DNA from: Brachionus manjavacas
Taxonomy: Eukaryota > Rotifera > Eurotatoria > Ploima > Brachionidae
Direction: 5' to 3'
Length of the DNA stretch: 64,000 bases
Assembly: GCA_019054805.1 (NCBI GenBank)
Contig: JAHQIY010000004.1
Coordinates: 5,270,001 to 5,334,000, forward strand
The notes under the pieces were generated by a model, which was not told where the DNA came from, ran no database searches, and was given only the letters and a program-made list of their open reading frames with translations. The position numbers and the translations under genes are program-made. Position 1 is the stretch's first letter; every line of letters starts with the position of its first letter. Positions 1 to 64,000 of the stretch are shown here, piece after piece.

Positions 1-2322
1 AACCTTAAGTAACGTGGCATATAACTTTGATTAATTTTTAAAATATTTAAGAGATTAATTAAATTATGTAAAATTTCAATCATTTAATAGCAATTGTTAG
101 CCAATAGAAAAAAATTCATAAAGAATAATTTATAATCTTTTAGTAAAAGTGTTTCTTAGGTAACCTACGCTAAGTTAGAAATGAAACTAATTTTAAAAAT
201 GCTCGCTTTTGATTAATAATTATTAATCTATTATTAATTGAATTCAACTCCTTTTATGAGAACTAGATTTAAAAAAAAATAGAAAAAAAATAAAAAATTA
301 ATATTTGTAGAAAACCGCATTAAAAGATAAACTTAATTAATATTCTTATCCTAAAATCGATGCTAAAAATAAAATCTCTTGTTTTATTTTAAATAAGAAT
401 AATTTTTTGTTTACTTGAAAAATCAATTCTAATGCAAATATCTAATCTTAACTTTGATAAACAATTAATTTTTTTAAATGATCAATCAAGCGTAAAAAAC
501 TATTAACAAGATAAAAAAATCACATAATATAAAATTTTATTTAAATGATTATATCAAAAAAAGTGTGGGAAAAAATTGAAATATTTTAAAATAGCAATTT
601 TAAATTTTGCCTAAAGTTTAAAATGAAAAAAAGTGATTTTAATCGAAATTAATTAGTAAAAAAAACAAAATTATTCAATTTCAAGTTTTATATTTATACT
701 CCAGTCAAACTTTATTCAAAATGCTTGAATTCATATTTTACTGAGCATCTATTTATTTTTTACAAGACACAATAGTTTTGTATTTTTTCCTTCAATGATT
801 CAATGATTATTTAAGTTTTTAATAAAATAAAATAAATTCGCATATTATCTTTTGCTTCCATTTTTATTATTTGAATTAGTTTTTAAAAAAATTAAATAAC
901 TGATTTTTTTTCATGAATGGTTTAAAGCTAATCTTGATTTTAAAATACGCATTGAAACAATTAATTATATAAATCATTGGTAAGTTAATATTTATTTCAA
1001 ATATGTTATTATTACCCAAATAAAAAAATACACTGGTCTTAATCAATAACGAAATTTTCGAGTTTATTTGGTATTTGTTAAACAATAACTTTTTATAAAA
1101 CGTGAGAGCATTTATTTTTAGAAAAACTGAGCCTGATAATTATCATTTAAAAAATGAGTCGTTTCTAACAAAGTTTTACAAGATAATTTTTGATAGCTTA
1201 AAATGACTCATTACTGAAAGATTTTCTATTTAAAAAAACCTTTAACTAAAGATGAAGGTGTTTATTTTAACTTTTATCTTATTTGTTTGAAGGAATTTCC
1301 ACTTTCTTTAACAGTTTTACTAAATATTTATCTAAAAAAATGTTATATAATTTTAATTGAATGTTAAAGTTTTCAAACATAAGCGGGTAAATATTTGAAA
1401 AATTTATAGGTAAATTTTTTTATCTAAGAATTAAAAAATTCAATTATTTTTTTTTTCATAATGAGCATAGGTAACATTCAGTTCAACTCTATGTGGTCAT
1501 AATTAAAAAGAAATTTTCTTTTGTCTCAAAATTGTCTCAAACAAAATGTGTTCAATTTTTACGAGTATCTCTCTAGAAAAAAACCTAAAATATCAAAGGA
1601 GATTTAGAAATTTTATTCAATCTTAAAGCATTTGATCTTTTCTTATATAATATCTTAATGATTTAAAACTTAGAAAAAGTATAAATTTTTTTTCTATTAG
1701 ATTTTATTTTGTCGAAGTGACAATGTTTTAGAGCCTTTTAAAAGCTGCACTTGGCCAAAAAAAAGTTAAATTTTCGCATTAGAACTTTTTACAACTACAA
1801 AGAGTTCAAGTCCAGACTTATGAGAAAATATTTTCAATGAAACACTCTAAATGAGCATTCAATTAATTTCTTTCGACAAAATTATTTTTAAGTTTTTGAA
1901 TAAGAATTCAATCTTGTGAAATCATAAAATAGTTATTATCGTTTTATTTTATTGGTAATTTTATCATCAAATTTATTTTTTTTAACTTAAAAAGAGATTT
2001 TTTAACTAAAGTGTATCGTTTTAAGTTTAAAATTAAACAATTAGATTTTAATGCTAACATAAAATTTAGTCAGTCTTTGTTCATGCTGTTCTAATTGTGT
2101 ATTTTACTAATTTAAGAACATTTAGAGATTTAAATTATGCTAAGATTAGGAGAAAAAATTATTTTTATTTAGTTTTCGATTCAGTATTTTTTAAATTGTT
2201 GTTGATAATTTTGAAGAAAAGATTTATAGTTTGAAGTAGCCTTACTTTTAATCTGGATATAGTTAATAAATTAAATGTAAAATTTAATTTCGAATTGGCT
2301 TTAAATTTTCAAGCGTAAAAGA
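1..2322. other. AT-rich non-coding stretch, no gene seen
   Basis: Only short, lysine/phenylalanine/isoleucine-rich open frames of the kind expected by chance in AT-rich DNA occur here. I see no conserved protein motif, no convincing repeat and no RNA gene. An upstream exon or promoter of the OB-fold gene at 2323 could lie in the last part, but nothing marks it. Confidence 0.6.
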
Positions 2323-4600
2323 ATGAAAATTTCTATCAGAGAATTGAAAAAATATTTTGTAGAAAAGTTTAGCAATAATAATGTCAAAGATCGATGGGAT
2401 TATTTTTATTTTTACGAGTCAGAAAATTCAAATCTAACAAATCAATTAGTATTTAATTTAAAAAATTTATATCCTAGTGTTTCTAAGAGTTTTTTGAAAG
2501 GAACTAGAGGGATATCTGTGTTTGCATAGACGAAATTATAAGACTATTCTAGTTGATGAAACGGGTTGGATTTACGTTGAATTTCTAGATTCAAACTCTA
2601 AAGACCATTCAAAAGTATGCAGTTCTCATTTTCTTAGTCGGTTTGCTCTCAAGTCGTTCAATTTGTTTTATGAACATTTTGTTTTTAAAACCAAAAATAA
2701 CAACAAAAAATGTGAAAAATATTTTTTATACATTCAAACCGATTTGGTTTCAAGCGAAATCAGAAAATTAAATTGGTCAGAAATCGAATCAATGCAAATA
2801 AGCTGCGAAGAATCTCGTATATTTTTTCTAATTACCCAAGAATTGGTAAAGACATTTGCTTGCGATGCAAAATCGTGCGTAGTTTCAAATAAAGCAAATA
2901 ATGACCAAACTACAAAATACACTGATGAAGAGTTTCGGTATATTTTCAAAGTTCTAAACAAAGGACCAGTTCACTCTTTGGCAAATTCTCAATTTAAAAG
3001 CAAGCTTAGATGTGATATATGCATAGAAATAGCTCCTTTTATTGAAAAAAAATCGAATCAGTCAGCTAAATTAATTATCAGTTTTTGTAGTAAATTTTTA
3101 TTCCACATCAATATTTTACACTCGGATAAAATTTACTTGCTTAAAACTGACAAAGAATTGGAAATTTTTAGTTTGAACAAGAGCACATCTTATCAAGCGG
3201 AACCAGCACTAATTTTTTTTCAAAATTCTTTCAAAATAATTGAAGAATTTACAAACCCCTGGGATTCGAGTATATTTTTTGGTGTCAAAAATCCCACCAA
3301 AAGTCATGCATTGCAAGGCGATTTTTTGAATTCAATGAAAGCTACTTTGATCGAAAAAAAACTAGTTCCTAGTTTTTTTCAACCAGAAAATGATTTTGAT
3401 GATATTCTAGTCAAGCATTATGATTTAATCTTACCAAATAAACAATTTAAACTGGTGGTAAAGACACTTGATACAAATGAAACTGTCTCAATATTTTTCG
3501 ATACTCGATTCTCGATTTTTCCACTTTGTATTCTACCAGGAATTGAAATTGAAATCACTGATTTGATTAGAAAAGGAGATGGAGTTTTTAAGTCAAATTG
3601 TGCTTTGAAGCCTATGTCGCCACAAAGCTTTGATTTATTGAATCCAAAAAAAGACTTAGCATCCTCAACCAAAGAGAACTCTACTAAGAAAAAATCACTG
3701 ATTGATAGTCTGACTGAATTGGACTATTCATTTAGTTCTTTTTATGATTTAAATCATATACAAAAAAGAGAACAAAAAGAGCAAATTTTAAATTTTAGAT
3801 TATTGTTTCAAAATTCCGAATTTTGCCAAGAACAATGTGGCAGCTTTGTCAGAATATATGGTCAAATTGTAAAAATCTATGAGCTCAATTTAAGATTAAG
3901 ATGCAAAATTTGTTCAAGTTTAATTAGTTCATGTATTTGTAGCTCGAAAACTACAGATAAAAAAATGGACTTAGAATTTTCAACTTGTTTATTAGTTGAT
4001 GATCATAGTTCGATTGTTAAACTTTGTTACTCTAATTCAAGTGTCGATCTAAAATCGAAACAATCCAATTTTTTCCATTCAATATCAGGTTTTTTGCATG
4101 ATATTCTTAATAGTCTAAACGAGATTAAAATGATTCCAGTTCCCGTTCACTTAAGTGCCGGTGAATGCAACCCAAATGAGCTTGATCGATCTGCCAAAAT
4201 TTATCAAATTATAAAAGAAAAGTTAGTCAATGAATATGGGTGTTTGGCTGATCGAACAAATACTGAATCGAATCGAACAATAAATAGCTCTATCCTAAAT
4301 TCAACATTGAATGCACAAGACTCCAGTTACATATTTGAGAATGTGGTCAAATTGGATATCTATAAAACTTTATACGATTATTTAAATTTTACCATTGTGG
4401 ATAAGCATTTTTTATTTTATATTGATGTCAATAACTTGCATAACATGAAAGAAATCGGAACTAGTTTTGAAAAAAAATCAGGAGATAATCACAAATTTTT
4501 TAAAATAGGCGATTTGTGCTGCAATGAACAATTTAAGTCAATTTTAAATTTAAAATGTTCTAAGTTTTTACCTGTTGAGATTGAGCTAACAGATTTTTAA
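2323..4600 (+). CDS. OB-fold / zinc-ribbon protein, possibly CTC1-like telomere protein (frame break inside)
   Basis: Two long open frames together encode about 760 residues. The first (2323-2529) starts MKISIRELKKYF. The second continues one frame over to the stop at 4598-4600, and is open from about 2498. In the C-terminal half (about 3840-4050) a strand-rich segment, FVRIYGQIVKIYELNLRL, runs into a CxxC...CxC zinc-ribbon (CKIC...SCIC) and then a strand reading STCLLVDDHSSIVKL. This is the look of an OB-fold with an inserted zinc ribbon, as in RPA1- and CTC1-type ssDNA-binding proteins. No catalytic motif is visible. CTC1 is the CST-complex subunit that binds telomeric ssDNA; SHLD2 and other RPA-like proteins are alternatives. 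I found no splice pair of sensible length that joins the two frames, so an unusual intron, a frameshift, a sequencing error or a decaying gene are all possible. Confidence 0.4.
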
Positions 4601-7600
4601 ATTAATTCTAGAAACAATTGTCAAATATTTTGATAAATTATTATGATATCTATTTATACATTTTTTTAAGTAACGATAACAATAAATCACCATAGAATAT
4701 TGACTTTTTTTTATTTTATAATATATAAATCTATGAAAGTGATTTATTTATAGTGAATATTTTTCAAGTTTCAAATCTAATTAGTTTCGTAAAAGTAAGC
4801 GAATAAGTTTACCTGCAGGGCCTAATAATGTTAAATAAGTCTATTTGGTAGAATTGATTTCCAAAATGGAATTTTTAATTTTGATAAATGTTCACTAAAA
4901 ATTATTTAAAGACTTTTTCAAGTATCTCTTTCATCATTTTTGACAAAATAAAATTAAATTTAAGTTACACTTGAAAAAAAAATCAATAAAAATTAGGGTT
5001 GTGAAAATTTTGAAATGGATCTCAATATGCCTAGGGGTAAATAACATATCTAAAGCCAGAAATGTATTTTTAAAGGCAAATTTAAAAACGCAAATGAAAT
5101 ATGTAACAATTATCAAAATCAATTTAAGGAAATATAAAATAAAAATCGGAAAACTGAAGTAAAAAAGTTTTCCCAATTTAAGAAATTTATTAATTTAAAT
5201 AATTTAGACGTATTTAGTCAATATCTATAATATTAAAGTCTATGATGATAAAAATTTTCTATAAGCTTAATTTTTATTAATTAAACACCTATTTTAAGTT
5301 CTCAAATGTTACTTTTCTTTCAGCTTTGTTTTTATTTTGTATATTTTATTTTTTTGTCTAAGTTGCTCAAATTAATAAATAATAATAATTTATAATTAGA
5401 AAATACTTGCATTTTCTAATGATTTAATTAGGGCAATTTTTCCTCTGATATTCCTTCGAGGTTTGAATACTTACATCATTGAAAATAAAAATTCATTTAT
5501 CGAAATATTTTCAAAATTTTATCTTGTTTTGACATTTAGTAAGCAAATAAATCAAATGATTTTTCCATTTAGATGCATTTTTTTTCTAAAATAATCTATT
5601 GAATCAATGATAAAATTACATGTCAAATATTTCTTTTTTTCAGATATATTTTCACTTTTTGTTAAAAATAGATTTTTTTATTCTATTTCAACAGACAAAA
5701 TGGTTAGCCTGAATTAAAAAATATAGGTTAGGAAATTTTTCCGTTGCACATGTAAATAAATATTCAAAAAATTGTTTATTTTCTAATAATTAACCTTGGA
5801 ATTAGAAATTCAAAACCTTTTCAAAATATTTTTAAAATAGACTTTTTAGGCTTGCTTTAAAACATATTTGTTTGAAAAAAAAATATACTATTTTAATCAA
5901 TACGATTGATGACATGTTTTTATTAAAGCTTCTTAATGAACTAATTTTTGAGTTTTTTTTAAATATTCAAAGAACAGAGACTAGCCTAAGATCACTGACT
6001 TTAGTTATTGGGAAAAAGAATTATTAACGATGATTTAAACCTAATCAAAGTTTTTTAACTTAAAAAATTAAGAAAGAGAAGAAACGAAAAATGTAAAACT
6101 CTTTTGATTTAAAGCTTTGAAAATTTATTTTTAGAAATTTAATTTCTTAAGTCAATTTATTTCTCAAACATATTTTATTTAGTTTCTTTTTTGAATATAA
6201 GCTTTTAAATTAGTAAATCAAGGTGTATTATTGGTCTTGAAGGTGTTTTTTAAAAATTGCATTTTTAATATATTTTAAAATTTCAATTTAAAAAATTCAA
6301 TTTATTTAGATTAATAAAATAAATAATAAATCAATCGATAATGTAGATCTAACAAAAAAAGATATATTATATAAACATATAAATGATAGGGAAAATTGAA
6401 AAAAAAGAAGGCGTTCAACTTGGTACAGATGAAAAAATGAAACACGATCTAATTAAATCGAAGAAAGGCGGTTTATAAGCATTTACTTACAGTAAGATGC
6501 GTTTCACTCACAAATTTTTTTAAAAAATTCACAGTAAATAAAGTTTTCTAAGCTTTGTTAAGCTCTTTGTCCAAAGGGCTCTAGTTAAAAGCTTATAATA
6601 AGTCTAATTTAATGAAAAACATTTAAATTTCTATCAATATACACAATAGGTCATTAAATCAATCTTAGTTAGATAGAAGTTTTTTTTCCCAAATAAAGAC
6701 AATAAAAAAGTTTAAAAAATATAAATTAAAGGAAACGACTTAATAAAAATTAAATTAAATTTATGATTCAGATCTTTTCACAATAATTGGTTTTATTATA
6801 ATTTTTTCTTTAGTAACTAAAATACATTCAATCTGTAATTTTAGTCAAATGTCAATAATTTTTAAATTTATGAGTAATTATTAATAAATTTGGGTAAAAT
6901 GATTCACAGATTTAAGTGAAACACACAATCAAATCGTTTTTAAATATTTTATTTCTTTAGTCTTTAAGAACTTGAAGACTACAGACGACTAGTTTAAGAA
7001 AAATTAATTGTTTATTTTCTTTTTATTTAAGTTCTACGATTCCTCAATCTAAATTTAAAAAATTTTTAATTCAAAACAAAGGCAGAATTTATTCTTCATA
7101 ATTGTTTCGGACTCATAAGAAAATTTAAGTTAAACAAAAACAATATTAAATAGTGTTTCTAAACCTGAATGAATAAGAAAATTAAACAAACTTAGCTTTT
7201 GATGAAGCTTATATTGGAGTATTTTACCTGTGGTTCTGCAATAATTTAAAATAATAAAAAATTTCTTAAATAAACAAATTTATTATTTACTAAGATTTTT
7301 TATTTAAAATTTGTCGAACTGGACATTTTGAAGAACTGACTACGACTGAGACAAAAAAATGGTCGGCACACACGTGACTTTAATTATTATTCGTTTAAAT
7401 TATTCATTTTTCAAATTGAGATATCATCAAATCTGGGAAATATTATTATTCTAAAGGTATTTTCTAAACGAGGAAACAAGGATAAATAATGTAAATAATA
7501 ATAAGATCGCTGAGAGCGGTTCTAAAGGGTTATACATCTAATTCGTGTTTAAGTTATGTTCAATTTATTCTTCACTAGAAAAATAGAGAAATAATTATTT

Positions 7601-9186
7601 AAAAAAAGCTAAATTTTATGCATAAAGCCCTTTCATTTAATGAGAAAATCAAATATGATATTTGCATTACGTTTTTTTTTTAAATCTTTATGATCCCAAA
7701 ACCTTTAAAATTTCTCAACAACACTTAATCTCAATCGGCGCTTGTCAACTAAACTAATGTCTCCAAATGCGCAATTATCGAAAAATTAGTAAGCATTATG
7801 ACGTGATTAGTTATTTGACAATTCATAGGGCTAATCGTTTCCAAAAGAAAAGGATTGTACATTTTGGAAAATACAAAATGAATTAATTATTAAAAATTGT
7901 TTAGGTTAAGAGCACTGATCAAAATTTTTAGCGACCATAATTGAAACCATTTTAGGAGTCGGCATTTGTTCATTTCATGAAAGTAATAAATTAAACCGTA
8001 AGTAAATCTAGTTAATCTGTTTTTATTTCATACTTTTTTAAACTTTTAAAAAAACAAAAAAGTTTAAATTAGAACTTTTTTTTTTTTTCTAAATAAAGGT
8101 TCAAAATTTTATGACACGATAGGTCGTAAATTATGAGGAAATATGCGAAGATCAGAAAAAAATCCAGATATTTAATTTTTCAATTTCAAATATTTAAAAA
8201 TTTTATTAAAGTGAAAAAAAATGTGATTTAAAATTAAATAAATCTTAAAAGGAAAAATTCTTAGTTTTTCAAATTGTCAAGAAGAATTATGGTAAAAAAA
8301 GAGATTGAATTAAGACTTGATTTACAAGCTGTGGCTCGTCTAAATCAAATTATCAACCAAAGACCATTATGAATAACTTGTCAAGAAACATACATTTTTA
8401 AAGTTGACCTTTATCTTTTTTAGGCATTTTTTGTTTATTTAATATAATTCAAATGATAAATTGTCAATGAATTTCGATATTGATTTGGATTGCTGGACAA
8501 GAGAAAATGAAATTAGCAAGAAATGTACTTTTAGTTTTAATTTAATCTATAAGTACGAGACTTTTTAATTTTGCTATGATTTCAAAAAATCTAGCTAAAG
8601 AAAGCTTGATTATATTTTTTTGTCAATTGGTTTTTTTTTTAAAAATTTTTAATTTCAAATGTTCGTTTCTCAATCAAAATAGTATCGAAGATAAAGAATT
8701 TTTTTGATTAAATTTTTGCATCCGTGGTTGTTATTTTTTTTGATCGAAATCAATTTTAAATTTTATTTTTCAGGTTAAAATTAATTTTCTAAATAGATAA
8801 TAAAATATGTTTTTAAATGAAGACCTAAAATATCAACATTGAACGAAGACTAGCAAGAACAATAGTGCGCTACAAATTTTTTTGGTTAAGAAAATTTTCT
8901 TTTGTCATGAAAATAAAACAAAGAGAAAAATAATTTAGCTTAATTCGTCATTTTATTTTCCCATTGTCATAATCGAATCAAACGACAAAAAGGTAAAGAA
9001 CTCGAATAAAACAAGCACACCAAATATCAAATGAAGAATTTTTGAACATTTATTAGAACGAGATATATCATTTTGACTATTTTGTTGTTTAGCAAATACA
9101 AATAAAAAAACCAAATAGATATTTGGTTTCATATTAATTTTCCACTTATTTTAGTTTCGATAAATGAGTATTTTCTTAGTTTAACC
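4601..9186. other. AT-rich intergenic region, nothing recognised
   Basis: About 4.6 kb between the OB-fold gene and the RasGAP start. Open frames are short and low-complexity. I saw no transposase, reverse transcriptase or conserved domain signature on either strand, and no clear tandem or inverted repeat. Confidence 0.55.
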
Positions 9187-12100
9187 ATGTCCATTTCGCT
9201 TAACACGTTCAATAACATTACCGATCAATATGTCCCCAACACATCGAATTCAATCGATAGCGAGATCCAGGTTAAACCCCCAAATGTATGGTACAAAGGA
9301 TGGATTCTAACATGTATGTATCAAAATTAAGTAAAAATTAACTTCTTTAAATGAAATAAAAATTTATTAAAATTTAAATTTTGACATATTAGACACAAAA
9401 GTTTTAAAGGATTTTCTCGCTTTTTTTTAAATAAAAAATCCACCTTATAAAATTATAATTTAGGTTTTTTTCTAAAAATTAAAGATATTTTTACTTATTT
9501 AAACCAAAGGTATTTTAATTTAAAAAGAGAACACATATTTGAAAAGGTTTCGATTATAAACCTAAAAAATGTTTGTAAATAGAAATTTGAAAATATCAAA
9601 ATTAGATTAAGCCAAAAGTTTTGATACTTGTATTCACCCTAAAAATTAACTCCTCGAAGATAAAAACTTGATTTAATACTAGAAGCATCAAGAATTTTTT
9701 CGAATTTTTTTTCAAGCCAAAACATTTAAAATAATATTAGGAATACATTTTTTGAAGAAAAGATATAACATTTAATTTTTCAAAAAAGATTTATTTATTT
9801 AAAAAATATTTTCAATAGTTATGAGTATTTAAAATTTTTTAAAACAAGTCAAATGACTTTTTCGGTGCTTCTAGTGTTGATCATCCTCAATTGAGCATAT
9901 TTAATTTAATCTTTTTTCTTTTACAAATTAAAAAATTCGTTTGCTATCTAAACCGGCGAACTTGGCAAATTTAATCTTTGATATTTTTTTTAAGTTTATG
10001 ATTTTTATTTCTTTTTTAAAAATAAATTATCAGTTGAAGCCTTTTTTTTATTTACTTTTATTCATTTGTTCTAAAAACTATTAAGCTGATTAAGAATACA
10101 GGTTTTTGAACAATGTTTTTTGGGTGTCTAAAATCTACTAACAATTAACTCGACTTTTAATTATAAATTTAACTTTTTTAAAAGCAAAATAAAAACTTTT
10201 AAATACAGAATTTTATTTAAGTTTCAATAAATTCATATATTCTGAAAATATAGTCTGAAAAAATTTTAGCTGAAAAAAATATTTTTCTTCAAAAAAAAAT
10301 CATTAAAAATTTATTATTTTGAGTAATAAAAAAATAACCATATTTTCTAAGATCAAGACTTATCGAATGACATTGCTGGTAATTTGTCAAACAACTCACT
10401 GATTGACAATTTAAAATGGGTCCCGAAATTTGCGGTAATCAACCGTGATACAAAAAGTGTCTTGTTGTACGATTATGAACCATCAAATGAAGTTATATCT
10501 AATAATTTTATGTCAATCAAACAATTTTCAGGCAGAAAGGCATCGGCTGAACAAGTTTCTGTAAAAAAACAAGAGTTTGATTCTGACGATTCTTATCAGC
10601 AAACAGCTGCTGTTTCGGGCTCATGTAGGCTCGATAATTCACCAAATAGTGAACTGTTCATTAAATATTGGAAAAATCGAATCCATAAATTTGACTCATC
10701 TAACACCGAGCGTTACTTCAAATGCGATGAAACTTATTTGAATAAGGATCAAGGTAATTTCAAAAAATAATATGTCTTTACATTATTTCCAGCGTTTTTT
10801 TTTAGAAACACTCAATCAAACCTCGCATACCGAACCTTCTTCTACATTCCGTTTTGCTGTAATATTTCAATTGATAAATTTGGTTAATACAATTTTAAAT
10901 TTTTAAATAAGGGTTTGTTTTTTAAAAAAGATAAGACTGAAAAAGTAAAGCATTCAAGCCTAAAAAGAGCTAAAAGTGGCATCCAACTTGAACGAAAAAA
11001 ACCTGCTATAAATCAATCAAATACCACTTTTATTGACTCAAAGATTAACCAGCAAACGCCAAATTTTGAGAGCAGAAATAGGTATTTTTTGCATTTTGTC
11101 AAATATCAATTTATTTTTTACCTTGACTATTTCACCATTTAAAAAATACTTTGTCTTAAAGAAATAAGTTTTTCATCAACCTTAAACGACTCAGGTTTGA
11201 GTTTTATGCATCTTTATATTAAACTATTGTCTAATTGTATTTAATTTATTTTTGCCCTAAAATATAAGTTGGCTTTTTGTAATTCTTATGCTTTAGTATA
11301 CAATCATTTAAAAGTTGGTCAAAAATTAAAAAAAAAATTTTTATTCAAGTTTTGAACATTTAAATAAGAGTTGTTGATTCTAGTTTAAAAATGTTTTTCT
11401 CTAAGTTTTAAATTATGATTTATTAGGACAATTTTTGAAAAGATTCGTGTTTTGATAATATGCTTTGAAATTTATTAAGCATATTTAGTAATAACGTTAT
11501 AAATTAAAATGCTCACTCCTTAAAAATGCTTGATTGAAAAGTTTTATTTTTAAGAAAAAAATATATTTAATTTATTATTTTATTTTGATTGAATTTTTTT
11601 AGTTTTTTTATCACCAAAAATGCTAATATCATCAAAAAACACTTATGTTATAATAATCATAATTTAACAATTAAAGTATCGAATAATTCTATCGAAGTTT
11701 AAAAATTCATAAAATCTTTGCTTTATCATACATAAAAGTTAATCTAAACTAAACATTAATTTAGTCCTCTTTTTAGTAAAAGCAATTTTTTCTCTATTAA
11801 AAAACGAAAAAAGAATAACTAAATAATTGTATAGCCTCATAGAAAAAAAAAGTAAAAATAAATTTTTAAAGACCTTCTATCATTTGGCAATTGTTTCTTA
11901 ACCACTGTTGGTTTTTGCCATTGGTTCAATAAGGTTCGCACCATTCCTTAAATTGTTGCTTAAATTTCTCGAGTCATTTTTGATAAGTCTACTTTTTAAA
12001 TTCTCAGGCGAATTTTGATAGAATAACGTCTTATAAGAAAATTAATTTTTTTTGTGTTACAAAAATTTAAAAAATTTGTTACATTTATAGAACAAAAATA

Positions 12101-15100
12101 TAATTTTTTTTTGTATCATTAGTTTTGCATGAAATTTCACAATATCTTTATTTTCAGGGTCATCTCTCTAGTGACTTTGTGATCTACTGGTAAACCCGTT
12201 TAAGTCGAAAGACATTGCTGAAAAATACAAAATATAGTTGAAAGTGTGCTGCAAATTCAATAAAATTATTTTTCATAATAAAAAATATAAATAATGTTAT
12301 TTTGATTTAAAAAAAAAAACGATTTAAATATAAATGTATTCCTTACTGATATTGGCAGAATCGTTTCTTTGGCATCTTGAAGTTAATGATTAATTCAAAA
12401 TATCATTCCAATTCAAAGAGTTTATCTTAAGATATTAAAATTAATCTTTAAAATAATTGAAACAGTTTTAATGTAAAATGGTTTATATGCTATGTAGATT
12501 TAAAAAAACATAAAAAAATTTTTTTTCAACCGATTGATAAAATAAGCTACTTATTGTAGCTTATTTACTTCAAGATGCCAAAGAAAAGAGTCTGCCAGTG
12601 TCAGTAAGGAATGGTTCTTGAACTTTTTTTTCTACAATAAAATCATAAATTAGATTAAGTTTTTAGTCATGCAATAATAATTAAATACTGAATGTCATGT
12701 CATGGGTTTTACTCTCTTTTACTAAATATCATAATTTACTGAGAAAAAATTCTTTTAATCATCTATGTAAATCATATATTTTAAAGTTTTTTTAGTTATT
12801 CAAATTTTTTAGAGACTTAAATTTTATGAGTTGATTTAATAATTTAAAATTTAATGATAACAATGTCTTGATTGGATTTTTTTTGGTGAAAAAAAAATGA
12901 AAAAATAGCATTAAAAATGAATTTGTTCCCTATTCAGAATTAAGCTTATAATTTACAACTCTAATTTAATTTAGATTAAAAAAAGCTTTCAAGACTTTAA
13001 TTTCGGGCATTGTCATTTTATTCCAAAAATTAAATATTAAATCCAATTTAAAAAATTAAGCCTTTAAAATTCAAAGCTCGAACATATTGGATGATAATGT
13101 TAGTTTTTGGGTCAGTGGATGTTTGCTTGTTTTTTTTAATCTTAACTAATTTATTTCATTGAAACAAAAACTTATTCAAATAAAAAACTTATTGAATTCA
13201 AATCTTGAAAAATTTGCTTGTAACAAAAAATTACTAAAACCATGCTTAATTAACCTTTACCAATCTTAACTCTTAGCTCGACGTGATCTGTCTAAAAAGT
13301 GGCTTTTCTTTTTCTGGGCAATTTAATCCGATTGCTTTAAATTTTACTTTTCTAAAGCTTGCCATCACCGATGCGACCATCACGATCTCACGAGTCGCTG
13401 TCGTCACCACTAAAGCCATCGACAACTATCAATCACTTGGAAAACACACAACATAGGCCAAAATTGTCAAACTTTCCACGTTTCCTGCCATCATACAAGT
13501 CGAAAAATTCTCACCAGACTTCTCTATCCAAAGGCAGAAATTCAAACTGCATTAATCCAAACCAAATATTGGACACTCTAATCTACCTTGATTTCAATAC
13601 AACTAGCTCAATAAGTGCAATACACAACAGCCTGTTTGGTGAAGAGAATTGCTTCGAGATAAAATGCCCTTCAAACACTGTCACTATTTTAAACATGTCA
13701 AACCGGGTGAACGAAAAAAGTGACTCTAGTGAGCTGGACGAAGATGTTGAGTCTGACAGCAAAAATCGCCAAAGCAGACGGGACACATGTGACAAGCTGC
13801 GGTATTTGCCATCACCTGTTGAGATACAAATTCGCTATTTTATGTGTAGATCGTGGGAGGAGCGCGAAAAGTGGCTGCAGTGCTTGCGAAATGTGTCCCA
13901 GCCCAATCTGGTGAACCAGCGGCGTGACGAAAACTCCCTGCAAGTCTGGCTGCTGGAGGCAAAAGGAACGCCGATCAGCTCTAAATCGAACAAAAAATAC
14001 TACTGCGAAATTTATCTTGACAACTCTCTGTATGCCAAGTCGTGTGCCAAGGAAAAAAAGGATATTTTATTTTGGGGCGAAAATTTCGAATTTGCCAGTG
14101 TAAATTGCCATGTTCTAAAAGTTGATCTTTACCAACAGATTACAGAAACTCAAAAGAAAAAGAACAAAAAAGATCCATCGCAGAATTTGCTCGGCTCGGT
14201 CACAATCCCGGTCAGTGGCATTGAGTGCAGTCAACCGGTTGAAAAATGGTACAAACTCGAACCCCTAACAGACAATAAACATGATGGCTACGAAAATTCT
14301 ACCAACTCGTCGGCCAGCTTTACAACCACTCAAAATTTTAGCAAAGACGCAATTTCAATCCGAATAAAAGCCAAATACCAATCAGTCGACATACTGCCCA
14401 TCAATTGCTACCACAAATTGATTGAATTTATTCGCCTCAAATACCTTAATCTAATAACACTAGAGCCTTTTTTGAACGTAAGAATAAAGGACGACTTGGC
14501 CAATAGTCTAGTTAGGATTGCTTACAAGCTAAAGGTTGAAACAAAATTTTTGACAGACTTGGTCCTTGCCGAAGTGCTGCAGCTGGAGGACAATTCGCTC
14601 ACTTTTCGCGGCAACAGTTTGGCCACAAAATCAATCGAGTCCTACATGAAACTAGTGGGTGAAAACTACCTGAAAATAACTCTAAGCGATTGTGTCAAAA
14701 GCATCATCGAGACTTCCAATGACCTAGAAATCGACCCCTCTAAAGTTTCCAATCAGTCAAGTTTGAACACAAACAGGGAAGAATTGGTGCAAATACTGCA
14801 CTTGGTGTGCGGCCGAGTCTTTAACTCGTTTTCCAACTTTCCTCTTGAAATGAAGCAGGTGTTTTCTTGTTTGAGGCGCGAGTGCAAGAAGAACGGCAAA
14901 ACAGACGAAATGTGCGACACATTGATTAGTGCCAGTATTTTTTTGCGGTTCATTTGTCCAGCTATTCTCTCACCCAATTTGTTCAATTTGACCCAGGAGT
15001 ACCCGCAGGAGAAAGCGGCCCGCAAGTTGACCCTCACGGCCAAAACCTTGCAAACAATAGCCAATTTTTCTAAATTTGGCGGCAAAGAATTTTACATGAG

Positions 15101-18081
15101 CTATGACAAAATGAACCAATTTGTCGACGAACACACCAGCTTGATGCGAGATTTTCTGCGCAAAATTTCAACTCTAAGTGAAGATGAAGAGTTCGAATTG
15201 ATGAACGAGGGCCAAGTTCTGCCTGACTTTAGTCCTCGCATGCACAAACTGACCCCCAATCCCGACCTAGAACTGGTTGATCTTGGCAAACAGCTCAGCA
15301 TTTTGCACAGCTTGCTCACATCAATTGAGCTGGGCTTAGATGAGCCAAATAGAAGTAAATTCGATCTGGAGCTAAGCAGTACTCTGGATGAGATAACAAA
15401 AATGAAAAAAAGTGATTGCAATGAAACGTTTTGTTTGGCACAAAACTCGATGAACAAACTTTATTCATACGAGAATAGGTTGCACTTTGCGCTGATGAAA
15501 AGCCATAAACTGGACGATTCATCGGTTGTTACATCGTCAACAAGTGAACCATGCCAATTGAATATTGAAACTGCCAATACTAATTCATCTTCTTCTTCAA
15601 GGTATAATTCTTCGAATAAATTTAAAGCTTAATTTATATTATTTTATTTAGAAGCTCTAGCTTAAAAGGCGCAAACACTAATTATCCCAAAGTAAGTTAT
15701 TTTTTTCTATTTAAATGAGATGAACAATTTATTTTTCAAGCATTTTAAGTTAAAAAAGTTTTTGTCCGAAGAGCTTTATTTATTTTTTCTTGAATTAAAC
15801 ATTATTAAAAAATTCATTAAGTTATTCCATGTATTCATAAGTAATAAAAAAAATCACAAAAAAATTAAATCAATTTGACTAATCTTTTTTTTTCTAATAA
15901 ATGAAAATATTTATTAGAAAAAAAAACATAGTTTTTACAATGAATTGATTTTTTTTAAATTAAAGTAGAACAAAATTGAGAAAAAATTTCAATTTTAAGT
16001 TTTTTAAATTTTTGGTAAAATTTTAACAGTAATTCGTTCGTCTTGATTTACTACGCAGAACATTTAAATAAAAAAATAATAAAAAAAATTATTTTCTAAA
16101 CATTTTAGACGAATAATTAGATGAAGGTCGTCTTGATGGCGGGCAGGATGAAATCAATTTTTTAACAGGCTTTTTTTATTTTAAAAAGATTTTCTGTCAT
16201 AAAAATGTCTAAATATCTTAGACATTTAATATGTCCTTAAGTGACATTAAATCGGCTATTACTACTTTTGTTGTTCAGCAGTCTCCTTCTTGAATTCTCT
16301 AGTATTAATGTTTAGATACCTTAAAAGTTAAAATAAAAAATTCAAAAAGTCAATTTTTATATTTATATTTTATTTTTATTTTACCAATCCGTAATTTACT
16401 CAAAAACGAGATGAAGTTTAGGATTTTAAGGTGATGTTAAATCAAAAATTTAAAAATGAACCTTTAAATAAATTGATTTAATTTCTAATTTTTGAAATTT
16501 AAAGCTTAACGTAATTTTAACTAACCATTCTTTTGGATAAATCTCATTGACTATCCATGTTTGTTAGGAAAAATCATCTAAACATTAACATATTTAAAAT
16601 TTAAAAAGCAAAATCTATTAAAATTTGTCATTTTGAATTTTAATAGTTAATAACAATAATTGTCCATATTCTATCCTAGTGGATAATGGGGATAATTTTG
16701 AATTTCAAAAGACAACAATGTATAAACAATTTCAATATTTTTTATTTTGCCCAAAATTGGTTCTGTACATTGTATGACATTCGGTGTATCACCTTATTCT
16801 AGTCTCTACAAAAAATTTAGAAATACTTCCATACATCAAAGTTTGCTAAAATAATTTTACAGAATATTATCAGAGATTGAATCAATCAGATGATACAATT
16901 AAGAGAACCAATTTCAGACTTAAAAGTGCCATTAAATTTACATTTTTTTCTAAAATTCACAATACCAAATTTCGATTTGTGTTCTTCAAGAACGCGATCG
17001 AAATTTGATAGTATCACTGATAAAAGGAGTAAGATACTTTTATTTAAAATTCTTTTAAAATTTCATTTTTAATTAAAAAATTTTAAATCAATAATTAAAA
17101 TTGTATGTTTTAAGGAAGCTGAAATTCAATTATTAAAGCAAAAGTTGAAGGAAACCGAGCACTCGTTGAAAAAAGAACAAAGTGAAAAATGTCTCATTGA
17201 ATTCAAGCTAAAGCAACAGCAACAAGAAAACGAAAAACAAATGCGAAATGTGATCAATAGGTAAAATTTAGCATTTTTCTTTTTTAAAGTAAAAAGTCTT
17301 TTTTTAAGTTAAATTTATTTTATTGTCAAATTATTCCTATAATGATATTTAGCTTTTTGGTCTTGATGATTTAAAAAAATGTATTATTTTGAATTGTTTG
17401 ATAAATGCTCTTTTAAATCGACATTTTTATTCTAATTGCTCTGAAAAAATCTTTTTGTGACAATATTTAATAATTTTTTTTAGATTAATCAAAGTCGAAG
17501 AAGAGCTAAGAAAAGAACAAAGTGAAATGCACAAACTCTTAAAAGCAAAGCAAGAAATGATCGAAATTCAGAAAAAAAGAATCGAATATTTGAGCAATCG
17601 ATCTCTAAATGGTTCTAATTTGGCCAGCAAATCAACACAATATTCAAATCAATTTTTAAATAATTTTTCTCAAAACAATTCGGTCTCCAGTTATCAGCCA
17701 AAGCTGAGACATTTGAACAAAACTCAATTAAAGCCTCAAATAAGTACATCGTTGTCTAGTTCAAATGATAACATTAACTCAGGTCTGGTGCACTCATCAC
17801 AGCCATCTTTAAACAAGTTAAATGAAAAATCTCAAATAGCTGCATCACCTTCATCATCTTCATCTTCAATGACCCAATTTTGTTCTTATTTGACAAATGG
17901 AAAAACTCCATCGACAAATAAACTCAAAATTTCGGGGAAAACGGCGACCATTCTTGACCAACTTCCCTCAAATTCAAACTCGTTATCTTCTTCGACATCC
18001 TCTAATCTATCAACTTTGATTAATCAAGCTCAATTAAACGCACAGGCTTCGGCAAATTTTCTGAGAGCAAGTGAATTATAA
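9187..18081 (+). CDS. Ras GTPase-activating protein of the SynGAP / DAB2IP / RASAL2 family
   Basis: Eight exons join in phase: 9187-9313, 10352-10753, 10806-10858, 10912-11081, 13358-15601, 15652-15691, 17115-17260 and 17484-18081. They give 1259 residues, close to human SynGAP at about 1340. Order of domains: a split PH domain (begins VWYKGWIL in exon 1 and ends near the EEREKWLQ helix in exon 5); the family signature MRPSRSHESL at the start of exon 5; a C2 domain (SLQVWLLEAKG onward); a RasGAP domain with the arginine finger in the FRGN motif (about residue 668) and the FLRFICPAI block; a Ser-rich linker; and a C-terminal coiled coil with the family motif R-L-x-x-VEEELR. By family knowledge it speeds GTP hydrolysis on Ras/Rap at membranes. 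Exon 5 is clearly less AT-rich than its surroundings. The 2.3-kb intron at 11082-13357 could hide a small exon. The symbol is left blank because the three vertebrate paralogues cannot be told apart here. Confidence 0.93.
9677..9876. mobile_element. piggyBac-type miniature element in RasGAP intron 1
   Basis: A 200-bp segment has ends of the form TACTAGAAGCATC... and, inverted, CACTAGAAGCACC.... It is flanked by TTAA (9673-9676) on the left and TTGA (9877-9880) on the right. The CNCTAGAAG-like ends and TTAA target are piggyBac hallmarks. It contains no transposase. Its right arm resembles, in inverted orientation, the left arm of the element at 44965, so the two belong to one family. Confidence 0.55.
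11082..13357. other. Long RasGAP intron
   Basis: A 2.28-kb intron between the exon ending AG at 11080-11081 and the exon starting C at 13358; the junction codon AGC keeps the frame. Apart from the inverted repeat at 12338-12612 I see only AT-rich sequence. Confidence 0.6.
12338..12612. repeat. Imperfect inverted repeat (hairpin) inside RasGAP intron
   Basis: The left arm 12338-12383 (ATTCCTTACTGATATTGGCA...) and right arm 12567-12612 are reverse complements at about 42 of 46 positions, separated by 183 bp. Transcribed RNA would fold into a long stem. It may be a miniature inverted-repeat element or a double-stranded RNA source. No coding potential lies between the arms. Confidence 0.7.
15692..17114. 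other. RasGAP intron 6
   Basis: AT-rich 1.4-kb intron between the phase-0 exon ending CCC-AAA at 15691 and the exon starting GAA-GCT at 17115. A 60-residue open frame around 16890 shows no recognisable motif and I do not count it as an exon. Confidence 0.5.
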
Positions 18082-19705
18082 AAATTGTTAAAATTTTGTT
18101 CTCGTATGTTTTCCGAAACGATTTAAAAAAGAATGTCATTCCATGTACAATTAACTGTTTAGAAAGCGATAGATAATTTTTTTTTTATTAAATGATCACA
18201 TTTAGCAACAAGGGTTGTGTAAAAAATTAAGCTTTTATGTGTTCAAAGCTAAAGTTTTATTTTATTTAAAATAATCTTTTTGTTCAAATGATCTTTGAAT
18301 TTTTAAAAATCTAATTAACAATTCATTTTTTTATTTAATTTAGTTACAAGTTAAATTATTAAAATATGTTAGACTTATTGCAAGATGGTACAAATATTTG
18401 GTGCATGTTTGTGCAAACCGATTATTTGCTCACCCTTGCTATGTATTGATTTAACTGATCATAATTCTGTAAAGATGTAAAATTTTCTTTTTTTTCAATT
18501 AAATTTTTATCAATTCTTATAATTTTAAAAATTTTTTTTAAAACCTTTTCAAAATTAAATAAATTTATCATTAATATTCGTTCTTGTAAATAATTGCCAT
18601 AGACATGTTTAGTGGAATTTTGCTAATAATTTTTTAATTAAATTAAACCATGCATATCGAATAAAAATATTTTTCAAATATCAATCTAACACATTGTTAA
18701 ATGAGTATGATTTACAATTCAATTGCAGTAATTCACTATTTTTAAATAAAATACATTTATTATAGATCAATTCAAATGAATTTAAAATTAAACAAAAAAT
18801 TAATTAAAATCCCATCAACTTGTATAATTTTAAAATTATTTTCAATAAGAATTTTGATTTTAAATTTTTCTCAATCTTAATTTACAGGAAAAATGCCTTG
18901 AATAAAGTTCAAATAAATTTTTCAACTAAATTTGAGAATTTTTTTTCCTTTAGCAAAAAGGTCTAAATCAAAAATAAAATATCTAATTTTGGTCTTTTCT
19001 CTTTAATATTTTTTTGAAATAAAAAAATCACTTAAATTGGAACAGAGAAATTGAAATGAAAATAAGATTGATTAGAAATGCACAGCAGTATTGTTTTATA
19101 ATCAATGACCGTTTGAAATTTTATGAGCCTTCTACAAAAAAATTAAAAATTTTTAATAATAATTTGTTTATTCTGCAATCAAATAAAAACACTAAATTTT
19201 ATGTTTTGTGAGGGCTTTTAAATAAAATTATTTGTGTAAACTAAATTTGAAAAATTTTTTTTTTGTTTTTTTTAAATCTTATTCTGCTTTTCAGGCTTCA
19301 TGATTCTTTCTTATCATGATATTTATTTGATAAAGTTAACTTAGATCTTAATTAAAAGTTATGAGCCATTTAGAATCTGCATTCCATTAAGACTAATTTT
19401 ACAAATTCGTTTTGAGAATAGAAACTAATTAAGCTTTTTCTTAATTGAATAGTGAATTTTACTTAGGAATTTTTATTTAATAGACAATTTAAAATTTATA
19501 TTTTCGGTCGGATCTATTAAAAAAATGTTCCTACAATATCATTTTCTGAAAAATTTGTTTTTCAATTAAAAAAGTATTTTATGGGGAAAATTGGTTGTTT
19601 GTTAGTTATAAACCAAGTTATGGTGCATATAAATATTGGCGAATCAAGGACCAAATGTATGACAAGTGACTGGAAAAATTTTAAATAACTAAATTAAATT
19701 AAAAG
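18082..19705. other. Intergenic region upstream of the mucin-like gene
   Basis: AT-rich, 1.6 kb. It probably holds the 3' UTR of the RasGAP gene (several AATAAA-like hexamers) and the promoter of the next gene. No domain, repeat or RNA gene recognised. Confidence 0.5.
19628..19635 (+). promoter_or_regulatory. Candidate TATA box of the mucin-like gene
   Basis: TATAAATA lies 71 bp before the proposed ATG at 19706, a reasonable distance for a core promoter with a short 5' UTR. In AT-rich DNA such a match can arise by chance, though it sits in a locally GC-richer context (GGTGCA...TTGGCG). Confidence 0.35.
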
Positions 19706-22700
19706 ATGTATTACATTGTAGCCAGGTTAATTTTGAATTGATTCTTATCACAGAGGATTATTTTTTTTGTTAAGGCCAAGGTCTAGCGCATCAGGTGGGC
19801 TGAGCGGATTTTCTGTTGGATTTGCGATACTAGCAATTCTTGGCGCGATTCTTATTATAGGAGGAATTGTAGCGCTTGCTCTTATACCACTTTACATTAG
19901 CAATGATGATAGTTCTACTACAACAACTCAATCTACTGCTGTTACAACTCAATCGACTGCTGCCAATAATCAATCAACAGTATCGCCAACTGAAGAAACT
20001 GTCGAAACATTGGTTATGGATAATGTAGCTGAAGTAGACGTAACAGCAAGAAGAACTATAGTAAACGGATTTAATGTTACTGAGATGACGAATTTTGTAA
20101 TATATTTGATTTTTTTAATATTTATAAGCTGAAAAAGTTGAAAATTTATTCTTAAAAAGATTAGAACTTTAGTCATAGAAATCGAATCAGAAGCCAATAT
20201 TACATTCAATAGTTCTAGGTAATTTATTGAAACTGGTAGTTAATTAGTTGAATATTTTTAAAAACAATATAAAAGTAAATTTGTAAATATGATTGTTTCT
20301 AATCGGTATTCAGACATCAATTCTACTGCGGATTATAAAAGAATATTAGAAAAAATTAACACAAGCGCTTCTGATATTGAAGATAAAGCTCCTAATACTA
20401 CGGTAGATGTTTTTAAAATATCAATAAGAAGTAAAATGTTTGAAAATAAACAAATTTTTTTTAAATTAAATAAAATTAAGGAGAAAGAGAAAAAAAATAT
20501 GAATTAAGTGGTTCTTCAGTAACAGAGACCGAATTTTGTGAAATTTTTTTTATTGAGGGTAGAGAAGATTGCGTTAAATCACTGACTTATGCAAATGGAA
20601 CAACAATCTCAACGAGTTATAATAATACTGTACCACCTTTTACTGAGGGTAATTAACTTTTTTATTTTTAAAAACTATTTTATACTTAATATTTAAAAAA
20701 TGAATAATTTCCAAGGTTCAATTACAGCAACAATATCATCCGAAAAATTTGAGTTAAATTTTACATCAAGCTCATCAGTTTCTGTGGACAACACCACGTC
20801 AGACACAAATTTGACATTGACAAGTATTTTTGTTTCAAACGAAACAATTAATGCCACAAATCCTACAGTTGTGACAGATTCAACAGTCAACGTCACTTTA
20901 AACACTGAAGAAATTTTAAATGTAACAGATAACCAAATTAATACCACCAAAAGTATCATTGATACTACAGCAGCGATAAATATGACAGAAAGTACTAATT
21001 CAACAATAAATGAAACATCAGCGATCCAAGTAGTTGAAACAGCTGAATTCCAAGGTTTGGCCGAAGTTGAAGAAACTCAAAATTCAAGATCCATTATGGC
21101 AGGAAATTTAGACATTTCCAATATGATAAACCAAGTATCTATTCTATTAAAAATATTTATTTTTAAGTTTAATCTAAAAACTTGTCACTAAAAAGCTGAG
21201 AAATATATTTCTTTTTATAGAACCAAAAGCAAATGTAAATTTTAGCACAGAAAAGTAAGTCAGAATAAACATTAAATTAAAATTGAACAACTCAATTAAA
21301 AAAAAAAGTATTGGAGGAACAAAGTATCGAATTGATGCAATAATAATAAATATCTTTACCGATGATACTTCAACGATTAATATTAACGGAATTGTAGCAA
21401 AATTAGAAACAGATAAAGATCAAGTTAAAAACGCAAAACCAGAAAACTCAAGTGCTTCCGTAAATATAAGAGAAATAAAGTTAAGAAGTAAAGATTAATA
21501 ACCAATAATTTTTGAAAAAAAATAAAAGAAAAAAAGGAAATAGAAAAAAAGAAACAAATGAAGAGAATCAAACAATAAAGGAAGACGAAAATTGTGAAAT
21601 TGACATATTCAGTGGCATAGGAAATTGCTCGAAAACGTTGACTATAATTGATGAAAATGGCAACACAGAAATCGTAACAGAAACGTTAATAGCAACAAAT
21701 AATCCATTCACTCAAGGTAAGGACAAATATAATTCTAAATAAAAATACTGAAAAAATTATCTCAGCATCAACTGACGTATCAACAGAAACAGAAAAAATT
21801 GAAAGTTCAACTTCATCAGGATCAACTGATGGTTCTTTTTCACCAGGGTCAACTGATGGTTCTTCTTCCCAAGGTTCAACTGCTGGTTCTTCTTCATCAG
21901 GATCAACTGATTCTTCAACTTCAGCAGGATCAACAGATGTTTCTTCTTCACCAGGATCAACTGAAGGTTCTTCCTCATCAGGTTCATCAGATGCATCAAC
22001 TTTATCAGGATCAACTGATGGTTCTACTTCATCAGGATCAACTGATTCTTCAACATCAGCAGGATCGACTGATGTTTCTTCTTCACCAGAATCAACTGAT
22101 GGTTCTTCTTCATCAGGAACAACTGATGGCTCTTCCTCATCCGGTTCATCAGATGCCTCAACTTCATCTGGATCAACTGAAGGTTCTTCTACATTAGGGT
22201 CAACTGATGGTTCTTCTTCCCAAGGTTCAACTGCTGGTTCTTCTTCATCAGGATCAACTGATTCTTCAACTTCAGCAGGATCAACAGATGTTTCTTCTTC
22301 ACCAGGATCAACTGAAGGTTCTTCCTCATCAGGTTCATCAGATGCATCAACTTTATCAGGATCAACTGATGGTTCTACTTCATCAGGATCAACTGATGTT
22401 TCTTCTTCATCAGGATTAACTGATGGTTCTTCTTCATCAGGATCAACTGATTCTTCAACATCAGCAGGATCGACTGATGTTTCTTCTTCACCAGAATCAA
22501 CTGATGGTTCTTCTTCATCAGGAACAACTGATGGTTCTTCATCATCAGTTTCATCAGATGCTTCAACTTCATCTGGATCAACTGATGGTTCTTCTACATT
22601 AGGGTCAACTGATTCTTCAACATCAGCAGGATCGACTGATGTTTCTTCTTCACCAGAATCAACTGATGGTTCTTCTTCAGCAGGATCAACTGATGGCTCT

Positions 22701-24197
22701 TCCTCATCAGGTTCATCAGATGCCTCAACTTCATCAGGTTCATCAGATGCCTCAACTTCATCTGCATCAACTGATGGTTCTTCTTCATCAGGATCAACGG
22801 ATGGTTCTTCATCATCAGTTTCATCAGATGCTTCAACTTCATCTGGATCAACTGATGGTTCTTCTTCATCAGTTTCAAGTGATGGTTCTTCTTCAACTGG
22901 GTCAACTGAAGGTTCTTCTATATCGGGATCAACGGATGGTTCTTCATCATCAGTTTCATCAGATGCTTCAACTTCATCAGGTTCATCAGATGCCTCAACT
23001 TCATCTGCATCAACTGATGGTTCTTCTTCATCAGGATCAAGTGATGGTTCTTCTTCATCAGGTTCAAGTGATGGTTCTTCTTCAACTGGGTCAACTGATG
23101 GTTTTTCGTCAACTGGATCAACTGATGCTTCAACTTCATCAGGATCAAATGATGGTTCTTCTTCATCAGTTTCAAGTGATGGTTCTTCTTCAACTGGGTC
23201 AACTGAAGGTTCTTCTATATCGGGATCAACGGATGGTTCTTCATCATCAGTTTCATCAGATGCTTCAACTTCATCTGGATCAACTGATGGTTCTTCTACA
23301 TTAGGGTCAACTGATTCTTCAACATCAGCAGGATCGACTGATGTTTCTTCTTCACCAGAATCAACTGATGGTTCTTCTTCAGCAGGATCAACTGATGGCT
23401 CTTCCTCATCAGGTTCATCAGATGCCTCAACTTCATCAGGTTCATCAGATGCCTCAACTTCATCTGCATCAACTGATGGTTCTTCTTCATCAGGATCAAC
23501 GGATGGTTCTTCATCATCAGTTTCATCAGATGCTTCAACTTCATCTGGATCAACTGATGGTTCTTCTTCATCAGGTTCAAGTGATGGTTCTTCTTCAACT
23601 GGGTCAACTGAAGGTTCTTCTATATCGGGATCAACGGATGGTTCTTCATCATCAGTTTCATCAGATGCTTCAACTTCATCAGGTTCATCAGATGCCTCAA
23701 CTTCATCTGCATCAACTGATGGTTCTTCTTCATCAGGATCAAGTGATGGTTCTTCTTCATCAGGTTCAAGTGATGGTTCTTCTTCAACTGGGTCAACTGA
23801 TGGTTTTTCGTCAACTGGATCAACTGATGGTTCTTCTTCATCAGGATCATCAGATGCCTCAACTTCATCTGGATCAACTGATGGTTCTTCTTCATCAGGT
23901 TCAAGTGATGGTTCTTCTTCAACTGGGTCAACTGAAGGTTCTTCTATATCGGGATCAACGGATGGTTCTTCATCATCAGTTTCATCAGATGCTTCACTTT
24001 CATCAGGTTCATCAGATGCCTCAACTTCATCTGGATCAACTGATGGTTCTTCTTCAACTGGGTCAACTGATGGTTTATCGTCATCTGGATTAACTGATGG
24101 TTCTTCTTCATCAGGATCAACTGATAGTTCTTCTTCATCAGGTTCATCAGATTCCTCAACTTCATCAGTAACAAGTGATTCTTCAACTTCATTATGA
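19706..24197 (+). CDS. Membrane-anchored mucin-like protein with duplicated extracellular modules and a Ser/Thr/Gly repeat tail
   Basis: Ten exons join in phase: 19706-19725, 19775-20096, 20160-20218, 20276-20430, 20481-20648, 20716-21134, 21196-21254, 21309-21487, 21537-21716 and 21766-24197. They give 1330 residues. A short N-terminal tail MYYIVARPRSS precedes one hydrophobic span (about residues 20-50, ending LALIPLYIS), so it is likely a type II or signal-anchor protein. Then come Thr/Ser-rich stretches with many N-x-S/T sites and two copies of an unrecognised module. Each copy has a conserved strand (IESEANITF / IEPKANVNF), then CEIFF...C-x-K-S-L-T or CEIDI...C-S-K-T-L-T, ending PFT-x-G. 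The last exon encodes about 809 residues of SGSTDGSSS-type repeats, expected to be heavily O-glycosylated. It may act in a surface coat, mucus, cuticle or adhesive. I do not recognise the module family. Confidence 0.72.
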
Positions 24198-24240
24198 TCA
24201 ACTAATGGTTCTTCTTCGTCACGGTCAACTGATAGTTCTG
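21800..24240 (+). repeat. 27-bp coding tandem repeat with 351- and 702-bp higher-order copies
   Basis: The basic unit is about 27 bp, for example TCAGGATCAACTGATGGTTC plus TTCTTCA, encoding SGSTDGSSS-like nonapeptides with G/A/V/L/P variants. The variant string around TCTTCTTCCC recurs at 21861 and 22212 (351 bp apart, 13 units). The string CTTCTACATT recurs at 22591 and 23293 (702 bp apart, 26 units). The repeat is open in several frames on both strands, which creates spurious antisense open frames; those are not genes. Confidence 0.92.
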
Positions 24241-24441
24241 ATTCCTAATGATGAACTTATTCTAATTTAGTTACTGTTTTTCATTTTTATTTTTAACGTT
24301 TCAGTATAATATCTTTCTCTGATTCTTCAAGACTTTTTTTTAGCATTTCTATTTTTTATTTTCATAATATTTTTAAATAAATTAACATATTATTTAACAT
24401 CTTTATTTTTTAATTTCTTTTTTTTCATTTTTGATTTGTTT
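24198..24441. other. Short gap between mucin-like gene and CDC7
   Basis: The repeat continues for another 17 codons past the stop to a second stop near 24248. The rest is AT-rich and must contain the 3' UTR of one gene and the promoter of the next. Confidence 0.5.
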
Positions 24442-26163
<1,722 letters not shown>

Positions 26164-26539
26164 TTCTGAAAAAATTGTAAATATTAAATCACAATGCATG
26201 AAACAAAATAAAATTTTTGATTTAATAAATTGAAAAACAGTCTATTTTTAATTAAAGAAATAATGTAAAGCTTTAAACAATTTTTCATTTTCATTTTAAA
26301 TAAATTTTAATTACATTCAATTAAATATAAAGTTTTTTATTTCAAAAAATTTTAAGATAAATTTTTGTAATTATTTTAATCAACTGCTTCAAAAAATAAA
26401 ATTTAAATGACAAATATTCTAATAAACACTTTTAAAAAAATGAATTAATCTTAGAAATTAATTAAATTTTTATAGAACTCAAATTTTGCACTTAAGTTTA
26501 TTTCAATCAGGCCTCAAGATATTGAAATCGTAATAATTA

Positions 26540-27692
26540 CAGTACTGCTACGATAAACTGTTTTTTACGCGATTTTACATAAATTTACGTGAAAAAAAGT
26601 AAATAAAAGTAATTTTACGAAAATTTTAGTAAATTTTAGTAAATACAAAAAGGGCCTTAAAAAACTGAAAAAATGGCGATTTTAGGAATTTTTCTTTTTT
26701 TTTTGAAAATTAAAATGAATATTGAAAAAAAAAAAATTTTACGTAAATTTTTATTATATTAAATGGGAAAAATGGTAAATTTTAGTAAAAAAAACAAAAA
26801 AACGAAAATCGGGAAAAATAGTAAATTTTGAATAGTTTAATTTAATTTTTAGTTTAATTTTTAATGTAAAATGTTTACAAAAGTTAACTGTTTATTTCGA
26901 ATTTTTATTTTTATCTGTTTTGAGACTATCTGCGGCTTTTTTCCATTACTCTTTGAAATTTGAGCTTTTCGGAACATACTTCAGCAAACTTTCTTATAAA
27001 ATGAAACATTAGTTTTCCTCACAATTTATAATAAATTTAAACATAAAAATAAATAATCTAGTATTAAAAAGAGAAAGTCACCTCCGAAATCACCAGATAT
27101 TAACCCAATTGAATTATTATGGAATGAGCTAAAAGTTTTAGTAAGAAAAAAAATATTCCTATACGATTGTGATCCCGTTACAGCTATTAGACAATTTGAA
27201 AACACAATTACGCCATCTAAATGTAAAAGATATATTGATCACTTAAAAAAGGTATTATTTAATAAAAAAGATATTCATTTTAATTCCTTTAAAAGTTATT
27301 AATTCTAAGGTAATTAAAATAGTTATTGAGAAAAACGGTGACTGGTCGGATAATTAGTAATTGCATTGTAGTTGTATTTTTTTTAATAATTTTTTTTTCT
27401 CGTTTTTTACTACAATTTACTAAAATTTATCAATTTTCCCATTTTTTTCCCAATATAATAAAAATTTACGTAAAATTTCGTAATTTTTTTTCAATTTTCA
27501 TTTTAATTTTCTAAAAAAAAAAGAAAAATTCCTAAAAATCGCCATTTTGGAAATTTACTTTTTTTTTACTTTACTAAAAATCACGTAAAATTACGTAAAA
27601 TTACGTAAAATTACGTAAAATTACGTAAAATTACGTAAAATTACGTAAAATTACGTAAAATTTCGTAAAAACAGTTAATCGTAGCAATACTG
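26540..27692 (+). mobile_element. Tc1/mariner-type transposon, deleted, with long terminal inverted repeats
   Basis: The ends CAGTACTGCTACGATAAACT (26540) and, inverted, CAGTATTGCTACGATTAACT (ending 27692) are flanked by TA on both sides, the Tc1/mariner target duplication. Inverted similarity extends roughly 300 bp inward (26540-26830 against 27350-27692). A transposase C-terminal remnant (27075-27300) reads SPPKSPDINPIELLWNELK, the conserved block around the last catalytic residue in DD(E/D) Tc1/mariner transposases. The N-terminal two thirds of the enzyme is missing, so the copy cannot move by itself. Confidence 0.85.
27589..27665. repeat. Tandem array of about eight TTACGTAAAA units
   Basis: Near-perfect 10-bp direct repeats TTACGTAAAA sit inside the right inverted repeat of the mariner-type element. 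The unit contains the palindrome TTACGTAA. The left inverted repeat has only scattered single units, so the array expanded on one side after insertion. Confidence 0.9.
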
Positions 27693-28506
27693 TATTTTGA
27701 AATCTAATTTGGTAAAATGTCTTCGATAGTTAGATAATAAATATTTTTGAAAATTTAATTTTTTTTAATTTAAAATTTAAAATTCGAATCCCATTTGGCC
27801 GGCAAGTAAAACTTATTCCCATAGAAAACATTTTATATATAAAAATTTGATATTAAAATTTTTTTTAATTCAAGTATTATGCAAAATTTTTTATATATTC
27901 AAAATCAGCGGATCGAGTTGATTGAATGTGTCAAAAAAAAACCATATTTTTAAAAAACGAAAAAATTTGACGCATATCCTTGGTAAATTTATTCTGTAAA
28001 AAAATAAAATAATAATGATGAAACTTTAAGCCAATATTTCAGAAATGAATCAAAACATAGGAAAAAAGAAAAGCGTAGAAAGGTAAAAAACGTAGAAAAT
28101 TACGAAAAAATAGAAAAAATAAAACATCGAAAGATTAAAGAAATTGGGTAAGAATTTGAATTAAAATTAGTAATTTATTTTTAAAAAATGATTATTAAAA
28201 ATAGATTAAATAGAAATTAATCAAAAAATCAATTAAATTATAAATTGAAATCTGTCAATTTTCTATTTTTTTGATTATCTTTGTTTAAAAATATTCTACA
28301 TTTTGGCTTTATACGTTTTCCTTTAGACCATGTTTTTTTTCTTCGTTTTTTCATGGTACGATAATTTCTATGCTTAGATTTACGCCCCAATATTTGATGT
28401 TACAATATACAAATGACAAGTTAGTTTTGGTTTTACAATTATTTCAAATTCAAGTTCATTCAAATACATCCTTGATAATTTAACCAAATTTTTTTAATTT
28501 CCAAAC

Positions 28507-31500
28507 ATGATAGATCAAGATTTTAATAATAACCAAGAATCTGATGGCAAAAATTCAACAAGAAACTATCCCATCCCAAACCAGGCTTTATCAGACGATT
28601 TTCAAGTTCAAATCAGCAAAGATCTTATAAAATCAGATTCATCATCACTTCCTGAAGAACTTCAATGCTTGGGAGTCAAATGCTTTAACGAAAATGATTT
28701 TGAAAAAGGCGTTCTTTTGCAAGTAGACTTGAAAATCGCCGAGTACGAGCTTGAACAAGCTAAAAAAAACTCCAATTATGCAGGCTCTTCTAACCCAGAG
28801 CCATTGAAGCGTAAAAGTGGCCAAATATCCACATGCAATGATGAGAAACTGATCGAAAAGCAAGCAGCATTAGAATCCAAATTGAAAGATTATAGCCTGT
28901 ACCTGAATGGTGAATCAATCGAAGACTCTTCTGATTCCAACTGTGGTCTTGAAGAAAAAATCAAAAGTGGAGAGATCACACCATTTGCGAGTCTTCTTGG
29001 CAAAAAATCTCAAAACTTGCATACACCAAATCAGAGAGACAAAAAAAACAAAATAAGCACCTCATTTTCTTCTAATGATTTTGACTCATTTCTGCTCGAT
29101 TTGGACAAGAAAAAATCTGATTCTGTTTTGAAAAATAAAAAAAAATTGGAAGAGATCAAGGCGAAAAATTTGGCCGAAGAAATAAAAAAAAAAGAAGAAG
29201 CTAAAAATTACAGAGTTACAGACAAAACAGACTTTGATTTGTTTCTGACCGATTTGGATCAAAAACCAAAGGCCAAAAAAATTAAATCTACTAACAAACC
29301 AAAAAAGACACATGCTTCCAAAAAGATTGACGCCAAAAAAAGTTCACTAGACCAATCTATCATTGAGGAACAATTAGCCGAATGTGATAGATTTTTTGAT
29401 GAATTTAATTCATACAAAAAAATAAAGAGAACAGAGTCAAATTTGGAAGATTTGCTGCCTGTAGGTGAAGATGAGCCCAAAGTCGACAAAATATCCTTCA
29501 TGAAATTGATCGAGGACAGCGATAATGATGATGAAATTGAGCCCAAAAAAGATTTAAATCTCAACGCTATTAAGAAAGCTCAACGAAAAATCAAGAACAA
29601 ACCTACTAGTAAAGAACTAAATGCGTTTGATTATGAAGAATTGGAGTTTGACGATCAATTGAAAGATCCGGATTATGATGAGATTAGCGAGAAATCTGAG
29701 GGTAGCAGTGTGGAGTACGACACTGAAGAAGAATCGCCAGTAAAAGTCTTAGAAAAAGCAAAAAAGAAAAAAAAACTAAAAAGGTCTTGCATGGATGATG
29801 GCGATGAAGATGTTTATTTGGAAAGATTAGCCAAACTAGAAAAATACGAAACACTGCTAAGGCAAAAAGAAGAAAATGAAGACTTTGATTTTGCGGATGA
29901 TATTGATATTAATGAGGACACTGTTTTTAATAATAAAATGGTTGTAAATAATGGAAAAGAGTTTGAATTTGAAACAGGACTCAAAGTTCCCAAACAAATT
30001 TGGAGTAAATTATACGAATTTCAAAAGACTGGCGTCAAATGGCTATGGGAACTTCATTTACAAAAATGTGGAGGAATTTTAGGTTTTTATATTTTTTATG
30101 ATTTTTTCTTTTAATTTCCTTCATGACCCATCACCAAGTTTTTACCACATGACAATTTTAATTCAAAAACAATTTCATTCTTACTTTAGTAATTTAAAAA
30201 TGTCTACTCACTCTAAAAACTTATGAGTTCTTTTATTTCCGTAATTTTCCGTTATTTCATTTTTGTTGAATGCTGTTTGGATTTTTTAAAACTCGTATCA
30301 AATTAACATCGTTGATGCTTTAGTTCTTATAAATCTAAAAAGTTCCAGCAATTGATTATTATCGATAGTAAAAGGACTGGTGAAGTCATTTTGATCAATT
30401 TGAATGTTAAAAAAAATGCGCTGAGGTGAAGTTAGGAGCATAAAAATTAAAGAAAAGCAAAAAATTTTTTTAATTAAAATTTAATATGATAATTTTATGG
30501 ATAGACGATGAGCTTGAATTTTATCCTAAAAATTCTTTTATGTCCTTTAGTGTCCTTTACTATGTGTTCATAATATTTTGTCCTTTTGTGTCCTTTCCTT
30601 ATCAAAGAATTAAATATTGTTAAATTTGAAAGAATTAATTTTTTGTAATTTTTTAATTTTGTTTTTATAAAAAAAAAATTATTCTTGATTAAAGAGTATC
30701 TAAATAAAAAATCATTTTAATTTTACTTTAAGATTTTTGGACAAAAAAAAGTTTTTTTAAAATCTGAGATAAGTAAAAGGGGTCCGGGGCGTAGCCCTAG
30801 TTTAGGGATCCGGCTATGCATAATTATTGAGAAAATTTTAGAATGTTTTTTAAATTTATAATTACTTACTGTAAATTTTAAAAATTTTAATTAATTTTCT
30901 TTCTTTATTTAAAAAACAGTATCGAGAATTTCAAATTTAAATATAATAATAATTAAAAAAATTTAAGAAATGTAATTAATTGAATAGTTGGATAGTTATT
31001 CTTTATTAATTAAAAGGACACAAAAGGACACAAAAGAATAATTAGCTATAAAAACACGCTCATTGTCTATAGCTCGATAATTTTGAGTATTTTTACCAAA
31101 CAAAATTATAAATTCAGAAAAAGCCAAAAAAACTTAAAATTGAGTACCGTTTCTATCAATATTCGATTAGTCGTTCAAAATATAAAGGATTTTTTTAATT
31201 TTTTGCTTTTAATTACGTTTAACAAATGTTTTTAAATCTCAAACATTTTTCTTAAAAATTTTTGCAAATAATTGTAAAAAAAATAGTTTTCAAATTAATA
31301 AAAATTATAAAACAGTTTTTGCTCCATACTTCACCACGTTACCACTGCTAAAAACGGCACAAATTAAGATTGTGTTTATAATTTATTAAATTTTAAAAAT
31401 TTTAAATGTAATAAATTAATTTAAATGAAAAGTTGAAGTTTAATTTTTTAGTTTATTTGGATATTTTTTTTTAATCGCTGACAATCTATATAATTAATTT

Positions 31501-34074
31501 CGTAAAATATCAATAAAATAATTTTGTAAATATTTTAATTTCTTATTTGATAAGAGAAATTGTGATTTTTGAGATTCAAGCTAATTATTTAACGATAATT
31601 AACAAGACGGTGGTACTCATTTTTCTTACACTAAAGATCCTGCTAAAACACTGACCCCCAATTTTTACAAATCAAAAATACCTTTTAAGTTTTAAAATAA
31701 CATTTAATTTAAAAATTTACTGTAATTTATGAATACCATACTAATTTTTTTCAAGTTTTTCTGCGAAAATTTAATTTTTTATTTTTAAAATTTTTTAAAT
31801 TTTCACATTAATTTTTTAAAAATAAAAGGAGACGAAATGGGCCTAGGAAAGACTATACAACTAATATCTTACCTCGCTTCACTCAGATACAGTAAATTAA
31901 AAACAGAAAGCTCAAATTATTCCGGTCTGGGTCCCGTATTAATAATTGCGCCAGTTACTTTAATTGCTCAATGGGTTGAGTCATTTCATACGTGGTGGCC
32001 TTATTTTAGAATTTGCGTTCTCCATGAAATTGGCACTTATCAAAATTCATCTAAATCCCGGCTAATAGACGAGGCTTTTTTGTCCAACGGAATTTTATTG
32101 ACCACATACTCAAGTCTAATCATTTACGATAGGGAATTGATTTCAAGAAATTGGCATTACATTATTTTGGATGAAGGCCACAAGATTCGAAATCCGGACG
32201 CCAAGATAACCATAGTGGCAAAATGCTTCCGAACTCCGCACAGAATCATTCTCAGTGGATCGCCAATTCAGAACAACCTGAAAGAACTTTGGTCTTTATT
32301 TGATTTTATATTTCCTGGCAAATTGGGAACTCTTCCTGTTTTTATGGAAAATTTTTCGGTGCCTATTATCCAAGGTGGTTATTCAAATGCTTCTGATCTT
32401 CAAATTCAAACAGCTTACCGCTGTGCATCCATACTAAAGGATACAATCATGCCTTACTTATTACGCCGAGTAAAAAATGATGTTAAAATGTCTCTAAAAT
32501 TACCAAACAAAAACGAACAGGTGCTTTTTTGTCGCTTCAGTCGGGAACAAAAAGAAGAATATGTTCGCTATTTGAAATCTCGTGAGTGCAAATATGTCCT
32601 CAAGTCCCGTAACAATGTTTTCAAAGCATTGATACATTTGAGAAAAATATGCAATCATGTTGATCTGGTTTCTGATCAATATTACAAAAATCCTCACTGG
32701 TCAGCGGATTATTTTGGTGACGATCTGAAAAAAGCAGGTTTCAGCGGATTCTACAAGCGCTCTGGCAAAATGATTGTTGTTGACACCCTGCTAAAATTGT
32801 GGAAGAAACAAGATGGTAGAGTTCTAATTTTTTCTCAAAGCAGAGCAATGCTAGACATCTTGGAGAGCTTTATTGCTGAACAGAATTACACATATAGGCG
32901 AATGGATGGATCCACATCTGCGGTCACAAGGTCTAATTTGGTAAATGAATTCAACAGCAACGAAAATATATTCATTTTTTTGCTGACCACAAAAGTTGGC
33001 GGTCTCGGACTAAATTTGATCGGAGCGAACAAAATAATCATTTTTGATCCGGACTGGAATCCGACTAATGACTTGCAGGCCAGAGAAAGGTCATGGCGAA
33101 TTGGTCAGACGAAAAATGTCACCATTTTTCGCCTATTGACCGCAGGCACAATAGAAGAGAAAATTTACCATAGACAAATATTCAAACAATTCCTAAGTAA
33201 CCGGGTTCTCAAAGATCCGAAGCAAAAGCGTTTCTTCAAAACAAATGACTTACACGAATTGTTCGCGTTTACATCAGTGGACGAAAAGTCTACAGAAACA
33301 AGTGCGCTTTTTGCCGGCACTGGTTCTGAGATAAACTTGAAGCGCAAAAAACTCGAGGGAAATTATGTACCTCACTTGGATAGAATAAAAAAGACCAAAA
33401 ATAAAAATGAGAAAAAAGAAAGAGATAAAAGTGGTGATGACTACGTTTTGTGTAAATTGTTCAAAGCGAAGAAAAAAGTAGGAGGACAATCGGCGATTCA
33501 TACGGCAGTACAGCATGATATGATCATTGAAAATTCCGATCAAGACTTTGTTTTGCTAGAAGTTGAAGCGGAGCGGGTCGCAACTGAGGCAGTCAGAGCG
33601 CTCAAAGAGTCAAGAAAATACTGCAAACCAGCTGAGACTGGAATTCCAAATTTGAACGGAATAAAATTTGGCGTAAAAGCAAAGATACCGGATCAAGCTG
33701 AAAACAAGTCCACAGGCTCAAAATCATTGTTGGAAAGAATTAAAATGAGAAATCAAGGAATTAGAGCAGATGAATCCAAGCCCGATGGTGATAAAGATGC
33801 TAGAACAGATCGCTTGATTATTCCTGACTCGACAAATCCGGTGGAAAGAACTCTAAACATGTCCAAGTTAATTATTAAATATTTAACTCAGCATGTTGAT
33901 ACATTTAACAAAGCATCTAGTCTGCAAATAGCGCATTATTTCAACGATAAATTAAATAAGAGTGATTCGATACGGTTCAAGACTGTTTTGAAAGAAATTT
34001 GTGAATTTAAAAGAGATTTGAAAACAAATAATGGCTATTGGAGTTTGAAAGAAGAATATTTAGATTTTTATTAA
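28507..34074 (+). CDS. ERCC6: ERCC6 / CSB, SWI2/SNF2 ATPase of transcription-coupled repair
   Basis: Two exons, 28507-30082 and 31829-34074, give 1273 residues (human 1493). The junction restores [15 protein letters not shown]. The N-terminal half is acidic and lysine-rich with several likely nuclear localisation patches. The ATPase core starts near LYEFQKTGVKWLWELH. Walker A (GLGKT) falls at about residues 530-534, motif II DEGH at 640-643, then LSGSPIQNNLKELWSLFDFIFPG, LIFSQSRAMLDILE, and motif VI ERSWRIGQ. The pattern is CSB-specific within Snf2 proteins (DEGHKIRNP, TFHTWWP-like block). It remodels stalled RNA polymerase II at DNA lesions. The C terminus, with a basic stretch and a final helical segment (HYFNDKL), fits the winged-helix/ubiquitin-binding end of CSB. 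The single intron is 1746 bp, and its 3' part is duplicated downstream. Confidence 0.95.
30500..31071. mobile_element. Miniature inverted-repeat element in ERCC6 intron
   Basis: The outer arms ATAGACGATGAGCTTG (30501) and, inverted, ATAGACAATGAGCGTG (ending near 31070) match for about 60 bp inward. They include the internal direct repeats TGTCCTTT-AGTGTCCTTT on the left and their inverse AAAGGACACAAAAGGACACA on the right. The centre holds a GC-rich patch GGGTCCGGGGCGTAGCCC. It has no coding capacity and I cannot assign a superfamily. Confidence 0.6.
31417..32034 (+). repeat. Source copy of a 0.62-kb duplication (ERCC6 intron end plus exon 2 start)
   Basis: This span covers 412 bp of the intron's 3' end and the first 206 bp of exon 2. 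It recurs at 34081-34699 with, by eye, only two differences: one T inserted in a T-run before the splice acceptor, and a T-to-C at TTATTTTAGAATTTG. Confidence 0.9.
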
Positions 34075-34080
34075 ATTTTC

Positions 34081-34740
34081 TAATTTAAATGAAAAGTTGA
34101 AGTTTAATTTTTTAGTTTATTTGGATATTTTTTTTTAATCGCTGACAATCTATATAATTAATTTCGTAAAATATCAATAAAATAATTTTGTAAATATTTT
34201 AATTTCTTATTTGATAAGAGAAATTGTGATTTTTGAGATTCAAGCTAATTATTTAACGATAATTAACAAGACGGTGGTACTCATTTTTCTTACACTAAAG
34301 ATCCTGCTAAAACACTGACCCCCAATTTTTACAAATCAAAAATACCTTTTAAGTTTTAAAATAACATTTAATTTAAAAATTTACTGTAATTTATGAATAC
34401 CATACTAATTTTTTTCAAGTTTTTCTGCGAAAATTTAATTTTTTATTTTTAAAATTTTTTTAAATTTTCACATTAATTTTTTAAAAATAAAAGGAGACGA
34501 AATGGGCCTAGGAAAGACTATACAACTAATATCTTACCTCGCTTCACTCAGATACAGTAAATTAAAAACAGAAAGCTCAAATTATTCCGGTCTGGGTCCC
34601 GTATTAATAATTGCGCCAGTTACTTTAATTGCTCAATGGGTTGAGTCATTTCATACGTGGTGGCCTTATTTCAGAATTTGCGTTCTCCATGAAATTGGCT
34701 TCATCAAGATGGATCTAATTGAATTTTTTGTTTTTTAAAA
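34081..34740 (+). pseudogene. Truncated duplicate of ERCC6 exon 2
   Basis: The copy starts six bases after the ERCC6 stop codon. It carries the intron acceptor and the ATPase start [16 protein letters not shown] through VLHEIG, then diverges into unrelated sequence and stops after about 12 residues. It lacks all motifs beyond Walker Ia, so it cannot encode an active ATPase. Near identity with the source copy argues for a very recent event or an assembly error. Confidence 0.9.
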
Positions 34741-35139
34741 CTTTTAATTTTCTTGTAGAAAACTTAACGAACTTTCTATAAATTTGTCATGGTCCTCAGG
34801 CTTTTTCAATTGATTTGAGCAACAAACTTTAGTTTATTCTCAATGAAACCATTCAATTCAGGAGTCATGATCAGGTTCAATTATAAATTTCTTAAAAGAA
34901 AGCATACTAGGTAGACAATTACATTGTACGTATATGGCATCAAATACGCTATATTCAAAAAAAGCTATTTAAATTAGAATTGTTTTATTAATTTTATAAT
35001 TTAATAAATTAAAAAGTAAAAATTCAGTTCGTGTTACATCTATTTCTTATTCGTTAAATGCATTAATTAATGGAATAATGCTGAATTTGATAATCTTAAT
35101 TAAAAAAAATAAATGACTCAAATATTTTTTTTTTCTCAT

Positions 35140-35280
35140 TCACTCCTTGTGGAGCATAGAATCATTATTTTTTATTTCCACTCAAGTCGATCTTTTGCCT
35201 TTACCCTTGCTTCTTCCCATGTCATTCCCATTTCGATGAGCTCTTTAGTGATTGTTGATCTCCATGTCAAATATCATTTA
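35140..35280 (-). mobile_element. LINE retrotransposon 3' fragment
   Basis: The minus strand reads WRSTITKELIEMGMTWEEA then RVKAKDRLEWK and a stop. This is the typical last segment of ORF2 in many animal non-LTR retrotransposons (W-x-x-T-x-x-x-EL-x-x-M-x-x-TW-x-EA-x-x-x-A-x-DR-x-W). Nothing else of the element remains nearby. Confidence 0.7.
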
Positions 35281-35424
35281 CTTAAAAATAATAATCGAAA
35301 AAGTCTAATTTGTAATTCTAAATCAACATTTAATTTGAAAAAAAAAAAAAAATTATTGGAAATCTTTCTTTCATTTTTTCTTTAAAATAACTGGACTTTT
35401 AAATTATAAATTGTTCGTTTCACC

Positions 35425-35625
35425 ATTTAATAATGGTAAAAACCTTTTGACAACAAAAAATCTGCTTTCTACAACCAAAAAAAATTCCTGATCAAAAGTA
35501 CTCAATTTTTGAAAAAAGAATAAATTTATTTTTAAATCAAATAAAAAATGATTTTTACACTCAAAAAAAAAAGGTAAAAACCTTTTGACAACAAAAAATC
35601 TGCTTTCTACACCCAAAAAAATTTT
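35425..35625. repeat. Pair of about 50-bp direct repeats
   Basis: GGTAAAAACCTTTTGACAAC followed by AAAAAATCTGCTTTCTACA occurs near 35430 and again near 35572, 144 bp apart and nearly identical. It could be subterminal repeats of an element or a local duplication. Confidence 0.7.
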
Positions 35626-36246
35626 AAAAGCACAAAAACCATGCTTGACTCGCATTTTGTGATTAACTGTTCGTTTACAAATTGTAAAAGCTACCAGTTC
35701 TGGTTTTGGGTACGAAATTGGGTGCTGAAAAACAGCATAGGAATTATATTCATCGTAATTAGAAAACTTAGAAATTAATTCGAATGAATCAACAAGCAGT
35801 GCTTTTAAAACAGAAGGAATCTTGCGATAAAGAAAGCTTGTTGAGAAATTCTTACAAAATGCTCAAAAAAATAGCGTATGATTTTTCTCGAAGCAGAGAT
35901 CCAAAAATTTAACATTATGTTTTGGAGAAAAAGATGCAACTAATTTGATTCATTTTAACTTTAATTTAAAAAAAAAATCTCTTTGTTATTTTGAAGAAAT
36001 TCAAAATTTGATGCTCAATATTAATTAGCTGATATAAAAATAACTGAACAAAAACTAATTATTTTTGTTTCTACTTCATAAAAGCTATAATTATCTTTAA
36101 CTAATAAATTAATTAACTAGATATAAATTTTAAAAATTGTATATTTATTCAATCTTTTATTTTAACTATTTATAGGTTTCACTTTATAGAATTTATTGAA
36201 CAATTAAAACCTATGAGAAGTAATCAAAATCAATTTTAATACTTTT

Positions 36247-36712
36247 TTAGTTTGGTTTGGCCCAGTCTTTGAAGTTTAAATCAAATATATAACAATTTTT
36301 ATTTACTTATCCCTAGATTAGTTAATTGTGAATGAATCACGCATCCTTAAAGATCGTGAATCTACAGATAGAATGGTAAATGAATCGTAAATAACTAATA
36401 ACACATGTCAAATAATTAAGAAGTGAATATCATATTTTGATAAATCACTTCTTAATATAAAAAATTAAAAAAAAAATATTATCAAAATATCAAGCTCTAG
36501 GTTACTTTAGCTTATAAAAAACCTTAATTTCAAAAGTTTCAAAAATCTAATTATAAATTTTGATTTTAAAGTAAGGCTAGGGTTGTATAAGGACCTATTA
36601 TGATGCTATTTATTATCCTCATTTTTATCGAAATTATCGAACAATCATTACTAATTCTTTGTTGAGTTTCGTTTGTCCCAGTCTTTGAAGTTTAAATCAA
36701 TTATAAAACAAT
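36247..36712. repeat. Direct-repeat pair upstream of the RdRP fusion gene
   Basis: A segment containing CCCAGTCTTTGAAGTTTAAA then TCAA occurs near 36260-36290 and again near 36675-36705, about 413 bp apart, with similar flanks (TTTGGTTTGGCCC / TTTCGTTTGTCCC). Function unknown. Confidence 0.6.
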
Positions 36713-36815
36713 ATATTTTATTTTGAGTTTTTTTGGTCAGGACTCACTTTGTTCTAAACCTAACTTTAAGCTATAATTTTTTGATATTTTTTTCCTAACG
36801 CTGTTGAATGTAGAT

Positions 36816-37013
36816 ATGAATCGAATGAGAAGTAAAATAATTAAAATTTCTAGTATTTCAGCAATCCACATCCCAAATTTTAAAAAAATTGAAATCAAGA
36901 CATGTAAAACAAAATCCTTACAGTGTTTTCTTGAATATACTATTGAAGAAAGAAAATCAAAGATGAGACCGACTTCCACTTTGAAAAAAATCATGCATTT
37001 GTCTCGAACTTGA
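36816..37013 (+). CDS. Small unrecognised open frame, doubtful
   Basis: A 65-residue frame MNRMRSKIIKISSISAIHIP... ending LKKIMHLSRT. Its composition is less AT-biased than chance frames nearby, and the middle (FKKIEIKTCKTKSLQCFLEY) looks protein-like. I recognise no family and see no partner exon. It could be a separate small gene, an exon fragment, or noise. Confidence 0.2.
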   Translation: MNRMRSKIIKISSISAIHIPNFKKIEIKTCKTKSLQCFLEYTIEERKSKMRPTSTLKKIMHLSRT

Positions 37014-37201
37014 CATCATTTTTAACAAATTTTTTCTGCAACTTTAAAAAATTTGTTAAATTAGTCTAAAACTTTAATTGGATAGTTTTAATTTTAAATT
37101 TAGACATTGTTGATTTAAATATAAACATAAGCACTTTTTTGATCTTAATTTAGCTTATTTAATTTAATTTTATTTTAGAATTTTTTTAATTTAACAAAAA
37201 A

Positions 37202-40200
37202 ATGCCAAAACTAGAAATATTTTGCAGAAGTTGTGACAAAAAGTTCGCCGATAATACCATTGTTGCATTTTACCAGCAATCGTTGAACCCGTCTATTCAT
37301 CTTGTGATAAAGCCTGAAGACATGAACAATGCGCTTGGCCATTTAACAATTAAGGAACAAACTGAAAAAAAGAAGAAAAAGTTTGCACCAGAGATAATAT
37401 TTTGTAAAAAATGTGATATCAAAATCGGCTCGAAAGCAAATATTGGTCCTGAAGATCGGCCAGTTTTGTGCCTAAGAGCCGAATCTATTTATTTTATTGA
37501 TACGGGGTCGAATATTCGATCCGATTTTAACTTTCAATCAAAATGGGTTCATCTAAAAAATAATTTTCCAATGATAGAATTCAGAACTTATTCAAATTTT
37601 GATGGGAACTCAAATATGAACTCTGTAAACCGTGTAAATTTTACGCAAACAGTGTTACCACAACAAATTGACATTTCTAATTTCAATATTAATCTTTATG
37701 TATCTGATATTCCAAGGACATATCAAATAGAACTATTCGTAAAAGCATTGCTGCATAATTCAATAGTCTATTTGCCTACTGGTTCTGGCAAAACAATGGT
37801 AGCGGCAATGGTCATTTCTTTCATGAAGCGACTGAATCCCAAAAAGAAAATTTTTTTCGTAACAGACCGAATACCTTTGGTCTTTCAGCAAGCCTCCTAT
37901 CTCAGATATCAATGTGACTTGTCTGCTGGAGAATTTTGTGGCGAAAATAAAGCTCTTTTTGAAAGTCAATTAGACTGTGACATCTTTGTTCTAACAGCTG
38001 GCTTTTTGGTAAATATGCTTCTGTTGAACAAACTCTACCTGGAAGATTGTTCGTGTTTAATCATTGATGAAATACATCACGCTAAAAATAATCATCATTT
38101 TTCACAAATAATCGAGAAATTTTTCCAAAAAATTGACCACAAATACAAGCCTCGAATTCTTGGGTGTAAAATAAATAAAAAGTTTTAAATAAATTTTTAA
38201 TTGTTTCTGTTTAAGTGACAGCATCTCCCACCTCGAATGCTCAAAGCAGGAGCAACATGCTTCAAGAGATTGAGCGCTTATGCAAACTTATTGATGGCAC
38301 AATCATAATGCCGGTCTTGTATCGCCACGATTTTGAAAATTTTGTCAATAGGCCTCATGTTAGTTTTTTTGCAGCTCATGAACATCCCAATGAAGCTGCT
38401 TTATGCTGCCAAATAAATAGCTTTATTGTTCCGTTTATGAAACAGCTAAATTCTGCGATTGACTTTGATTCTTCGATTAACATTAAGAACAACGCTTTGA
38501 GAAGCTATCTTCGTAATTTGATCAAAGATTTTAACATCCATCAAAATTTTAAGCAGCTTCAAATTACCAATTTCTTGCAGATGATCTTAAGTGCGGCCGA
38601 GATCATGGAAATTTTTGGTACCAAAAGATCTGTCGAGTTTCTCAAAGAAAAAATTCAACTTGAATTCGAAAAAAATCAAAAAAATCGAATTTGGTCTGAA
38701 ATGGATATAAAAAACATGAAAATTTTTTTAGATAAAATATTTTATTTAGACGGAAATTCAGCAAAATTAGATGTTTTAAATCAACTACTTTTAGATACTG
38801 CTGATAGAAGTGCTGACTCAAGAATACTTATATTTGTTAGATCGCGGAAAACTGCTAAGTTGTTAAATGATCATTTAAATAATAATGTCGAAATAAGGAA
38901 GCTTTGGAAGCCAAAGTATTGTGTGGGACAAGCTTGCGGAGGCATTGATGGGATGACATGGAATGAAGATCAAGAGCCTATAATTGAAAGCTTCAATCAG
39001 GGCCAATGTAAATTACTGGTAGCGACAAGTGTGCTTCAGGAAGGTCTTGATGTCCAAATATGCAACAAGGTGATCATATTTGACACATTGTGGAATCTAA
39101 CCCAATTTGTCCAGAGCCGTGGAAGAGCCAGACACCAAAATTCCCAATTTATAATCATTGATTCCCTAAAACATAAGAATACTTATAATAAACTGGTTGA
39201 GTCTGAGAGAGTTTTGATTGATCTAGTAAATAGTTTACGTCAAGAAAATTCATATTCTGTCCGTGATTTGATAGTTAAGCAAACAAGTTTAATTACACCT
39301 AAAGTTCCGCGCATGACTGAGCTTTGCTATCGTAAGAATCGAAAATTTCGATTTACTCTGCAAATTTATTTAATATTCGGTCAGTTTAGTGATTTATTTA
39401 ATTCTCTGAAGCAATGTAAGGGGTTTATGCAGTGCGAACCGGCCACCAATAGCTACAAAGGAGCCAACCTGTTCCATGAATTTGAATGCTACAATGCTTT
39501 GTTTGAAATTAATCGCGGAAAACAGCAAGAAGAAGAATCATGGAATGTACTCAACAATATCAGATTTATTTTGTCTTCCCAATTAATCGAGTGTATAATA
39601 TACAATTTTAAATCCGATTCCAATCAGGCATCGTCTAATTTTCAATGTTTATGTGAGAGCATAGAACTTGGCAATTTGAGTGCACCCAATGAATTTTACA
39701 AAAATTCAAAATTAAAAAGATCCAAGCTGATTGTAGACTTTCAACTGAGAGCAATCAAAATTTTGACATTTATCAACTCAAAATTATACAAGCTAGAATT
39801 TCCATTTGACGCCATTGATCACTTGATAAGCTGTGATTGCATGGAAGAACGTGTTTACGTCTACTTTCCGTTCAAACAGGCTCCATTTGTTTTCACTGAT
39901 ACTCAAAATAGTGATTTCAATGAGGAAAATTTGAAAAATTTAAGCGAAGAATATTTGCCTTGGGATCGAAATTATCTCAAAATGACCAATTTGACTCTAA
40001 AAATGGAATTTTTAAATACGGAAAAAAAATATTTGATTGAAGCGCTGAAGAATTTAAAAGGAAACAATTTATTTTTTTGCAATGTAGAAAATAAATGTGC
40101 CACATATTCAGTCGAGGACCTTCGGAGCGATTTTAAGCATAGAAATTTTAATACCTGCTATTTTCTAGAAGTTTTTATCAGTCAAAATTATTATCTGTTG

Positions 40201-43200
40201 GAAGGAAAAATAAGTCAAAATTTTACCACAACATTGAACTGCTTATCTTCATTTGAATGTGAAAAAACCCTTGAATGTCTTAATACTACTCTTCAAACAA
40301 AACGATTTTTAAACATTGATCAATTGCTGGAAGAAATAATTTCCAATGAATCCAAATTTTCAGAGTCAACAGATTTGTTTGAAAAAAATTGGAAAATATC
40401 TTTGTTTCGACGAGCTACGGTAACTCCTAGCAGAGTAATTTTCTATTTTCCAGAGCCGAATTTGTCCAACCGAGTTACCCGTGAATTTGGTGAAGACAAT
40501 TTTATAAGAATTCGTTTTAGGGACGAGAACTTGCGCAAATTAAACATGTTCTACAAATACTCGGACATGAACAGCATTTATTTGAGAATTGAAAATTTTT
40601 TAAACAGAGGTTTGACTTTATTTGGACGAAAGTATGATTTTTTGGCCATGAGCTCCAGTCAATTGAGGGAAAATGGATGCTGGTTGTTTAACAGTTCGCA
40701 TTTGAGTCCTGACCATGTTAGATCTTGGATGGGAGATTTCAAAAATATTAGATGCATTGGCAAGTATGCCGCCAGACTTGGACAAAGCTTGTCCAGCTCG
40801 ATAGAAACGTTTCAGTCAACAAAATTCTCAATGATTGATGACATCACTGTAGGAGACTATTGCTTCACTGATGGTATTGGGAAAATATCTGTTAAAAAGG
40901 CGGAAGAAATAAGCAAAGAGTTTTACAACAGAAAAATGGCTGCGAGTGCTTTTCAAATTCGTTTTGGTGGATTTAAGGGTGTTGTGGCTGTGGACCCGAA
41001 TCTAGAGGATCATGAGCTCCAATTTAGAGACAGTATGAGAAAATTTGAGAGTGTCTACAATCGACTGGATGTAATCAATGTCACTGACTACATACCATGT
41101 TTTTTAAATAGACAAATAATTGTAATTTTGTCTTCTCTAGGAATTGCTGACTCAGTTTTTGAAAATTTACAAGATGATATGCTAAAAACTCTTAGCAACA
41201 TGCTCATTGATAAGTTGACTGCATCGTTAAGCATTATGAAATACTATAGACCCATATTTTATGATTATAAACATTCCGAAAAGATCAATTACTGCCTTGA
41301 GCCTTTTTTCCGCGATCTTTTGAAGACCATTTATCAAAAGAGTCTTATAGGTCTCATCAAAAAATCTCGAATCTTTGTTCAAAAAGGTCGCATTTTGATG
41401 GGCACCATAGATGAAACAGGCAAATTAAATCATGATGAAGTATTTGTCCAATGTTCTAAGCAGCCAGGCGAGCTTTATGACAAAAACGAAGTTTTGTATT
41501 CAAACAATCGAAATATTGTAATAAACAAAAAGGTAGTTGTTGGCAAAAATCCATGTATGCATCCGGGAGATGTCCGTGTCCTTAAGGCTGTTGATTTACC
41601 AGAGCTAAGACACATGGTCGATTGTATAGTGTTTCCATCTGTTGGACCAAGACCCATTACAAACATGTGTTCTGGATCAGATTTGGATGGTGACTTGTAT
41701 TTTGTATCATGGGATCCAAGGTTAATTCCAGAGTTTGTCAACGAACCAATGAACTACATTTCACCAAAAGCCGCAGAAAAATACTCCGAAATTCAAATAG
41801 AAGATATAACCAAGTTTTTTGTAAATTTTATAGAAATGGACCAACTAGGTCGAATAGCAAATGCCCACGTGGCCTTATCTGACCAAAAAAAGCTAGGCGT
41901 CAAGGATCCACTGTGCATTAAACTTGCCGAAGCGTTTAGCTTAGCTGTTGATTTTCCCAAAACCGGAATTTTAGCTGAACTGCCAGACGAAATCACGAAT
42001 TTAAAATATCCGGATTTTATGGAAAAAATTGGAATGTCTTACACTTCAGAAAAAATAATCGGAAAACTTTATCGAAAGTGTAAAAAAATTTTCATCAATG
42101 ACACATTTTCCGACCAAATTTCAATGAACAAATCTCTCTTGGTCAACGGATACGAAAAATATGTGCCCAAGGCCAAAGAGATCTATTCGAAGTACAGAGC
42201 CGAACTTGAGAGAATGATGAATTTTTTCAATTGCCGTCACGAATCCGAATTATTTGTTGGAATTTTTTTAAACTCAATAAATAGCAATGAAGCTAAGGAT
42301 TTTTTTCAAGTTAGTTGTTCAATGATTAAAAAACTATGGGCACATATGAGAGAATTATTCAGAGATACTTTGAATTCAGAGGCAAAAAGCGAAAAAGAGA
42401 CTAAAATTCAAATAGCAAGTGCTTGGTACTTTGCTTGCTATTCAAATGAGGAAAATAAAAAATTGAGAATTCTGAGCTTTCCGTGGATTCTCGAAGATAT
42501 TCTCAATTTGATCGAAATTGAGGAGTATGATTTATTTTCTTACTCTATTGTGGAAAAATTTTGCCATTGCAAAAATGACTTTCAGCTAATTTCGAGGTTT
42601 ACTCAGCAACTTGATCTAAAAAAACAAATCGAATCAATAACTGGTTTAAAATGTCTGATAACTGGCTCGTTGGGGTTGTTTTTATTTGAGCAAAATATTG
42701 ATCTTCAAATTGTGGCCTTTGATTGTGACGGAAACAAGTGCCTGACTGAATCTATTGCTGAAAAGCTTGAGGAGCATTTTGACAATGTTTTTTATCATGA
42801 AAAAATGATTACATGCACCGAGTCCGACCAGCTTTCTTTCAATCTAATTGAGTCAAGGGAAATTTTGAGAAAATTTATTTTTTTGAGAAAATCTATTTTT
42901 TCAAATCCAGAGCTTCTTCCTGTTTTCTATTTTGCTGCTCATTTTGCCAGAGAAGATGATTTATTCTTGAAATTAAATCATTTTAATTTAAAATTGGATG
43001 ACTATTTGAGCTTTTTTCTAAATTATTTGACAGAAAAAAATTATGTGACTAGAGTACCAGAGTCAGAGGTAGACAATGAATTATACTCATTAAGAAATGA
43101 TGAGCATTTAAGAGATTGTTCAGAGGAATGGACTAAAATTCAGGACTATTTGGAGGATTTGCTTTATACAAATGAGAAACAAGTTGGGAATATGATCCTT

Positions 43201-44646
43201 TGTTTTTATCGAGAAATGGCCTTTGAAAAAGAAGATTTTTGTTTTCATGATTTTGAAAAAAATGACCACTTGAACGAAATTTTAAAGTGTCATTTTTACA
43301 AAGTGTTTGATCGCGTGTCAAAAACGCTTGATGTGTCCAATGTGTGGAATTCAATGCGTAAAATAGCTGATCCAGTGTTCAAACAAAGGTTCTCGTTTGC
43401 TCGAAAGAAAGGAAAATCTCCTGCCTTATTTGTAGAAAATGCCAGCCTTTTTCTATTTTCAAACTACCGAAGTGATTTTGATCTTGTTGAGTTTGAGCTG
43501 TACAAAGGCAAGAGGCGGTCTCTTCATTTATCAAAAGAATGCTTTACTGCCAAAATCAACTATCCATTGACGGATTTTACAACCGAATGCTTCAACAAAT
43601 TCTACCATCATTCGATTACTCAATTCAACAAAGCCAAGGAAATGATGTCCGATTTTAACTTTAGAATTCAGTTGAAATTTGGTGACTCATATTTTACCAA
43701 TGTTCCATCTGTTTTTGAGAATTCATCTACTCTAGTCTACAATGAACTACAAGAAGCCTTAAAAAAAGGATACAAAAAATTTCTATTTAGTTGGCTTAAA
43801 GATGAAAAAAAATCTTGCTTTACTTTGGAAAATGAATCTGAAAATGAAGAAGACGATGATATTTGTGAGCCTAAAGACAAAACGAAAAAAAAGAGGAAAA
43901 AAAAAGTAGTCCAAAAAGCAAATACTGCATTTGATTCCAATGTAAATTTTGAACTAAGCTCGTTAAATTCAATGTTCCTGGACAACGAATTCGAAAGCAA
44001 AACATCACACACCTACATTGTTTATGTCGAGCTAAAAAATCAAGATAATAAGCGAAAAAAATTCTACCGTCTAAAGTACGGATCTGATTTGGAGTTTGTT
44101 CGCATAGAGACTCTTCCTATTAAATGGTTAAACATTGACTTAAGAAATTTGATCAATAAAGCAGAAACTAGGGACATTCGGTTTAATTTAATTTCAGAAA
44201 AAATTCTGGATTTGGACAGTGAGGTTAAAAATGATGTATTTAATATAAACAAAATTATCAATGACGGGATAATTAAAATGGACAATAATGGTAACTTGAT
44301 TTTACTAGACCAATTCCGATCATCATCTCCTGTGTATGTGCGTAATTCACAATCAATCAAGTACTATGGAGGATATGAAAATTGGAAGCTTTTATTTGAT
44401 ATGACTAAAGTTGACTTGCCAGATAAGATTCCGGAAGAATTTTTCAAAAATTTCCGAATTTGTTTTAGTGATTCGAAAGAATACTCAGAACCTGATGAAA
44501 AAGGTATTTTTAATGTGAAAGCAAATCGTTCGGAAGTTAGTGTTGCTTCTAAAGTTGACGTAAATCATTTAAAACCATCAGAAATAAATGAAATGATTCT
44601 ACTTTGTTGGTCCATTATACAAGTTTTTTCCAAAATTTTGACTTAA
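37202..44646 (+). CDS. Fusion protein: RIG-I-like CTD + DExH helicase + RNA-dependent RNA polymerase + nucleotidyltransferase-like domain
   Basis: Exons 37202-38165 and 38216-44646 give 2464 residues; the 50-bp intron rejoins the helicase motif ILG-LTASP. Residues 1-130 look like the RNA-end-binding C-terminal domain of RIG-I-like receptors: C8/C11 and C68/C71 CxxC pairs, then strands ending SKWVHLKNNFPMIEF. Residues 165-660 are a Dicer/RIG-I-type helicase: PTGSGKT 192-198, DEIHH 289-293, LTASP 322-326, IFVRSR 528-533, ATSVLQEGLDV 591-601, QSRGRAR 621-627. About 1047-1690 is a QDE-1/EGO-1-type RdRP: SNRVTREFG, FTDGIGKIS, RFGGFKGVVAVDP, catalytic DLDGD 1477-1481 (nt 41680-41694). About 1795-1910 resembles Cid1-type nucleotidyltransferases: GS at 1805-1806, then DLQI at 1817-1820. 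Residues 1930-2464 are unrecognised, with an acidic/basic patch near 2195-2220. Inferred role: unwinding templates and making secondary small RNAs. No stop interrupts 6.4 kb of exon 2, so it looks functional. Confidence 0.93.
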
Positions 44647-46791
44647 CTATTTTAGCTCCTTTATTTTATTTTTTATTAATATTAAAAACATTCTAAAAAA
44701 GATTTAATTTTAAAAGAATTTTAGCTACACTTTCTAAAACTTATTTTCCATAAACTTTTAATTAAAATTAAATCTAAAAATAAATTTTTAAACTTTTTTT
44801 TAAAATTTTTTTAATTAAATTGTTTATAGGTCATTAACTAAAAAAATCAAATACTTTATTTTCTTCCAAAGAGACGTGTGCAACCAAGTCAGGAAACCAG
44901 GTTTTAACTTAAGCATTATCCATGTCAAAAATAAATAAAATTTTCTACAAAAATGCACGATTAACACTAGAAGCACCAAACGAGTCATGACTCGTTTTAA
45001 AAATTGTAAATCCTCATATATCTTTAAGTTTTTACTCAGTAAAATCAGTAAAAAAAAAATTTAAATAATTTTGATTAAAAAAACACGAAAAAATGCATGG
45101 TGCTTCTTAAAAAGGGTTTCTCTAATATGTTACCAAGTGGTGAAAAATTACTTGACCATGAATATGCTATTTTAAGCTATAAGAAGAGATTGCTAGTTTC
45201 TATGCACCAGTTCAAAGGCTTATAGACTATTTTAGAATTATAATTGGATTTTGTTTATATTTTTTCAGAACAATCCGAGGAGCCTGTTAGGCGTTGGGAG
45301 ATCCTGAAGAAAAGTTAGATTTAATTTATGATTGTTCGAGTTGATCGGATACCAAGTCTGAAAGTAGATCTAGTACAAACTCAAAATCAATTTCGGCAGT
45401 AGAATTTTTAGTATATTTTAACGATTCCGAAAAAATAGATAAATAAAATTTAGAAATTAGCATAGTTGTTAAAATGAAGTGATGATTGAGAGTTCAGCTA
45501 GTTAGACTTTCACAATAGATTTAAGTTTCAATAAAACTGACAATCAATCGGATTGTGATGATATTTCATTTGTTCAAGAAAATTACTTAAATATCGCTTA
45601 AAATGAAGCAAAAAAATAAAAGTTGGCTGATAAAATTTATCTAATCATTCAAAAATATCTAATATTTAAAAACTTAAAACTTAAATCACAATGAAACTGA
45701 ATAAAAAATTTAAATGATCTTTTTCATATTTGTCTAATTTTATTAAAAAAAATTGATAACAAAATTTATTTGTACTAATTGATTATCAAAGTTATTTACG
45801 ATGTTAAAATATATGATGCTCAGCAAATTTTATATAAATTTTTATTTTTTTAGTTAATTTTTTGAAATTTCTTCTATACCAATGCTGGTTTTGCATGTTG
45901 ACAAAACATAAATCAGATGAAAATAATATTTTCTTGTTTTTAAAAATTTTATTTATATTCTATTAAATTAAAATCAGGATGTTTGTATGGTACTTTATTA
46001 TAAAAATAAGTGCCATTTTCTGCTATTAGAAACAAAATATATATTTCTAATTAGATAAATATCGAATTATATTTATTGCTTGAGAAAATAAAATAAAAGA
46101 ATACTTATTAATTTTGTATACTATCTTTGCAAAAAATTACGATCATCTTTAAAAAAGTAAGGCTTTTATTTGAACTATAATAAAAAAAAATGACAAAATA
46201 TTCCTTTATTCATTTAAATTTTAACTAAAAAATAATACGAAAATCTTGAAAAATAGTCATTCCAATTTAATTTTTATTCTATATTAAATAAATCTTTAGA
46301 TGATAAAAGTGGATCTTAAATTGAACTTTTGTTATCTTTAATTTTTGTTTTGCTTAAGAAGAAGAATAATTCGCATCATTTTGATCAAAAATGGACAAAG
46401 TAATTTAGAAATTAAATTAGTACACGAAATTTAAAAACAATTTAATTCAACAACTTTATTTAAGTAATTATCTGAATTTTTATCTTATAAAAATAAAAGT
46501 TAATTTTAATATTTTTTATAAAGAAATAAATAAATAATATTAAATAAAAATTTTATTAAAAAAATTCATGAATTTGAATAAATGGTCAGATCAAATTCAA
46601 AAAAAGAATTCAGCAATTTCATAATAAATTATTCATTTAATCATTTATGAGAATTAGTTGTGCAAAATATTTTTTCATTCATATAGTTCGGATCTAAACT
46701 TATATCAAATAATATTATTTCGAAATTTGCATTTAAATCATCAAGATTCTCTTTAAAATTTCAATTTATCATATTTTTCTAATTCAAATAA
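44647..46791. other. Intergenic region with a piggyBac-type miniature element and possible transposase debris
   Basis: AT-rich. It contains the TTAA-flanked element at 44965-45106. Around 45270-45620 there are short protein-like stretches broken by stops (for example EEKLDLIYDCSS, and DNQSDCDDISFVQENYLNIA), which could be remains of a transposon gene or a dead gene. I cannot assign them. Confidence 0.45.
44965..45106. mobile_element. piggyBac-type miniature element
   Basis: A 142-bp segment is bounded by TTAA on both sides (44961-44964 and 45107-45110). It begins CACTAGAAGCACCAAACGAG and ends with the inverted GGTGCTTC. TTAA target duplication and CNCTAGAAG ends are piggyBac features. The left arm carries an inner palindrome ACGAGTCATGACTCGT. 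No coding capacity. Related to the element at 9677. Confidence 0.65.
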
Positions 46792-49028
46792 ATGTCTCAA
46801 ACAAAAGTTTTCGATAAACTTCTAGGTAAATTTCAAATTACTAAATTAAATCAAAATTGTTTATATTTCCTGGTCTAGAAAAAGCAACCAGCAACTTATT
46901 ACTTGAAAATGACTGGGAGAGCATTTTGAAAATCTGCGACTTAATCCGTCAAGATGATGTTGCGTAAGAGATAAATTTAAAAAAAAAATCTTGGCATAAA
47001 ATTAAATTTTTTTTCTAGATCAAAGTATGCAGTAAGTTCTGTCAAAAAAAAACTAACCTCGGATAATATCCATACAATAGGCTATACTCTAGAAGTAACT
47101 TGTTCAATTCAATTCTTTCTGTCTTAAAATTAAATTAATTCTTTCGCTCATAGTGCATTGAGTCAATGGTTAAAAATTGTGGTTCCAAAATTCATCAAGA
47201 AATTGTACAGAAAGACTTTATGGAGCAAATGAAGTCTCTTTGTCAACAAAAACCAGATCCGGTCAAGTCTAAATGCTTGAGTTTGATCCAATGCTGGTCA
47301 CATGCATTCCGCAAGAACCCTAATTATAAAATAGTCGAAGACTATTATAATCAGATGAAAATGGAGGGATTTCAGTTTCCATTGCTGAAAGAATCCGAGG
47401 CGATGTTTGATGTCGAAGAGGCGCCTCTTTGGATACAGGATTCAGACTCAACCAGTTGCTTTAGGTGCAGATCTGAATTCGGTATTATCAATCGTCGGCA
47501 CCATTGTAGAGCTTGTGGGCAAATATTTTGTCATGCTTGTTCATCTAAACAGGCCCCGATTCCCAAATTTGGCATCGAGAAAGAGGTTCGTGTTTGCGAT
47601 GGCTGTTTTGATAAGCTTAAGTCAGCTTCAGCAACTTCTGGTGAAAATTTAAGCAACCAATTTATGAAACCTGCTCTGTCCAACAGTGCAGCTCAATCCG
47701 CTCCAAAACAAAACGAAAAAACAGAACAAGAATTCGAAGAAGAGCTTCAACTTGCTCTTGCTTTGTCAGAGAGTGAAGCAGAGGCCAAGCGTCAACAGCA
47801 AAGCAAATTCAAATCTTACAGTCATAAATCAGCGGAAAAAAATACCAAAATATCAGCAAGTGCACCATCCTATAATGATTCGAACTATTCAAATGAGCGC
47901 GATCAGGTTAAGGAAACAAATAATATAAGAAAAGAAAATTTTAAGTCAGAGAGCCAGGTGGTGAAAAAAATGGAAGCAATTACGACTGAAGCTGACGAGA
48001 AAGAAATTGAAAACGATGCTGAGATCGATAAATTCAATGATGATGTCAAAAAAATTTTGGAACTTTTTATAAACAGAATGAAAGCTGATTCGGTCCGTGG
48101 ACGATCGATCACTAACGATACGGCTGTTCAGTCACTTTTTTTACAACTTCAGCATTTACAGCCCAAGCTTATGTCATATATTAAATACAAAGAGGACATG
48201 CGAGGCTATTACGAAAATTTACAGGACAAGCTTACTCAATTAAAAGATGCCCGTGAAGTCCTAAATGCTTTGAGACAGGAACACTACGAAAAAAAGAGAA
48301 AAGAATTTGAAGAAAAAGAAAGGCTCCGGCAACTGCAAATAGCTCAAAAGCTGCAGTATATGCGTCAACAAAAACAGTCCTATTATCTTTATCAACAACA
48401 ATTGCACATGCAAAAGTTACAAGAGCAGGAAATGAGCTTGAAGATGAGACTGAATCAGCAAAGAGAATTAGTAATGCAGAGAGAATTAATAAATACAGTG
48501 CCGAGCACGCTTAACTATCAAAATTCGACTAATCCCATGATGCAGACCAATTTTTACCAAAATCCAATGTATCCATTGGCAAACAACAGCAACAATTCAT
48601 TTGCTGCCAATGGAATGGAACAGAACAATCAGCTACAAAATGGTGAAACAAATTTAAATAATTTGCCACAACAAAATTGGCCTATGAATCAAAATCAGTT
48701 TATTCCTAATACAAATTTACCAAATCAGTCATATCCATTGCAGTCTGATTCAACAAATTCAATGAATACACCTAGCATGCCGGGAATGAATCAATATCAA
48801 ATGAATTTTAGCCAGAGTTATAACCAACATAGTCAACCTTTTAATCCGATGATCAATTATGGTCAACCAATGGGTCCAATAGCTAATCAAATGAATTATC
48901 CGTCTTATGGCTCGAATCCGGTGCATAACCAATCATCCGGTCAAGCTGGACAAACAGAAAATCAAGGAGTTGAGCCACCGAAGACTCAAGGAAATGTTTC
49001 AGATGTTCAATTGATTTCATTCGATTAA
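46792..49028 (+). CDS. HGS: HRS/HGS, ESCRT-0 subunit (VHS-FYVE-UIM)
   Basis: Exons 46792-46825, 46879-46963, 47019-47094 and 47154-49028 join in phase to 689 residues (human HRS 777). The VHS domain (about residues 8-145) starts KVFDKLLEKATSNLLLENDW and includes WESILKICDLIRQ. The FYVE zinc finger (158-218) has the PI3P-binding motif RRHHCRACG with eight Cys/His ligands, followed by KFGIEKEVRVCDGCF. A ubiquitin-interacting motif EEELQLALALSESEAE lies at about 258-273. Then come an acidic linker, a coiled coil rich in Gln/Glu/Arg (about 420-550), and a Gln/Asn/Pro/Met-rich tail ending VQLISFD, a clathrin-box-like terminus. It sorts ubiquitinated membrane cargo on early endosomes with STAM. Start ATG 46792 begins the VHS domain at the expected place. 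Confidence 0.96.
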
Positions 49029-49967
49029 CTCATTTTGAAGAATTTTTGTATTTAGTCGATTTAAAAACTTTTTGAAGATTTATTTTATTTTAAGCCAAGT
49101 TTATTAAGATAAATTATAATCTTTTATTTATTTTTTATATAATGATAAATTTATATTTAATAAATGAAATAATAAAATCATAATTTAAATGGTATGAATC
49201 TATTTTTAGACTGATCGCCAGATCAAACTCTTTTTCATTCTCTCTCTTTTTCAAAAAATTCTTAGGAGTTTAAGACTCCAACAATTCTCAATAGAGCTAC
49301 TAGAATATGTTGTTTAAGAGATCGGTTAGGTGAGAAGTCCGAAGCCAAAACCATTAGACACAAGAATGAAATAATGAAAATATGAGAAAATATGTCTGAT
49401 GCATCATAATTTTGGATTTGAAAAATTTTATAATTCAAATTTTCAGATACTTCAGATATCATTTTTGACTAAAAATAATAAAAAAAGCTTTAATCTGATA
49501 TGAAATGAAATAAGATACTTAATCTTCAAGAAAAAAAAAGAAAAATCATATAAAAATATCAAGTTAAAATACAACTATTTACAATTTATTTTGTTTTTCA
49601 ACGTAAACATTCGCCTTTTTAAGTAGATTATCGTCAACTCAAAATAATTAGGACTTTGGTTTATTATTATTTATTTTTTTATCTGTGCCGAGAAAAAGCT
49701 CCTTCAAATTAAAAATAAAATAAAAGTAAAATATAATGTAAAAGAAAATTAAAATTTTTATTTATTTTTTAATCAAAAAAGGAAAAATTTAAATAAAAAA
49801 AATAAAGATTAACTAAAAATTAATTAATTGCAACAATTATTATTTTATTATTAATTGCAAGTCCAAATTTTCTATAATATCTATCAACACATTTCATTTG
49901 AAAAAATTTTTACAATTAGGACATAATGACCAATCCATCAGGTGCGTCGGCCGATTTTGGACGCGTC

Positions 49968-50008
49968 TTTTTTCGCGTTACGTTAAAGTTACGCGAAAAA
50001 AGACCACC
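49968..50008. repeat. Compact hairpin, 17-bp arms
   Basis: GTCTTTTTTCGCGTTAC is followed by a six-base loop and its near-exact inverse GTTACGCGAAAAAAGAC (one mismatch). The context is unusually GC-rich for this genome (GTGCGTCGGCCGATTTTGGA upstream). It may be the core of a miniature element or a structured RNA. Confidence 0.6.
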
Positions 50009-50454
50009 GAACCTAAGTGAACTGCCTTTATTGAGTTGGACTTCTTTTCATTTTATTGACATTTGAGTGAGAATAAATAAAAATTATTTACAGTTAAAAT
50101 AAATTAAATTACATATTTTTTTATTAAATTTAGAAAAAAATTTAATAAAAAAGTTGAATTTTTTAAAATGATATTTTTTAGGAATTTTTCGATTTATGCA
50201 AAAGAATGAAAATTTTCGAAATATTTCCTTAAATTACGCATTGTAAGAAGAAATTGATGACACAAATTATGCAAAAAATCCTAAAATTACGCTTATAATC
50301 TGCAAAATATGATTGCAGATTATGTTCACCTAATCTATCTTCCACTTTATCATTTATTAAAAACGCTATATCTTTGAGTACAATTCTTGATTATTTCTCT
50401 TTTCATTTTACATGAATTGCCTCTTATATTTCTGACTGTAAAGGTGATCGGAAG

Positions 50455-51130
50455 TTGCCAACAGACTTAATCTATGCTATTTTTAACTTTAAATATTTGA
50501 ATAAGGAGACCGAATTCATGATGTACAACATAAATAAAAAAAAAGGTGACGTCGATCTTGGCAAACACAGTCTAAAAAAAGTAGAAGACTTCCACTATCT
50601 GGGCTCTATGATGCAATCAACAGAAAGAGACTTTAAGAGACGCAAAGCTCTAGTACATGAAACTTGGAAAAGCATGGAGAAGATCTGTACAGCAAAACAT
50701 GTCAAGATCGAGCTAAAAATCAGCATTTTCGAGGCATCGGTCCTATCTAATTTTCTAAATGGATGCGAGTAATCGATCATAACACTCCAAATGGAGCAAA
50801 AAATCGACAGCTTTGCGAATGAGTGCTATTGTCGAATGCTCAACATCAAGCGACTTGACCACATCCCACTAGAGAGCATATACAAAGAAGTTAATAGACT
50901 CCACTCATAGAAACCATACGTTCAAGGCAGCTAGGATGGCTTGGTCACGCACTACTTATGGAGAGCAAGGAAGAACCAGCTTGAATATTATACGAGCCAG
51001 AAATGCGACATGGTCAAGCAAGAAGAGCTGCAAAGAAGCTCTCATACAAATGTCAAATATTTAAAATGCGTACTAGCTGTCCAGACAAACTCACAGATGA
51101 GGAGTTAAGGGCCCCAGTGAGAGAATAGAA
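50455..51130 (+). mobile_element. Decayed LINE ORF2 C-terminal fragment
   Basis: Frames here read KKVEDFHYLGSMMQSTERDF, then EQKIDSFANECYCRMLNIKR, then after a frame change TIRSRQLGWLGHALLMESKE. These are the conserved post-RT segments of animal non-LTR elements (VxDFKYLGSxMxS, LDGCYxRMLR, RLxWxGH). Stops and frameshifts show it is dead. Confidence 0.75.
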
Positions 51131-51199
51131 AAGAGAAGACAATAAAAAAGACAAGCCACCTTGTGCCACCTAGTGGTTTCGATTAAAATATTGATGGTT

Positions 51200-51800
51200 T
51201 TAAATCCAAATTCCCAAATCTTTCTACACAAATACGGGATCTTGAGACAACATTAAATTTACCATTAAATAAATCAGTCCAAACGTAGTAATTTAGAATC
51301 ATATGATTTCTACTAAAACTCATAATTACAAATTTTCCAAAATTTAGATCCATTGACCATTCATTACGCCAACTAACTAATAATTCAATACCATGTTGAA
51401 ATAACTTAAATGATACTTTTGGATTGTTTTGATCAATAGGAAAAATATCTTGCAGTCATCAGCATAGGGTAGACTTTTACTTTTTTAGTCTAACATCTAG
51501 GCTATTAATGAAAATAGCAAATAAAAGTGGGTCGAGCACCGAGCCTTGTGGTACGCCACTTATTACTTCAAGCAATTCGGATTCTATTTCATCAAGTACA
51601 ACCCTTTGTTTACAATGAATTAGAAAAAATTCAATCCTTTTTAGTAACGAACCATTAATACCAAGATGTTTAAGTTTGAGTAAAATTTTTAAGTGATTAA
51701 CTTTATCAAAGTCTTAAGAAAAATAAAGTACATCGAATTGATTACCGAATAATATTTGATTAGCTAATATGGCATGGTATGGATGTAATTGAGATATGTC
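51200..51800 (-). mobile_element. Decayed CR1/Jockey-type LINE reverse transcriptase fragment
   Basis: On the minus strand: DFDKVNHLKILLKLKHLGIN, LLEVISGVPQGSVLDPLLFA then IFINSL, and further on DDCKIFFPIDQNN and ELLVSWRNEWSMDLNFGKF. These are RT motifs (SGVPQGSVLGPLLF, the second half of the YADD block, NxxK). At least one stop interrupts the frame. It is a different LINE family from the fragment at 50455 and lies tail-to-tail with it. Confidence 0.8.
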
Positions 51801-53521
51801 TGTAGTTTTTGCGGTCTGATTTTAAGGACACTAAGTCATTTTTTGAATATCGAACTACTAAATTATTCTTTCAAAAATTATTTTTTAGCGCAAAAAAAAT
51901 TAAAAAGTAGAGAATTTTATTTTATTTAAATCAAAAATCTTAGAATACTTAGAAAAGATACATTTTGCTTTTAAAAGCTTATAGAACGAAAGTGTATTAG
52001 GTTATAGAAATTTTAAATTAGTTAATTTAGTGTAAATTCTGAACCTGAATAAGATATTAAATATTTAGCCTTGTTAGACACCCTTTCACTGCTTTTACTA
52101 AATTTAACGATTTTTTTTATTTTTAAAATGCTTTTAAAATGATCAAACAGACCAATAATCATGAATAAAAATTTTACAGTTCAATAACAGTAAACAAGAG
52201 AATTTCAAATCACAACAAAGTAATTTTTTTACGTTGACTAAAATTTAATATATAATATTTTTTAGTCGTTATTTTAAAAAACAACGGCTTTAGCCTGTTT
52301 ATCTACCTTTAAACTTGAAATTAAAACAAAATAATATTCGAATTCTATGCTCAGAAACAGATTGCTAATATTTAAGATTCAAAAATTTTGGCTGAGAAAA
52401 AAATCTTTATGCATAGCTTTCTTCATCATTATATTCATTCGGGTTTATGATGTAAATTTAAAAACAAAACTAATTTGAAGTTTCAAAGCAATTTTTTAAT
52501 TTAGTAAATTAAAAGAATATTTTTTTAATTCACCCTATTTTGTTTTCTAATTCAGTTTTTGTTTCTAAAGAAAAATATTTTCAAAATATCAACTAAATTG
52601 TTTATGTAAATTTAAACAATAATATATGATCGAAAATTTTTAAATAATGAATTTTGTCATTTTAATTGAAATTACCTGATTTATGTTTGAAAATTAAAAC
52701 AAAATTAAAATTTCAAAAGATTTTTAAATTGCATTAAATTTGCATTATCAGATGGTATTGTAATTTTTAGGCCAGAAAAAATAAAATAAAAATGAATAAA
52801 ATAAATATTCATGATATAAATTTATCTTGATTTCAAAATTCTTAAATTAAACTCTGCAGTATAAGTATTACACATTTTGATATCTAGGAAACGCGATTAG
52901 CAAAAACTGATGTTCTATCGAAGGTCAGAACTTAATTCTTAAAATTAAAAAAAAATATGTAGAGGTAGTGGTTTCTTAGTCTGAGGACCAAATAAAATCT
53001 TTATAATAGCCCTATTGAATCTGTAGCGTTCACATGTCAAACTTATTTTATATTATAAACAAAAATTTAAATTTACCTTTTTAAATTTTTGCTAGAGTTT
53101 TCTATTTTCGACAATAAACGCACAAAATGATGTTTCACTTATTCCAGACATTCTCATTCACAGAATTTAAAATTTTTCAAAGTAATTTTTTGTTATCTCG
53201 AATGTTGTTTATTAGGCAAAAATAAATCAAGAAAATTAAGCTTTATTTTCTTCAAACATTTTCTAATCTATACCTAGAGAATTTTTAATTATCTAAATTC
53301 AGATAGAATTGGAATATTATTTTTATGTTTCTTAACTGATCTAATTTCAAAATCAGTATCATAGCCAATTGGGTAGAGACGGAAAATAAAGATATTAAAA
53401 AGTGTTTTTTGTTCAGCTTAAATCAATGATATTTGATAAAAATATTTTTAATAATTTAATAAGCACTTTTTAAATCTTATAAAGATTTCAATCGTATATT
53501 AGAAAAAAAAATATTTTTCAA

Positions 53522-53536
53522 TATTATTATTATTAC

Positions 53537-53570
<34 letters not shown>

Positions 53571-53572
53571 TA
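53522..53572. repeat. (ATT)n microsatellite
   Basis: About 50 bp of uninterrupted ATT/TTA trinucleotide repeat with one ACT interruption. Confidence 0.95.
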
Positions 53573-54061
53573 TTTCAGTGGACGCCTTTAAGGCGATGTT
53601 AAAAAATATTAAAAAAGAATAAATGAGATAAACAGTTTTAAAGAGATTAAAGACAAATATTATTAATAATAGAAATTAATTAAAAAATAAATAATTTTAA
53701 ACCTCCAAAATAAAAATTGAAAGTTTTAAAAAACAATTGATTTTTATTTTTATTTACTAGATAAAAATTGTAAATATGCTCAATGGTTTTACAAATTATA
53801 AAAATCTAAAGTAAATAATTTAAAGTAAATATCTATAAAAATCGTGTTCATACACTTGCTAATCAAAAATTCAATTTGATAATGAAAAATAGTTAAAAAT
53901 CCATACAAAAGTTTATTGAAAATAACCTTTTAAAATTACGAACAAATGAAGTCTCCTCTGATTTAATCACACCACTCAAACACCCAAGCTAAAATAACTA
54001 TTTTTAAAATCAAAACAATGGCAAAATTTTTTTTCTCACGAGTTGCCTAAGAAAATCAAGT

Positions 54062-54083
54062 CTTATCTTGTGGGATCTTATCA
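54062..54083 (-). promoter_or_regulatory. Paired GATA-factor sites upstream of the lipase
   Basis: On the minus strand the segment reads TGATAAG (54077-54083) and AGATAAG (54062-54068), 15 bp apart. Both are consensus WGATAAG sites. They lie about 90-110 bp before the lipase TATA box. Gut digestive genes in other invertebrates are driven by such sites, so gut control of the lipase is plausible. Confidence 0.45.
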
Positions 54084-54172
54084 ATTTTTCCGAAGAGACA
54101 TGCCCTCTGTAAACAAGATCCAATTGATTATTAATTTTGATTGCTAGATTATTATTCTACTTTATATTCGAC

Positions 54173-54179
54173 TATAAAA
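54173..54179 (+). promoter_or_regulatory. TATA box of the lipase gene
   Basis: TATAAAA lies 36-42 bp before the start codon at 54215. This predicts transcription starting about 10 bases before the ATG, a very short leader. Confidence 0.45.
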
Positions 54180-54214
54180 ACTCAAAAAAATTATTAGATT
54201 TTAAAGTCAATAGA

Positions 54215-55645
54215 ATGCAAAAAATTTTACTTTTATTAGGTTCACTTATATTAGGAGCCGCATCTAAAGAAGTATGCTATGATCAATTAGGCTGTTTTAC
54301 TGACTCTTATCCATTTAGTGGCAATTTGCAAAGACCATTTGCTCTTCTTCCTCAAAGTCCGCAGAAAGTATCAGTAAAATTTACTCTCTATAATAAAGTC
54401 TTGGGCACGGAAAGCCAAGTTATATCATATTCTTCTCTTGGACAATTTAATCCTTCTCTAAAATCAAAGTTTATAGTCCATGGATTTTTACACAATGGTA
54501 TTAAAGACTGGGTAATTGATATGAAAAATAAAATTTTAAGAGCAGAAAATGTAAACGTAATTGTTGTTGACTGGAGTAAGGGTAATGGTTTTCCTTATAC
54601 CCAAGCCACAGCTAATACCCAAATAGTTGGAGCCGAAATTGCTAGACTGATAAATACTATGATTAGTGGTCAAGATGCAAAAGCTGCTGATTTTCACATT
54701 ATTGGACACAGCTTGGGATCTCACATAGCCGGATACGCTGGTGAAAGAGTTACCGGCCTAGGACGAATAACTGCATTAGATCCTGCTGGTCCTTATTTCG
54801 AAAACACTGATCCTAAGGTAAGACTTGATCCTACTGATGCAGTTTATGTTGATGCCATTCATTCGGATGGTACTGCTAATTTATTTCTCGGGCTTGGACT
54901 AATGCAGCCCATTGGCCATGCCGATTTCTATCCAAACGGTGGAAAAGATCAGCCAGATTGTGGCACCACTTCAGATAAATTGCTTAATGGTATATTCAAC
55001 ATCGCAGCATTAGATGTAGAAGGTATTGAAGAATCAGTTGCTTGTAGTCACATGGCCGCAGTTCACTTTTTTACTGATTCGATTACCTCCAAATGCAAAT
55101 ATTCAGGATTTCAATGCAATTCAAAAGATGATTTCGATAGAGGAAACTGCATGAAATGCTCGGGCAAAGGTTGCAACCGAATGGGTTATTGGTCTTCGCC
55201 TTCAAATGATTTAGGAACATTGTATCTCAACACTCAAGCTACTTTAAACAATGATCATTACTGCAAACAAAACTACAAAACTTCACTTGTATCAAATAGT
55301 AAAGATGTAACAGGAGTCCAAGCTAGAGGAAAATTTACCATTTTTTTCGAAACCTCGACTGAAATAAGTACTGTAGAAGTTCTTGATGACTCTAATGGCA
55401 CTTTCAAACCAGAATCTACCGAAATACGCCTAGTTTCATTGAACGAGCCACTAATGAATCCAATCGAAAATCTTTACGTGTTCTATAAGAAAACAAGTAA
55501 TTTTGTCAGTTCTTGGCTTTATGAAGATAAATGGAGTTTTAGATATATTCAAGTGCTAAGTGGAGATTCACAAACTGAGACAAAATTTTGTCCCATTTCC
55601 ACTTTAATTTATACTGACCAAACTGTTAAATTTAGAAAATGCTAG
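54215..55645 (+). CDS. Secreted pancreatic-type triacylglycerol lipase
   Basis: A single exon of 476 residues. I chose ATG 54215 because it opens a clean signal peptide, MQKILLLLGSLILGAAS, just after a TATA box; the frame is open upstream but that would add an odd leader. Catalytic triad of the pancreatic lipase family: Ser166 in GHSLG, Asp189 in ALDPAGP, and His279 in CSHMAAVHFF. The oxyanion strand KFIVHGF is present, and the Cys pattern CKYSGFQC...CMKCSGKGC resembles the region after the catalytic His in vertebrate lipases. The C-terminal ~115 residues (from about 362) fit a PLAT/C2-like beta domain. By family it hydrolyses dietary triglycerides or phospholipids in the gut lumen. The lid loop between the Cys pair near CG/CS is present and of moderate length. 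An intronless secreted enzyme among intron-rich neighbours. Confidence 0.95.
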   Translation: MQKILLLLGSLILGAASKEVCYDQLGCFTDSYPFSGNLQRPFALLPQSPQKVSVKFTLYNKVLGTESQVISYSSLGQFNPSLKSKFIVHGFLHNGIKDWVIDMKNKILRAENVNVIVVDWSKGNGFPYTQATANTQIVGAEIARLINTMISGQDAKAADFHIIGHSLGSHIAGYAGERVTGLGRITALDPAGPYFENTDPKVRLDPTDAVYVDAIHSDGTANLFLGLGLMQPIGHADFYPNGGKDQPDCGTTSDKLLNGIFNIAALDVEGIEESVACSHMAAVHFFTDSITSKCKYSGFQCNSKDDFDRGNCMKCSGKGCNRMGYWSSPSNDLGTLYLNTQATLNNDHYCKQNYKTSLVSNSKDVTGVQARGKFTIFFETSTEISTVEVLDDSNGTFKPESTEIRLVSLNEPLMNPIENLYVFYKKTSNFVSSWLYEDKWSFRYIQVLSGDSQTETKFCPISTLIYTDQTVKFRKC

Positions 55646-55736
55646 AGATTTTTTGATTTCTTTGAAAATCTATTTATTAAATTAAACAAACTCATGTTTT
55701 AAATTTATTTGCAAAATTTTTAAATCTTTTTTTCAC

Positions 55737-57065
55737 TCAAAAATCGTCACCACTTTTTTCAAAATGCATAAAATCCTTGAGAAAATTGTTCAATTTTTTC
55801 TTATCATTTTCAAATAAAAATCTTACGATCAGAAAAAGAGCTCCTATTAAGAGAGCTTTAGCTTTAACTGCCAAATCCATTGGGACTTGAAATAAAAATA
55901 AAAATCAAGCTATTGATTCAAAAAATTTACTTGGTTTTTTACATTTTATTGAAAAAGTATCCGTAATAGTAACCATTTCTCGAACAAATCCTGAATAATC
56001 TTTGTTAATTGAGCCGATTTGAGCGAGACCATCAATAGTTAGAATCTTAATTATTTTCTCAAAAATCTTTAAAAATTCAAATAGAAAATATACTTGAAAT
56101 TCATTATTGCAAGGACAGAATGGGCCTAAAATTCAAAGAATTTTACTAAAAAATTATTTTTTATTTTAATTTACCATCACAAACACAACTAGGTCCTTGA
56201 ATTTTAAGAATTGGTTCTCTCTTTTCATTTAAAACATCAAATTTTGACCTCCACATACTTCCTCTAAATTAAATAAAAATAAATATCTTGTAAGAAATTT
56301 TTTTCGGCTAAGTACATTTGTTTTACGTAACCAATTGGTTTTCCAGCAGGACACTCGATAGAAATTTCTTGCGCACATCCATCACAAGTTCCTGTAAGCT
56401 AAACATTTATTTTGACTCTAAATTTATAAATATTTTACTTAACCTGGTAACCAGCAGCAATGCCCTGCACAGCATTTAAAATCCCTTCTCACCCTAATCA
56501 CTTCCTAAATTAAAAATTAAAAATTATACATTGAATTAGTTTTTTAACAAGGCAACTTTATTCAAATTATCAACAATATGTAAAACAAATCCTCTTTGGT
56601 AACCACAACATATTCTCATACAAGTCTCACTTTCTATAAAAAAAAATTTGAAAATCGCACTTTGCCAAATGATGATTAATGTGTACCTTCAATTGCAACG
56701 TAAACTTGATTTCCGCAGTTATTGTTGATAAAATACTTATTACAAGCATCCCAGCCAATAACAGCTTAAAAAAATATGAGTTTATTTTTCCTTTTCATTA
56801 GATCTTACCTTCTAGAAGAGAAACTTTCTGGTAAATGCATAATTGGTCTATTTGTGTCAAATATTCCAAGCCTATAGGACATCCAGGAATCGCTTGAGGT
56901 CTAAAAACTTTAGAAAAAAAAAAAAAATTGTATTCATTACTTTTGCATCCAAACAACTGGAGCGCCCGGAGGCAAAGGCGCTTCATTTTTCGGAGGCTTG
57001 TAAAAAATTCCTTGAGGAGAAACAACTCCTCCGCTGTGTGCATTACGAAAATTTCGTGACTTCAT
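55737..57065 (-). CDS. Phospholipid scramblase (PLSCR family)
   Basis: Ten small exons on the minus strand: 56941-57065, 56809-56900, 56687-56764, 56549-56633, 56444-56493, 56316-56391, 56175-56263, 56094-56125, 55943-56045 and 55737-55885. All join in phase to 292 residues (human PLSCR1 318). Landmarks: a proline-rich start (FYKPPKNEAPLPPGAPVVW); IPGCPIGLEYLTQIDQL; a Cys-rich segment CCAGHCCW then CDGCAQEIS; the core FDVLNEKREPILKIQGPSC; and the C-terminal calcium-binding/TM segment DTFSIKFPMDLAVKAKALLI-GALFLI. By family it moves phospholipids between membrane leaflets in a calcium-dependent way. It is convergent with the lipase, with 91 bp between the stop codons. Every intron is short. Confidence 0.93.
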
Positions 57066-57787
57066 TAAATCGATTCAGATAAAGAATAAAAGCTTAGGTA
57101 AAGTGTTTTGATTTGAAAAATTAAAAGATTTGTTTACATAGAAATTTCGATTCTCTTAACAATTCTTTGCAATTTCAAAAGAATTTTTGAAATTTTAATT
57201 TTTCATGTTGTTTAATTTATCAAAAGTTTTTCATTTAAATCGAATAAATTTCTATGAAAAAACTTGAATTCATTTCTTATTTATTAAATTTTTTAATTAA
57301 TTCAATTATTGAAAACCTTAAAGAAATCAGTAAATAAAATATTTTAATGTCTCTAAATAAACGTCTACTAGTTTGCTGTTTTAAACATTATTTTTGAATA
57401 CAATTTATAATAAAAAAAATTAATTGTTTAAATATTAAGTAACAAAATTGTATAAGATTCATCAGTCCAAGTCCATGTCATAACTTTTAATTTTAGAACA
57501 AATAAACAGAAAATAATTATTAAAATTTAATCAATTTTTTTTTCTATAAGCTCAAAAATTTTCTTTAAAATGTATCAGATGGTACATTTAATGCAATAAA
57601 AAACCTAGCTTATGCAAATATTCTGTTATTTTCTCTAAAATGTATAAAATTGTAAAATTTGAAACAAAAATTGAGAGCAAAATATTAAAATTGTCACAAC
57701 TTTAGTTTTTAAACTTAAAACAATTAATCTTAAATTCTTTCTTGTGATAATCATTTGTATTATCTAGTTCACGAGTTTAAAAGCTTA

Positions 57788-57866
57788 CATCATGTAAGTT
57801 GCTTGAAGAATTTCTCTAAAAGTTGACCACCAATAAAGATACCAGCCTTTTTAGCTACTTTATTTA
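57788..57866 (-). CDS. Possible terminal exon of an unrecognised minus-strand gene
   Basis: After an acceptor-like TTGACAG the minus strand encodes about 25 residues, VNKVAKKAGIFIGGQLLEKF..., ending in a stop. The peptide looks protein-like against the AT-rich background. No family assigned and no upstream exon found. Confidence 0.2.
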
Positions 57867-58058
57867 CCTGTCAACAAATATCTTTGTCTAATTTGATGCA
57901 GTAACTTTACAAAACTTTAAGTAAAATCCTTGTAAAATGTTAGGTACAAATAAATAGAGTTTTTAGTGAAAAAAAGAAAAGGAATTTTTATTCAAAATTA
58001 TCAAATATCTTAATAATGTAATAATGATCAAATATTTTAAACTATTTAGATTTTTTTT

Positions 58059-58234
58059 GACCGCTTTATGATCAAACAGGGGTCAGCCTTTTCAAAATAA
58101 AAAAAAGAATTCAGAGATGATCCTAATCAAACATTAGGATACTAAACCAAAAAATATCCTGATAAAATATCAAAACTAAAAACTAAGTTTAAAGATAATA
58201 TACAAAACACAAAATCTTTAATCACAAAGCGGTC
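58059..58234. repeat. Miniature element with 18-bp inverted ends
   Basis: GACCGCTTTATGATCAAA (58059-58076) and, inverted, GACCGCTTTGTGATTAAA (58217-58234) bracket 140 bp of non-coding sequence. Two mismatches in 18. Probably a non-autonomous DNA transposon; no clear target-site duplication. Confidence 0.5.
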
Positions 58235-59559
58235 AGTGGAAAAAAAAACATTTTAGTTTATATATATTAAATCTAATTTTAATCATTATCAAAATCAATT
58301 ATTATTTTTATATTTTTTCATAAGCATTTTGGAACAATTTCACTACAAGTTACGTGATTTAATGTAAGCTAAAGTAATATCCTTACCGATTAATATTGAG
58401 ATAATATAGTTTTTAATGAGCAGATACAAGCTTTGATTCTACTAGCCATTAAATAAAGTAAAAATTTATTTTTTAATGCCGCACTGAAAGCCCACAAACT
58501 TGGTTTTGGTACCTCAAAAATAAATTGAATTTTCAAGACTTAAGATAGTAAGATGAAAATCTTTTACTATAAAGCTACTAAATTCCGAAATTCTTTATTT
58601 CTAAATTTGAGAACAAGCCGAAAAAACAATTTTTTTGGAGTCATTGAATCCGAGTTTGTGGGATTTTATTGCGGCGTAGAATTCTAAGTAATAGCTAGAG
58701 TTGCTATCTCAGTCTTAGATTGACTTGTTGTAAATCCTTCAGTTTTTTAGATAAAAGTCTGAATCTCTCTCAAATAGTTTTAAATTTTATGTGAAGTTTA
58801 GTCATTTTGACCAGACGAAAACCCGACCAAATTGATATTGTGACATGTTTAGTCTAAAACTTCTATTTTCAATTCAAGAAAGTTATTAAAAAATAAAAAA
58901 TAGAGATGCTTAATAATATTAAATTTTTTTTAATTTATTAACAAAGATTCATATTTTTATAGGATAAGTTTCAATAAGTTACAAAAAGTAAATTGCTATT
59001 TAATCAAGTATTTATTTATTTTTTATTTTTTATAATGTTAATAATCGAGGAATTTAATATTTCGGAGATATTGAAAAATTGGGGAATTGAATTAAAATAA
59101 ATTATTAATTCGATTTTAATTTCTTAGAAGAAAATAAATTACTGAAATTTTTATTGCGTAATGAAAAATGAAAATTTTTTCTTAAACAAATATAATTTAA
59201 TTATGTAAAAAATTTGTTTTTAATATTGGTCTTTTAGAAATATTCAAACTTAGGTTAAAATCAATAAAAATTCGCCATTGTCTATTAAATAATGCTGTAT
59301 TTTAATGGAGAGTTTTTTTATTTACCAAATAATCCAAAGCCTATTTAACTAAATTTTAAATCTTCGGTATCAGATTAATAAAAGTATGGTTTGATATTAA
59401 ACAATTTTGTAAATTTAAATTTATGCTTTACACGATTTTTATGTTTTTTTTTGTTCAATTTTTTACATCTAATTTATTTCTATAAGCATATTCTCAATTA
59501 GCATTAAGTTTATTAAAATAAAAATTAAAAAAGAAAATAAATCAAAATTTTCATTGATT

Positions 59560-62261
59560 ATGATTTACAATTTTGATTTCTTAACCCATGATGTACATGA
59601 TAAAATCGAAGAATTTCATGAGAATGCCGCTGATAACATAGATTCAATATTTGATTCTGAATGTCTAGATCCATTCAGCGACTTTGAACCAGACGAAAAT
59701 CACTCTATTTTATTTGGTTTAGTTAGTAAATTTACTTTTTGTGTTTTTAAAATAATTTAATTTATTTAGAATTCTGATTATCCACTTGATCCCTTAGATA
59801 TTTGGAATGATGAATATGTTAAACTACCTTGTTCAAAATTCAATTTAAATGAACAAAGTCAAGTATTATTCATATTTTCAGCTAAATAATTTATTTTTTA
59901 TAATATTCAAGTCAGTTTGGCTCAAAGTTTGTTCAAGTTTGACTCAATTAAAAGAAGATTTGAAAAACTTGATTGATTTATCCAATTTCGGTCCTTTGGT
60001 AAACTTTACAAGTTTTATTTATAAAAGATGATAATTTTTTTAAAGCTTTTTAATGCCGTAAAAGAATTCAATACTTCCATTCGAAATTTTGATAACCTTG
60101 GATCTTTGTTTGTAAAAAAAAATCTGTAATTTAATTTATTTGTAATTTTATTTAAAAAAAAAAAGACGGACTGCTTGGATGAAAAGTTTTCTATTGAACA
60201 AATAATAAAGTCAGTTGTTCCAAAAATGATTGATTTAGCCTTAAAACTTCCTGACCTAATCCAAACACCTATTCCAATATTAAAAGCAGGTAAAATTTAC
60301 TCAAATAGAAAACCTATGCTTTAATGAAACTTTTAGGAAAATCACATTCAATTTCGCTTAATCAGGAACAGTGTGCTTCTCTTATAGCAAATTGCTTTTT
60401 TTGTACATTCCTAGATCGGTCAGAAGAAAGAAAATGCGAAAAGCTTCCATTATTTAATTTTGATCAGTATTTTGTTTATTTAAATTTTGATTAAATTTTG
60501 ATATTTAAATTCTTAGACTTTTTATGAAACAAGACGAAAGTTTGGATATTTTAAAAAAAGAAAAAATTAAATGCATTTTGCATTATTTCAGTCGTATAAC
60601 TAATAAAATTGAGTCAAACAAAGACACTTTGAGTGTAATCACATATAGCCGAATTTTTAGTAAAAATGTTAGTAGTGATCGATTTAAAATATCAACAAAA
60701 AAAATTCGAATACCAATAATATCTAATTGTAGCCGCATTGAGGACTGTAAAGGCGCTTTGCAGCTAGATTTTTCATGTAAATTTATTGGCAGTGGTATTT
60801 TATCAAGTGGTTGTGTTCAAGAAGAAATTCGTTTCTCAATTTGTCCTGAATTGATGGTTTCTATGCTTTTTTCTGAATGCATGAGTGATAATGAATGCAT
60901 TGTAATTCGAGGCGTTGAAAGATTCTCTGACTACACTGGGTATGGTCAAAATTTTAGGTGGAATGGTGATTATGTAGATCCTACAGATAAAGATAAATTC
61001 AATCGGGTACTGACTGATATTCTTGCCATTGATCCTCTAAATTTTACAGATTCACTTGAGCAATATAAAGAAGATAACTTCTGGAGAGAAATAAAAAAAT
61101 GTTTCATTGGGTATAGAATTAAGAGCAGGTTTAATTTAGAGGAAGCTTCCTTGCCACGCATTGCAACTGGTAATTGGGGCTGTGGTGATTATAATGGGAA
61201 CATAGAATTAAAATGTAAGTATAATTGCATCGAGGAAATGTTCTGAAGTTCTAAAAAAACCTTAATAAACTAATTTATAAGTATCTTTTTCATAACTTTC
61301 AAAATTTTTGAAAAAAAAAAAATGTATCATTATTTTGTAAAAAAATATGATGTTGAAAATTAAATTAAAAATTTAATTGAAAAATTAATAAATGTATTCT
61401 ATTCACTTTTATAACTAGCTCAATATTCTGGTTACTCTGTAAGGCTTCAATCTCATCGAAAACATTTCAAATAAAGCATTTTTGCTTTTGATTCTGCATA
61501 AGTATTTTTATGTGCCAGGTACTTGTTTAAATTATTTTAAAAAATATTTTTAATAAATGTTAAATATTTAGAAATAAATTTCTTTGTTAATTCAATGGAA
61601 ATATAAGGAAAATTTAATTTTTAGATAAGGGTAATTGTAGTTCAAAATATTCAATTAATTTTTTCTAAGTAAAATTTATTAATTAAAATATCAGTCTTTT
61701 CAAATTTTGATTTTTTTAATTAATTCAGTTCAATTCGAAAAAAATTTATCATTTTCTAAAATGAAAATAATAAATCAATTTTTTAGAACATTACTCTATA
61801 TATCTTGTAGCAAGATAAATACATCTATTTCTTAAACATTTAATTTTCCAAAAGATTTTTAATAATGTAAACGATTAGACAAGCATCAAAAAATGATCTA
61901 CGAGAAAATTATTCTATTAAATTTAAGACTTTAATTAAAGAAATTTTTTTTTAAAGTTTTGATACAAGTAATTGTGGCTAGTGAAGTGGATCGTGATTTA
62001 ATTTATTATACATTTGAAAATCCCGAAACATGTCGCAATCTAATTCGTATAATCGAAATAATCAAGAGTAATTCACTATTAGTTGGAGAAGGCTATCGTA
62101 TTTTATGTCAATATTGCAACAAAATACAAAAATTTATACATAAACAAGAAACTCCATCAAGTCCAACAGATCAAATCAAGAATTTTTTCAAAAATGTTTT
62201 CAATATCAAGAGTAATGATAGTTTAGTGGATTATTTAGAGCATCATTCGAAAAAGAACTAG
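59560..62261 (+). CDS. PARG: Poly(ADP-ribose) glycohydrolase
   Basis: Exons 59560-59721, 59770-59862, 59912-59998, 60046-60111, 60166-60289, 60337-60466, 60517-61214 and 61957-62261 join in phase to 554 residues. This matches the catalytic part of animal PARG without the long vertebrate regulatory N terminus. Landmarks: LDPLDIWNDEYVKLPCS; the helical domain CLDEKFS...PKMIDLALKLPDLIQTPIP and SLNQEQCASLIANCFFCTF; then the macrodomain with the PARG signature SSGCVQEEIRF (nt about 60800-60836), whose two glutamates are the catalytic pair; YTGYGQNFRW; IATGNWGCGDYNG; and the final exon VIVASEVDRDLIYYTFENPE. It removes poly(ADP-ribose) chains from proteins after DNA-damage signalling. The usual GGG ahead of the catalytic loop reads IGSG here, a substitution to note. 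The last intron (742 bp) is empty of recognisable features. Confidence 0.95.
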
Positions 62262-62447
62262 TTTATTTTTATATTTTTATTTTTATTTGTTGTGAACAAA
62301 TTTTACAAAATTATTATATTTTTCACTACTAAATTTTTTAAACTTAAAAGAGCAAAAAACATAAAATTAGCTTAATAGAACGATAAAAAACTAAATTTTT
62401 TTATCATATCTCTGATATTTTTTATAATTTTATATCGTACCAAAAAT

Positions 62448-62666
62448 TCACCAAATATTTAATGCATAATTAATAAATATGCCTTTGTAACTTTTCCAGC
62501 GTTTTAATTCTGTTTTCATGGGTGAATTAAAAGAATGCAATGCGCAAATATACAAATTAACATTTTCACCTAAATCTATTAAAAAAGGGTAACACCGATC
62601 AATTATGATATCGTAGTTTTTAATTTCAATTAGTTTATCACATTTTGCATAAAATATAATTTTCAC
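62448..62666 (-). CDS. Possible last exon of an unrecognised minus-strand gene
   Basis: A 72-residue frame, VKIIFYAKCDKLIEIKNYDI... ending NYALNIW, follows an acceptor-like CTGTAG on the minus strand. It lacks the poly-Phe/Lys look of chance frames here, and codon use resembles nearby genes. No family recognised. Upstream exons would lie to the right, beyond 62680. Confidence 0.3.
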   Translation of the reverse strand: MKIIFYAKCDKLIEIKNYDIIIDRCYPFLIDLGENVNLYICALHSFNSPMKTELKRWKSYKGIFINYALNIW

Positions 62667-63929
62667 TACAGCATTTTATAGAGGAAAAAAACTTTATATC
62701 TTAAATCAAGAAAATTGATTGATTTGAATTCATAAATTTATTTTTTTCCCAAATAAAAGCAGAGTTTTTTTCAAAATTTAATTTTTTTTTTTTTTAATAA
62801 AAGAAAAATAAAAAACTAAAAACATGAGTTTGTCATAAATTTTATTCTCATTTTGAATCTATCCTTATTTTATCTTTATCATATTCTGTTCAGAAATTAC
62901 ACCAGAAAACCATTTTTTTGAAAATTTTGCTTAAAACCGATTACATGCTTATTTTACCAAAAAATTTAACAGTAATTTCCGACTCCGATAAAACTAATTA
63001 GTATAATACAATTAGTGTTGGATACGGTCAAGACAAACCGGTCCATTACACGAAAGGTTTTTTACCATCATTTTGCCGGTCAACCAGGTGGTCTAATTTT
63101 TGAACCGCCAAAATAAACGGTCTAAAATATACAGGCGGCCAAAAAACCGGCCAGCTCGATTGCGGGCGGTCATTAAGAAGGCTTTTTTTTTACTAACAAT
63201 ATAATGAGTTGAACAAAAGTAAAAAATAAATTGAGAATAGTACACGAATTACTGATACAGATAACAAAGAACTAAAAACGTATAATCTCGTTAATAAATT
63301 AAAAGAAATTTTTTGTCAAAAAAATTGAAATATTTAAAAATTTTGTCACTGGTCGAAGATAATTTTGACATTATAAAAGTCACAGATCATGATATAATAA
63401 ATTACTCTAGATATAGTATTGTCTATGTTTCTGTTTGTATTGTTATTGAATTAAAAACCATCAAAATTTTGAATGGCTATTTATAATTTCACTTTTTTTT
63501 TTTTTTTAAATTTAAAACTGAATTAAAATATTAAGGGTCAAAATAACGAAATCCCTGATATAAGTTCTATCAACATAAAGATCATCATAAAAAGAACAAG
63601 AAGAATCTTAATTTAAAGCACATGGCTAAATTTCTAGGATTTAGCCAAAACATAATTCCATAAGATCTTTTTCGGTTCTCTAACAGACATTAGTTTTTTT
63701 AAAGTCTAATTAATAAAAATTTTAATTATCAAATTAAAAACTTTTTAATTAAATTTAATCGACAATCTCTATGAACGACAAAAAATTAATTAAGTTCATA
63801 AAGTTAAATTAAATTTTCAAATAATATTTTTTATCAAAAATATATTTTATTTGTGTTATTTAAGAATGTCTCAAAGAGATGACTTTAAAATAGAACTTTA
63901 AAAGAAGATTAGAACCTTGGTTTTTCAAT

Positions 63930-64000
63930 CTTGAATGAATTAGAATTTCTTGAAGAGCGAGAAGAGATAAAATTAATTGATCTCTTTGATATTCGTTTAA
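63930..64000 (+). CDS. Partial frame running off the window edge
   Basis: From about 63930 one frame reads LGFSILNELEFLEEREEIKL then IDLFDIRL without a stop to the window end. The Glu/Leu-rich helix is reminiscent of the N terminus of some Harbinger- or IS4-type transposases, but the visible part is too short to decide. Confidence 0.25.

Follow-up and report, generated by a model that had tools for sequence, protein, structure and literature searches.

The analysed window, a 64,000-nucleotide stretch of DNA with a GC content of 27.7% and genes of eukaryotic character, harbors on its plus strand a two-exon gene that joins in one reading frame a helicase of Dicer/RLR type and a cellular RdRP, both complete (Table 1). 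The start codon at 37202 lies shortly downstream of an in-frame stop (37187–37189), and joining of the two exons gives a protein of 2464 aa, with the gene ending at 44646. The first-pass annotation had described a single CDS with a 50-bp intron followed by 6.4 kb without a stop, and this gene model was confirmed, the frame being open throughout 38218–44643. The chance of an open frame of 2143 codons is ∼3e-83 under independent base frequencies. The intron splits the first codon of the helicase motif LTASP; an alternative acceptor at 38221 (intron of 56 bp) keeps the frame and loses the motif. The GC content was 12% in the intron as against 30–37% across exon 2 (200-codon bins), and no in-frame GT[AG]AG..AG segments with less than 20% GC were found within exon 2. 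Codons 600–800 of exon 2 (about 40018–40617), situated between helicase and RdRP, showed a nearly flat codon-position GC (0.32/0.30/0.31) and differed in this from the other bins, but this stretch nevertheless stays open.

Table 1. Coordinates of the exons, intron and domains of the helicase–RdRP gene in the window
Feature	Position	Strand	Remarks
Exon 1	37202..38165	+	321 codons + 1 base; encodes the zinc domain and the first helicase domain
RIG-I C-terminal-domain-like zinc domain (probable)	37214..37585, aa 5–128	+	PF11648; Cys 8/11/68/71
Helicase domain 1 (DExH; PTGSGKT, DEIHH)	37721..38143, aa 174–314	+	PF04851 E=4.1e-15, PF00270 E=1e-14
Intron	38166..38215	+	50 bp, GT-AG, phase 1, 12% GC; splice restores LTASP
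Exon 2	38216..44646	+	6.4 kb open frame including stop codon
Helicase domain 2 (Helicase_C, QSRGRAR)	38764..39129, aa 505–626	+	PF00271 E=5.5e-19
Cellular RdRP core (DGIGKIS, DLDGD)	40420..42081, aa 1057–1610	+	PF05183 E=6.1e-175
C-terminal extension, ∼706 aa past RDR2 match end	42526..44643	+	No family above cut-off

Family matches were obtained for 7 of the 10 neighbouring open frames scanned, and the animal-type neighbours comprise Hrs_helical/FYVE/VHS, RasGAP with DAB2P_C, lipase and PARG proteins. A 61-nt direct repeat with 85% identity (36243–36303 and 36659–36719) lies upstream of the gene and could be a regulatory element or a transposon remnant. Further upstream, a ∼620 bp tandem repeat (31417–32034 and 34081–34699, spaced by 2664–2665 bp) copies the start of a SNF2-family exon (31789–34071; ERCC6-like by eye) behind its stop codon. 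Its two copies are 100% identical over the first 300 nt and 94% identical over the following 290 nt, and they represent either a recent partial duplication or an assembly artefact. The window also contains a long low-complexity repeat at 21689–24244 that is open on both strands (SSGSTDGSS-like on the plus strand, acidic and PSVDPDEEE-like on the minus strand), within which the GC content is raised to 0.416 (22001–24000). In addition, an open frame of 700 aa, to which no Pfam family matched at E 0.001, is located at 2498–4597, and a minus-strand fragment at 51480–51713 resembles, by eye, a LINE-type reverse transcriptase.

The motif sets that had been claimed for the helicase and the RdRP were all located: PTGSGKT at aa 192, DEIHH at aa 289, LTASP at aa 322, QSRGRAR at aa 621, DGIGKIS at aa 1207 and DLDGD at aa 1477. 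The ResIII, DEAD, Helicase_C and RdRP matches all exceeded the curated cut-offs. Both RecA domains of the helicase are present with motifs I, II, III and VI. The top match of the joined 500-residue helicase was AncD1D2 (148.7 bits, query 4–492), which we take to be a reconstructed ancestral animal Dicer. Further matches were seen to DCL4 (135 bits), DCL1 (128 bits), Dicer-2 (113 bits), RIG-I (112.5 bits) and LGP2 (108 bits), and weaker ones to human Dicer (94 bits), a Dicer-related helicase (78 bits), DCL3 (67 bits) and Dcr-1 (45.5 bits). Judged by these similarities, the helicase is a member of the Dicer/RLR group, the scores alone being unable to tell the Dicer side from the RLR side.

The RdRP core matched PF05183 over the whole profile (1–582 of 582; 583.7 bits, above the gathering score). 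Among the best 60 of 122 PDB matches, aa 1049–1758 of the protein aligned with residues 378–1117 of plant RDR2 at 450 bits, and the core alone scored 390–400 bits against RDR2-type chains and 57–61 bits against QDE-1-type chains. The likeness to plant RDR2 is in the RdRP region, RDR2 with its 1133 residues (7eu0) being too short to hold a helicase and a ∼706-aa tail as well. The catalytic DxDGD motif is intact as DLDGD, the residues of which are reported as key, with the last Asp required for catalysis (PMC4791657). The gene thus encodes a full-length RdRP domain whose catalytic motif is preserved. As both enzymes are matched in Pfam and the PDB over the whole of their domains and lie in one frame, the single-chain arrangement proposed earlier was borne out, and the order DEAD, Helicase_C, RdRP in one protein is the layout of the helicase-fused RDRs. 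The region between helicase and RdRP core (39178–40443) gave no Pfam match; phmmer matches of this region to a carbohydrate-binding module (E=0.0094) and a V-ATPase subunit (E=0.44) were taken as chance.

Sequence analysis of the N-terminus revealed a borderline domain which is probably a RIG-I-CTD-like zinc domain. PF11648 (RIG-I_C-RD) matched the isolated 140-residue piece with E=4.6e-5 (24.0 bits, profile 2–115 of 117) and the whole of exon 1 with E=3.8e-4 (21.1 bits). Both scores fall under the gathering cut-off of 25.6 bits, but this was still the best Pfam match. The next family on the N-terminal piece, PF03226 (Yippee-Mis18), was somewhat weaker (E=3.2e-4); its fold is related to that of the RIG-I CTD. 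None of 8 Cys-preserving shuffles of the domain matched PF11648 or PF03226 at E up to 1; across all families, the strongest match to a shuffle had E=0.01. The domain carries two CxxC pairs (Cys 8 and 11, Cys 68 and 71), and the CxxC pairs of the RIG-I CTD are presumably its zinc ligands. A phmmer search of the zinc domain against the PDB gave no relative (best E=1.3), and AlphaFold2 run without an alignment returned a mean pLDDT of 34.7. The Zn-type CTD of the first-pass annotation is retained as probable, being the best match and one not reproduced by shuffling, with the reservation that it scores below the cut-off. In the RLR order the CTD comes after the helicase, whereas the CTD-like domain here precedes a helicase that starts at aa 174.

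Searches for relatives covered collections of phages, plasmids and viral and genome contigs. Scans with the RdRP core matched 1 viral-contig and 6 genome-contig stretches, none of which was confirmed; in tblastn, the phage collection yielded no match to exon 2, nor did the plasmid collection yield one to the RdRP core. Searching for D[L/F]DGD with a DNA pattern picked out 6 viral and 18 prokaryote stretches, and tblastn of the 2464-aa protein produced matches in 10 of these 24 (E up to 10). The best was a viral contig (L004) with E=0.001 and 24% identity around a DFDGD motif. Other viral contigs with DFDGD aligned to the RdRP motif region with E=0.034 (L006), 0.21 (L002) and 2.8 (L003), and one more (L001), though containing the motif, was not matched by tblastn at E up to 10. 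L002, L003, L004 and L006 were rejected as relatives of the fusion and read as distant phage polymerases sharing DxDGD, which we take to be possibly those of crAss-like phages. The absence of relatives says little, as the searched collections contain no eukaryote set.

We consider it reasonably probable that the gene encodes a helicase-fused cellular RdRP, with a RIG-I-CTD-like zinc domain in front, that serves in small-RNA amplification. The zinc domain and helicase would bind RNA ends or duplex RNA, ATP-driven movement of the helicase along the RNA would clear or present the template, and the tethered RdRP would copy it into complementary RNA for silencing. The product of the RdRP may itself be short, as are nematode 22G-RNAs, or may be dsRNA for Dicer. 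With zinc domain, helicase and RdRP tethered, one chain would therefore combine the jobs of the partners DRH-3 and EGO-1/RRF-1. A small-RNA role is likely by analogy, the same domain order being present elsewhere and Dictyostelium RrpC, itself a helicase–RdRP protein, being reported as a requirement for the 5′ spread of small RNAs (PMC3661229). Counting against this explanation are the score of the zinc domain below its cut-off together with a Yippee-type match only somewhat weaker, the lack of a relative in the collections searched, and the weak codon-position bias in one bin.

It is possible, though unlikely, that the fusion has its function outside RNAi; it could, for instance, be an antiviral polymerase and dsRNA sensor with a product that sets off a different response. 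In line with such a role, the probable RIG-I-type zinc domain and the helicase are modules used in sensing. By analogy, two reports from animals also seem to count against a straightforward function in RNAi: secondary siRNAs were not detected in Nematostella, which has such a fusion (PMC12768352), and the RdRPs of lancelets are thought to act outside RNAi (PMC6396948). The part played by Dictyostelium RrpC in small-RNA spreading speaks against this alternative, and small-RNA amplification remains the preferred role.

Somewhat doubtful, and offered as a tentative extension, is the idea of a RIG-I-gated polymerase, in which the zinc domain, moved ahead of the helicase, would recognise RNA ends and license the tethered RdRP. 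The ends so recognised could be, for example, the 5′-triphosphate products of the polymerase itself. If this were true, an animal would possess a self-reinforcing chain of sensing, unwinding and copying. In nematodes DRH-3 is a separate partner of the RdRPs; in a single protein where a RIG-I-type module and an RdRP are naturally fused, the coupling of RNA sensing, translocation and copying could be measured.

The C-terminal extension bears on a further alternative, namely, a four-part machine ending in an active Cid1-like nucleotidyltransferase (NTase). NTases carry a G–S stretch followed by DxD, with three catalytic carboxylates. A GS...DLQ stretch at aa 1804–1823 (DLQ at aa 1817) is loosely like this signature and may be what was read as Cid1-like in the first-pass annotation. 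In it the catalytic carboxylate pattern is broken: DLQ replaces DxD, so that the second carboxylate is Q, and the third position, by eye, is also Q. No NTase match was obtained for the tail in Pfam (threshold E of 10, although most matches weaker than 0.1 are discarded by HMMER), in NCBIfam at E up to 1, or in the PDB at E up to 10 (region 42298–43800). A profile built from five typed TUTase cores scored −0.2 bits against aa 1741–1990, and 28 of the 200 shuffles were listed with higher scores. With hhalign, the alignment of the TUTase profile to the GS...DLQ piece had a probability of 0.5% over 22 columns. In the control, each of the five members scored 104–118.5 bits when left out; as these members are close relatives, the profile may overlook an NTase that is very divergent. 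AlphaFold2 without an alignment gave a mean pLDDT of 34.1 for 42505–43860. A CRAL_TRIO match to the tail that scored below its cut-off (E=0.013) and a TFIIB match (E=0.14, Pfam) were taken as chance. An active NTase at the C terminus is hence quite improbable, the claimed Cid1-like domain having no family or PDB match in these searches, a profile score like that of shuffled sequence and DLQ for DxD; the ∼706 aa at the end probably have an accessory or scaffolding role, without such an activity.

That two adjacent genes were misjoined in the assembly, or read as one, is very improbable: the tandem repeat ending 2.5 kb upstream of the gene makes local assembly trouble possible, and the weak codon-position bias of one bin between helicase and RdRP would fit a join there, but the window contains no N, the frame stays open across exon 2, no repeat of at least 60 nt was found inside the gene, and helicase–RdRP fusions of the same kind are known in other organisms.

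Indeed, the central part of the finding is not new, since the fusion has been published for several lineages. Dictyostelium RrpA, RrpB and RrpC each carry a helicase and an RdRP domain (PMC3661229), and DEAD-Helicase_C-RDRP proteins are reported from peronosporomycete oomycetes, Hydra and Nematostella (PMC4791657). As described, all of these resemble the present protein in having an N-terminal DEAD helicase with Helicase_C, followed by the RdRP, in one protein. In the same source the helicase-fused RDRs fall in RDR-gamma and their helicases group, with 100% support, in a single clade separate from the Dicer helicases; its main text nowhere contains the word RIG-I (PMC4791657). The domain order had earlier been taken as undescribed, which does not hold for the helicase–RdRP fusion. 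Among the matches listed, in titles and the beginnings of abstracts, a coverage outside which most subscription papers fall, no earlier report was found of a RIG-I-CTD-like domain ahead of a helicase–RdRP. This probable domain, recognised by profile similarity, is the one element for which no earlier report was found. Provided that the host is not a cnidarian, the helicase–RdRP fusion would extend to another animal lineage. Among rotifers, a mean of 38.9 RdRP copies is reported for bdelloids and 2.5 for monogononts, in a paper whose main text does not contain the word helicase (PMC7943196). For B. calyciflorus a GC content of 25.6% is tabulated, and a monogonont rotifer as host of the present gene is a guess. 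The lancelet RdRP BL02069 is similarly described as an animal cellular RdRP that shares its chain with another known domain; this domain is AAA_12 and not a Dicer/RIG-I helicase, and the word helicase is absent from the main text of the report (PMC6396948).

Two systems in which the partners are separate proteins had been put forward as parallels. In S. pombe, Rdp1 is reported to work with Hrr1 and Cid12 (PMC3380556), which is alike in that an RdRP works with a helicase. The RDRC analogy fails at the helicase, since Hrr1 is given as the orthologue of ZNFX-1 (PMC9276528) and the helicase here is of Dicer/RIG-I type; moreover, no counterpart of the nucleotidyltransferase Cid12 was detected here. 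The comparison with C. elegans is apt, and a better one than Hrr1, as DRH-3 is of RIG-I/Dicer type and is described as a core component of nematode RdRP complexes. A RIG-I/Dicer-type helicase with a CTD works there with the cellular RdRPs EGO-1 and RRF-1. The CTD lies behind the helicase in DRH-3 and likewise in DRH-1 (aa 885–1014), whereas the CTD-like domain lies before it here, and the helicase and RdRP that are separate proteins in C. elegans are here encoded in one chain.
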